A DNA stretch of 39,586 nucleotides from a virus, in IMG/VR virus record IMGVR_UViG_3300045303_000111, positions 1 through 39,586 of that record. One strand, given 5' to 3'. A program made the translations under genes and the position numbers. Below are positions 1 through 39,586 of this stretch, piece after piece; the stretch's first letter is position 1, and the number at the start of each line of letters is the position of its first letter. Below the pieces are notes generated by a model that was not told where the DNA came from, did not search any database, and saw only the letters and a list, made by a program, of their open reading frames with translations.

Positions 1-127
1 TCAGAGTGCTCCTAGCGCCGTTTCATTTCACAAGGCGCCCAATATGCCGCCCGCAACTGCACCGACAGGTGCGCCGACGCCGCCGAACGTCGCCCCGATC
101 GCCGCCCCCGTGGCGGCCCCGCCGGCA
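1..127. repeat. Terminal direct repeat, left copy (assembly overlap)
   Basis: Bases 1-127 are identical to 39460-39586. An exact end overlap of this length is typical of a circular contig closed by a de Bruijn assembler with k = 127, so the unit genome is 39,459 bp. It could instead be a true terminal redundancy, but 127 being a common k-mer size argues for the assembly explanation. The repeat covers the 3' end of the gene at 28-1194 and the spacer before the next gene (39140-39460). Confidence 0.95.
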
Positions 128-1194
128 ATGCCGCCAAGCGCGTTTTTCTTCTGCGGCGTATAGGATGGCGTCCCCTGCCCAAACGAACTGGTGCCATACG
201 GAACCCCGCCGACCCCCGAAAGCAGGATGTCGAGGTTCTGCACCGGCCAGCCCTGTTGCTCGTAGAACTGCCCCATCTGGGCGTTGAGGTTCTGCTGGTC
301 CTGCTGTTGCTGCGCGCTGCCGATCGTCTGGAGCATCGAGGCGTCTTTCTGCGCCCCCAACTGTTCGGCCGTGGCGACCCCTGGAAGCCCTGCCGCCGAG
401 GTGAGCCCCGCTTGCAGGTTCGTGTTGGCTAGGTTCTGACCAGCGGATGCCGCCGCGTTGTAGCCCTGCTGTCCCAGCGTGCCGAGGTATTGGCCGGCGG
501 CAAGCCCCTGCTGCGCCTGCTGGGACGCCAGGTTGTAGGCGGGCGTCAGCGCCTGGCCCCAGCCCGTGGTGAGCATATTGCCAATCTGCTGCTGAGTGCC
601 GAGGTTGAACTGTGCATCCGACACGCCCTCGGCCACGCCTTGGCGGCTGCCGCCGAACGCGCCGACATTGGCGGCGTTGCCCGCGATCGTCTGCCGTCCC
701 ATCTGCCGCGCCTGCTCGCCTGCGGCCAGCGTCGGGTCGATGACGTTCTGCGAATACGGGTTCATGAGCGTCTGCGCGTTCAGGCCGACGCCTTGCGCCG
801 TTGCGGGTCCGGCGCCTGCCACGTAGTTGCCCAGCAAGCCCCCCGCCGGGTTCATGACCTGTTGCTGGTAATTGCCGAAAAGCTGGTTGCTGCCTTGATT
901 GAGTTGGTCCGTGGTGATCGGCGCGACCTGGCCGAGCATGCCCGAGTAAGCCGCCTTGGAGGCGTCATAGGCCCCGCTTTGATCCCCCTGCATATCGCGG
1001 ACTTGCTGATATGCCTGCGTCGTGTCCGCGCCGGGCTGGGCGACGATCTGGCCGGTGTATGGCGTGTAGGGTCGCTGGCTGAGATCCTGCGCCATGCCCA
1101 CGGCCTGCTGCGAGCCGGCGTTGAGCCAGTCGGGCAACTGCGTTGAGGTGTTCGTCACCCCCTGCGTCGGCTCGGACCCGCCCTTGCTGCTCAT
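28..1194 (-). CDS. Putative internal/ejection virion protein with C-terminal glycine zipper
   Basis: 388 aa. The ATG at 1194 overlaps the upstream stop (ATGA) and has AAGGA about 8 bases before it; a longer frame to 1296 has no such support. The protein is rich in Gln, Ala, Gly and Asn, with long amphipathic helical stretches. The last 40 residues form a Gly/Ala segment with GxxxG spacing that could insert in a membrane. The context is the end of the late operon: nozzle-like protein upstream and two giant internal proteins downstream across the join. Phage proteins of this composition and position are usually virion components ejected with DNA or tail-associated; that role is inferred. No catalytic motif is seen. 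Confidence 0.6.
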   Translation of the reverse strand: MSSKGGSEPTQGVTNTSTQLPDWLNAGSQQAVGMAQDLSQRPYTPYTGQIVAQPGADTTQAYQQVRDMQGDQSGAYDASKAAYSGMLGQVAPITTDQLNQGSNQLFGNYQQQVMNPAGGLLGNYVAGAGPATAQGVGLNAQTLMNPYSQNVIDPTLAAGEQARQMGRQTIAGNAANVGAFGGSRQGVAEGVSDAQFNLGTQQQIGNMLTTGWGQALTPAYNLASQQAQQGLAAGQYLGTLGQQGYNAAASAGQNLANTNLQAGLTSAAGLPGVATAEQLGAQKDASMLQTIGSAQQQQDQQNLNAQMGQFYEQQGWPVQNLDILLSGVGGVPYGTSSFGQGTPSYTPQKKNALGGIAGGAATGAAIGATFGGVGAPVGAVAGGILGAL

Positions 1195-1580
1195 GACGCT
1201 AAATCCTTGTAAAAGGACGGAAGGTGCGGTTTCCATCCCAGTCCCGACGCTACGCGGCCCCAGCCTTTCCGTCCCATTGCCGTAGCCTTTGTGCAACCCT
1301 GCTCAATCGCCCATTCACAGATTTCTGCGTCCAGTGCTAGGCAGTCGTGCAAATCCCCCCAAATTAACCAATACACGACCGTCTTCATCTTGGGGTATTG
1401 CTTAACCTCGGTGATGATCATGCCATCATTCCGCTCCCAATACTGGGCACGCCCGTCCCGACACATCTGCACCACGTCGGAAATTGTGTGCGTGTTGCCG
1501 CCCCATTCCAGCGCCTTCTCCAGCCGCGCCCGGCGCTCGCCTTCGTCCATGCCGGGATGCTTGAGGGCTGGAGAATTCAC
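1191..1580 (-). CDS. GNAT-like phage structural-module protein
   Basis: 129 aa, GTG start at 1580 overlapping the upstream TGA (GTGA). The C-terminal third (ICEWAIEQGCTKATAMGRKG followed by WGRVASGLGWKPH) resembles the end of acetyltransferase-fold proteins common beside podovirus tail and internal proteins; T7 gp13 is a known relative in such positions. The middle is consistent with the fold's central strands (ITEVKQYPKMKTVVYWLIWG). I see no clear acetyl-CoA loop (Q/RxxGxG/A), so enzymatic activity is doubtful and an assembly role is more likely. It is coupled to both neighbours by 4-base overlaps. Confidence 0.55.
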   Translation of the reverse strand: MNSPALKHPGMDEGERRARLEKALEWGGNTHTISDVVQMCRDGRAQYWERNDGMIITEVKQYPKMKTVVYWLIWGDLHDCLALDAEICEWAIEQGCTKATAMGRKGWGRVASGLGWKPHLPSFYKDLAS

Positions 1581-1801
1581 GGCCTGGGAACCGCTTCTGT
1601 GTGCAGGGCACCGGCATCGTCAATGGACACTTTCCAGGTGGTGCCGTTCGGGGAAATCAGCCCGAGGAACTTGTATGCGGTCGGCACCGTGGCGCTGGCC
1701 TTTGCGTTGATCGCATTCGCAACCTCGGCCAGCCGCTGGTTGATATCGCCCGTGGTCGGCGCGGTGAACGGGGCCGGCGGATGATAGAGCCGTGCGACCA
1801 T
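1577..1801 (-). CDS. Small conserved-position protein, unknown function
   Basis: 74 aa. The ATG at 1801 overlaps the upstream stop (TGATG) and its own stop overlaps the next start (GTGA). The sequence begins MVARLYHPPAPFTAPTTGDI, then a helical stretch (INQRLAEVANAINAKASATV), and ends with short beta-like segments (YKFLGLISPNGTTWKVSIDD). It sits between the nozzle-like protein and the GNAT-like protein, so a minor virion or assembly role is plausible. No family was recognised. Confidence 0.65.
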   Translation of the reverse strand: MVARLYHPPAPFTAPTTGDINQRLAEVANAINAKASATVPTAYKFLGLISPNGTTWKVSIDDAGALHTEAVPRP

Positions 1802-1953
1802 CAGCGCTTCCCCCAATCCCACACCCGACCCGCGAGATAAATCCGCAGGCCAAACGGGCGACGGTAGATCGACAGCGTGAAGCCGCGACCGCCTTCGTTG
1901 AACACAAAGGGCACGGAGCCAGAGGAGCTAAAGGCAAACCGCCCGATCATCAT
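1801..1953 (-). CDS. 50-residue basic protein, unknown
   Basis: Short gene (50 aa) beginning MMIGRFAFSSSGSVPFVFNE and ending GRVWDWGKR. Its ATG overlaps the stop of the gene at 1950-3494 (ATGA) and its TGA overlaps the next ATG (TGATG), so it fills the gap between two coupled genes exactly. That tiling is the main evidence that it is real. It is rich in aromatic residues and arginine; no family was recognised. Confidence 0.65.
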   Translation of the reverse strand: MMIGRFAFSSSGSVPFVFNEGGRGFTLSIYRRPFGLRIYLAGRVWDWGKR

Positions 1954-3494
1954 CTGCGCCCTCCCATTTTCATTTCCAGCCGGGGCCGCCCCACTGCAAA
2001 TGGCCCATCGGTGAGAGCCTCCATACGCATGCGGACGGACCTCCCAGAGAACCTTACGTCGAGTAACCCTCCGTGAACTGCCGAATACAATCCGGTATCG
2101 TATTCTCCCGCTGCGTCGTTTGGTTCTTCTCTCGGAAAGAAACGGTATCCGAGCGCACCATCTGGGGCATCGGCGTCCATGACAAGTTGCTTGACGTGGT
2201 AGCGTTTATCTCCTTCGCCGAGCACGATCGCCCCGGTTTCGGCATATACTTCGCCATTCGGGGCGCGCGGAACGCCTCCATCCAGCCACCCGAACTCATG
2301 GAGGAATAACGATCCCCCGCTGCCCAACGGCCCCCCGAGGATGGGATAGTCAAGCGTTGCACTTGGATCGCCGGCTGTCCGGTTTCTCACACCAATAGTC
2401 CACGGGTGGGCTGGGTCGGAGTAATTCAGGGCGAGATACCTGTTACACTCTTGCGCGCCTTCATCACACCAGTCCCAAAATAATTCTGTAAACGCCGGAT
2501 TGGGTGAGCCGAACACGCGCCCCACCATCTGGCGGTTTACGAGGCTGAAAAACCAATCCTGCACGTCGCACTTTAAAGGCTGGACGTTGCCCTGATAGGT
2601 CCAGAACGTCTGCAAGCCCGGCCACGCGAGGAACGACCCGACGCCGATGACAGCCCGCGCCGAGATCGGCCCGCAGCCCGAGGCAACCTGCACAATGCCA
2701 TAGGCGTAAGGGGCACCCACATACGTCATCTTGTGCAGATCGTTAGCCGTGAAGATCAGGATGCCGTCGCTGACCTTGGCCGCCGTCATGGCGTAGGACT
2801 GCGTTTGCAGCAGTTTACTGCCCGCCAGGTTGGCCACGGCCGGTATCCACACGTCGGGGTTTTCCTGATCGCTCCAGGCGATATTGCGGGGATCGCCGCC
2901 CGAGGCCAGCAGCACGACATGGCGCTGATCGCTGACGATCACCCCGCGGTTGTTTATAGGTGCGGTAGCTACAAGAACGGGCAGCACGGTTGGCGTATTT
3001 GGATGCCAGCGGAACAGCCGCCCGTCCTGGGTGGGGACAACCAAGAGGTCTTGCCCGAACGTGTCCATGCTCCAGCGGTCGCCCTGGATGGCCGATATAT
3101 CCTGGGTGCCGATATCGGCGGGATCGCGCGCCGTGCCGTAGGTGTTCTCGCCGTAATCGGCCAGGCCGTAGCCGACCAGCGCGCCGGGCGGACCGAGCCC
3201 GCCGACGCCCGCGGGCGTGATGTCATAGAGCGTCTGCGTATCGAAGCGATAGGCATAGAGCTTGGCATCGGTCCCGAATGCGGCCCAGCGCACGCGGGTG
3301 TTGTCGTGCCAGGTCAGCAGGTCGCGCGGCAGGGTGGGCGTGGTCGTATGCGGTTGCGCTACGTTGCCGCCGATCGGTTGAAGCTGGCCGCCGCGGAAGC
3401 GCACCAGATTGACATCGAACCATTTTCCAGGCGTGGCCTCGGGCGTGGCGTTGCGGAACACCCCCGGCGGTGGCGCTTGTGCTACGCGGGGCAC
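1950..3494 (-). CDS. Tail nozzle/hub-like beta-propeller protein
   Basis: 514 aa, GTG start at 3494 overlapping the upstream TAG by one base. The N-terminus (PPPGVFRNATPEATPGKWFD, then VNLVRFRGGQLQPIGGN) matches the signature of podovirus proteins annotated as tail tubular/nozzle or P22 gp10-like stabilisation proteins. The body alternates strands with repeated W/Y-D blade-like motifs such as WAAFGTDAKLYAY and LFRWHPNTPTV, expected of a beta-propeller. Such proteins extend the portal/adaptor channel and help retain DNA. Family assignment rests on pattern recognition; the length is normal for the group. Confidence 0.65.
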   Translation of the reverse strand: MPRVAQAPPPGVFRNATPEATPGKWFDVNLVRFRGGQLQPIGGNVAQPHTTTPTLPRDLLTWHDNTRVRWAAFGTDAKLYAYRFDTQTLYDITPAGVGGLGPPGALVGYGLADYGENTYGTARDPADIGTQDISAIQGDRWSMDTFGQDLLVVPTQDGRLFRWHPNTPTVLPVLVATAPINNRGVIVSDQRHVVLLASGGDPRNIAWSDQENPDVWIPAVANLAGSKLLQTQSYAMTAAKVSDGILIFTANDLHKMTYVGAPYAYGIVQVASGCGPISARAVIGVGSFLAWPGLQTFWTYQGNVQPLKCDVQDWFFSLVNRQMVGRVFGSPNPAFTELFWDWCDEGAQECNRYLALNYSDPAHPWTIGVRNRTAGDPSATLDYPILGGPLGSGGSLFLHEFGWLDGGVPRAPNGEVYAETGAIVLGEGDKRYHVKQLVMDADAPDGALGYRFFPREEPNDAAGEYDTGLYSAVHGGLLDVRFSGRSVRMRMEALTDGPFAVGRPRLEMKMGGRR

Positions 3495-4585
3495 TAATGC
3501 GGACCCCTGGACGGCGAGGACATCACTCGCAGGCTGCGCGGGGGCATGAGGATCGCGCGCAGTTCGGCGAGTTCCGTCCGTAGCGTGGCCAGCTCGTCGG
3601 TGATCGCCATATCGGACGCCAGCCCTTCCGGCACCATGGCGCTCATGACAGTCGTTGCCGCCTGGGTGCCGGCGAAGACGATCTTGGTGACCACCAGCAC
3701 CGGCTGGAGGATCGGGAATAGCGTCCCGCTGCCGCCGAGGCTGATGTTGTGGGCATGTAAACCGTCTGCGGAAATGCCGTGGGTATGGTTGCCGATCGTG
3801 GTGGTGGTGTGGCTGTGGTTGCCGTCCCAGTAGAGCTGGTGGGTGTGGCCGCCGTTGGTCGTAGTCGTGAAGCTGTGGCCGTGATAACCATCGGTGCTGG
3901 TGGTGATGGTGTTGCCGGTGGCGAAGCTGCCGATCTGAAGGGTAGCGCCGCCACCGACAGCGCCCCAGGCATTGACGGTGTGAGCATGGCTGCCGGCCCC
4001 GTCGGTATTGCCGGTGTGGTTGTGATCGCCGTTGTATGAAGCGCCGGCATTGACGCCGCCGGTATCGTGGTTGTGGGCGCCTTGCGCGTCAGTCGTGTGG
4101 TTGTGCGTGCCCGCTGCGCCCGAAGCCCCGCCGTGGCTGTGGCTGCCCACCGTATCGCTGACCATGTTGTAGTTGGGCAGGTTCACCTTGGCGATGACGT
4201 TGGACACCGCGCCGGTCTTCTGGGTGAACGAGTAGGTGATGCTGGTCCCGTTGGTATCGACCACGGTGCCGGGCCCGATCGCCGCGCGGCCATTCGATGC
4301 GGGCAGGTTGAACGTGGTGCTCCCATCCCCTGCGCCCCAATATGTCCCCAGGACAGCGAACAACGCGCTGTATGTCGTGCGGCTCACCGCCCGCCCATCG
4401 GCGATGAGCCAGCCGGGCGGCGCGTTAGGTCCGGCGAAATCGAGCAGCGCGCCGATCGGGGTGGACAGGAACACGAACTGATCGAGGATCGTGGTGTTGC
4501 TGTTGAGCTTAGATCCCCACGTGTCCCGACTCGATCCCACCTCGGGCAAGACCAGGTTCAGGTTCGGCGTGTAGGTGTCGGCCAT
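3494..4585 (-). CDS. Tail collar-domain protein with ten HxH motifs
   Basis: 363 aa. Residues about 1-45 form an N-terminal region (LNLVLPEVGSSRDTWGSKLN), followed by a phage collar domain (GALLDFAGPNAPPGWLIADG, YSALFAVLGTYWGAGDGSTT, FNLPASNGRAAIG). Residues about 150-290 carry ten HxH motifs (HSH, HNH x3, HAH, HGH, HTH, HSH, HTH, HAH) spaced roughly 8-25 residues apart in Gly/Thr/Asn-rich sequence. In T4 gp37, HxH motifs bind iron along a trimeric needle, so a metal-stabilised trimeric tip is likely here. The C-terminus has a short heptad helix (ELATLRTELAELRAIL). It probably contacts the host surface. The ATG at 4585 follows the upstream stop by 2 bases. Confidence 0.8.
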   Translation of the reverse strand: MADTYTPNLNLVLPEVGSSRDTWGSKLNSNTTILDQFVFLSTPIGALLDFAGPNAPPGWLIADGRAVSRTTYSALFAVLGTYWGAGDGSTTFNLPASNGRAAIGPGTVVDTNGTSITYSFTQKTGAVSNVIAKVNLPNYNMVSDTVGSHSHGGASGAAGTHNHTTDAQGAHNHDTGGVNAGASYNGDHNHTGNTDGAGSHAHTVNAWGAVGGGATLQIGSFATGNTITTSTDGYHGHSFTTTTNGGHTHQLYWDGNHSHTTTTIGNHTHGISADGLHAHNISLGGSGTLFPILQPVLVVTKIVFAGTQAATTVMSAMVPEGLASDMAITDELATLRTELAELRAILMPPRSLRVMSSPSRGPH

Positions 4586-4587
4586 GG

Positions 4588-4911
4588 TTACTTGACCCCG
4601 GCAGGCGGGTGGAGGGCATCGACGCCGGCCGGGATGGTGGCGCCATCGGACGAATCATCGGTCACGGTCACGAACCATGTAGCGCCTGGATCGCGGGGGA
4701 GATTGATCCGCCAGCCGCCGATGCCGCGGGTCCGGTTGAAGCCCATTTGCAGCACCCAATCCCTATACGTCCCGTATGACCGCCCGGTGTGCGGCCGGTT
4801 GGTCTGCGGCGCGACTGGCGGCGCGTAGCCGTAGATCACCGTGCCGTTAGCTGCCCGCCATTGAGGGTTACCGCTGGGCGTCGTGCTCATCTGTCCGGCT
4901 GTCGAAGCCAT
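4588..4911 (-). CDS. Unknown phage protein, tail region
   Basis: 107 aa. The ATG at 4911 is preceded by a strong GGAGG six bases upstream. It starts MASTAGQMSTTPSGNPQWRA and contains aromatic and glycine-rich strand-like sequence (WVLQMGFNRTRGIGGWRINL, ATWFVTVTDD). It lies between the coiled-coil membrane protein and the collar protein. It has no signal peptide or membrane segment. It could be a small structural or assembly protein; no family was recognised. Confidence 0.65.
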   Translation of the reverse strand: MASTAGQMSTTPSGNPQWRAANGTVIYGYAPPVAPQTNRPHTGRSYGTYRDWVLQMGFNRTRGIGGWRINLPRDPGATWFVTVTDDSSDGATIPAGVDALHPPAGVK

Positions 4912-4920
4912 GTTCGCCTC

Positions 4921-5271
4921 CTATTGCCTGTTGACGCCCTGTTTGCTCACGTCCTCTTGCAGCCGTTGCAGCACGACGCCCTGAGATTGCTGTGTGGCTT
5001 GTAGATCGGCCATTTTCTGTTGCAGCATCAGGAGGCCGTCGAGAATCTTGTCGGCCCGCGCGGTCAGTCCCGCGACTTTTTCCGCCGTGGCCTGCACCGG
5101 GCCGCTGCCGCGCGTTTCCAGCGCGTCCAGCCGTATGTCATGCGTCTCGATCTGGTGCCGCATGGTGCCTATCTGGCTCCCGAAGGTGAATACATAGACG
5201 CCAACCGATGCGACCGCGCCGATGACGCCGATGGTGAGCCAACTGGGGCGCTTGGTTGGTTCATCGGCCAT
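4921..5271 (-). CDS. Membrane-anchored coiled-coil protein (possible spanin/lysis role)
   Basis: 116 aa. One N-terminal transmembrane segment (residues about 10-32, WLTIGVIGAVASVGVYVF) preceded by lysine and arginine, so an N-in orientation is likely. After it comes a long coiled coil (QIETHDIRLDALETR, then AEKVAGLTARADKILDGLLM, LQQKMADLQATQQSQ). This plan resembles inner-membrane spanins of the Rz type, but also other phage membrane coiled-coil proteins. It lies in a cluster with two other short membrane proteins (5273-5356, 5580-5819), which suggests a lysis cassette. No outer-membrane lipoprotein partner is adjacent. Confidence 0.6.
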   Translation of the reverse strand: MADEPTKRPSWLTIGVIGAVASVGVYVFTFGSQIGTMRHQIETHDIRLDALETRGSGPVQATAEKVAGLTARADKILDGLLMLQQKMADLQATQQSQGVVLQRLQEDVSKQGVNRQ

Positions 5272-5272
5272 C

Positions 5273-5356
5273 TCATAGCGTCCTCCCCGCCGTGAGCAGG
5301 GCGGCCCAGATGAGGCCGATGACGACGTAGTAGAGCGCGCGGTCGCTGATCCTCAT
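5273..5356 (-). CDS. 27-residue single-span membrane peptide
   Basis: Encodes MRISDRALYYVVIGLIWAAL plus seven residues: a basic N-terminus and one membrane span of about 17 residues. The ATG at 5356 overlaps the previous stop (ATGA) and its TGA is one base from the next ATG, so it fits the tiling of the operon. With the two-span protein at 5580-5819 and the coiled-coil protein at 4921-5271 it forms a run of small membrane proteins typical of phage lysis regions. Function is not shown by sequence. Confidence 0.6.
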   Translation of the reverse strand: MRISDRALYYVVIGLIWAALLTAGRTL

Positions 5357-5583
5357 GGCGCGGGGTCCATCGCTGGCGCGCCCCGCCGAATTAGCGCCAC
5401 GAACTCGGGGGTTGAGGTTTCGGTGTCGTGGCAGTGCTGAACAAGCTGCCGCTCCTCCTCGTTTATCAGCAGCGTCCATGGCAACCACTGCCCGGCATCG
5501 TCTTGCTGATACCAACTCAGCCGAAGGGGGACGCCCTCGCCGCTTTCCAGCTGCAACATGCGGATGGGGGCAGCGGTTGTCAT
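5353..5583 (-). CDS. Small acidic protein, unknown
   Basis: 76 aa. The ATG at 5583 overlaps the upstream stop (ATGA), and its stop overlaps the next start likewise. It starts MTTAAPIRMLQLESGEGVPL and includes LSWYQQDDAGQWLPW, LINEEERQLVQHC and a Pro-rich end. It is soluble and mostly strand-then-helix in appearance. It lies inside the membrane-protein cluster, so it could be a lysis accessory or simply a small phage protein; no family was recognised. Confidence 0.6.
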   Translation of the reverse strand: MTTAAPIRMLQLESGEGVPLRLSWYQQDDAGQWLPWTLLINEEERQLVQHCHDTETSTPEFVALIRRGAPAMDPAP

Positions 5584-5819
5584 GGCCGCAGCCTCGGCAT
5601 ACCGCCGCTCATGCACATCACCAAATCGTAAACGAAATAGATCAGGAAGATGATCACGATCATGGCGACGATGATGCGGATGACCCGCATGGCGAGGTCG
5701 CCCGCCCAGCCCAGCCAGCCGAGGACGATGGGCAGGAGCAGCATGAGGATGGCGACGACGCCGCAGATGACGACGAGCCAGACCAGCATCGACACCAGCC
5801 ACGCGCTGGAAAAACACAT
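5580..5819 (-). CDS. Holin-like protein with two membrane spans
   Basis: 79 aa, almost all hydrophobic: span 1 around residues 6-35 (VSMLVWLVVICGVVAILMLL), span 2 around residues 45-68 (IRIIVAMIVIIFLIYFVYDL), with a short connecting segment containing an arginine and an aspartate. Size and topology match class II holins, which open the inner membrane at lysis. AGAGGAAAC precedes the ATG. Holins are too diverse to confirm from sequence, and no classical endolysin is beside it, so the role is a hypothesis supported by topology and position. Confidence 0.5.
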   Translation of the reverse strand: MCFSSAWLVSMLVWLVVICGVVAILMLLLPIVLGWLGWAGDLAMRVIRIIVAMIVIIFLIYFVYDLVMCMSGGMPRLRP

Positions 5820-5841
5820 AGCTAGGTTTCCTCTGCCATGT

Positions 5842-6921
5842 TCATAAGTCCGCGCTGGCGGTATAAGCCGTTATATTCACGGCCAAGACCCCTGCGGCAG
5901 CAGCAGTAGCGTAGAAAGTCACATTGCTTGGGCCTACATCCTGCCAGTTAACACCCGACGAATTGACTGTGCCCGAATAGGTTTGCCCGGAAATAGTCGG
6001 AACAGCACGCATTGCTGTAGGAAAATATATAGTTGTAAAGTTGTTATACCCGGCGGCATTGGCATTTGCCGCTGTTGATATCTTGCCAGAGAAGACGTAT
6101 GCGAACCGCTGGCACTGTTGCAGTTGCGTAACCGGATCGAGCTTTTCGAGCGGCGTGGCGACGGTGCCGATTTCGAGCTGCACGCCCCAGATGCCAATAA
6201 CCGCGTTGGGACCTTGGACACCGATGTTGCCATAGAGCGCGTTGTTCGTAGCACCCGACGAAAATGCCAGGAACAGGTAGGTGCAGTCGTTGTTGGCCGT
6301 GCCAAGCGTCTTGCCTGCCGCGCTCGGAATGACCGTGATCAAACTGTAGCGTGTGAACGTCGTGCTAAGTGTGACCGACTGCCCGGTAGCATTAGCCCAC
6401 ACCGATGCGGACGGTGAGCCGCCTGTTCCGAAGTTCTGGAGATAATTAACACCCAGCTTCAGTGCGCCCGCCCCGCACACCGCCCAGAACGAAAGGATGA
6501 CAGTCTTGCCAGCTAGTCTGCGGACATCTTCGATGCCCTGATATATGACTGTGTTGGCACCAGCCGCTGCATTACCTGTGAATGTGTTTGATAGATAAAA
6601 CTTAGCCGCTTCGTCACCAATCTGCGCGCGATTACCATCTAATGCCCCGGCCTGTATGACACTGGCAGTATCGGTGGCACCGCTAAGACACCAGCGATCC
6701 ATCGTATAATTGCCAAACGCCGCGAACGGCCCCGTCCCCCGCTGCGCGATGTTGAACATGCTGTTGTGGATGAGGTTGCGGCCCACGTCGTTGGTGATCG
6801 GCGCGTAGATGCCCGTGGTGAGCGTGCCGGACACCCATTTGGCCCCGTCGTAGACCCAGATGACGCCGCCGGGGCCGGTGTAGGTAGCGCCTGTCGTGCC
6901 TGGGGGGAAATCGAGCGCCAT
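5842..6921 (-). CDS. Receptor-binding tail fibre/tip protein
   Basis: 359 aa. The N-terminus (PPGTTGATYTGPGGVIWVYD, then GAKWVSGTL) is a short phage attachment-type motif. It is followed by VGRNLIHNSMFNIAQRGTGP, a signature of phage fibre and carbohydrate-binding-like domains (the N-x-I-x-N-x-x-F-x-I-x-Q-R-G pattern). The remainder is a beta-rich Ser/Thr/Asn/Gly domain with jelly-roll-like character. Its coding sequence looks richer in A and T than its neighbours, as expected for exchanged host-range genes. It probably binds a surface glycan. Confidence 0.7.
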   Translation of the reverse strand: MALDFPPGTTGATYTGPGGVIWVYDGAKWVSGTLTTGIYAPITNDVGRNLIHNSMFNIAQRGTGPFAAFGNYTMDRWCLSGATDTASVIQAGALDGNRAQIGDEAAKFYLSNTFTGNAAAGANTVIYQGIEDVRRLAGKTVILSFWAVCGAGALKLGVNYLQNFGTGGSPSASVWANATGQSVTLSTTFTRYSLITVIPSAAGKTLGTANNDCTYLFLAFSSGATNNALYGNIGVQGPNAVIGIWGVQLEIGTVATPLEKLDPVTQLQQCQRFAYVFSGKISTAANANAAGYNNFTTIYFPTAMRAVPTISGQTYSGTVNSSGVNWQDVGPSNVTFYATAAAAGVLAVNITAYTASADL

Positions 6922-6924
6922 GGC

Positions 6925-7743
6925 TTACCCCCACCGGACAACGCGGGCGCGGTAGCCTGCGGCCACGACCGTGGGCTTGGCGAAGACGCGGCGGCGGCCG
7001 ACCGGGCGCAGCATGGCGAACGGCTCGCGATCAAGCCACGCCACTTCAGCGGCGGATAGCGGGCGTGTCCACACGCCGCAGGCGATGATGTTCATATTGC
7101 CGCCGGTGCCGACCGCGAATTGTGTCGTCGATGTAAACCCGATGGATGCCGGGGCGCCGAAAGTCCTGGTCAGCAGACCCTTGTAATATCCGGAATACAG
7201 CACCGATGGCTGGAACGTCATCGCCAGCGTGTGTGTGTTATTGGCCACGCCTGCGCCGCTATCCATAAAATACCCGACGAATGCGTTGTTGCCGTAGCCC
7301 AACAGGGAGTCGGCGCCAGGCTCGCTGTAGAGCGCGAGAACCCAGTTAGATGATGGCTGGTCCCAGATCGCAATTATCCACGGCAATGGGGCATTCACCA
7401 CGCTCGCTACACGTTGCTCGTAAATCCACAGCGTTGCACCGCTCGCGAATGTCGGCGTCGGTAGCGCCGTGGCTGTGACCAATCCGTTTGGCGTGCCTAA
7501 TGCGGCACACCCGAACGCCCGGCCCGCGCCACTGGCAACACCGCCGAACTGTCCTGCCCCCGGTATCAGTGTCGGACCATTGCCGGACAGGTCTTTGCCG
7601 CTCACGCCGGGCATGTAGTAGCCCAGCAACCCGCGCGCTAGCGAATGCTGTAGATCGACTTCGACAGCCGCGTGCTGCGCCGGAACAAATTGCCCCGACC
7701 ATAGTGCTGGGTGTCTGTGTAGGTGGGCAGCGCGAACCGGCAT
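6925..7743 (-). CDS. Concanavalin/LamG-like tail-tip protein
   Basis: 272 aa, ATG at 7743. The central region looks like a ConA/LamG jelly roll, and the C-terminal block (IACGVWTRPLSAAEVAWLDR, EPFAML) is the characteristic end of phage and bacterial LamG-like lectin modules. It ends with a basic tail (RPVGRRRVFAKPTVVAAGYR). It is flanked by fibre proteins and precedes the 5842-6921 fibre by 3 bases. It likely binds surface polysaccharide or decorates the fibre. No hydrolase residues were recognised. Confidence 0.65.
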   Translation of the reverse strand: MPVRAAHLHRHPALWSGQFVPAQHAAVEVDLQHSLARGLLGYYMPGVSGKDLSGNGPTLIPGAGQFGGVASGAGRAFGCAALGTPNGLVTATALPTPTFASGATLWIYEQRVASVVNAPLPWIIAIWDQPSSNWVLALYSEPGADSLLGYGNNAFVGYFMDSGAGVANNTHTLAMTFQPSVLYSGYYKGLLTRTFGAPASIGFTSTTQFAVGTGGNMNIIACGVWTRPLSAAEVAWLDREPFAMLRPVGRRRVFAKPTVVAAGYRARVVRWG

Positions 7744-7752
7744 TCTGCGCCT

Positions 7753-8229
7753 TTATGCGTTGAGGTTTTCGTTATAGCTGCGATACTTCAGGGTCAGTGC
7801 GGCGGTGGAACTCAGGGCCACGCCGAGGTTGTTCCCAAGCGCGAATTTGAAATCCCCCGGCGGCAGCACGACGCCCCGGAACATCGCGGAAACGGTGCTT
7901 CCTGATGCCACGCCAACCTTCACCCACGCCGATTTCTCCAGATACGTGACCACAGGCTGCACGGTCGTAGATGACACGGCGCCGTCGCCGTAGGTCGTGC
8001 CGTCCTGCTGTAGCGGCAGCAGGAACAGGGTGAGGAAGGAGTTGACGGTAGTTGTGCCGCCCACGGTCACGATGAGCGATACATCGGCGTAGAGGTCGAG
8101 TGCGGTGCCGTTGGTGATGACGGATGTGGCAACCGCAGCGCCGCCCGAGGCAAGCGAGTTGAGGTCGCCCGCGGTGAAGGTAACGGTGGTGAATGCGGTA
8201 TTGATGATCCAGCGGGAAATATTTGCCAT
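7753..8229 (-). CDS. Beta-rich minor virion protein, unknown
   Basis: 158 aa. Ser/Thr/Val-rich with alternating strand pattern (FTTVTFTAGDLNSLASGGAA; YADVSLIVTVGGTTTVNSFL; FRGVVLPPGDFKFALGNNLG). The ATG at 8229 directly abuts the upstream TAA. It lies within the fibre/tip gene group, so a virion decoration or fibre-associated protein is likely. No enzyme motif, signal peptide or membrane segment was seen. Confidence 0.65.
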   Translation of the reverse strand: MANISRWIINTAFTTVTFTAGDLNSLASGGAAVATSVITNGTALDLYADVSLIVTVGGTTTVNSFLTLFLLPLQQDGTTYGDGAVSSTTVQPVVTYLEKSAWVKVGVASGSTVSAMFRGVVLPPGDFKFALGNNLGVALSSTAALTLKYRSYNENLNA

Positions 8230-8763
8230 TTACGTTCCCCACTTCCGCGCGGCGGCGATCTCTTGTTCCATGTTATGGATTGCCGGATCGAAGCCGAGTT
8301 GTGCGGCGCGCGTTGTGGTCGCCTGAGTCAGACCCATGATGGCATTGAAGCTGGCGGCAACGATGTCGCCGGCATACTGGAATTGCGTCATTATATTATG
8401 CAACTGATCCAATTCGGCTGGATTGGACGTGTGCAGTATCGTCCGGTCAGACTGGTAAGTAGAGGTGAGATTCATTGCCAGGATGATCAGGGCGTCCGGG
8501 TTTGAACTGACTGCACGTGGGTCAATATCGGCAGCAGATATCGGTATAAGGATCGGTTTACCGGACAGCGCCATCTGCGAGCGTGCGACAATCCGCCCCC
8601 AATCCCCGGTTGGTGCTTTTTGCAGGATATTGAATGCTTGGACGGCGGGGACATCCACAACAACGGTCATTGGCGTCGTCAACTGCGCGGCGATTTGCGC
8701 GTCAGTCATGCCGCCGTATTTCGGCAGCGCGATTTCAGCCTTGAGGCCGGCATAATCGGTCAT
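8230..8763 (-). CDS. Conserved phage protein following the tail fibre, unknown
   Basis: 177 aa. The ATG at 8763 overlaps the fibre stop (ATGA); a frame extending further upstream is rejected for that reason. It begins [20 protein letters not shown] followed by [10 protein letters not shown], an opening I associate with a recurrent phage family found next to fibres. The remainder is helical ([40 protein letters not shown]). It may be a structural protein or fibre chaperone; neither is proven. Confidence 0.6.
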
Positions 8764-10664
8764 GGGACACGCACCGTGAAAAACACTGTTGCGCCGGGCG
8801 CTGCGGTGCCGCCGACTATGACCCACAGATGCTGCCCAGCGGTGAGCACGTTGAGCGCGGTGGCGGTGCCCACGCTGTCGCTGGTGGTGGTTGCAGCGGT
8901 GAGCGCCACCATGCCGGTGACGTTGGTGAGGCTGCCCGGCGCCCCGATTGCCGCCGTGTAGGTGAGCGTGCCGCTGGCGACGTGGGCGTAGGAGTTGACC
9001 ACGGTTCCGCCCTGGATGACCGGACCGAGATCGTAGGTGCCCACGGGCAGCGTGTCGGTCAGCGAACCCGTCAGCCCGACAGTGGTGAGGACTGAACCGC
9101 CCGCGAGATTGGTAGCGGATACGAACTGGCTCGTATTGCCATCGTTATATTTGATGTAGAGCTGGCCCCCGGTGCTGTCGAACCAGAGGGTGTTATCGGG
9201 GACGGTGGGCGCGGTGGCCGAGACAACGGCGCCGCTGGTGAGCGTCTGCGCGTTCCGCACCAGTCCGGCGCCGAGGAGCAGTGCCCCTGTCGCCGTGTCC
9301 ACGCTCAACACGCCGGTGTTGGCGATTGTGGTGCCTGCGGTGACGCTGATGCCGGGGGCGGTGCCGGTGACGGCCGAGATGAACCCAGAGGGGTTGGTGG
9401 CGGCGTAGCGGCTGGTATCGGTCGGGTGGACGTGATCGGGGCGAGCATACGTGGTCAGCGTGCCGATGGCGGCGGCGCCGTCCATCAGCGGCGTGGTGAT
9501 GGTGTTGATGGTCGGCGGCGCGGTGCCGTTGCTAGCTGCTGTGATCCTGCCTTTAGCGTCCACCGTCAGCGCCGTGTAGGTATAGCTGTTGGCGGCCACG
9601 CCGGTGGTGGTCAGCGTCGGGGCCGGATAGGTGCCGGTGAGATCGCCGCTGGCTGCGCCCGAGGGCGGCAGCGAGGCTGGTATGGCAGCGACCGAAATCG
9701 TGCCGGCGGTATTGTTTACGTTGGCGCCGGTGATGACGCCGCCGATGACCGAGGCAGTAGCGGCCGCAAGCCCCACGGTGCCGGTTGCGGTGATGGTGCC
9801 GCCAGTAAGGCCGGTGCCAGCGACAACCGACGTTACCGTGCCCGTCGTGGCGCTGATGGTCCCGCTGGTGTTCGTGATGCCCGCGCCTGTGATTACGCCG
9901 CCAATGACCGCCCCGGTAGCCGCTGCAAGCCCGATCGTGCCGGTAGTCGTAATCGTCCCGCCGGTCAGGCCGGTCCCGGCGACGATGGGGCCTGTCATCC
10001 CGCCGCCGCCGCTGACGCTCAGCGTTCCACCGGCGTTGATCGTGGTTCCGCCGCCCGCGATGATGCCGCCAAGCGCCAGCGTGGTAGCGGGCGAGACGGC
10101 GAGCGTGCCGGCAGCCGTGATGGTGCCGCCCGCCACGGTATTTGCCGTCAGTCCGGTGCCTGCGGTGATGCCGGTCACGGTGCCGCCGCCGCCGCCTGCT
10201 GCGGCGCTAATGGTGCCCCCTGCGTTGATCGTGATCCCACCGCCCGCGATCACGCCGCCGAGCGTCGAGACAGTCGCGGGCTTGACCGAGAGCGTCTGCG
10301 TCGTGCGTTGCAGTCCGGCGCCTATCAGTATCGCCCCGGTAGCGGTGTCCACACTGAGCACGCCCGCGTTGCTCAATGTGCCGCCGGTGTTGGTGATGCC
10401 GCCGCCGCTGACAGGAATGGCGGTGACGGCTGCGGCCACGAATGCCGTCGTGGCGACCGACGTATCGGCATCGCCCGGCGCTGCTGTGACTGCGATTGCG
10501 CCTGCGGGCAGCGAGGGCGCACCCGTGAATACCGGGCTGGCCAGGGGTGCGAGGTTGTCGATGATGTCGGCGTTCAGGTTGAGGTCGCCGCCCCATAAGT
10601 CGTTATCGGCGCCCACGGTGGGCTTCCTGAGGGCCAGCTTCGGCGTGGTGGTGTATCCGCTCAT
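8760..10664 (-). CDS. Repetitive tail fibre protein
   Basis: 634 aa. The N-terminal motif [20 protein letters not shown] and [17 protein letters not shown]...[13 protein letters not shown] is the classic T-rich phage fibre head. Residues about 85-340 consist of Gly/Thr/Ile repeats of the type [17 protein letters not shown] and [20 protein letters not shown], visible as repeats in the DNA too (about 9700-10300). Then come [30 protein letters not shown] and [18 protein letters not shown], all recurrent fibre motifs, and a distinct C-terminal beta domain of about 100 residues. It should be a trimeric fibre that binds or reaches the receptor. Repeats make copy-number change likely. Confidence 0.85.
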
Positions 10665-11053
10665 GGCAGCACCTCAAGGCGCGTTTCGGTCCAGCTACCG
10701 GCGCCGCAAGCCGGTGGCGTCGTCCATGTGCCCGTCTCGCACGGCCCAGCCGGTGCCCACGTTCCGTCCTCGCAGGGTGCCCAGCCGGGCCAGGTCATTT
10801 CCAGTTCCGCGGTGAGGGAGAACACGATGCCGCTCACGGCTGCGGGGCTGAAGGTGAGTTGCGGGCGGGTGGCCAGGGCGGCGAAGGTGATCCCGCTGAC
10901 GGCGCCCATCGAGAGGGTGAGCCGGAATTGCGCGCTAACGCTGAAGGTGATCCCCGAGGCGCCGCCGACCAGCCAGACGGTGCCGCCGGCGGAATTGACC
11001 GAATAAGGGCCGGTGCCGTAAGGGCCGAGGCCGAATGGGCGGGGTGTTGCCAC
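10661..11053 (-). CDS. Small repeat-containing virion protein
   Basis: 130 aa. Three imperfect repeats of GxxSGITFxxxAxxxLT (for example [53 protein letters not shown]) are followed by three W/C repeats ([40 protein letters not shown]). The ATG at 11053 follows the upstream stop by one base, and its end overlaps the fibre start (ATGA). The repeats suggest an elongated beta structure, probably fibre-associated. No family was recognised. Confidence 0.65.
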
Positions 11054-11054
11054 A

Positions 11055-11480
11055 TTACGTCGCTTGCACTTTGATGGTGCCGGCGGTGAGGCGGATGATA
11101 TCGCCGGTCTGGACGGTGCGGGTGATCGGGGTCACGCCGTCCGCAGGATCGACAAGCGGCCCCCAATACAGCCGGTTCCCCCCTGTCAGCGCGCTCCAGA
11201 TCTCGAAATAGCCCACGGTGCCCCAACTTGCCGTCGCGGCTGGGAAGCTGATCGTGGCGGTATTGGCGGCGATTGTGGGTGGTGGCGTGATCAGGGCGAA
11301 GACGGCGGCCTGGCGGGCATAGCCGTTGCCCACGGGCTCGGTGCCTCCAGTTCCGGCCGTGGGCGGCGTGGCGGACGCGCACAGGGCAATAAACGCGCCC
11401 GCTGGCATGGTCATGGCGGCGAAGGCGAGCGTATGGCCGAGGACGGCTTGCTCGGTGAAGGTTGTTGCTGATCCCGCCAT
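11055..11480 (-). CDS. Minor structural protein of a widespread phage family
   Basis: 141 aa, ATG at 11480 overlapping the adaptor gene stop (TGATG). Features such as IALCASATPPTAGTGGTEPV, GNGYARQAAVF, ATASWGTVGYFEIWSALTGG and LYWGPLVDPADGVTPITRTV recall a common phage tail/decoration family (NGYARxA...WGTVTHFAIWDA...LYWGPL). That recall is from memory and cannot be tested here. Beta-rich and probably virion-associated; lies between adaptor and fibre genes. Confidence 0.65.
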   Translation of the reverse strand: MAGSATTFTEQAVLGHTLAFAAMTMPAGAFIALCASATPPTAGTGGTEPVGNGYARQAAVFALITPPPTIAANTATISFPAATASWGTVGYFEIWSALTGGNRLYWGPLVDPADGVTPITRTVQTGDIIRLTAGTIKVQAT

Positions 11481-12133
11481 CAGAACACCGTTGCCAGTTC
11501 GGCCCTGTAGGGGGCACCTGAATAGTCGCTTTGTTGCTTATGCAGATTGGCCCGCGTTATCGCCTGCTGCCACAGGGCGTCCATCTGCTGTGCCCGATCG
11601 TCGTCCAGTTCAAAGACGGCGCCTTGCTTGAGCGCCCCATACAGATAACAGGTGTAGAGCTGGTCGAGGATCGGGTTGGTATCGGCGGGCAGGATCAGCG
11701 GCTTGGGACGGGCATACCATCCCATGAGCACCTGTTGCGGTGCCCATGACGGGTCGGGCGGGTCGGGGATCTTGGGGTGGGGAAGAAACTCGACACAATC
11801 ATGCACCAGCCGGTAGGCGGTGGCCGGGGCGCCGACCACGTTTTGAGTGGTGCCGGTATAACGGACGTTCCAGTGCCCCGACCATTCATCAAGGAGGTCC
11901 AGCATTTCGCCGCTGGTGTTGTCCCGGATGCTCTCCATGGTCGCGAAGTCGGGCGGCAGCGTGATGTATGGGCTGTCGATCGCCTGGGTGGCGGATTTGA
12001 CCATGCAGCGGGCGCGGAGCGTCTGCGCCATCTCGGTTTCCGCCGCCAGCACCCAGCCGGCGATGCGGTCGCCGATATCGCGCCGGTTCAGCCAGCCGGC
12101 AACATCGTCCTGTAGTTGCTGGTAGGTTGCGAT
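11480..12133 (-). CDS. Head-tail adaptor protein with probable ATC start codon
   Basis: 217 aa if started at the ATC at 12131-12133. The frame is open from the upstream stop (12149-12151) and has no ATG, GTG or TTG until a GTG at 12052, which would remove 27 residues. Those residues (ATYQQLQDDVAGWLNRRDID, GRIAGWV) match the conserved opening of phage adaptor proteins (M-x-T-Y-x-x-L-x-x-x-V-x-x-W-L-x-R-x-D). A GGTGGAG lies 8 bases before the ATC. The rest (LAAETEMAQTLRARCMV, LPPDFATMESI) also fits gp6/Ad1-type adaptors that dock below the portal. Confidence 0.65.
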   Translation of the reverse strand: MATYQQLQDDVAGWLNRRDIGDRIAGWVLAAETEMAQTLRARCMVKSATQAIDSPYITLPPDFATMESIRDNTSGEMLDLLDEWSGHWNVRYTGTTQNVVGAPATAYRLVHDCVEFLPHPKIPDPPDPSWAPQQVLMGWYARPKPLILPADTNPILDQLYTCYLYGALKQGAVFELDDDRAQQMDALWQQAITRANLHKQQSDYSGAPYRAELATVF

Positions 12134-12148
12134 GACACGCTCTCCACC

Positions 12149-12424
12149 TTATGCGGCCGGTGCCAGGTCCTGCTGCTGGGCTGCCACCAGCTTCGCCCCG
12201 TCTTCCTGCGCCGCCATGCCTGCCTTCATGGCCATGGCCTTGGCCTCGGTGAGATTGATGGCGTCGCCGTAGAGGCGGACCAGCAGCACGGAATCGAGGT
12301 CATCGAAAAGCACCGGCTTGGCGGCTGCCGGGGCGGCGGTCTTGGGTGCGTCGCCCTGTTTGCCGACGTTGGGCGTGTCGTGTTGCTTGGGGGCGTCGTG
12401 CCCCTCGCGGGTTGAACTGGCCAT
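12149..12424 (-). CDS. Small Ala/Lys-rich protein, unknown
   Basis: 91 aa from the ATG at 12424, one base after the upstream stop and nine bases after AAGGA; an in-frame ATG at 12442 is possible but overlaps more. The N-terminus is low complexity and charged (MASSTREGHDAPKQHDTPNV), then a compact helical part (FDDLDSVLLVRLYGDAINLT; KAMAMKAGMAAQEDGAKLVA). It sits between the conserved post-capsid protein and the adaptor, a position often used by minor head proteins. No family was recognised. Confidence 0.6.
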   Translation of the reverse strand: MASSTREGHDAPKQHDTPNVGKQGDAPKTAAPAAAKPVLFDDLDSVLLVRLYGDAINLTEAKAMAMKAGMAAQEDGAKLVAAQQQDLAPAA

Positions 12425-12425
12425 T

Positions 12426-12746
12426 TCAGAGTTTCCTTCCATCGTCGGTTCTGAGGAGGCGGCATTCGCGGCTGTCCAGCAGTTGGTTCAGCAGCTTTGG
12501 GTCTTTGGTGACCCCGAGTTTCTGCCACTGGTTCCACATCACCCGCGGGACGCGGGCTACGAGGGTCCAGGACTGTTTGCGGGCTTTGTGCTTGTCGAAG
12601 TTCGAGGCGAGCGCCTTGGCGCTCTCCACGATCGGCTTGGTGTTCTGCGAATGAAGGAAGACGAGGCGGCCGGTGTCTTCGTCCTGCGTGATCTCGGTCG
12701 CGCTCTGGGTCGTCTCGTCGTAGTTCTCGTATAGGGGTTGTCTCAT
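12426..12746 (-). CDS. Conserved post-capsid phage protein
   Basis: 106 aa. It starts MRQPLYENYDETTQSATEI and continues with RLVFLHSQNTKPIVESAKAL, VARVPRVMWNQWQKLGV and TKDPKLLNQLLDSRECRLLR. This layout (T/V-x-x-I-P-x-x-V-W, then a D-P-K-x-x-x-x-x-L-x-x-x-x-x-R-x-x-R-T end) is recurrent directly downstream of capsid genes in podovirus-like phages; function is unknown. It is the first gene after the capsid terminator and therefore depends on read-through. Confidence 0.6.
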   Translation of the reverse strand: MRQPLYENYDETTQSATEITQDEDTGRLVFLHSQNTKPIVESAKALASNFDKHKARKQSWTLVARVPRVMWNQWQKLGVTKDPKLLNQLLDSRECRLLRTDDGRKL

Positions 12747-12761
12747 TGGACGTTATCCCCT

Positions 12762-12805
12762 ACAAAAGCGGGGCGTTGATGGCTCGTCACAGCCGCCAAC
12801 GCCCC
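12762..12805 (-). terminator. Probable terminator of the capsid transcript
   Basis: On the minus strand a perfect 9-bp stem GGGGCGTTG / CAACGCCCC (arms 12797-12805 and 12770-12778), with inner GGC/GCC pairing, is followed by GCTTTTGTA. That is a plausible intrinsic or leaky terminator before the gene at 12426-12746. A hairpin just after the capsid gene is a familiar way to keep capsid expression high. Here the endonuclease gene 12842-13429 separates the capsid stop from it by about 650 bases. The T-run is short (four). Confidence 0.55.
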
Positions 12806-12841
12806 TAACCCCAATGCCTTGAACGAGAAGGACTGAGGCTG

Positions 12842-13429
12842 ATGACATATGACAATGAAGCGCGGCGCAGGGAAATCGCGGCTGCGACCTACGCGGAATG
12901 GCGCACGAAGAACAGCGAGGCACGCGCTGCCTACATGAAGGAGTGGGAGGCGAAGAACCGGGAGGAGCGCAACGCTTACAAACGGGAACTTATCGCCAAC
13001 AATCCCGAGCTTAAGGCGGCGAACCAAGCCCGCGCGGTGGAGTGGGTTAAGGCAAACCGAGAAGCCCGCAAGGAACACCAGCGGAGGTATCGCGAGAAGA
13101 ATCGTGAGAAGATCCGCGAGTCCAACAATAAGTCTATTCGCGAGGAAAACGGCGAAATGACCGCCAAATACAAGGCGCGTCTGCCGGTTAAGCGCGCGCA
13201 GAGGGTGATTGACCTTGAAACGCTGGCTGGCCGCCCTCGGCCGCTGGTCTGCGACATTTGCCACAGGCCACCCGATCCCACGAAGGGACTGCACTTCGAC
13301 CATTGTCACCAGCATGGCCACTTCCGTGGCTGGCTGTGTCGGTCCTGCAATCTGGCTTTGGGCAACGTCCAAGATGACCCTAACCTCCTTAGAAAACTGG
13401 CGGAATATCTGGAAAAATCCTCCGGATAA
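12842..13429 (+). CDS. Recombination endonuclease VII-like HNH/His-Me nuclease (probable homing insertion)
   Basis: 195 aa, plus strand among minus-strand genes. Residues about 1-125 are a highly charged helical region (YAEWRTKNSEARAAYMKEWE and similar repeats of N-R-E). The C-terminal 75 residues form an endonuclease VII domain: CDICHRPPDPTKGLHFDHCH, QHGHFRGWLCRSCNLALGNV, with two CxxC zinc pairs and the catalytic DHCH. T4 endonuclease VII resolves branched DNA during packaging, but stand-alone copies placed at random positions in phage genomes behave as homing endonucleases. AAGGA lies about 9 bases before the ATG. Its orientation and position between capsid and terminator favour a mobile origin. 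Confidence 0.85.
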   Translation: MTYDNEARRREIAAATYAEWRTKNSEARAAYMKEWEAKNREERNAYKRELIANNPELKAANQARAVEWVKANREARKEHQRRYREKNREKIRESNNKSIREENGEMTAKYKARLPVKRAQRVIDLETLAGRPRPLVCDICHRPPDPTKGLHFDHCHQHGHFRGWLCRSCNLALGNVQDDPNLLRKLAEYLEKSSG

Positions 13430-13456
13430 CCGCCAGTTTGCAGCGTCCGCCCATCG

Positions 13457-14440
13457 TTACTGATTCAAATCGAATATTGTGGCATGTGCTTTTGGAGCGG
13501 TGGGCCGGATGCAACCTTCGAAGACAACGCCCCCTTGGGAGTTATCTCCAGTTTGGGCGTAATCTTGCTGAATTATGTCACGCTCTGGTAACGGTGCAAG
13601 CTCCACGTAATCCGGCGAGACGAGCAAAATCTGATGCAGCGGGCAGAACCGGTCGGGCGCGAGATCAATGGTCCCGAAATTCGTGCGGTAGACATCGACG
13701 GCGCCCATAATCGTCACCTGTTCCCTCGCGGTGACGTTCTGGATGTTCTGGGCCACGACGGCATTGCCGGTCCCGCCCTGCGAGAGCGTGGCGAAGTATG
13801 CCTTCACATTCCCCGACATGATCCCCAGGCTGGGCTTGCCGCCGGCCTGCCAGCACTGCTGGACGGCGGTATCGACCATCGCCAGGGTGAGGTCGCGCAG
13901 CGTGCCTGCGGTTCCGGCGTTGGAGCCGTCGCCCACCGGCATCACGCCCGCACCAGCGCCGCGGCTGCCGTTCAGCGTGTAGCAGGGCAACCCCGACATA
14001 TGGCGGGGATCGGTGATGGTGCGGACCAGCGGGCTGGTGACCGCCAACTCCAGATCCCGTTTGACCTCCATCCCGCGCAGGATGAGCTGGCGGTTATATT
14101 CGTCCTCGCCCCCGGCCATATCGACCGAGCGCAGGGTGTTAGAAACGCCGACCGTCCTCGCAATAATCTGGCATACGTTGTTCAGCCGCACTGGCTTGAG
14201 CACCGCCTGCATGACGGCGGTAAAGCCCTCGGGCTGCGCGTTGTCGGATGCCGCGTTCAGCTCTTGAATGAGCCATTCGGTCAATACCTGGTTCGCACCT
14301 ACCCGCGAACATGCGCTGACCAGCGGCGTCTCGTCCGGGTCAATGCGGTAGATGATATCCGCGAGGTCTTCCTTAACGCCGATCGCTGCGGTTTCGAGAT
14401 ACGTCCCGGCGGGGGTCGCGCCTTGCGCGCCAACGGCCAT
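13457..14440 (-). CDS. Major capsid protein (DUF5309/SU10-like)
   Basis: 327 aa from the ATG at 14440, with GGAG 7 bases upstream; a GTG at 14467 is less likely. Recognised by ATPAGTYLETAAIGVKEDLA, DEYNRQLILRGMEVKRDLEL, NNVCQIIARTVGVSNTLRSV and the C-terminal ILLVSPDYVELAPLPERDII, the hallmark pattern of the SU10-type HK97-fold capsid family. It assembles the icosahedral shell around the scaffold. It has its own sigma70-like promoter (14648-14675) with a leader of about 200 bases, fitting high expression. The next minus-strand gene begins about 700 bases on, after the inserted endonuclease. Confidence 0.88.
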   Translation of the reverse strand: MAVGAQGATPAGTYLETAAIGVKEDLADIIYRIDPDETPLVSACSRVGANQVLTEWLIQELNAASDNAQPEGFTAVMQAVLKPVRLNNVCQIIARTVGVSNTLRSVDMAGGEDEYNRQLILRGMEVKRDLELAVTSPLVRTITDPRHMSGLPCYTLNGSRGAGAGVMPVGDGSNAGTAGTLRDLTLAMVDTAVQQCWQAGGKPSLGIMSGNVKAYFATLSQGGTGNAVVAQNIQNVTAREQVTIMGAVDVYRTNFGTIDLAPDRFCPLHQILLVSPDYVELAPLPERDIIQQDYAQTGDNSQGGVVFEGCIRPTAPKAHATIFDLNQ

Positions 14441-14544
14441 GTGCCTGCTCCATTGCAGCAAGGGCACGCGCTCGGGCGTGCCTCATGCGGTGAAACCAAA
14501 AGGGATTGATTTCGCAATGGAATGACCGGGCTGGGCTGGGTGGA

Positions 14545-14558
14545 TGACGCGAGCGTCA
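14545..14558. promoter_or_regulatory. Perfect inverted repeat in the capsid leader
   Basis: TGACGC-GA-GCGTCA, a 14-base near-palindrome in the 5' leader of the capsid transcript, about 100 bases after the promoter. It may be an operator or a short RNA hairpin that stabilises the leader. No T-run follows, so it is not a terminator. It occurs in the 279-bp gene-free stretch 14441-14719, which also holds the promoter and a short tandem repeat. Confidence 0.35.
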
Positions 14559-14647
14559 CTCCCAACGGCCGGGGGTCAGCATTGGCGACGGCACGGCCCG
14601 CGGGGGCGGTGGATGCTTGGCGCACTCCTACCCCGCGACTCGTCTAG

Positions 14648-14675
14648 ATTATTGGAGCGCCGCGAATCGGGTCAA
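14648..14675 (-). promoter_or_regulatory. Sigma70-like promoter for the major capsid gene
   Basis: On the minus strand: -35 TTGACC (14675-14670), 16-base spacer, -10 AATAAT (14653-14648), each 5 of 6 to consensus. Transcription would start near 14641, about 200 bases before the capsid ATG. It is the strongest promoter-like sequence I found in the structural region and stands in the only large gap between head genes. Confidence 0.6.
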
Positions 14676-14684
14676 GCGTATGTT

Positions 14685-14724
14685 TGGCTACATGGCTACG
14701 TGGCTACGTGGCTATATGTCTATC
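14685..14724. repeat. Five tandem 8-bp repeats before the capsid promoter
   Basis: Units TGGCTACA, TGGCTACG, TGGCTACG, TGGCTATA, TGTCTATC run without gaps just upstream of the capsid promoter -35 and into the stop of the scaffold gene. This may be a binding array for an activator or polymerase, or a slippage-generated microsatellite. It does not form a hairpin. Confidence 0.6.
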
Positions 14725-15847
14725 TGGCCTGCCCGTTGCCCCGCCTGGCGGCCAGCAATGCGGCGGCGGTGCGGATGTTGGTCCGTTCCTCGAAAGCCTG
14801 CTGCGCCTGCTGAATGCGTTCGGTGGGTGCCGGCGGCGGCGGCGCTCCCCGGACTGGTGCCTGTAGCCGCTGCGGCGGGGCGCTGCTTCTGGCGCCGGAT
14901 ACCATGTTGTCATACATGGCCGCTTTCATCATGGTCATCAGATGGTGCGGGCTGGCCAAGCCCCTCAACTCATCCTTGCTGAAGCCGCCCTTGGTGGTCG
15001 CCCAGTCCACGATCTCCTGCTGCAACTGGGCGCGTTCCCTCGGATCGGCCCAGCCGTCGATTTCCTTGGCAAGCTGCTCATTGGCCGCCGCAACCTGCTG
15101 CTCCATGGCGCGGTTGGCCGCCTGCTGCTGCAACTGGGTCAGGTTCCCCAGCCGCTGCTGCTCCTCCATCGCGGCCTCATAGACGGCGCGTTCCTGCACG
15201 TAGCGGCCGGGATCGGTATTGGCGAGCGTGGCGTCCGGCCGTGGCGGCGCCTGCTGGACGATCTGGGCGAGGCGGGCCAGTTCCGGCTGGATATATGGCA
15301 GCACGGTTGCCAGGGCTTCCTGCTGCGCCTGAAGCTGGCGGCGGCCTTCGGAGAGTTCCTGCGTCTTCTTGGTCCAATCGGCGGTTTTGCGCTGCACGAA
15401 ATCGCGCACTTCATCGAGCGTCTTGAGCCGCTGATTGTCGATCTCCATGATGGCGCCATCGGCGGGCGCGGCTTCTGGTGTGGAACCTGGGGGTTGCACG
15501 CCAAGCGCGCGTTCCAGGGCGGAGGCTGCGGCCGGTGCGGGCGGTTTCGTGGTCGCGTTATCATTTGTCGCCGCCCGGTTATCATTTGTTGCCGCCGCCT
15601 TGGCCGCCGCTGCTGCCATTTCGTTGGGCGAGGGGCGGCGGACCTCGGCCGCTGGGGCTGCCGGTTCCGCGCCTTCGGTCCCTGCCGTCCTCCGCTGCTT
15701 GCCGAGGAGCCGCGCGGCATCGCTGACGGAAATGGCGGGCTGCGAGGTGGCGGGCGGGGCGCTGGGGGGCGTAATCCCGAGCTGGCCGGTGGGTGCTGCG
15801 GCTGGTGCCGTTGCCGGTGCGGCGGGCGTGCCTGTGGTTTCGCTCAT
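14720..15847 (-). CDS. Scaffolding-like protein
   Basis: 375 aa. The ATG at 15847 overlaps the upstream stop (ATGA). N-terminal about 130 residues are Pro/Ala-rich and disordered; residues about 150-300 form helices/coiled coil (TADWTKKTQELSEGRRQLQA; QLQQQAANRAMEQQVAAANE). The C-terminus ends in a basic helix (RTNIRTAAALLAARRGNGQA). Position between portal and capsid, low complexity, central coiled coil and basic C-terminal helix are what scaffolding proteins show; the basic helix usually contacts the coat. No maturation protease gene is visible nearby, so proteolysis of the scaffold cannot be claimed. Confidence 0.65.
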   Translation of the reverse strand: MSETTGTPAAPATAPAAAPTGQLGITPPSAPPATSQPAISVSDAARLLGKQRRTAGTEGAEPAAPAAEVRRPSPNEMAAAAAKAAATNDNRAATNDNATTKPPAPAAASALERALGVQPPGSTPEAAPADGAIMEIDNQRLKTLDEVRDFVQRKTADWTKKTQELSEGRRQLQAQQEALATVLPYIQPELARLAQIVQQAPPRPDATLANTDPGRYVQERAVYEAAMEEQQRLGNLTQLQQQAANRAMEQQVAAANEQLAKEIDGWADPRERAQLQQEIVDWATTKGGFSKDELRGLASPHHLMTMMKAAMYDNMVSGARSSAPPQRLQAPVRGAPPPPAPTERIQQAQQAFEERTNIRTAAALLAARRGNGQAR

Positions 15848-16533
15848 TGGGTGTTGTCCTGTTGTCGGCCGAATGCCGTGGCGGCGCCGCCTGCCATCAG
15901 CCCGGCAATGCCGTATTTGCGAAGCCATTCAGACGGAAGAAACAGATTGTTTGTTTTCCCGGCCTCGTCCATGGCTTGATAAAATCGGTCTGCCTCGGCG
16001 GCCCGTTTTGGGTCGATCAGGTCGTGCTGTAGCGCATACTTAAACGCCGCTGGCCTTGGCATCCAACGGCCCACCGCGTTAATGAATCCCAATTCACTGT
16101 CAGGCAGAGATGCCATATCTGGATGTTCACGCTGGATCGCCAAATGGTCCGCACCTGTAACCACCTGATCGCCGCGTCGCATCGCCGCTGTAAGTTTCGG
16201 TATTATTGCCCCAGGCGTTCCCTTGATGCTGCCCAGCAATCCGCCCGCCAGCCCCACGTCAGCCGGCCCCAACCCCCCGGCAATCACCTGCGCCTGCTGC
16301 TTCCAGCCCTCGGGGGTGCGTTCCCCGGTGGTCGGGTCCACATACCCCTGGTCAATCTGCCGCTGCCGGTCGCGGGCGAGGAACGCCTGGTATTCGCGCG
16401 CCGTCGCATCGGCCGCATCGGCGGCGCTTGGCTGCGGCGCGATGGTATCCCGCCAATCGCCGGACGGAATGGCGAGCAAGCCTTGCGCGCCCGGCTGTTG
16501 CTGCGGATCATCGGGGAACAGCAGGCTGGCCAT
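15844..16533 (-). CDS. Unknown head-region protein
   Basis: 229 aa. The beginning (MASLLFPDDPQQQPGAQGLL) and first half are polar, then a Gly-rich segment (AQVIAGGLGPADVGLAGGLL) and a helical half (DSELGFINAVGRWMPRPAAF; EADRFYQAMDEAGKTNNLFL). It ends with a short Gly/Ala segment (GIAGLMAGGAATAFG) like that of the putative ejection proteins. Upstream genes are the 16536-17036 protein and the portal. It could be an internal head protein; no family was recognised. Confidence 0.6.
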   Translation of the reverse strand: MASLLFPDDPQQQPGAQGLLAIPSGDWRDTIAPQPSAADAADATAREYQAFLARDRQRQIDQGYVDPTTGERTPEGWKQQAQVIAGGLGPADVGLAGGLLGSIKGTPGAIIPKLTAAMRRGDQVVTGADHLAIQREHPDMASLPDSELGFINAVGRWMPRPAAFKYALQHDLIDPKRAAEADRFYQAMDEAGKTNNLFLPSEWLRKYGIAGLMAGGAATAFGRQQDNTQ

Positions 16534-16535
16534 GG

Positions 16536-17036
16536 CTAGACGATGCCCCCGCCCTCGCGGCCGTGCCAGTTATCGCCGCCGGTCGCGGCTTTGAAGTCGT
16601 CGAGCTGTTTCTTGATGCCCTGGTAGTCTTGGAAGCCCTGGAATGCGTTTGCGAGCGCGTTTGCATTCGCGCCGGGCTGTTGCGCGGCAGTGCCGCCTTG
16701 CCCCTGTGCCGCATTGCCCAGCAGCCCCGCCTGCCCGCTATAGGCCCGCGCCTGTTCCGGCGAAACGCCAATCTGGCTATAGAGCATGCCAAGCGCCTTC
16801 TGCACGTCGTCGTTGGTCAGGTTCATGCCCCCGGTTGGCGCTGTGCCTGCCCCTGCTGCGGGCTGCGGCGCCGGCTGCCCAGGCATCCAGTTCCCGTAAC
16901 CTGGGCGGGGGTTCGCCACCATCTGCGGCGGCGCGAGCGAGGCCGTGAAGTTGGGGTTCGCCACGTATTGCGAGGCGCCCATGCCCGGCGCAACCGGCTG
17001 CGTGGGATCATCCAGCCCGCCCAACAGCCCGGCCAT
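16536..17036 (-). CDS. Gly/Pro/Gln-rich head-region protein
   Basis: 166 aa, starting MAGLLGGLDDPTQPVAPGMG. Low-complexity Pro/Gly/Ala N-terminal half; the second half contains NDDVQKALGMLYSQIGVSPE and NALANAFQGFQDYQGIKKQL, both helical. The ATG at 17036 follows the 54-residue gene by one base. It is probably a minor head or ejection protein given its neighbours (portal upstream, scaffold downstream). No recognised domain. Confidence 0.6.
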   Translation of the reverse strand: MAGLLGGLDDPTQPVAPGMGASQYVANPNFTASLAPPQMVANPRPGYGNWMPGQPAPQPAAGAGTAPTGGMNLTNDDVQKALGMLYSQIGVSPEQARAYSGQAGLLGNAAQGQGGTAAQQPGANANALANAFQGFQDYQGIKKQLDDFKAATGGDNWHGREGGGIV

Positions 17037-17037
17037 G

Positions 17038-17202
17038 TCAGCGTTTCCGGGTTGGCGCGGGCGTGGTCTTGGCGGGCGTGGGCATCTTGGCCTCGCCGCG
17101 TGCCTTGCCGTGTTCGGCCTTGCCGCCTGCGCCGGGTTTGTTGCCGCCCTTCTGCGAGGAAACGCCAGTCCCGGTGTAATGCGGTGTCTGCTTGTTCGCC
17201 AT
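17038..17202 (-). CDS. 54-residue basic Gly/Lys-rich protein
   Basis: Encodes MANKQTPHYTGTGVSSQKGG followed by a Lys/Gly/Pro-rich stretch ending TPAPTRKR. It is strongly basic and likely disordered, a composition seen in DNA-associated or portal-region small proteins. Its ATG lies 5 bases after the previous TAG and its TGA is one base from the next ATG, so it fits the tiling. Function unknown. Confidence 0.6.
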   Translation of the reverse strand: MANKQTPHYTGTGVSSQKGGNKPGAGGKAEHGKARGEAKMPTPAKTTPAPTRKR

Positions 17203-17207
17203 GTTCC

Positions 17208-17465
17208 CTACTCCATTGCTCTTGCCAGTTTGTCCGCCGCCTTGTCGGCTTCGGGGGCGTCGGCGTCGGCCTGTAGCTCGCCGCGAATGCGGCTGATGGC
17301 CAGGACCAACTGTCGGTTCGCCTCGCGCGCGGGTTCGTCTTCCAGGAACACCGCCTTCTCGGCCGCGTCCTCCACGATCCGGCTGAGAATGCGGACGAAG
17401 TGCTCATCGGCCAGCATCCGCTTTGCCGCCTCGGCCTGGATCATCTGTTCAGCGGTCAGGGTCAC
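17208..17465 (-). CDS. Small helical protein after the portal
   Basis: 85 aa, GTG start at 17465 overlapping the portal stop (GTGA). All helical: AEQMIQAEAAKRMLADEHFV, RILSRIVEDAAEKAVFLEDE, then NRQLVLAISRIRGELQADAD. It is acidic and coiled-coil-like. Coupling to the portal gene suggests a role in portal or head assembly. No family was recognised. Confidence 0.65.
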   Translation of the reverse strand: MTLTAEQMIQAEAAKRMLADEHFVRILSRIVEDAAEKAVFLEDEPAREANRQLVLAISRIRGELQADADAPEADKAADKLARAME

Positions 17466-20221
17466 TGCGGCGGTGCTCCCCCAGGCTGCGGCAGCGGCGG
17501 CCCGCCTGGCGCATTGAGCGGGAAGCCCGCCGCGCGCTGCGTCAGTTGCCCGTAGGCGCTAGGCATCCGCCCGGTCGCCAGCGCGTTGCGCGCCATCGCG
17601 GCCACGGCTGGATCAGGGCCCGGCGGTGGACCGGCTGCGCGCGGCGGCATTTGCGGCGCCATGGGTGGGCGTGGACCCGCCATCCCAGGCGGCATCATCG
17701 GCGGGCCCGGTGGCGGCGGCTTGGGCTGCTGCTGCTGGCCGATCGCCGGAGGCGCAGCCGAGGTCGGCGGCGGCAGATCCCCCAGCAGGTTGATGGTCGG
17801 CACGTCGCGCTTCATCGCGTCCTGGAACTCGGTCAATGCCGGCGCGGGTGTGCCGAACTGCGCCGCCGCCACCCACGTTTTCGACCACGCATCCAGCGCC
17901 GCCTTGTCGCGCTCGCGGTCATCCTCCAGCAACAGGCTTGCCCGTTTCGTCTGCTGCTCGGCCCGGTCGTTCTCCACATCCGCCGCGGTCTTTTCCTTCT
18001 GCACCTCGGCCAGCAGCATATCCGCGTTCGGCTGCGGCTGTTGGGGCGGCGGCTGGAAGCCGGGCGGCAGGGCTTTGAAGTAGCTGGTCACATCGGCAAT
18101 CCCCACCGTCTCCAGCATCCGCGCCAGCGTCGTGCGGTATTCCTGTATCCCCGCCAGCGGGTTGTCCTGCCCGCCGATCGCCATGATCTGCTCCTGCTTC
18201 TGGGCAATGGAGCCGAGCATCGCCAGGCGCTCCTGCGGCATGCCCTTGCCGCCCACGTTGACGCTCGCTTCCCACATGGTTGCCAGCGCCCGCGGGTCGA
18301 TCGCGATCCACTCCCCACGAATGCGAACGACGTTTGGTCTGTCCTGTTGTCTGGCCATCATTTTCAACAGCCCCAGATACAGCGGTGCCAGCCCAGTCTC
18401 GGCCAATGTCCGCGCCACCATGTCGAGGCGATCCTGCGCGGCGCTGGACTGTTGGCTCACCGCGATGGGCGCGGTGGATTGCAGCTCGTCCACCGTCAGC
18501 CCGGCGCTGGCCTTGGTGATCCCCGTCCTGCTCTCCCGAATGCTCTCCAGCACGGCCAGCACGGGCAGCGCCTCCTTGCCCGCAAAGGGCTTGATGAGCT
18601 CCGTCACCGCGCCCTGCTGGGCCACGCGGATGATCGATCCAATGGCCGTTTGCCTAACATCGGCCATATTGGCCTGCCCAACGACCATCGTCGTCCGCGG
18701 GAACATGCTCTGCCCCAGGCTATCCAGCACCGCCCGCATGACCCGCGACTCAATCCGTTGCAGGTCCATCACCATGTCGGCCTGCGAGCTGCCGATGATC
18801 CTGCCCGGCTCCCGATACGGCGTGAAACACGCCAGCGGAATCTCGTCCACCCGGTCCCACTGCACCAAGGTCTGGGCATCCCCCAGCATATGCACATGGA
18901 TCAGTTCCGCCCGGTTATCCCCGTCCGTGTCGGTGCGTATCCAGCCCTCGGCATAGCGCACGATCGCCATGCTGCGATCATTCGGCGGCGCGCTCTTGAT
19001 GTTGTAGCCCTGCGCCTGGTTGCGCGCGATCGTCTCGCGCCGCTGCTGGGGCCGCATCATGGCGTCCTGATGCGCCAGCACCTTGTCCTCGGGCAATCCC
19101 ATCTCGATCAGCTCGGAGGCGGTCACATCCCGCACATGGAAGATCGCCCGCGCATCCTCCACGGTGTTCGCATCCGCCACCACCCACACACACTCGGGCG
19201 GGATCGCCTCGACCAGCGGCCACGCCTGCTGGGTGCTGCGAGTGATGGTGGCGCTCCAATACTCGGCACTGCCGCCCTGGCTGAGATACATCTTGCCGTT
19301 GGGCGTCTTTGAGAATGCGTCCAGTTCGCTCTTGAGCATCGGGCGCCGCACAATCCGCTGCGCCTCAATGCCGGGCTCGGATAGGAGGAGCTGCAACTGG
19401 GGCAGCAACAGCCCCTCACAGACCTCGGTGCGCAACTCCCGCCGCGCCCCCCAGTGCCAGCGCACCCACCCCGCCTTGCGGGTGAGCGCGTCCAGTAGGC
19501 AATCATGCAGCACCTGCCAGCCCTTGTTCGCCGTGAACAATGCCCACCGGCAATAGTCCGTCGCCTGGCGGGCCAGCGTCGTGGCCAGCTTGTCATCCCC
19601 GGTGATCTCAGACGATATCGGCTCAAACGACACCGGATCTTCAACGGCGGTAAAGAGGCGTAAGAGCGATGGCAGCGTCTGCCGGATGGTGTCGCGCACC
19701 ACCGTCATAACAATTTGGGACCGCCCGCTGGCCTCATCGCCGAACGGACGCCCGGCGTAGTATTGGCTGGCCGTTATCCGCTCCCGGCTCAGATACGTGT
19801 CATAATTCTGTGCAATCTTGAAATAGTAGCGGGCCGTCTCCGCTATCTCGGCATCCGTCTTGCCCAGCCGCTCAAAGATGATCTCCTGCTGCCACGCCGC
19901 ACCCTCGGGCTTGACCGCCGGGCGCAATCCAGCCGCATACCGCCGCAGGGCGAGCGGCAGTTGATCGTCAGCGTCCTCGGGTGGGCTGTCATCCTTGGGC
20001 GGATGCAGAAACATCTGCACCTGCTCCTGGCCCAGCGTCATCGGCTGCGGCCGCATGCCGGGCGGGATCAACCCCTGGATCGGCGGCATGGGAGGAGGGA
20101 ACGACTGGTTGGTCTGGGCCAATAGCCCGCCGGCCATGGGCATCTGCGGTGGTGCGCCCATCATCCCCGGCGGTGGTCCCATCGGTGGCATCCCAGGCGG
20201 TAGCCCGTTCATGCCGCTCAT
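17462..20221 (-). CDS. Portal protein (SU10/P22-like, large)
   Basis: 919 aa. Pro/Met-rich N-terminal tail of about 70 residues, then the portal core: FERLGKTDAEIAETARYYFK, ITASQYYAGRPFGDEASGRS, VMTVVRDTIRQTLPSLLRLF, LLDALTRKAGWVRWHWGARR, and the clip/crown-like helical segment QSSAAQDRLDMVARTLAETG. The C-terminus is again Pro-rich. Length and motifs match the large portal proteins paired with DUF5309 capsids. It forms the dodecameric DNA channel at one head vertex and binds terminase. It overlaps terminase (ATGA) and the small helical protein (GTGA). Confidence 0.85.
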   Translation of the reverse strand: MSGMNGLPPGMPPMGPPPGMMGAPPQMPMAGGLLAQTNQSFPPPMPPIQGLIPPGMRPQPMTLGQEQVQMFLHPPKDDSPPEDADDQLPLALRRYAAGLRPAVKPEGAAWQQEIIFERLGKTDAEIAETARYYFKIAQNYDTYLSRERITASQYYAGRPFGDEASGRSQIVMTVVRDTIRQTLPSLLRLFTAVEDPVSFEPISSEITGDDKLATTLARQATDYCRWALFTANKGWQVLHDCLLDALTRKAGWVRWHWGARRELRTEVCEGLLLPQLQLLLSEPGIEAQRIVRRPMLKSELDAFSKTPNGKMYLSQGGSAEYWSATITRSTQQAWPLVEAIPPECVWVVADANTVEDARAIFHVRDVTASELIEMGLPEDKVLAHQDAMMRPQQRRETIARNQAQGYNIKSAPPNDRSMAIVRYAEGWIRTDTDGDNRAELIHVHMLGDAQTLVQWDRVDEIPLACFTPYREPGRIIGSSQADMVMDLQRIESRVMRAVLDSLGQSMFPRTTMVVGQANMADVRQTAIGSIIRVAQQGAVTELIKPFAGKEALPVLAVLESIRESRTGITKASAGLTVDELQSTAPIAVSQQSSAAQDRLDMVARTLAETGLAPLYLGLLKMMARQQDRPNVVRIRGEWIAIDPRALATMWEASVNVGGKGMPQERLAMLGSIAQKQEQIMAIGGQDNPLAGIQEYRTTLARMLETVGIADVTSYFKALPPGFQPPPQQPQPNADMLLAEVQKEKTAADVENDRAEQQTKRASLLLEDDRERDKAALDAWSKTWVAAAQFGTPAPALTEFQDAMKRDVPTINLLGDLPPPTSAAPPAIGQQQQPKPPPPGPPMMPPGMAGPRPPMAPQMPPRAAGPPPGPDPAVAAMARNALATGRMPSAYGQLTQRAAGFPLNAPGGPPLPQPGGAPPQ

Positions 20222-21672
20222 ACATAGTCCCCCGCTGTAAGGTCCATGCGGACAGGGTTGCTGTCGTGCAGCCCCGAGGTCATGCCGCTGGCAATGCCAA
20301 GCCCCTGTTCCGCAAACGTGTGTATGAGGGCGTCGGCGCTGTCCGGGCTGGCCAGGCTGCGCGCCCGCATGGAATTCTTTGATTCCACCTGCAACCGACC
20401 ATCGCTCAGGAACGCATAGCGCGGCGCCACCAGGTCATCCCGCAACTGATCATCCCGCGGCAGCCGCACCGCACGGCTCTCCAGCCACTCCCGCGTGCGG
20501 ATCCATAGCTCATCGCGCAGCCGGGCAAACCGCCCCGTGGTGCTCGCAGCTTCCCCCACATTCACCCCCAGCACCGGCAGGTTCTGCTCATGAAGGCGGT
20601 CCACCACCCCCGCGCCAATGCCGATAACATCGATCACGATCAGCGCAGGCCGGCTGGTCAATGCGCTGTCGTATTCAGCCTTCAGCGCACCCGCCAACTG
20701 CATCGTGTCGAACTGGCGCCAGCGCCGCGGCATCTCGGTCACCACATTCCCGCGTCGCTTGATGAGCACGGACGCATCGCTGCCGAACCGCGCCACATCG
20801 ACGCCCCATATCTCCACCGCAGTCGGGTCCAGCGCCACGTCCCGCCGCATGGCATCGTCAACCAATGACGCCGGGATCACCGTATCCGCATCGGCCACCG
20901 GGAACTCACCCAGCACCCGGATGCGATACGCATTGCTGTCCAGGCCATAGCGCGTGGCAATCTCAGTCACGAACGCGGGCGCCACGCGGGGGCTATCCGC
21001 GCTGCTCACCTTCATGGTGAACCAGCGATCCCGCTCCATCATGTGCGCCCGCCAGAAGAAGCCGCTGCTGCGCGTGGGGTTTCCGATGAGCAGGGTGACA
21101 GCACCCGTGCTGCTCATGCTGCCGCCCGCAGCCTCATATACCGCCTCGTCAATGCCAGAGGCTTCGTCAGCGACAAGCAGAATGTGGTCACTGTGCAGGC
21201 CGGCCATGGCCTCGGGCTTATCCGGCCTGCTCGTCCGTGCGGTTATGAAGCACTCATCGTTGCCCTTGAGCGTGATGTGGTCCGAGGTGATGTTCCACAG
21301 GTCGCGCCAGGCTGACGGCAACAGGTTGAACCACTTCACGGTCTCGGGCCACAGGGCGTCGAACAATTGCGGTGCGGTCGGGGCTGTGACTGCGATCTTG
21401 AACGGTGTCCGGGTGTTGGCGAACCACAGCATTGCCCAGGCCGCGAGCGCAGTCTTGCCGACGCCATGGCCGCTGCGGATGGCAACACGGGTGTGCCCAC
21501 GCGCTATCGCCCGCAACGCCTCGATCTGCCACGGGTCAGGCTCCGCATGCAGCACCTCGCGAACGAACCCAATGGGCGCGCGGACGTAGCGCGTTGCTGC
21601 GGTGAGGAACGGGTTGGGCGATGCGGCAATGGCCTGCGCCCAGTCGCGCGGGGCGGTCTCGGTCTCGCTCAT
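20218..21672 (-). CDS. terL: Terminase large subunit
   Basis: 484 aa. ATPase half: Walker A GHGVGKT (residues 68-74), Walker B LLVADEASGID with catalytic Asp169-Glu170, and a TAPTAPQ motif near 97. Nuclease half: RNase H-like VDVARFGSD (Asp292) and IVIDVIGIGAG (Asp347), the usual acidic residues of the DNA-cutting domain. It uses ATP to pump DNA into the procapsid through the portal and cuts the concatemer. It starts with ATG at 21672 overlapping the methyltransferase stop. The likely small-subunit partner is the DUF5681 protein at 23169-23579, separated from it by a methyltransferase gene. Confidence 0.93.
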   Translation of the reverse strand: MSETETAPRDWAQAIAASPNPFLTAATRYVRAPIGFVREVLHAEPDPWQIEALRAIARGHTRVAIRSGHGVGKTALAAWAMLWFANTRTPFKIAVTAPTAPQLFDALWPETVKWFNLLPSAWRDLWNITSDHITLKGNDECFITARTSRPDKPEAMAGLHSDHILLVADEASGIDEAVYEAAGGSMSSTGAVTLLIGNPTRSSGFFWRAHMMERDRWFTMKVSSADSPRVAPAFVTEIATRYGLDSNAYRIRVLGEFPVADADTVIPASLVDDAMRRDVALDPTAVEIWGVDVARFGSDASVLIKRRGNVVTEMPRRWRQFDTMQLAGALKAEYDSALTSRPALIVIDVIGIGAGVVDRLHEQNLPVLGVNVGEAASTTGRFARLRDELWIRTREWLESRAVRLPRDDQLRDDLVAPRYAFLSDGRLQVESKNSMRARSLASPDSADALIHTFAEQGLGIASGMTSGLHDSNPVRMDLTAGDYV

Positions 21673-23042
21673 GTGCCGTGGCCCGCGAATAGGTCCGCCA
21701 TGTGCGTGTCAGCGGGATCCTCGGCCGGCGGCCATGACGTGAACAGCGGCGCGTCGGCCACGCAGCGCGCCATGGCCAGCTCGGTATATGCCGGGTTCAG
21801 CTCTATCCCGATGGCGTTGCGTTGCAGCCGGTCGGCGACCAGCAGCGTGGTGCCGGCGCCCGCGAACGGGTCGAGGACGGTGCATGGCACGACCGGGGCA
21901 TCGCAGCGGCAGCCCGGCGCCCAGCCGGTGGTGGTGGCAGTGGGCGGTTCCAGCATGGTGCCGCTGCTTCGCGTCCTGCCCATCGAGTGCGTGCGCTCGC
22001 TGCGGTCAATGACCATAGCCGTGCGTTCCGTCTGCCGCCCCCACGGCGCCCCGCACTGGCCGCAGCATCCCCTGTCCGATGTGCCCGCCTTGATGCAGCG
22101 TTCGGCGAGGGCGGGCGGAAACGTGGCGAAATGCGCGGCGCTGTATGCGTGCGTGGCAAGCGTCCAGACGTTGCGGAGGTTGCGCCCAGACGATGGATCG
22201 CCGCCGCTTACGGTGGCCGATGGCGTATTGCCGGGACTGCCGCCAGCACGCCGCAGAACGCCATTGGCATTGCTCCACTCACGCCGCCCGTATTCCGCCT
22301 CTTCCCGCACAGCATCCGCATCGTAATAATACGTCGCGCGCTTGGTGAGCAGGAACACATGCTCATGGGCGCTGGTGGGGCGATCTGTGACGCTCTCGGG
22401 CATCGGGTTGGGCTTGTGCCAGATGATGTCCGAGCGCAGCCACCAGCCGTCCGCCTGGAGGGCGAGCGCCAGCCGCGCCGGCATCATCAGTAGATCCTTG
22501 GGCTTGTAGCCTGGGGCGGAACACTTGGCTTGCAACAGCGTGCCTCTGGCCGCTTCCAGCTTCGTCTTGCCGCCATCCACAAAGCCATGCCCGCCGTCGC
22601 GCTTCTCGCCACCGCCGTTCCAGTAGCTATCCCCCATGTTGACCCAGCATGTGCCGTCGTCGCGCAGCACGCGGCGGACCTCGCGGAACACGGCGACCAT
22701 GGTGGCCAGGTATTCGTCCGGCGTGGCCTCTAGCCCGATCTGGCGGTCGATGCGCGTGGCGCCGCATGAGCAGACGCGCCCTGTGGCATCGCCCTGGTTC
22801 ACATAGCGCCCGCTGTTGCGGAAGGCGTTGCCATCAGCGTTGCGCTCGCCCACGTCGGCGCTGTGCCCGTGGTTCTTGCGGCCCGAGTGATCGCACCCCG
22901 CATCGCCGCCTTCCCACTGCGCGGTGCCGTAATCCCGCAGGCCGTAGTATGGCGGCGAGGTCACCACGCACTGGACGCTGGCGGCGGGCAACGTGCCCAG
23001 CACGTCGCGGCAGTCGCCTGGCATGATGCGGATGCCGCTCAT
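21669..23042 (-). CDS. DNA methyltransferase (beta-type N4C/N6A), larger paralogue
   Basis: 457 aa. Motif IV TSPPYYG at residues 28-34 comes before the SAM-binding DPFAGAGTT at about 391-399, the order of beta-class amino-methyltransferases; TSPPY fits N4-cytosine or N6-adenine transfer. It carries cysteine-rich insertions (CSCGATR; CCGQCGAPWG; CRCDA) that may bind zinc. Large blocks match the second methyltransferase at 25601-26527 (for example KPNPMPESVTDRPTSAHEHV), so the two are paralogues. No restriction enzyme is adjacent, so it is probably protective or regulatory. The residues after about 440 (THMADLFAGHGT) are a short extension. Confidence 0.88.
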   Translation of the reverse strand: MSGIRIMPGDCRDVLGTLPAASVQCVVTSPPYYGLRDYGTAQWEGGDAGCDHSGRKNHGHSADVGERNADGNAFRNSGRYVNQGDATGRVCSCGATRIDRQIGLEATPDEYLATMVAVFREVRRVLRDDGTCWVNMGDSYWNGGGEKRDGGHGFVDGGKTKLEAARGTLLQAKCSAPGYKPKDLLMMPARLALALQADGWWLRSDIIWHKPNPMPESVTDRPTSAHEHVFLLTKRATYYYDADAVREEAEYGRREWSNANGVLRRAGGSPGNTPSATVSGGDPSSGRNLRNVWTLATHAYSAAHFATFPPALAERCIKAGTSDRGCCGQCGAPWGRQTERTAMVIDRSERTHSMGRTRSSGTMLEPPTATTTGWAPGCRCDAPVVPCTVLDPFAGAGTTLLVADRLQRNAIGIELNPAYTELAMARCVADAPLFTSWPPAEDPADTHMADLFAGHGT

Positions 23043-23167
23043 CTGCGTTTGGCGTTCGGGGTGGACGCCATTGCGAGCGTGTAAGCCGTTGATGTATCAG
23101 CGTTCCATGCGCTCGCTGCTGTCCCGTTCCCACGCCAGAGCCCACATTGTGCATGAACTCGGCCCAT
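23039..23167 (-). CDS. Possible 42-residue protein between DUF5681 gene and methyltransferase
   Basis: Frame MGRVHAQCGLWRGNGTAASA followed by WNADTSTAYTLAMASTPNAK and RR. The ATG is one base after the upstream TGA and its own TGA overlaps the methyltransferase ATG (ATGA), the same tiling used throughout this operon. The ribosome binding site is weak (GAGCGA). An alternative frame beginning MKWAEFMHN from the same spot runs into the methyltransferase gene and is less likely. No family was recognised. Confidence 0.45.
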   Translation of the reverse strand: MGRVHAQCGLWRGNGTAASAWNADTSTAYTLAMASTPNAKRR

Positions 23168-23168
23168 T

Positions 23169-23579
23169 TCATTCGCTCGGCGGCGGCGCGTTCAGATCGA
23201 ATGCGGCTTGACCGTTCGTGTCGCCTTCGTGTTGTATCGTTGGCGGAAGCGGTTGTTCGGCGCGCTCGGCGAGGAGCTGTTTGCCGACGAACTGCGTTGC
23301 GAGAAGATGCAATGAGATCGGCGAGTTGCCATCGGGAGTTGCTAGTGTCTGTAAGGGTTTTCCCCAACCGCGATCGAGGATGATGCTGGCTGCCGAGACG
23401 CGAGCGCCAGCGGGTTCCTTCTCGTTCTGCATGATCCTGGCGAGCGTATTCATGGCGACGGGCGTGAGGTTTCGCGCCAGTGCGATGACATCGACGGATG
23501 GCTTTGGCCTTCCGCGAGGATTGCCAGTCTGTCCGGGCTTCCAGGGAGAGAGATGTTGAACGCCCAAGTGCTTTACCAA
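23169..23579 (-). CDS. DUF5681-like protein, candidate terminase small subunit
   Basis: 136 aa with a TTG start at 23579 (another TTG, at 23567, is equally possible). WKPGQTGNPRGRPKPSVDVI is the DUF5681 signature, followed by helices (ALARNLTPVAMNTLARIMQN; AGARVSAASIILDRGWGKPL) ending in the common ILDRGWGKP. Proteins with this domain are found beside terminase large subunits and are taken as DNA-recognition small subunits. Residues about 95-136 are variable and disordered. Preceded by a 128-bp gene-free region with a DnaA box and tandem 13-mers. Confidence 0.7.
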   Translation of the reverse strand: MVKHLGVQHLSPWKPGQTGNPRGRPKPSVDVIALARNLTPVAMNTLARIMQNEKEPAGARVSAASIILDRGWGKPLQTLATPDGNSPISLHLLATQFVGKQLLAERAEQPLPPTIQHEGDTNGQAAFDLNAPPPSE

Positions 23580-23612
23580 CTGTTAAGCGATTCGTGTTGC
23601 GCGGCCTTTTAT

Positions 23613-23635
23613 ATGTGATTCAACGGCTTGGCAAA
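23613..23635 (-). promoter_or_regulatory. Possible promoter for the terminase/head operon
   Basis: On the minus strand a TTGCCA followed after about 15 bases by TATAAA lies in the spacer between GcrA and the DUF5681 gene. The spacing is shorter than ideal. It is the best candidate in the 128-bp gap for a promoter that reads DUF5681, methyltransferase, terminase and portal. Confidence 0.3.
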
Positions 23636-23637
23636 AC

Positions 23638-23646
23638 TTATCCACA
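23638..23646 (+). promoter_or_regulatory. Perfect DnaA box (TTATCCACA)
   Basis: Exact match to the strong bacterial DnaA box, in the gene-free stretch 23580-23707. Twenty-five bases further on is an array of three 13-mers with a GATTTAG core. It may be part of a second origin-like element or a DnaA-controlled promoter for the packaging operon. Confidence 0.6.
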
Positions 23647-23671
23647 GGCCATCTGCGGCAATCAACGCGGT

Positions 23672-23710
23672 GCGGCGATTTAGTGCGGTGATTTAGCGCG
23701 GCGATTATCA
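23672..23710 (+). repeat. Three tandem 13-mers with GATTTAG core
   Basis: GCGGCGATTTAGT, GCGGTGATTTAGC, GCGGCGATTATCA run head to tail; the last overlaps the GcrA stop codon. Next to a perfect DnaA box the arrangement recalls the AT-containing 13-mer row of bacterial origins, but could equally be operator repeats. Nothing else is seen in the 128-bp spacer apart from the promoter-like TATAAA. Confidence 0.6.
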
Positions 23711-24307
23711 TCGGGATTGCAACCAATGCGGGACATAGACGCGGTTGTCGTTTGCGGAGTTTGTGTTACGGAAATTGATGTATGCGATGCGGCAATGACC
23801 GTAGCAGTAAGGCTTGGTTGGTTCGGTCTCATTGAGGCAGAATCGGAAGCCTGGGCGCTTTGGATGTCCGATGGGCCATTGGCAATCGCGTGGTGCGCCG
23901 ACGGTATCTATCCAGTTTTTGAGACGCGCTGACATGGCCTCCACAGCCTCGACGTTGCCCGCTGGCGGCGTTTCCGGCTCGGTTGGGTGTTTCCCCTGCC
24001 CCGATGCCACAGGCGCCTCTGCGGCCATCCTAGCGGCTGCAATGGTGCTGTTGAGGCGAGCCACGGCCCTCGCCAGTGCATTGGCGCGCTCGGTTGCGGT
24101 TTTGAGGCGTTGCTCTGGGTTTGGGATTGGCGATGGTCGTTTGGGCAACTCCAGCCGGTGAGCGCGGCCGAGGACGGAGCCTTTGGAGCACGCCATGCGT
24201 TTGCCGATGGCGACGGATGACAACCCCTCGTTCCACAGCTCGGCGAGGCGTTCGTCATCTGCCGGTTGCCAGACGTGGGCGGCGGGTCGGATGGCGTGTG
24301 CGCTCAT
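23708..24307 (-). CDS. gcrA: GcrA-like transcription regulator
   Basis: 199 aa from the ATG at 24307 (ATGA overlap with the HNH gene). N-terminal HTH-type part: DDERLAELWNEGLSSVAIGK then RMACSKGSVLGRAHRLELPK, the GcrA DNA-binding helices. A disordered Ala/Pro linker follows, then the C-terminal GcrA block CQWPIGHPKRPGFRFC ... KPYCYGHCRIAYIN with conserved Cys and His. In alphaproteobacteria GcrA binds the sigma70 holoenzyme and activates promoters with N6-methylated GANTC made by CcrM. A phage copy could redirect host RNA polymerase to methylated phage or host promoters. Two phage methyltransferases flank it in the same operon. Confidence 0.85.
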   Translation of the reverse strand: MSAHAIRPAAHVWQPADDERLAELWNEGLSSVAIGKRMACSKGSVLGRAHRLELPKRPSPIPNPEQRLKTATERANALARAVARLNSTIAAARMAAEAPVASGQGKHPTEPETPPAGNVEAVEAMSARLKNWIDTVGAPRDCQWPIGHPKRPGFRFCLNETEPTKPYCYGHCRIAYINFRNTNSANDNRVYVPHWLQSR

Positions 24308-24762
24308 GACGGCAGCCCATGCGCGTCGGCATGGCAGTTGGCGCACAGGACGACGAGATCGTCCTCAAGCTCGCGGCCGAGGTTTTCGTAGGTCAGGTGA
24401 TGGACCTCAAGGCGATAGCTGGAACAGCACCGATGGCATTGGCGTCCTGCTCTGAGCAGAGCGCGTTGTCGGGTGATCTTCCAGTGGCGGCTTAGAAGAT
24501 ATTGCGGGTAGGGCAACTGCCGCAGTTCGGCGCTGTCGTCCCAGGTGCGGGCGTATGCCTTGGTTGCCGAGGTGTATGCCAGGCTGGATGGTTCGTCTTC
24601 GGCCCATTGCTGCTGGTGTGCCCAGTCGCCGGCCGTGTAGGCGATGTCACGGCAACCGTCGTCCTCGTCGTCCTGATATTCCCACTCCTCGCGAACCGGG
24701 CTTAGGAACTCCTCCACATCGTCGGATTGGTGTTCCCAATATTGGCGTTGTCGGTTGCTCAT
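24304..24762 (-). CDS. HNH endonuclease
   Basis: 152 aa. Acidic N-terminal 100 residues (WEHQSDDVEEFLSPVREEWE; GDWAHQQQWAEDEPSSLAYT), then a typical HNH domain: CHRCCSSYRLEVHHLTYENL, GRELEDDLVVLCANCHADAH, with CxxC pairs and HH...N...H residues. HNH proteins near terminase genes can assist packaging-site cleavage, but here it is separated from terminase by GcrA and others. It overlaps both neighbours by 4 bases, so it belongs to the operon and was not recently inserted. Confidence 0.85.
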   Translation of the reverse strand: MSNRQRQYWEHQSDDVEEFLSPVREEWEYQDDEDDGCRDIAYTAGDWAHQQQWAEDEPSSLAYTSATKAYARTWDDSAELRQLPYPQYLLSRHWKITRQRALLRAGRQCHRCCSSYRLEVHHLTYENLGRELEDDLVVLCANCHADAHGLPS

Positions 24763-25604
24763 GCTGCCACCTGCCAGCGTTTGGCGGCGCTTTCGGCGAG
24801 GGCGGCACGGGCAGCAAGCACGCCGGCTGCGAGGCGCGGGTCGAGTTTGAGTTCTGCCGGGGGTGGTGGTGGGCCTTGGGTTGCTGCGAGTTGCTGGTCC
24901 ACCGAATTAGCCGGGTATTTGGTGGCCAGCCGCTTAGGGTTTCGTAGCCTCACCGCCCGCAGTGCCGCAGCGTATGCCTGCTGCGCCGCCTCTGGGTCAG
25001 CCTTGGGTTCGTCGGTGGTGAAGGTCGGATCGTAGGCTGGTGGGGCTGGGGGCGGCTCGCTTGCTGGCTGGCTTGCTTCCTTCCCCCCCGAATCTAGATT
25101 CTGCGCCTTGGCTTCGGGCGCGCACGCGCCTCTTTCTAGGTTCTCTTTCTTGGTTAAGTAAGGTTCGTCCCTCTCGTTTGCGGGGGTTTTGGCCCTCATT
25201 TGCGGGGGTTCGGCAGGCGATTTGAGGGGGTCGGCATGGCTGACCACCCCACCGTTTGCGGGGGCACCCCTATCTGATTTGCGGGGGCTGTGGATAACTT
25301 TACCGTTGGGCTTGGCTACCCCCTCATCATTTGCGGGGGCGTGCTCGCGCAGGATATGATATTTTGTAACAATACCAGGGCTTTGATCAAGCCGGATCAA
25401 CTTGCGCTCAACCAGCTTGCGGATCACCGCCGCAATCGTGTTCAGCGCCAGCCCCGTATAGCCGCGGATCGTCTCCTGGCCTGGAAAGCAAAACCGCTCC
25501 CCGTTGGCCTTGTCGGCCAAGTAAATCAGCACCAGCCGCTCGGCCGGCGACAACCCCAGCGCACGCCCACGCTCAAGCGCCCACGCAAATGATGGAATGC
25601 TCAT
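24759..25604 (-). CDS. Winged-helix replication-initiator-like protein carrying iterons in its gene
   Basis: 281 aa. Residues 1-90 are a helix-turn-helix/winged-helix domain of the phage O/HTH_36 type: LGLSPAERLVLIYLADKANG, FPGQETIRGYTGLALNTIAA, VIRKLVERKLIRLDQS. A Pro/Ala/Asn linker (about 90-160) contains repeated PAN/PPQ/PRK tripeptides produced by a DNA repeat that occurs in all three frames. The C-terminal third is helical, ending LAAGVLAARAALAESAAKRW. Like lambda O it probably binds iterons inside its own gene and recruits host helicase; the phage has no helicase or polymerase of its own. Confidence 0.75.
   Translation of the reverse strand: MSIPSFAWALERGRALGLSPAERLVLIYLADKANGERFCFPGQETIRGYTGLALNTIAAVIRKLVERKLIRLDQSPGIVTKYHILREHAPANDEGVAKPNGKVIHSPRKSDRGAPANGGVVSHADPLKSPAEPPQMRAKTPANERDEPYLTKKENLERGACAPEAKAQNLDSGGKEASQPASEPPPAPPAYDPTFTTDEPKADPEAAQQAYAAALRAVRLRNPKRLATKYPANSVDQQLAATQGPPPPPAELKLDPRLAAGVLAARAALAESAAKRWQVAA
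25177..25339 (+). other. Predicted replication origin: six TTTGCGGGGG iterons
   Basis: TTTGCGGGGG at 25177, 25199, 25255, 25278 and 25330, with a variant TTTGAGGGGG at 25221; start-to-start spacing 22, 22, 34, 23 and 52 bases. The first three and the pair at 25255/25278 keep about two helical turns. On the coding strand the repeat encodes P-A-N, P-P-Q and P-R-K in different frames, so the DNA and not the protein is conserved. A perfect DnaA box (25289-25297) lies against the fifth copy and an AT-rich stretch (25350-25378) follows. The layout parallels ori inside lambda O. Confidence 0.7.
25289..25297 (-). promoter_or_regulatory. Perfect DnaA box within the iteron cluster
   Basis: TGTGGATAA on the plus strand (TTATCCACA on the minus) starts one base after iteron five. 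Together with the iterons it suggests that host DnaA and the phage initiator act together. Confidence 0.65.
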
Positions 25605-26527
25605 GACAGCACCTCCGCGAACAGTGGTGCGTCGGCAACCACGCGGTCCCGTGCCATGCCGCCATACTCCGCGTTGATCTCGATCAGCACCGCGTTACGC
25701 CCCAGCCGATCCGCTACCAGCCCCGTCGTCCCCGCGCCACCGAACGGATCGAGCACCGTCCCGCCTGCCGGGCATCCCGCCTTGATGCAGCGTTCCGCAA
25801 GGTCGGGCGGCATGGTTGCGAAGTGGCTGCCGGGGAATGGCGCGGTCGCGATGTTCCAGACATTGCGCGCGTTGCGGGTTTCGCTGCCGGTGAACACGAA
25901 CCCAACGCTGTGCTGCTGGCGGTCTTCCCACGACGATCCGCCGAACCTGTCCGCCCGCACCCGGTCGGGCTGTTCCGCAGGCTCGCGCACCGCCTCTGCG
26001 TCATAGAAATACCGGGGAGATTTGGTCAGCAGAAAGACGTGTTCGTGTGCGCTGGTGGGCCGATCGGTGACGCTCTCAGGCATCGGGTTGGGCTTGGCCC
26101 AGATGATATCTGATCGCAGATACCAGCCGTCCGCGCGCAACGCGAAGGCGACCATCCACGGAATGCCGATCAGGTCTTTGTCCTTGAGATCCCCGCCCAT
26201 GCGCGGCGGCCGGTTTGCCCGCTTGCCGTCCGCCAGGGAGCCGGTGCCGATGACGTTGCGCCGATTGCACGGCCAGTTGCTGGCATACGTATCGCCCAGG
26301 TTGAGCCACAGCGTCCCGTCGTCCCGCAGCGCCCTGCGGACCTCGCGGAACACCGCCACCATCTCGGCGACATACTCGGCGGGCGTCGATTCGAGGCCGA
26401 TCTGCCCGGCCTCGCCATAGTCCCGCAGGCCGAAATACGGCGGCGAGGTCACCACGCAATGAATGCTGTTTTCCGCCAATGTCGGCAGAATTGCACGGCA
26501 GTCGCCGTGGATCACACGTATGGTCAT
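25601..26527 (-). CDS. DNA methyltransferase (beta-type N4C/N6A), smaller paralogue
   Basis: 308 aa from the ATG at 26527, with GAGGGG 7 bases upstream; a GTG two codons earlier is less likely because the ATG overlaps the previous stop. Motif IV TSPPYFG (residues 28-34) precedes the SAM motif DPFGGAGTTG (about 260). Shares long blocks with 21669-23042 but lacks its Cys-rich insertions. Target base and site cannot be read; TSPPY fits adenine N6 or cytosine N4. Placed upstream of the initiator gene, it could methylate the iteron region or protect the phage from host restriction. Confidence 0.87.
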   Translation of the reverse strand: MTIRVIHGDCRAILPTLAENSIHCVVTSPPYFGLRDYGEAGQIGLESTPAEYVAEMVAVFREVRRALRDDGTLWLNLGDTYASNWPCNRRNVIGTGSLADGKRANRPPRMGGDLKDKDLIGIPWMVAFALRADGWYLRSDIIWAKPNPMPESVTDRPTSAHEHVFLLTKSPRYFYDAEAVREPAEQPDRVRADRFGGSSWEDRQQHSVGFVFTGSETRNARNVWNIATAPFPGSHFATMPPDLAERCIKAGCPAGGTVLDPFGGAGTTGLVADRLGRNAVLIEINAEYGGMARDRVVADAPLFAEVLS

Positions 26528-26709
26528 AGGCACACCCCTCTTGCTTCGGCCGAGGGCATGTGCAAAATGGGGACAGCGACTTCGCCCATTTGCTGCACAG
26601 CCCGCAGCCGATTGGTTTCCTGTTCAGCACCCTCCGCGCTTCCAACGCGGGGGGTGTTCTCGTTGCGGGTGGTATATTGCGGCACGAATCCGCGTCCGTC
26701 CACGCTCAT
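26524..26709 (-). CDS. 61-residue polar protein, unknown
   Basis: MSVDGRGFVPQYTTRNENTP, then AEGAEQETNRLRAVQQMGEV and VAVPILHMPSAEARGVCL. Its ATG overlaps the previous stop and its TGA overlaps the methyltransferase ATG (both ATGA), which is the main support. Soluble, no recognised domain. Confidence 0.6.
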   Translation of the reverse strand: MSVDGRGFVPQYTTRNENTPRVGSAEGAEQETNRLRAVQQMGEVAVPILHMPSAEARGVCL

Positions 26710-26969
26710 TGCAGCATTCCCCCTGGCACCTCGCCGGTGCGCGCCATCCCCATCACCAGTTCGCAGATCTTCGCCGCCACCGCCGTGCGGTAGCCCTCGT
26801 CCTCATGGCTCGCGATCGTGCAGCCGAGCAGAAACCCCACCGCGCTAACCGTCTGGAGCCAGCCGCAATCCGCCGTCATGATCACCTCGCCCAGCCGCTC
26901 ATGGAACGCACTGCCCCGGTTCCACTCGGCGGGATACTCCAGCTCATCCATGCGAACGCGGGTCTTCAT
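26706..26969 (-). CDS. 87-residue protein, unknown
   Basis: MKTRVRMDELEYPAEWNRGS, then GEVIMTADCGWLQTVSAVGF and EGYRTAVAAKICELVMGMAR. Start and stop both overlap neighbours (ATGA). Mostly helical with two buried-looking segments; no signal peptide. No family recognised. Confidence 0.65.
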   Translation of the reverse strand: MKTRVRMDELEYPAEWNRGSAFHERLGEVIMTADCGWLQTVSAVGFLLGCTIASHEDEGYRTAVAAKICELVMGMARTGEVPGGMLQ

Positions 26970-27325
26970 TCGTCCGGCTCCACGTCAATCCCGCAGCGCC
27001 GCAGCGCGGGCACGCACGCCGCACGGATGCGGCCATTGGGGCCGCCCGGCCCATAGTTCTTGATGTATCGAACCAGCCGCTCGAAATGCGCCGCCGAGAG
27101 CGGGCAGTGCAGCGTCCGCGGGTGGGTGAGGTCGATCAGGATGTTCTCGAAACTCGGATAGCCGCCCAGCTGCCCGCCAGGCCCCGGCGTGTTGCGCTTG
27201 AGCGTGCGGAACTCGTCGCGGGTGAACGCCAGCACGATCCCTGGCGGCATCGGGTTCCCCTGCCGGTTCGGCCGCCGGGATGGGTTGCCAGGCATTGGGA
27301 ACAGGCTCGGTTGTTCGGGCGTCAT
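26966..27325 (-). CDS. 119-residue protein, unknown
   Basis: Starts MTPEQPSLFPMPGNPSRRPN, with an ATG overlapping the VRR-NUC stop. A Pro/Arg-rich opening is followed by a compact domain (MPPGIVLAFTRDEFRTLKRN; LIDLTHPRTLHCPLSAAHFE; LVRYIKNYGPGGPNGRIRAA; CVPALRRCGIDVEPDE). The basic centre suggests nucleic-acid contact, but no family is recognised. It lies directly downstream of a nuclease in the early minus-strand operon. Confidence 0.6.
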   Translation of the reverse strand: MTPEQPSLFPMPGNPSRRPNRQGNPMPPGIVLAFTRDEFRTLKRNTPGPGGQLGGYPSFENILIDLTHPRTLHCPLSAAHFERLVRYIKNYGPGGPNGRIRAACVPALRRCGIDVEPDE

Positions 27326-27795
27326 GACGCAGCCGCCTGGGCATGCTGGGCGATCGCCGGCATATGCACCCGCCCGGCGCGCGGAATGTGCCAGGCATCG
27401 ACCAGCCGCAGCACGTCCCATTCGCTGCATGCGATGCCGCAGTGGCCCCCGCCAGCCAATATCGCCGACATCACCGCCTGCTGCGGCGCACGCACCAGAC
27501 CATCGGTGGCCTTCAATTCAATGAAGTAGCCGCGCCCCCGCCACAGGATGAACAGGTCCGGGATGCCGGCAATTATGCCGCGCCCGAGCCGTATGCCGGG
27601 GATCTCGCCGCCGTAATTGGCATGATCCACGCACCACCACACCACGCCCCAACTGCTCACCTTCCCGGCCGGCGCCAGCTCCAGCCGCAGCGTGCCAACC
27701 ACCCGCGTCTGCATCGGGTGCTCGCGCTCGGGCTTCATGTCCGTCAGCCGCAAGTTGCGCGGCCGCCCACGCCCGCCCTTGAGTGCGAGGCTCAT
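27322..27795 (-). CDS. VRR-NUC domain nuclease
   Basis: 157 aa. Residues about 70-145 form the VRR-NUC PD-(D/E)xK core: GIIAGIPDLFILWRGRGYFI, ELKATDGLVRAPQQAVMSAI, then CGIACSEWDVLRLVDAW; likely catalytic Asp80, Glu93 and Lys95. N-terminal Arg/Lys-rich extension of about 30 residues. Phage VRR-NUC proteins are usually encoded with replication or recombination genes and are thought to cut branched or single-strand structures. It overlaps both neighbours (ATGA). Confidence 0.85.
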   Translation of the reverse strand: MSLALKGGRGRPRNLRLTDMKPEREHPMQTRVVGTLRLELAPAGKVSSWGVVWWCVDHANYGGEIPGIRLGRGIIAGIPDLFILWRGRGYFIELKATDGLVRAPQQAVMSAILAGGGHCGIACSEWDVLRLVDAWHIPRAGRVHMPAIAQHAQAAAS

Positions 27796-28313
27796 GTGAT
27801 CGGCTCGGTGCTGAGTAATGCGGCCAGCGTCGTGCCGAAGAACGGCGCCAACCGCAGCAACAGGTCACGCCCCGGAAGGTCGTGCCCACCTTCAATCGAG
27901 GCCAATGTGGAACGCGCAATGCCAAGGGCGGACGCAACCTCGTCCTGCGTCATCCGCGCCATGCGCCGGGCTTGTCGCAACCGCCAGCCAAGCAGGCCGG
28001 TAGCGTCGCCTTCGGAAATGATGGGCGGCGGCTCGGGCAGAATAGGAGCTGTCTCTTGAACAGCGATGATCTCAACCAACCCGACATCGCCAAGCATCTG
28101 CTTGGTGAAGCCGAACCATTCGCCATGCAGTCGGCTGTCCGCAAACCGCTCATGAAGCACCGCTTCATCAGCCTCGCCACCCTCAAACAGCCGCAGGATT
28201 TGCAGCCGCTCATGGTTGTCGGCCTGCATCTTCACCAGCCGAAAGGTGACTTCCTCGGAATAACCGATCTTGACCGGGCCATGCTGGCCGGCGCGGATCA
28301 TGTAAACCGGCAT
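27792..28313 (-). CDS. GIY-YIG (T5orf172-like) and HTH fusion protein
   Basis: 173 aa from the ATG at 28313 (AAGGGG 7 bases upstream); an in-frame ATG at 28337 is unsupported. N-terminal about 95 residues: MPVYMIRAGQHGPVKIGYSE, then ILRLFEGGEADEAVLHERFA and GEWFGF, the T5orf172/GIY-YIG-like nuclease layout with a late Glu. C-terminal half is an Xre-type HTH: RLRQARRMARMTQDEVASAL, GIARSTLASIEGGHDL. A nuclease domain tied to a DNA-binding repressor-type HTH could be a sequence-directed nuclease or an autoregulated protein. I did not see a promoter clearly; a TTGTTC...CTAAAT pair lies 28314-28484. Confidence 0.75.
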   Translation of the reverse strand: MPVYMIRAGQHGPVKIGYSEEVTFRLVKMQADNHERLQILRLFEGGEADEAVLHERFADSRLHGEWFGFTKQMLGDVGLVEIIAVQETAPILPEPPPIISEGDATGLLGWRLRQARRMARMTQDEVASALGIARSTLASIEGGHDLPGRDLLLRLAPFFGTTLAALLSTEPIT

Positions 28314-28484
28314 CACACAGCCCCTTGCGGTCGGCACGGCGTTATTTCCGCGTTACATTGCCGACGGATCCTCTTACGTTTGTCACTTGCACGGCGCGGC
28401 TCTGGTGGCCTATTGCCATATTTAGACAATGTGGCTAGCGGGGAACAACTGGCGCGACATGAGACTTTCGTCTGGTTTGACCGC
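28314..28484. other. Gene-free spacer with weak minus-strand promoter
   Basis: 171 bp between the HTH gene and the GIY-YIG fusion gene. On the minus strand TTGTTC (-35-like) is followed 17 bases later by CTAAAT, a weak match. No hairpin terminator or coding frame with a plausible ribosome site was found. Confidence 0.25.
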
Positions 28485-28766
28485 TCATCCATGCGCGCGC
28501 CCCCGGTCCTGTTCCCCCGTAGCCACCGTCTTGGCACCGCGTGGTCGTCGCTTGCGCGCTACCGGCGGGGCCTCCGGACGCCGTGTAAAGCTAGACGCCC
28601 GCACTTTCCCCTTGGTCACCCGCTCGATCGTCGCTACCGCGATGGCATCCGGCACCCGCTGGCCGACTTCCCATTTCTGCACGGTCGTGAAGTGCAGCCC
28701 CCCCAGCAGCAAAGCCATTTGCTCCAGGGTCAGCCCCGCCCGTTTGCGGTATTCCCGAAGGGTCAT
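28485..28766 (-). CDS. Xre-type HTH regulator, leaderless
   Basis: 93 aa. MTLREYRKRAGLTLEQMALL, LGGLHFTTVQKWEVGQRVPD forms the HTH; the C-terminal half is basic and Pro/Arg-rich with no extra domain, as in Cro-type proteins. It is a paralogue of the interrupted gene at 28880-29236 (shared TLEQ and HFTTxQKWExG). Promoter -35 TTGACC (28801-28796) and -10 TAGCAT (28777-28772) put transcription start at or next to the ATG, so the mRNA would be leaderless. The 17-bp operator 28775-28791 sits in its promoter spacer, implying autoregulation or repression by the divergent protein. Confidence 0.75.
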   Translation of the reverse strand: MTLREYRKRAGLTLEQMALLLGGLHFTTVQKWEVGQRVPDAIAVATIERVTKGKVRASSFTRRPEAPPVARKRRPRGAKTVATGEQDRGRAHG

Positions 28767-28771
28767 CCTCT

Positions 28772-28801
28772 ATGCTAGACGCTGAAGCTAAAGAAGGTCA
28801 A
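28772..28801 (-). promoter_or_regulatory. Minus-strand HTH promoter with embedded operator
   Basis: -35 TTGACC (28801-28796), spacer 18, -10 TAGCAT (28777-28772). The operator CTAGACGCTGAAGCTAA (28775-28791) occupies the spacer and part of the -10. The ATG of the HTH gene lies about 6 bases after the -10. Confidence 0.6.
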
Positions 28802-28826
28802 TCGCGACCGCGTTACCGGCGCCGCC

Positions 28827-28849
28827 GTCTAGATGACTCGTCGTTAGAC
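28827..28849. promoter_or_regulatory. GTCTA...TAGAC inverted repeat in the divergent HTH interval
   Basis: GTCTAG at 28827 and TTAGAC at 28844 form a palindrome with an 11-base centre. The TAGAC half resembles the other operator's end. It may be the second operator in front of the plus-strand HTH gene. Confidence 0.4.
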
Positions 28850-28879
28850 CGTGCCCCCTTTCGGGGTCAGCCTCTCGCC

Positions 28880-29236
28880 ATGTCTGTCTATCTGAAGAAA
28901 TGACGCACGGTTCTTGGCTTTACCTTGGAGCAGGTCGCTGCCAAAATCGGCCGGCACTTCACGACTATTCAGAAGTGGGAAACGGGGGCGAATGCCGTTG
29001 GCATGCGCGAACTCGAAATGTTAGGCGCCGTCTACGGCGTGCCCGCTATCGCCCTGACGCTCGATCCGGTCAACCGCAAGATCGCCGAGCAGATGATACG
29101 CGCCCATCGCGTCATCAGCCAATCCGAGGACCAGCCTGTCGATGAGTGGCTACGCTTCGGCGAGACCATGCTGACGCGCAAGCCAATCGGCGACGCGCTG
29201 CCGCCGCGCAAGCCCCAGACCCGGCAGAAAGATTAG
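28880..29236 (+). pseudogene. CI-like HTH regulator interrupted by an in-frame TGA
   Basis: ATG at 28880 reads MSVYLKK, then TGA (28901-28903), then RTVLGFTLEQVAAKIGRHFT, TIQKWETGANAVGM in the same frame through to TAG at 29236. The stop lies at the point where an HTH protein would normally have a Leu or Trp in helix 1. From a TTG at 28925 the remaining 103 residues are open, losing part of the first helix. Alignment to the paralogue 28485-28766 shows the frame is otherwise intact. It may be a nonsense mutant, an assembly error, a suppressed stop or a real TTG start. A phage without a working repressor would be lytic; I cannot decide between these. Confidence 0.65.
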
Positions 29237-29242
29237 CCGGAG

Positions 29243-29260
29243 CGGCAAAATAATTTGCCG
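29243..29260. promoter_or_regulatory. Perfect hairpin after the HTH gene
   Basis: CGGCAAA / TTTGCCG with ATAA loop, seven bases after the TAG. No T-run follows, so it is a weak terminator at best; the same sequence is nearly a full palindrome and could be bound by protein. Lies between HTH gene and early promoter. Confidence 0.4.
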
Positions 29261-29277
29261 GAATAGCTAAATCAGGC

Positions 29278-29306
29278 TTGCGCTTATTAGATTCAGCGTC
29301 TAAATC
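29278..29306 (+). promoter_or_regulatory. Early-operon promoter with second copy of the operator
   Basis: TTGCGC (29278-29283), spacer 17, TAAATC (29301-29306). The -10 is weak. The operator, reverse-oriented in plus-strand notation as TTAGATTCAGCGTCTAA (29287-29303), is 15 of 17 identical to 28775-28791 in the same position relative to its promoter. It would be the control point of the early operon 29354-32149. Confidence 0.5.
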
Positions 29307-29353
29307 TCCTGCACGCACACAGCGCCACAGCGCGCTAGCAGGAGATACCGACC

Positions 29354-29584
29354 GTGAACACCCAAGACGCCGCCGCCATCGACAGCCTCCGCGCCGCCCT
29401 CAAGGCCGCCATCGCCGCCATGGAGCCCGCTTACAAGCTCTGCGAGGACGCCCGCATCGAAAGCCTCATCGTCGCCCTCACCGACCACCTGGAGGAGGGC
29501 CTTGGCGACCTCGAAAGCATCGCCGAACAGATCCACGATGACGCCCCCCTGCGCCCCTGGTTCCGCCGCTACGAGGCGGCGTGA
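29354..29584 (+). CDS. 76-residue helical protein, unknown
   Basis: GTG start with AGGAG 8 bases before. MNTQDAAAIDSLRAALKAAI, then AAMEPAYKLCEDARIESLIV, then DHLEEGLGDLESIAEQIHDD: almost all helix, acidic. First gene of the early plus-strand operon. No domain recognised. Confidence 0.65.
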   Translation: MNTQDAAAIDSLRAALKAAIAAMEPAYKLCEDARIESLIVALTDHLEEGLGDLESIAEQIHDDAPLRPWFRRYEAA

Positions 29585-29587
29585 GCC

Positions 29588-29785
29588 ATGCAACACACCA
29601 TCCACCATGAGGACGGCGACAGCACCACGCTGGTCGCCCCGCCCGCCGAGTGGGACGCCATCGCCGCATACGCCCTGCGCTGCGCCGCCGCTGTCGCCCA
29701 TGAGAACATGCCCGATGCACGCTGGGCGCTTCAGGTGCTCACCCGCTACGGCCACCTCGTCCCGCATCCGGCAGACGCCCCATGA
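29588..29785 (+). CDS. 65-residue protein, unknown
   Basis: MQHTIHHEDGDSTTLVAPPA then EWDAIAAYALRCAAAVAHEN and ARWALQVLTRYGHLV. Three bases after the previous stop; ends overlapping the next ATG (ATGA). Probably soluble and helical. Not recognised. Confidence 0.6.
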   Translation: MQHTIHHEDGDSTTLVAPPAEWDAIAAYALRCAAAVAHENMPDARWALQVLTRYGHLVPHPADAP

Positions 29786-30255
29786 GCCACGGCGCATCCG
29801 CCCGCGATGCCATCCGCCTCGCCCTCACCGAAAGCTATAAGCCCGTTCACCGCGCGGGCCGCGACTACGCCGCCGTCTATCAGCTCGCCATCTCCAGCAC
29901 CGACTTGGTGGAAGCCATCGGCCACGCCGTCCATCTGGTCGCCGCCGCCGGACATCTCCGCGATGTCGCAACCGAGGCCGAGAAGGAAGCCCGCCGCGAG
30001 CTGGCAAAGGTCATGGAGGAGACCGGCTGCCACCATGTCGCCGCCGGGACGCTCGCCGCCTACCTCTCCAAGCGCCCGCAATACGTGAAGATCGACCCGG
30101 ATAAAACGCTCCCGGCCGAATACCTCCACCACCCGCCACCGATCCCCGACAAGAAGGCGATCAAGAAAGCCATAGAAGCCGGCGAGATCATCCCCGGCGC
30201 ATCCCTCGTTCAACCCAATGATCAGCAACTATCTATTAGGAGCACCGCCCGATGA
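29782..30255 (+). CDS. Gp157-like protein
   Basis: 157 aa. The middle is helical (AGHLRDVATEAEKEARRELA; KVMEETGCHHV). The end KKAIKKAIEAGEIIPGASLV, followed by a Q-Q-L-S-I-R-like tail, matches the C-terminus of the Siphovirus Gp157 family (KKAIKxAIKxGExxPGAxL...LxIR). The function of Gp157 is uncertain; it is encoded next to single-strand annealing and SSB proteins. Here it overlaps the ERF gene (ATGA), consistent with a recombination module. Confidence 0.65.
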   Translation: MSHGASARDAIRLALTESYKPVHRAGRDYAAVYQLAISSTDLVEAIGHAVHLVAAAGHLRDVATEAEKEARRELAKVMEETGCHHVAAGTLAAYLSKRPQYVKIDPDKTLPAEYLHHPPPIPDKKAIKKAIEAGEIIPGASLVQPNDQQLSIRSTAR

Positions 30256-31130
30256 GCGCCGTGACAACAGTCGAGAATAACAACGGCGCCCTGATGTCTT
30301 TCATCGAGCGTGCCAGCCGTGACGAGACGTTCGACGTGGCGAAATTCGGCGAGCTGCTGAAACTCCAACGCGACATCGAGCACGACCGCGCCAAGCGCGA
30401 TTTCAATATCGCGATGAGCGAGGCGCAGCGCGAAATGCAGCCGGTGGTGCGCGATGAGGAGAACCCCCATCTACGCAACAAATACGCCAAGCTGGAGACG
30501 ATCGATAACGCCATCCGTCCGATCTACACGCACCACGGTTTCAGCGTCCGGTATGGCTCGGCTCCGGCGCCAGCCGAGGGCCTGATCCGGATAACCTGCA
30601 CGGTCGCGCACTCGGCCGGGTATTTCGAGGAGCTTTACCTGGACGCCCCGACCGGCAACGCAGGCAGCCAGGGCGGGCGTAGCGCCACCACCCCAGTGCA
30701 AGCCGTAGGCTCGGCCATAACCTACCTGCGCCGCTATCTCTTGAGCATGGCATTTAACGTCGTTCTGGCGAACGAGGATGACGACGGCGAGGCCGTGCGC
30801 CGCACCCCGGCCGCCGCGACCGGTATGGCCCGCATGAAGAAGCTGGCGCCGACCTACGATGAGCGCGAGCCGGTAGTAAAGTCCCCGCCCGCCAAGACGG
30901 ACGAGAAGTGGCACGACTACCTCGGCAAGCTGCGCCTGGCCTGCGCCACCACCACAAGCCGCGCGGAGGTCGAAGTAATCGGCAGCAGGCCAAGCGTGGC
31001 CGACGCCGCCGAGAACGGCCCCGAGTGGGTGCAGGATGAGGTGCGCGATATCCTCGCCGATGCGTATGCGAAGTGGGACCAGTCCACATCGGATTGGCCA
31101 GGTCCGGACCCGGAAAAGGCCACGGCATGA
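30252..31130 (+). CDS. ERF-family single-strand annealing protein
   Basis: 292 aa. N-terminal two thirds fit the ERF family: FDVAKFGELLKLQRDIEHDR, FNIAMSEAQREMQPVVRDEE, YAKLETIDNAIRPIYTHHGF, and AVGSAITYLRRYLLSMAFNV. ERF proteins bind ssDNA as rings and anneal complementary strands, used in phage recombination and genome circularisation. C-terminal tail is polar and may bind partners. No matching exonuclease is adjacent; the VRR-NUC protein on the other strand is the nearest nuclease. Confidence 0.87.
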   Translation: MSAVTTVENNNGALMSFIERASRDETFDVAKFGELLKLQRDIEHDRAKRDFNIAMSEAQREMQPVVRDEENPHLRNKYAKLETIDNAIRPIYTHHGFSVRYGSAPAPAEGLIRITCTVAHSAGYFEELYLDAPTGNAGSQGGRSATTPVQAVGSAITYLRRYLLSMAFNVVLANEDDDGEAVRRTPAAATGMARMKKLAPTYDEREPVVKSPPAKTDEKWHDYLGKLRLACATTTSRAEVEVIGSRPSVADAAENGPEWVQDEVRDILADAYAKWDQSTSDWPGPDPEKATA

Positions 31131-31330
31131 GCCTCGCGCTGGAGATCAGGCAGTGCGCCAATGACACGGCAGGCGATCGGCCGGACATCGCGCACCGGCT
31201 GCTCCATATCGCCTCGCGCGTGCAGCGGATGGAGCTGCAACTGGACGACATCGTGGCCGACATGGCCCAGGCCGAGCGGCTGGCCAATCCACCGCCCCGC
31301 CCGGTGTTCAAGCTGCGGCTCGTCCCGTGA
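31127..31330 (+). CDS. 67-residue helical protein, unknown
   Basis: MSLALEIRQCANDTAGDRPD then IAHRLLHIASRVQRMELQLD and DIVADMAQAERLANPPPRPV. ATG overlaps the ERF stop (ATGA); a start at 31073 is not supported. It looks like a helical hairpin. Function unknown. Confidence 0.65.
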   Translation: MSLALEIRQCANDTAGDRPDIAHRLLHIASRVQRMELQLDDIVADMAQAERLANPPPRPVFKLRLVP

Positions 31331-31419
31331 GCGCCGTGGTGTTCCTGCTACTCGCCGCCGCCGTGCTGCTGGTCGGCATGGTCGCCATCTGGCGCACCTG
31401 GAACGGAGACTGGGACTGA
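31327..31419 (+). CDS. 30-residue single-span membrane peptide
   Basis: GTG start at 31327 overlapping the previous TGA (GTGA). The N-terminal 20 residues are hydrophobic (SAVVFLLLAAAVLLVGMVAI), then WRTWNGDWD. Positive charge after the span suggests N-out/C-in. Its coupling to the early operon is clear, its role is not. Confidence 0.55.
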   Translation: MSAVVFLLLAAAVLLVGMVAIWRTWNGDWD

Positions 31420-31438
31420 ACTGGAAAGGAACCAACCG

Positions 31439-32149
31439 ATGCCGCTGGATCAAGTCACCAAAGCCAAACGCGCGCGCATTCCGGCACTGACCACCGCCGA
31501 GATCATCGCGCTCGGCAAGGACGCCGCCGCGCCGCCCAAGGAAATCATCCGCATCACCCGGCCGAAAATGCGCGAGGCGGTGATCGGCATCGTCGGCATC
31601 GCCCCCTACGTGCAGCACGCTTTCAGCGAAAAGCAGCGCAAGCAAATGGAGGAAACGCAACGGGCCGGGCAGCAGGCGCGGGGGAAAAAGAACCGCCAAC
31701 CCAAAGATTTCGACGCGGTGTATGAGGCGGCAAAACACGTCAGCCAGGAGGGCTGGCTTGGCATTCCGGCGCCTGCCTTCCGCAACGCCATGATCAGCGC
31801 CTGCAAGCTGGTCGGCATCGTCATGACGCGGGCGAAGCTGTCGGTCTTCGTGGAGGCGGACGGGATCGACAAGAACGACGGCACGCCCCTGGTCAGGATT
31901 ATCGGCGAGCCGCGCATTCACCAGGCGACGGTGCGGAACGAGACCGGGGTCGCCGACATTCGCTGGCGCCCGATGTGGGAGAAATGGTCGGCGAACGTCA
32001 AAGTCACATGGGACGAGGACCAATTTAGCGCGACTGATGTAATGAATCTGATGTTGCGAGCCGGGATGCAGGTCGGGATTGGGGAAGGGCGGCCGGATTC
32101 GCCAAATTCCAATGGCTTAGGCTGGGGTCGTTTCGAGATCGTGGAGTAG
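31439..32149 (+). CDS. Conserved phage protein near recombination genes, unknown
   Basis: 236 aa, AAGGA before the ATG. Recognisable layout: IVGIAPYVQHAFSEKQRKQM, GIPAPAFRNAMISACKLVGI, then RPMWEKWSANVKVTWDEDQF, MNLMLRAGMQVGIGEGRP and GWGRFEI. This combination (PYVxHxF / PAxAFRxAxxxA / RxxWxxW / AGxxVGIGExRP / GxGRFxI) is widespread in phages next to ERF or RecT genes. Its function is unknown; it has a strand-helix pattern that could be a RAMP-like or ssDNA-binding fold, which I regard as speculation. Confidence 0.7.
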   Translation: MPLDQVTKAKRARIPALTTAEIIALGKDAAAPPKEIIRITRPKMREAVIGIVGIAPYVQHAFSEKQRKQMEETQRAGQQARGKKNRQPKDFDAVYEAAKHVSQEGWLGIPAPAFRNAMISACKLVGIVMTRAKLSVFVEADGIDKNDGTPLVRIIGEPRIHQATVRNETGVADIRWRPMWEKWSANVKVTWDEDQFSATDVMNLMLRAGMQVGIGEGRPDSPNSNGLGWGRFEIVE

Positions 32150-32601
32150 GCATGGCAGGCGTGGCCGGGCACGTCCTGCGGTGGCCACGCACGGCAGGCA
32201 GGGCAGGCGTGGGACGGCTAGGCGCGGAATGGCTCGGATTGGCAGGCATGGCCGCGCAAGTCCGGACTTGGCATGGACAGGCAGGGACAGGCTGGGCAGG
32301 CGTGGCTAGGCGTGTCGGGGCCGGCAACGGCCCGGCATGGCAGGCAGGGATTGCCTGGGGCGGGCATGACGCGCCGGGGCATGTCCGGGATCGGCTTGGC
32401 AGGCGTGGCTGGGGGTGACGCGGCCCGACAGGGAGCGGCACGGCGCGGCAGGACTGGCACGGCCCGGCCCGGCGGGACGAGGCGAGACCCGGCCCGGCTG
32501 GGGAAGGCAGGGACTGGCACGGCAGGCGCGGAATGCCAAGGCTGCGCCCGGAATGTCTGGGCAACGCAGGGCAGGCATGGAACTAGCAACAGGAGGCAGA
32601 C
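32150..32601 (+). repeat. G-rich low-complexity tract with GGCAGGCRTGG repeats
   Basis: 452 bases without a credible gene. GGCAGGCRTGG occurs six times (32154, 32202, 32241, 32295, 32398, 32570) among many looser GGCAGG, GGCACGG and GGCATGG variants. Frames here code only low-complexity Gly/Ala/Arg/Pro sequence. A clean ribosome site (GGAGG) for the next gene follows at its end. Purpose unknown. Confidence 0.7.
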
Positions 32602-33048
32602 ATGAGCGACAGAACCGACAGCATCGCAGCAGAACTGCTGGCGCTGCGAAACGGCAACGGCGTGATCAACCCGGCCGAGGCCGTGGCATGGGCCAAACGC
32701 AACCCAAAAAGTCGGCTGCATGAGACGTTGGAATGGGATGACGATATTGCCGGCGAACGGTGGCGCGTGTGGCAGGTTCGCCAGATGATCTCCATCCATA
32801 TCGTGGACGCGGACGGCGGGCGCCGGTTCGTGTCGCTGTCCATTGACCGCAAGCATGACGGGTCCAACGGCTACCGCCCGCTGGACGAGGTAATGGGGCG
32901 GCCCGACCTGCGTGAGATCATGATGACCGACGCGCTGCACGATCTGGAGCGGGTGCAGCACCGCTATCAGAAGCTGACCGAGTTGCAGGAGGTCTGGGCG
33001 GCGGCTGACAAGGCGCGCGCCCGGCGCAAGACGAAGGCTGCGGCATAG
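32602..33048 (+). CDS. Conserved phage protein, unknown
   Basis: 148 aa with GGAGG before the ATG. MSDRTDSIAAELLALRNGNG, VINPAEAVAWAKRNPKSRLH, then LEWDDDIAGERWRVWQVRQM, a phage pattern (NGNGxxxPxxVVxxA...SxLHxxFEWDDxxAAxxYRxWQARxLI) seen in early regions of many phages. A helical lysine/arginine-rich C-terminus follows (VWAAADKARARRKTKAAA). It is isolated between two repeat tracts. Function unknown. Confidence 0.7.
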   Translation: MSDRTDSIAAELLALRNGNGVINPAEAVAWAKRNPKSRLHETLEWDDDIAGERWRVWQVRQMISIHIVDADGGRRFVSLSIDRKHDGSNGYRPLDEVMGRPDLREIMMTDALHDLERVQHRYQKLTELQEVWAAADKARARRKTKAAA

Positions 33049-33430
33049 GCAGGGCAGGCTCGGCGGGGCGGAGATCGGCGGGACGGGGCAGGCTTGGATC
33101 GGATCGGACGGTCAGGGTGCGGCACGGACCCGCTCGGCAGGCTGGGCGCCGCGGGGCCAGGTTGGGCGTCGTAGGGGCGGCGGGGACAGGCAACGCCTGG
33201 CAGGCATGGATGGGTTAGGCCCGCCACGATCCGGCAGGGCACGGCAAGGGCGCGGCTTGGCAGGCTCGGCAGGGCAACGCCTCGCTTGGAGCGCGGCGGC
33301 GCGGCACGGACGGGCAGGCGTGGACCGTCCAGGCGGGGATTGTCCGGTTTCGGCACGGCTTGGCAGGCATGGAGGGCGACGGATTGGCGTGGCGTGGCCG
33401 GGCTTGGTTCGGCGGGCATTGCGTTGATAT
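33049..33430 (+). repeat. Second G-rich low-complexity tract
   Basis: GGCAGGCRTGG at 33199, 33313 and 33362 among many degenerate copies, matching the tract at 32150-32601. No open frame here has normal composition. The two tracts flank 32602-33048. Confidence 0.65.
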
Positions 33431-33576
33431 CGCCCGCCATCCCCCGCGAGATTGAAGCAACGCGCCCCGTTTGCGTCGCTACCCGGACGATCGGCGGAAA
33501 TTGCCGGAAATGCCGTGGGAGGTGCCGCAAGCTGCCGCAGAGGTGCCGGAATTGCCGCGCCGTCCGCCTTGGACAC

Positions 33577-33596
33577 GTTTGCAAACGACCGTTTGC
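33577..33596. promoter_or_regulatory. GTTTGCAAAC palindrome plus half-site
   Basis: Perfect 10-bp palindrome GTTTGCAAAC (33577-33586), four bases before a further GTTTGC (33591-33596). Typical of an operator; the binding protein is unknown. Apart from this I see nothing in 33431-33631. Confidence 0.4.
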
Positions 33597-33631
33597 TCAT
33601 GACCACATAGATTGGACAGCCCGCAGGAGTA

Positions 33632-33655
33632 GGGCAGCCCCTTTCGAGGCTGCCC
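33632..33655 (-). terminator. Hairpin after the 33661-33810 microgene
   Basis: GGGCAGCC / GGCTGCCC, eight perfect pairs with an 8-base loop, just after the stop codon of the minus-strand microgene. No U-run follows. It may end the transcript or stabilise its 3' end. Confidence 0.45.
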
Positions 33656-33660
33656 CGCCC

Positions 33661-33810
33661 TCAACGGCGGTTAATCTTGATTCTGACGACCAGAACCACT
33701 ACTAACCACGGTCGAAGGCTGCGATTCTCCATCATCGCTTCCTCCTCTAGGACCGCCCTCCAGCCGGGGCGGGAGCGGCGCCCGGTGGCCATTCCGCCGG
33801 GCGTTGCCAT
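33661..33810 (-). CDS. Tiny membrane-like peptide gene (24 or 49 residues)
   Basis: From the ATG at 33735 it encodes MMENRSLRPWLVVVLVVRIK followed by INRR, preceded by AGAGGAGGAAGCG, one of the strongest ribosome sites in the window. An in-frame ATG at 33810 with AAGGGG would add 25 Gly/Arg-rich residues. The hydrophobic core flanked by basic residues suits a small membrane peptide or a branched-amino-acid-rich leader peptide. A perfect hairpin follows its stop. No gene lies downstream on the same strand, which argues against an attenuator. Confidence 0.4.
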   Translation of the reverse strand: MATPGGMATGRRSRPGWRAVLEEEAMMENRSLRPWLVVVLVVRIKINRR

Positions 33811-33900
33811 GTTAGCCCCTTGTGGCGCTGATTCCACGGTATCGGCATTGCATCCACGCTACGTATGCGCTACACCAGCGCAGCAACGCAGGAATTGCCC

Positions 33901-34029
33901 GTGGAACGCATCACCTTCAGCCTGCCGGCGCCGCAAGTCTCGTGGTTGGCCGATGAGGCCAAGCGCATCGGCATCACCATTGGCGAACTGCTGCGCCGCA
34001 TTATCGATCAGGCGAAGGACAGCCGATGA
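33901..34029 (+). CDS. Ribbon-helix-helix-like 42-residue protein
   Basis: GTG start with AGGA 8 bases before. MERITFSLPAPQVSWLADEA, KRIGITIGELLRRIIDQAKD: one strand, two helices, a typical RHH/CopG layout and length. Such proteins bind DNA as dimers. It overlaps the next ATG (ATGA). It could be a small regulator or an antitoxin-like protein without a clear toxin. Confidence 0.65.
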   Translation: MERITFSLPAPQVSWLADEAKRIGITIGELLRRIIDQAKDSR

Positions 34030-34259
34030 GCGCCACCACGCCCGTCCCCAGCACTGAGCAGGAGCAGAGGGCCGCTTGGGATCTGTTGCTCCTGGACATC
34101 GAGTATCGGACTGAGCAGTTGCGGCAGATCAAAGCCACGCCCCTGCGGATCGAGATACTGAAGCTCGGCGTGGCGACAATCACCGCCGCTATAGCACTAC
34201 TCGCCGCAGTGGCCGGTGGCACCGTGTGGCTCATGCACGCCATCGGTGTGGTGCCATGA
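34026..34259 (+). CDS. 77-residue membrane protein, unknown
   Basis: Helical first half (EQEQRAAWDLLLLDIEYRTE; QLRQIKATPLRIEIL), then one membrane span (VATITAAIALLAAVAGGTVW). The ATG overlaps the RHH stop and its stop overlaps the next ATG (both ATGA). Role unknown. Confidence 0.65.
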   Translation: MSATTPVPSTEQEQRAAWDLLLLDIEYRTEQLRQIKATPLRIEILKLGVATITAAIALLAAVAGGTVWLMHAIGVVP

Positions 34260-34324
34260 TCGACCTTCCCGCCCGCTGGCTCGAACGCATCGAACGCGCC
34301 AAACGCCGCAAGGGATATGCGTAA
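34256..34324 (+). CDS. 22-residue basic peptide
   Basis: MIDLPARWLERIERAKRRKG followed by YA. ATGA overlap with the membrane protein gene and the same tiling as its neighbours; no ribosome site of its own is needed with coupling. Basic amphipathic helix. Confidence is limited by length. Confidence 0.45.
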   Translation: MIDLPARWLERIERAKRRKGYA

Positions 34325-34351
34325 ATCCGGCTAGACGTAAATCCGACTATA
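34320..34351 (+). repeat. Two tandem 16-bp repeats
   Basis: CGTAAATCCGGCTAGA and CGTAAATCCGACTATA, 14 of 16 identical, directly before the lipoprotein-like gene. May be a duplicated operator or promoter part (the second unit ends in a TATA-like sequence). Confidence 0.5.
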
Positions 34352-34365
34352 CATAAAGGTGCCCA

Positions 34366-34443
34366 GTGCTCACCATATTAGTCCTGTTCCTGCTCGTCTG
34401 CATCGTCTTCGCCGCCTGTAGCAAAGGGTTCCCCTTCTATTAG
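34366..34443 (+). CDS. 25-residue lipoprotein-like peptide
   Basis: GTG start, AAAGGT 5 bases before. MLTILVLFLLVCIVFAAC then SKGFPFY: a hydrophobic segment followed by a lipobox-like FAAC-S. If processed it would leave only eight residues anchored in a membrane, like the smallest lysis or entericidin-type lipoproteins. Its TAG overlaps the stop of the large minus-strand gene (34440-36827) by 3 bases. There is no adjacent spanin partner. Confidence 0.45.
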   Translation: MLTILVLFLLVCIVFAACSKGFPFY

Positions 34444-36827
34444 GGCTGGTTCTGATCGGGCGTGAATAGCTGCGAGCCAAGCAATCCACCGCCCTTATAG
34501 AGCGGGGCCGCCGCCCGCTGGGCGCCCGGCAACCACGATAGATAAGGGTGGTTCGGGTCATTCAGCGAGGACGGGCCACGCGGCAGGCTGACGCCGAGAT
34601 CCGCCGCCGTGTTGGCGCCGCCGACCGCGCGCTGCACGATTTCCGATCCCCGCTGCGTGGCGCCCTGCGCCGCCATGGTCGGCTTGACCTCGGACAGAAT
34701 GGGACCGATCCACGGCGTCTTCTTGAGAACCGTGCCGACAGTATAACCGCTGCCCGAGGGATTGAGCCGCTGGCCGCCCGCCCGGCTGCCAACGCCAAGC
34801 GCGATCAGCGCCTGCCGGTAGTCGGCTAATTGCTTTTGCATTTCCGCCGGCAGCAGTGTCCGGCTGACATCCGCCCCGCCGCCTTGGACCTGATCGCCAA
34901 TGCGCCCCGCGGCACTGTTGAAATCGAACCTGGGCGCTCCCGTATCGGCGATCTCAGTGGCTGCATCCTTGCCGTAAAGCGTCCGCAGCGTCAGCGCGCC
35001 CGCCAATGGCTGCCTGACCTCATCGCCCAGGTGGAACTGCAAATGCGAAAGCGCGGCGTTGGTGCCGCCGCCAGGAGTGACCGTCCCGGCACCGCTGCCG
35101 AATATCGAGTTGACCGTCTCTTGCCCCGTATGCGGCGCGGCTGGATTGGTCACGCCCGCGATCAACCGCTCGGCCGCCGGATTATCGCGCGGCTCGATGA
35201 AGTTATACTTCGCCCGCGTTGCCGCATTGGCGTCTCGGAAATCGGTGAGCGTCTGGGGGTTCCCTGCCATCCGGCCCGGCGTCGTCTCGGCAGCGGTAAT
35301 CGCATCATCCAGCGCCCGCTTCATCTGGGCAGCGGCGGCGGCGGCTGGCGTGCCAGGTTTGTCGCTGATGACATTGCCAAGCATCTGCCGCATGTCCTGC
35401 AAATGCCCGAGATTGAACCCCTGCATCGAGCCAGGCGTGCCGCCCGGCCCCGTTGGCAGCATAACGCGACGCAACTGCTGGAACGCATCGACCGCCAGTT
35501 GCCCGGTATCGCCGAGCTGGGCTGCCGAATAATTGCCTCCTGGTCCCTGCGGGGCACCGTAGAACCGCCGCATCACGTCGGCCGATTTGGCCAGCACATC
35601 GGTCGAGACATCGGGCGAGAACACCACGCCGCGCCCGGCGGCAGTGTCAGGCGAAACATCGCCCAGCTTCGCCCATGCAGCCTTCTCGGTATCGGTCAGA
35701 TCCTTGACCCGACCGGCAATGCTCGCGTTAACCTTGTCGCCATACCCGCTCGCAGTCGGCTGGAAGTTGTCAGGGGCCGATGTGCCAGGCGCGACCTCGC
35801 CGCTGGCGTTGCCGATAAGCGTGCGCTTGTTCAGAAGGTGTTGCTCGGCATTGCTGTCGTTCAGTCCCTTCAAATGCGTCCGCGCCGCGTCCGAAGACGA
35901 TCCCGAATTTGCCAGGAAGTCCTCATAAGCAACCTTGGTGGGGTCGGCCGTGACAGTGCCCTCAGTCGGATTGAAGCCCCAGCGGTAAAGCGTCCGCGCC
36001 CGGTTCGCGATGTCCTCGGCGGTGCCGATGACCGGACGGCTCACCCTGTCAATGACCTTCAGGCCGGCATATCCAAGCCCCGATAGCCCGGCGGGCAGCA
36101 GGGTGGATATCGCCGTGCCGAGCGCATCGAACGGCTTGTTCTCACCGCCGAGCAGATAGCTGCCCGCCTGCGACAGCGCGTGCTGCGCCCCGCCCGCGCC
36201 CATTTGCCGCAGCAGCGACGTGCCTCCTGACTCTATCGCCGCCGCCGTCTGCCCGCCATAGAACAGTCCCTTCTGCGCGTTGAAGCCGGGCCGATCGAGA
36301 TACATCTTCGGCCCGCCGGGAACCTGCACGGTCAGACGTGCGCCAGGCGCCGGATGCCCCTCGGCATCGAGGTCGTCATAGGCGATCTGTGCGTTTGGAA
36401 TACGCGACTTGATGGCATTGCCAAGGGCTGTCTCGTTGGGCGACAGCGCCATGTTGCCGACGATGCCCCACGCCTTCGGGTCGAGAACACCGAGGCCGAG
36501 GCCGGGCATGTCAACCGGTCCATATTCGGGATGCCGCACCGAATCGTTCCCGGTGAATAGGTCCACAGCAGCGGCACGGCCAGCGGCACGCCGGTTCGAA
36601 CGATCCACCAGCTTCGACCCTGATGGCTCAACCGGAACGGGGTCGCCCTTTCCGGTCCCGCCGATGGTCGTATAGGACGTGCCCAGAATGCTAGTGGGTG
36701 TGCCGCCTGGGTCGAACCGCTCGCCAGTATCTGCGGGCGCCGCTTGGCCGCCGGGACCGAAGGATACGGAATTGCCGCCGGGGTCGAACCGCTCGGGCGC
36801 TGCCGGGGCGCTTGTGGTGGTCCCCAT
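34440..36827 (-). CDS. Large internal/ejection virion protein, last gene of late operon
   Basis: 795 aa. Gly/Ser/Pro-rich N-terminus (PERFDPGGNSVSFGPGGQAA) with a repeat of ERFDPGG. The central parts are helical (PFDALGTAISTLLPAGLSGL; LGHLQDMRQMLGNVISDKPG) and there are Gly-rich membrane-like stretches; ends GGGLLGSQLFTPDQNQP. The size, composition and place beside the transglycosylase-like protein match podovirus internal proteins that build a channel for DNA. No enzyme motif. ATG overlaps previous stop (TAATG); stop overlaps the convergent lipoprotein gene. Confidence 0.6.
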   Translation of the reverse strand: MGTTTSAPAAPERFDPGGNSVSFGPGGQAAPADTGERFDPGGTPTSILGTSYTTIGGTGKGDPVPVEPSGSKLVDRSNRRAAGRAAAVDLFTGNDSVRHPEYGPVDMPGLGLGVLDPKAWGIVGNMALSPNETALGNAIKSRIPNAQIAYDDLDAEGHPAPGARLTVQVPGGPKMYLDRPGFNAQKGLFYGGQTAAAIESGGTSLLRQMGAGGAQHALSQAGSYLLGGENKPFDALGTAISTLLPAGLSGLGYAGLKVIDRVSRPVIGTAEDIANRARTLYRWGFNPTEGTVTADPTKVAYEDFLANSGSSSDAARTHLKGLNDSNAEQHLLNKRTLIGNASGEVAPGTSAPDNFQPTASGYGDKVNASIAGRVKDLTDTEKAAWAKLGDVSPDTAAGRGVVFSPDVSTDVLAKSADVMRRFYGAPQGPGGNYSAAQLGDTGQLAVDAFQQLRRVMLPTGPGGTPGSMQGFNLGHLQDMRQMLGNVISDKPGTPAAAAAAQMKRALDDAITAAETTPGRMAGNPQTLTDFRDANAATRAKYNFIEPRDNPAAERLIAGVTNPAAPHTGQETVNSIFGSGAGTVTPGGGTNAALSHLQFHLGDEVRQPLAGALTLRTLYGKDAATEIADTGAPRFDFNSAAGRIGDQVQGGGADVSRTLLPAEMQKQLADYRQALIALGVGSRAGGQRLNPSGSGYTVGTVLKKTPWIGPILSEVKPTMAAQGATQRGSEIVQRAVGGANTAADLGVSLPRGPSSLNDPNHPYLSWLPGAQRAAAPLYKGGGLLGSQLFTPDQNQP

Positions 36828-39136
36828 TATCTATTCCCCCCGACCTCTATGGCAACTGGGGCTTTGACCGGTGCCATGCCGGGCGAATAGACGATTTCCA
36901 GGCCGCCGTTCGGCTTGCGGAACATCGTGCCGGGCCGGATGTTGTGTTCCTCGGCCCAGTCCTGGCGCTTTGCTTTCCATACGGGATCGGGGTCAAGCCA
37001 ATGGTCGGCGAGTTCCTGTGACCGCAACGGGACGATGGGATATTTCGTTTCTATCGTCTCGGCCGCCGTTTTCAGCGCCTCGGAAATAGGCTTGCCGTCA
37101 GCCGTCAGCTTGTTGACTTCGAGGTTATAGCGCATCTTCTGGTCTTGGGCCCGGCGCAGATACGAGATGACGGCGGCCCGCGTTTGCGGGTTCTCATACA
37201 CGTTCGGCGCCATGTTTTCGATGAAGTTCAAATCCCTATCCGACAGGTTGCCCATGGACATGCCCTGACGCAGCCGCGCGATGGCGTTGGATATGCCGCT
37301 CTGCAACAACTGAGTGGCGCCGGCTTCCCCTTTATCTACAATCCCTAACTGAGCCATGCGGTTCAGGATCGTGGTATCGCCAATCTTCAGTGTGGCAAAG
37401 ACACTCGGGTTTTTTACGTTGTTCGACAGCGCCAGCAATCCATCCAGTTCACTGACTGCGCCGCGAGATTCCACGGCCTCTTTGCCAAGCTGATCAATGA
37501 TCGTTTTCCGGCTGGCCAGATCAGAGGTTTCCCGGCTTTGCCGCGATACAATGTCGCCCTGCTGGGCTTGGTCGAACGCTTTGTTGTAAGCCTGGGTGGC
37601 AAGGTCGTAGCGGGTCTGGATCGCCTTTTGCTGGGCGTCGTCATACGTCGTAAGTTTTGCATCCGCAGCCGCGCGCTTGGCTTGAATCATGTTCTGGACG
37701 TCAGTGTTGAGCGCCGTCTGCTCTTTGTCCAGACCGCGCAACGCTTCGGGCTGGTTCTTGTCGGGCAAAGTCAGCCCGATCTTCTGGCGCTCGCGGTTAA
37801 GCCCCGCTTGCCTTTCGGCAAACGCCGCCTTTTGCGCGGGTGTGAGGTCGGGGTTGAAATCCTCAGTCTTAGGCGGCGGCACGTATTGCTGCTTGTAATA
37901 GTCGTTGAACTCGCCGGGATGCCGGATCATCAGATTGCCGACAGTGATGTCGGGATACGCGGGCGGCTTGGGAACGTCGGGCGCGGGTGGCACGGCTGGC
38001 CCTGCGGCAGCGGTGGTGACCTCATCCGCCGAGACGCCCCTTCCGGTGGGCGCGAGCGTGTCGGGATCTGCCCCGCGCGCGATCATGCCTTGCGCGATGG
38101 CATCAGCATTGCCAGCAGCGCCGGGGGAAGGCGGTGGTGCTACTGCATCAGGTGGGACACCGGGGCCGGCGAACTGCGCGCGGCCGGGCGACGGGGCTGC
38201 TTCTGCCGTTGAGCCGCCGCTCGCATCTGTCGCGGGAATGGGCTGACGTGCTGGCGGGGCATCTGCCGCCACTGGCGCTGCCGGGCGGCGTGAGTTCTTG
38301 TTCCCCTCCTGCACCGCCATCGCCGCCTGGACCTTGGCGCGGACGGCCGGATCGCGAATGTCGATCTTGGCATTGGGATCGATGCCGGTGGCCTTCGCCA
38401 CTGCGGCGATATAGCCGGGCGTGTCGTTCTCGCCAGGCGGCGCCCAGCGGCTAATAAGCCCGGATAGCGTGTTGATGCCGCCCTCGGCATACTTGCCGAA
38501 TAGTGCATCCGTCGCCGCCTGACCTTCCTCGGGCGTCTTCCATGCCGCGAAGCCATTGGTATTGACCGCGCCAGGTTGCCCGGCAAACCGGATATTCAGT
38601 GGATTGTTGAGGGCGAACGGAACATCGCCCGCCGCGCTGATGTCGGTGTTGCCCTGTCCGGAAAGCGCGCGCGCCGCCGCCGCCCGCTGCTGGTCTTGTA
38701 TCAAGGTCAGGATCGGCAGGGCTTCCTTGATGCGGGCGATTTTCATCTCTTGCTGCGATTGCGCGTATTCCTGCTGTGCCTGCCCGCGGGCCGCCGTCAG
38801 CGCCTCGGACTGGCCGAGCGATTGCTGCGCGGCACCGATGCCGCCGCCGATAAGCTGGCCGATCGTCGGGCGGTCGGTGCGATAACCGCTATTGGCCAGC
38901 AGGTTCAGCCCGAAATTGAGCAGCGCGCGGTTGCCCGAGGCGTCGGCTTCATCGGCTGAGACGGGGACCGCGCCCGAGGGTCCGCCGCCGAGGGCAGAGC
39001 CGAGTAATCCGGTGATCGAGGACGGCCGGGCGACCTGCGCGCGTGCGCCCGTAGGCGCCGGCGGCTGCGCCATTAGCTGCTGGTAGAGCTGCTGGTAATC
39101 AACCTGCGGGGCGGTCGTGGTGTCGGGCTCGGCCAT
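36827..39136 (-). CDS. Internal virion protein with transglycosylase-like domain
   Basis: 769 aa. Residues about 165-270 hold a phage peptidoglycan-degrading/lysozyme-like domain: FALNNPLNIRFAGQPGAVNT, GFAAWKTPEEGQAATDALFG, GGINTLSGLISRWAPPGEND, then TPGYIAAVAKATGIDPNAKI. The pattern NNPxNIR...G...WAP...DNTxxYxxxVAxxxGxxP is familiar from virion-associated lytic proteins that open the cell wall at infection. Long coiled-coil parts follow (FAERQAGLNRERQKIGLTLP; DAQQKAIQTRYDLATQAYNK). With no classical endolysin present, this may be the phage's only muralytic activity. Catalytic residues cannot be assigned from sequence alone. Confidence 0.7.
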   Translation of the reverse strand: MAEPDTTTAPQVDYQQLYQQLMAQPPAPTGARAQVARPSSITGLLGSALGGGPSGAVPVSADEADASGNRALLNFGLNLLANSGYRTDRPTIGQLIGGGIGAAQQSLGQSEALTAARGQAQQEYAQSQQEMKIARIKEALPILTLIQDQQRAAAARALSGQGNTDISAAGDVPFALNNPLNIRFAGQPGAVNTNGFAAWKTPEEGQAATDALFGKYAEGGINTLSGLISRWAPPGENDTPGYIAAVAKATGIDPNAKIDIRDPAVRAKVQAAMAVQEGNKNSRRPAAPVAADAPPARQPIPATDASGGSTAEAAPSPGRAQFAGPGVPPDAVAPPPSPGAAGNADAIAQGMIARGADPDTLAPTGRGVSADEVTTAAAGPAVPPAPDVPKPPAYPDITVGNLMIRHPGEFNDYYKQQYVPPPKTEDFNPDLTPAQKAAFAERQAGLNRERQKIGLTLPDKNQPEALRGLDKEQTALNTDVQNMIQAKRAAADAKLTTYDDAQQKAIQTRYDLATQAYNKAFDQAQQGDIVSRQSRETSDLASRKTIIDQLGKEAVESRGAVSELDGLLALSNNVKNPSVFATLKIGDTTILNRMAQLGIVDKGEAGATQLLQSGISNAIARLRQGMSMGNLSDRDLNFIENMAPNVYENPQTRAAVISYLRRAQDQKMRYNLEVNKLTADGKPISEALKTAAETIETKYPIVPLRSQELADHWLDPDPVWKAKRQDWAEEHNIRPGTMFRKPNGGLEIVYSPGMAPVKAPVAIEVGGNR

Positions 39137-39139
39137 GGT

Positions 39140-39460
39140 TCAGACCCCCAGTAAACCCTTGCTCGACCCGCCGCCGGGATAGAGCGCCTGGTAACGCTGG
39201 GCCAGAAGCTGCACCAGCGCAGCGAGCGGGGACGCGCCACCGCCGCCGCCGACAGCGGATTGCGCCGGGGACATCGCGCCCTGGCCCGACTGCCCGCCCG
39301 ATCCGCTGCCCTGCTGCGCGTTGGCGCCCTTGGAAAGCTCGCCGAGCGCCTTGGTGAGATTGGCGCCCCATGCCGGATCCTCGGTGTCGATGCCGGTGCT
39401 GGGACTGCCCGCACGGGCTGCCACATCGCTGCCCCGTGTATCGTAAGGATAGTCTGACAT
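39140..39460 (-). CDS. Small Gly/Ser-rich virion-region protein
   Basis: 106 aa. MSDYPYDTRGSDVAARAGSP, then a Gly/Gln/Ser-rich low-complexity middle and a helical C-terminus (ASPLAALVQLLAQRYQALYP). TAGGAG lies 7 bases before the ATG, in the overlap sequence. In the circular genome it follows the gene 28-1194 and precedes the transglycosylase-like protein. Likely a minor internal or ejection protein; no family known. Confidence 0.6.
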   Translation of the reverse strand: MSDYPYDTRGSDVAARAGSPSTGIDTEDPAWGANLTKALGELSKGANAQQGSGSGGQSGQGAMSPAQSAVGGGGGASPLAALVQLLAQRYQALYPGGGSSKGLLGV

Positions 39461-39586
39461 CAGAGTGCTCCTAGCGCCGTTTCATTTCACAAGGCGCCCA
39501 ATATGCCGCCCGCAACTGCACCGACAGGTGCGCCGACGCCGCCGAACGTCGCCCCGATCGCCGCCCCCGTGGCGGCCCCGCCGGCA
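39460..39586. repeat. Terminal direct repeat, right copy
   Basis: Identical to 1-127. It carries the end of the 28-1194 gene again, so 39487-39586 (minus strand) is a duplicate of that gene's 3' part, not an additional gene. Confidence 0.95.

What the first reader, a model, noticed from the sequence alone, without database searches (positions are those of the whole stretch)
32154..33372. Two G-rich repeat tracts (GGCAGGCRTGG) flank one conserved gene
Nine exact copies of GGCAGGCRTGG and many near copies fill two gene-free regions of about 450 and 380 bases on either side of 32602-33048. The density and strand bias of G are not explained by coding. Possibilities are a packaging or recombination (ERF) hot spot, a structured RNA, or a G-rich replication block.
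Basis: seen in the sequence. Interest (0 to 1): 0.6.

Follow-up and report, generated by a model that had tools for sequence, protein, structure and literature searches.

The report
Phage VIPR guide-RNA arrays (pentamer code)
The two G-rich repeat tracts are very probably guide-RNA arrays of a VIPR system, a recently described phage-encoded relative of CRISPR that reads DNA with gaps, and one guide here spells out the catalytic motif of the integrases of rival phages.

Summary
They flank the two genes of a VIPR locus (preprint PMC13142463, 2026). Gene 31439-32149 is a Vipr (RAMP fold, Csm3-like, VIA Z 11; 23% identical to SUSP1 Vipr). Gene 32602-33048 is a conserved partner (68 of 73 loci), a vap candidate unrelated to SUSP1 vap1. 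Of 68 non-redundant Vipr loci, 64 carry such a tract on the vipr strand, none on the other. Decoded with the published 1-nt-skip rule, unit 33317-33361 reads V-P-H-G-F-R-S-T-F. It matches exactly 63 viral contigs, all tyrosine integrases, skips at wobble positions; this phage has no PF00589 integrase. Unit 33263-33312 matches (20/20 in two contigs) a putative terminase-small-subunit gene; the phage's own homologue differs at 4 of 20 bases. Expression, RNP formation and repression are inferred. New member of a known kind; slip punctuation and targets are additions, though the paper's supplement on overlapping arrays could not be read.

The parts
31439..32149 (+). vipr: RAMP (Cas7/Csm3-like) protein, 236 aa, PHROG 4652
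   Evidence: phmmer hit to PDB 36pp SUSP1 Vipr, E 0.0058; BLASTP to SUSP1 Vipr 23% over residues 44-234, E 4e-9 for that single comparison; AlphaFold2 model pLDDT 73.5; of 45 PDB chains with Foldseek E<=0.001, 44 are type III/VII CRISPR RAMPs, best 3.3e-5; VIA Z 11.1, rmsd 3.2, 146 aligned, to Csm3 9g9f_D
32150..32601 (+). tract 1: vrRNA array, nine slip-to-slip units, starting at the vipr stop codon
32602..33048 (+). vap candidate (accessory protein), 148 aa, PHROG 15946, mostly helical
   Evidence: homologue in 68 of 73 loci examined; model pLDDT 94, no confident fold match; not similar to SUSP1 vap1; homologous to the second gene of Saal and Cy-LDV1
33049..33430 (+). tract 2: vrRNA array, starting at the vap stop codon
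33263..33312 (+). guide unit h5: TC-AG-AA-CT-TT-GC-GC-GC-AC-CG; antisense reading R-V-A-A-A-N-S-L-L-D-R; predicted target: putative terminase small subunit gene of other phages
   Evidence: 6 exact matches to its first 9 NN in viral contigs; L166 and L167 match 20/20; the L166 target gene lies just upstream of a terminase large subunit gene
33317..33361 (+). guide unit h6: GT-CC-CA-GG-TT-CG-TC-AC-TT; reads V-P-H-G-F-R-S-T-F, the motif around the HxxR catalytic box of tyrosine integrases
   Evidence: 63 exact matches in viral contigs, all in integrase genes with the skip at codon position 3
33366..33410 (+). guide unit h7: AT-GG-AC-TT-GT-GT-CG-TT-TC
   Evidence: no exact match in viral contigs
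32343..32397 (+). guide unit g6, shared (20 of 22 NN letters) with relative L019 5889; the only clearly shared unit
   Evidence: no exact match to its first 10 NN in viral contigs
32245..32294 (+). guide unit g4: AT-CG-AA-CG-TT-AT-CA-AG-CA-TG
   Evidence: one match in viral contigs with the skip at codon position 1, taken as chance
23169..23579 (-). the phage's own homologue of the h5 target gene; the homologous site at 23374-23403 matches h5 at only 16 of 20 bases
37242..37268 (+). site in this phage (inside gene 36827-39136, - strand) matched 17/18 by a guide of the close relative L063: possible target of a rival's vrRNA
   Evidence: suggestive only

Best explanation
The locus is a phage-encoded VIPR system. 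The operon is probably transcribed through vipr, tract 1, vap and tract 2. The tracts give vrRNAs in which GGC(Y) triplets are the Vipr-binding scaffold and the NN pairs between them are the guide. A 4-base repeat (GGCA|GGC) marks the end of one guide unit and the start of the next, with about 7-14 NN pairs per unit. Vipr would polymerise on a unit, about one protomer per pentamer, and the complex would bind double-stranded DNA at NNxNNxNN targets and block transcription of genes of competing phages or prophages. Because the skipped base falls on the wobble position, one guide can hit many synonymous versions of a conserved protein motif: unit h6 covers the tyrosine-integrase motif VPHGFRSTF, unit h5 the motif RVAAANSLLDR of a putative terminase small subunit. 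Shown here: genes, fold, arrays, linkage, guide-to-target matches. Inferred from the published SUSP1 and P. fulva systems: transcription, RNP formation, repression.
For: RAMP fold and Vipr homology. Pentamer arrays beside vipr: of 68 non-redundant loci 64 have a tract scoring at least 30 on the vipr strand, 0 on the other strand, 0 in shuffles. The logo of 497 slips shows fixed GGC every 5 bases with near-zero information at NN, and 440 of 484 slip separations are 5n+4. Partner gene in 68 of 73 loci. The h6 pattern has 63 exact matches in IMG/VR (57 distinct sites, 60 distinct proteins), all similar to tyrosine integrases; two other valid patterns with 18 fixed bases, h7 and g4, gave 0 and 1 matches. 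No PF00589 integrase in this phage. The h5 matches include 20/20 sites in the gene next to a terminase large subunit; the phage's own homologue has 4 mismatches. Published mechanism: PMC13142463.
Against: No transcript or RNP data. GGC fidelity in this window is lower than in many relatives (pentamers such as GTCCT occur), and some units (1, 6 or 7 NN) are shorter than the published 9-16 repeats. Two units of tract 2 have lengths that are not multiples of 5. Two of the five guides scanned in a valid register gave interpretable targets; a sixth scan used a wrong register and does not count. No separate structured 3' tail like that of SUSP1 was identified. The local target search over relatives gave only a small excess for the 1-nt skip over other skips and shuffles.
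Confidence: 0.95

Rival explanations
1. The tracts are a recombination, packaging or replication site (Erf annealing hot spot, pac/cos, or origin iterons).
For: An erf gene and a Gp157/Gam-like gene lie just upstream; G-biased directional repeats are typical of such sites in general.
Against: In relatives the tract goes with vipr, not erf: Cyanophage Cy-LDV1 has a Bet/Exo system at another place and Cheoctovirus mycophages carry it beside repressor and excisionase genes. NN is hypervariable while GGC is fixed, the reverse of a protein-binding site with one fixed sequence. It does not explain the integrase and terminase matches.
Confidence: 0.02
2. The tracts act as G-rich structure (G-quadruplex or R-loop) that blocks or starts replication.
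For: 46-47% G with strong strand bias.
Against: Runs are mostly GG at a spacing set to 5 with registered slips; neither quadruplexes nor R-loops need an exact 5-base register, a GGCA slip or a vipr neighbour.
Confidence: 0.015
3. It is a VIPR locus but decayed or inactive in this phage.
For: Imperfect GGY triplets and off-register units in tract 2.
Against: vipr and vap are intact open frames and the h5 and h6 guides match present-day phage genes exactly.
Confidence: 0.08

Closest known systems
VIPR of Escherichia phage SUSP1 (type II; PMC13142463, PDB 36pp)
   Same: RAMP-fold Vipr with detectable homology; sense-strand GGY/NN pentamer tracts next to vipr; small accessory gene; phage-borne; decodes by the 1-nt skip rule
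   Different: GGC rather than mostly GGT; continuous arrays with GGCA|GGC slips instead of separate ~100-nt vrRNAs with a structured tail; accessory gene not similar to vap1; tracts directly after the vipr and vap stop codons
VIPR-like loci of Cheoctovirus mycophages (Saal, BobaPhett, DRBy19) and Cyanophage Cy-LDV1
   Same: same two genes (35% and 55% identity for vipr) and GGC pentamer tracts with the same GGCA slip
   Different: in the mycophages the tract lies upstream of vipr and has cleaner GGC; annotated only as hypothetical proteins or nothing
Type III CRISPR-Cas backbone proteins (Csm3, Cas7)
   Same: fold of the protein (VIA Z about 11); an RNA-guided filament with periodic interruption of pairing is the assumed mode
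   Different: no CRISPR repeats and no other CRISPR RAMP or adaptation gene recognised in this module; variable NN in a fixed GGC frame instead of repeat plus contiguous spacer

Membership tests
VIPR system | Vipr protein: ancestral RAMP fold | tested here: met
   Foldseek and VIA matches to Csm3/Cas7 RAMPs
VIPR system | Sequence homology to a characterised Vipr | tested here: met
   only PDB match is SUSP1 Vipr, E 0.0058 phmmer, 0.0026 profile; pairwise E 4e-9 over residues 44-234
VIPR system | Glycine-rich loop and thumb for RNA binding | tested here: inconclusive
   GIGEGRPDSPNSNGLGWG is strongly conserved, but the loop (218-227) has pLDDT under 50
VIPR system | Tandem GGY/NN pentamers, NN hypervariable, beside vipr | tested here: met
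VIPR system | 9-16 repeats per vrRNA | tested here: inconclusive
   slip-to-slip units in the window mostly 7-14 NN, some shorter; 7-16 across relatives within the 35-80 base range counted, mode 9-10
VIPR system | vipr-accessory gene (vap) | tested here: met
VIPR system | Guides decode to phage or prophage genes with a 1-nt skip at codon wobble | tested here: met
   h6: 63 exact integrase sites; h5: 20/20 sites
VIPR system | Conserved structured 3' tail after the repeats (type II) | not tested
   no separate tail was seen by eye; units run on from slip to slip, but folding was not analysed and other types may differ
VIPR system | Expressed vrRNA bound by Vipr; repression of the target | not testable with these tools
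   needs experiment
Hammerhead-interspersed VIPR array | Hammerhead ribozymes in the array | tested here: inconclusive
   no Rfam family reaches its gathering score in the window; weaker copies not excluded
CRISPR-Cas | Fixed direct repeats separating contiguous spacers | tested here: not met
   period is 5 bases with variable NN throughout

The most novel reading that the evidence does not exclude
A VIPR array architecture in which 4-base phase slips (GGCA|GGC) punctuate continuous pentamer tracts and define each guide, used to aim at codon-degenerate invariants of competitor proteins (the tyrosine-integrase HxxR box). One short guide would then act against many unrelated prophages and satellites, and silent mutations could not provide escape.
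Probability: 0.5. Interest if true: 0.8.

Novelty: new member of a known kind. Interest (0 to 1): 0.62.

Why it matters
VIPR was described only in 2026. This locus gives a working reading of the arrays in a large family of phage VIPR loci: where one guide ends and the next begins, and what two guides target. The integrase guide is a clear natural example of the wobble-skipping code: 57 distinct DNA sites in 60 distinct integrases match one 18-letter guide. It makes a direct test simple: does this phage silence prophage integrases in general? It also annotates two hypothetical families (PHROG 4652 as Vipr, PHROG 15946 as its accessory protein) and explains G-rich tracts in well-studied mycobacteriophages.

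Tried and rejected
Coding origin of the tracts: mechanical ORFs exist, but the regularity is 5-based, not 3-based, so this was rejected. Rfam: no match. Pfam, NCBIfam and PADLOC: nothing for vipr or vap that names them. Fold of the vap: confident model but no PDB match above chance level. Host from bacterial genomes: only three contigs of binned metagenomes carry a Vipr relative, so the host is not settled; structural genes are nearest to Sinorhizobium phage phiM5 and other environmental phages and a Vipr relative lies on a phage-like Rhodoplanes plasmid, which suggests an alphaproteobacterial host. Exact scans for guides g6, g4 and h7 found nothing convincing. The scan used a mis-registered unit and is void. 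Target search among relatives: a weak excess for the 1-nt skip, not significant taken alone; most skip-3 hits are probably unmasked repeat tract. A taxon-wide genome search for the integrase guide could not be run, because no prokaryotic centre genome is available for this virus record.

Full report
OBSERVATION. They are the visible tip of a stricter pattern. The tracts repeat with period 5 (autocorrelation peaks at 5, 10, 15 and 20) as GGC followed by two variable bases. A chain score for GG anchors 5 bases apart is 101.5 and 90.5, against means of 9.5 and 10.4 and maxima of 26.5 and 27 for 1000 dinucleotide shuffles of each tract, and no more than 10 elsewhere in the window on either strand. 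Each GGCAGGC is a place where one repeat has 4 bases (GGCA) instead of 5. Cut at these slips, all nine units of tract 1 and four of six in tract 2 have lengths that are exact multiples of 5.

THE GENES. The gene before tract 1 (31439-32149, 236 aa, PHROG 4652) has a single hit among all PDB sequences: 36pp, 'SUSP1 Vipr protein' (E 0.0058 by phmmer, 0.0026 with a ten-sequence profile). BLASTP against the SUSP1 protein aligns residues 44-234 at 23% identity, E 4e-9 for that one comparison. An AlphaFold2 model (pLDDT 73.5) matches Csm3/Cas7 RAMP subunits: 44 of the 45 Foldseek hits at E 0.001 or better, VIA Z 11.1 over 146 residues for Csm3. The gene between the tracts (148 aa, PHROG 15946) has a homologue in 68 of 73 loci examined. 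It is well modelled (pLDDT 94) but has no confident fold match and is not similar to SUSP1 vap1.

THE SYSTEM. A 2026 preprint (PMC13142463) describes VIPR: phage-borne Vipr proteins with vrRNAs made of alternating GGY/NN, in which the NN pairs bind double-stranded DNA as NNxNNxNN (1-nt skip), often with the skipped base at codon wobble. The complex represses genes of competing phages. Some VIPR types are said to have staggered arrays with overlapping vrRNAs; the supplementary figures were not readable here. Genes, arrays and their order in this window fit that description.

LINKAGE IN RELATIVES. Two scans of viral contigs and annotated phages gave Vipr relatives in about 80 IMG/VR contigs, Cheoctovirus mycophages, Gordonia phages and Cyanophage Cy-LDV1. 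Of 68 non-redundant IMG/VR loci, 64 have a pentamer tract scoring at least 30 on the vipr strand; none has one on the other strand, and none of the shuffled controls does. A logo of 497 slips shows GGC fixed every fifth base, NN near zero information, and the GGCA|GGC slip; 440 of 484 slip separations are 5n+4, most often 49 or 54 bases. Guides turn over quickly: of the window's units, only g6 (32343-32397) is clearly shared with the relative L019 (20 of 22 NN letters), although their Vipr proteins are 90% identical.

TARGETS. Unit h6 (33317-33361) has the NN series GT-CC-CA-GG-TT-CG-TC-AC-TT. As NNxNNx it matches exactly 63 places in viral contigs. All 63 lie, with the skip at codon position 3, in genes similar to one of two tyrosine integrases from the set; one was confirmed by Pfam (PF00589 with its arm and central domains). 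The guide reads V-P-H-G-F-R-S-T-F, the motif around the catalytic HxxR. There are 57 distinct DNA sites and 60 distinct proteins. Two other valid guides scanned with 18 fixed bases gave 0 and 1 matches, and a 20-base pattern gave 0, so chance gives about one. The window phage has no PF00589 integrase and its best self-match to h6 is 13/18. Unit h5 (33263-33312) gave six exact matches over its first nine NN. In L163, L166 and L167 the antisense reading is ARVAAANSLLDRG, and L166 and L167 match 20/20. In L166 this gene lies just upstream of a terminase large subunit gene, which makes it a putative terminase small subunit. The window carries its own homologue (23169-23579, minus strand; 52% identical to L167 over 54 residues), where the homologous site has 4 mismatches of 20 and is the best self-match of h5 in the genome. 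That is what a guide aimed at rivals and sparing self should look like.

WEAKER LEADS. A guide of L019 matches the vap genes of rival loci L130 and L141 (16/18 and 17/18); one of L063 matches this window at 37242 (17/18); another matches a putative terminase-like motif in L107 (19/20); one of L059 matches a second integrase motif, WTIPAER. Taken over all guides, the local search shows only a small excess for the 1-nt skip, so these are leads, not proof.

MECHANISM. Shown: genes, fold, arrays, strand, slips, conservation, exact guide-target matches with wobble phasing for two units. Inferred from the published systems: transcription of the operon (both tracts begin at stop codons), one protomer per pentamer, DNA binding and repression. 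The role of the slip as guide boundary rests on three facts: units between slips are multiples of 5; the h5 and h6 target matches run from one slip to the next; and inspection of the h6 integrase sites shows no continuation past either slip.

VERDICT. A VIPR system (0.95). New member of a known kind, with array punctuation and targets that are not in the main text of the paper.

Noticed in passing
1-128 and 39459-39586: The first 128 bases are repeated exactly at the end, so the record is probably a complete circular or terminally redundant phage genome of about 39,458 bases.
   Followed up: partly
33495-33558: Imperfect repeats of about 10 and 21 bases (TGCCGGAAATGCCG...) just after tract 2; on the minus strand they carry GGCA about every 10 bases, but with no pentamer chain.
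   Followed up: no
25130-25212: Short tandem repeats (13 and 22 bases) inside the O-like replication gene 24759-25604, reminiscent of origin iterons within a replication initiator gene.
   Followed up: no
21669-23042 and 25601-26533: Two genes matching the same PHROG of DNA methyltransferases (phrog_67), one of them between the putative terminase small subunit and the terminase large subunit.
   Followed up: no
L004 3942-4189, L002 4012-4250, L001 3980-4190: Cheoctovirus mycophages carry a clean GGC pentamer tract with GGCA slips upstream of a vipr-vap pair annotated as hypothetical; in DRBy19 and BobaPhett part of the tract is annotated as a small gene (gp51).
   Followed up: partly
L232 5475-7973 (Rhodoplanes serenus plasmid NZ_LR026982.1): A phage-like plasmid with capsid and tape-measure genes carries a Vipr 59% identical to the window's, a possible phage-plasmid user of VIPR.
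   Followed up: partly
14685-14722: Microsatellite-like repeat TGGCTACA, 4.8 copies, at the end of gene 14720-15928.
   Followed up: no
34440-36827 and 36827-39136: Two large minus-strand genes; the second matches tape-measure and transglycosylase injection proteins in its N-terminal part, the first has no PHROG match.
   Followed up: no
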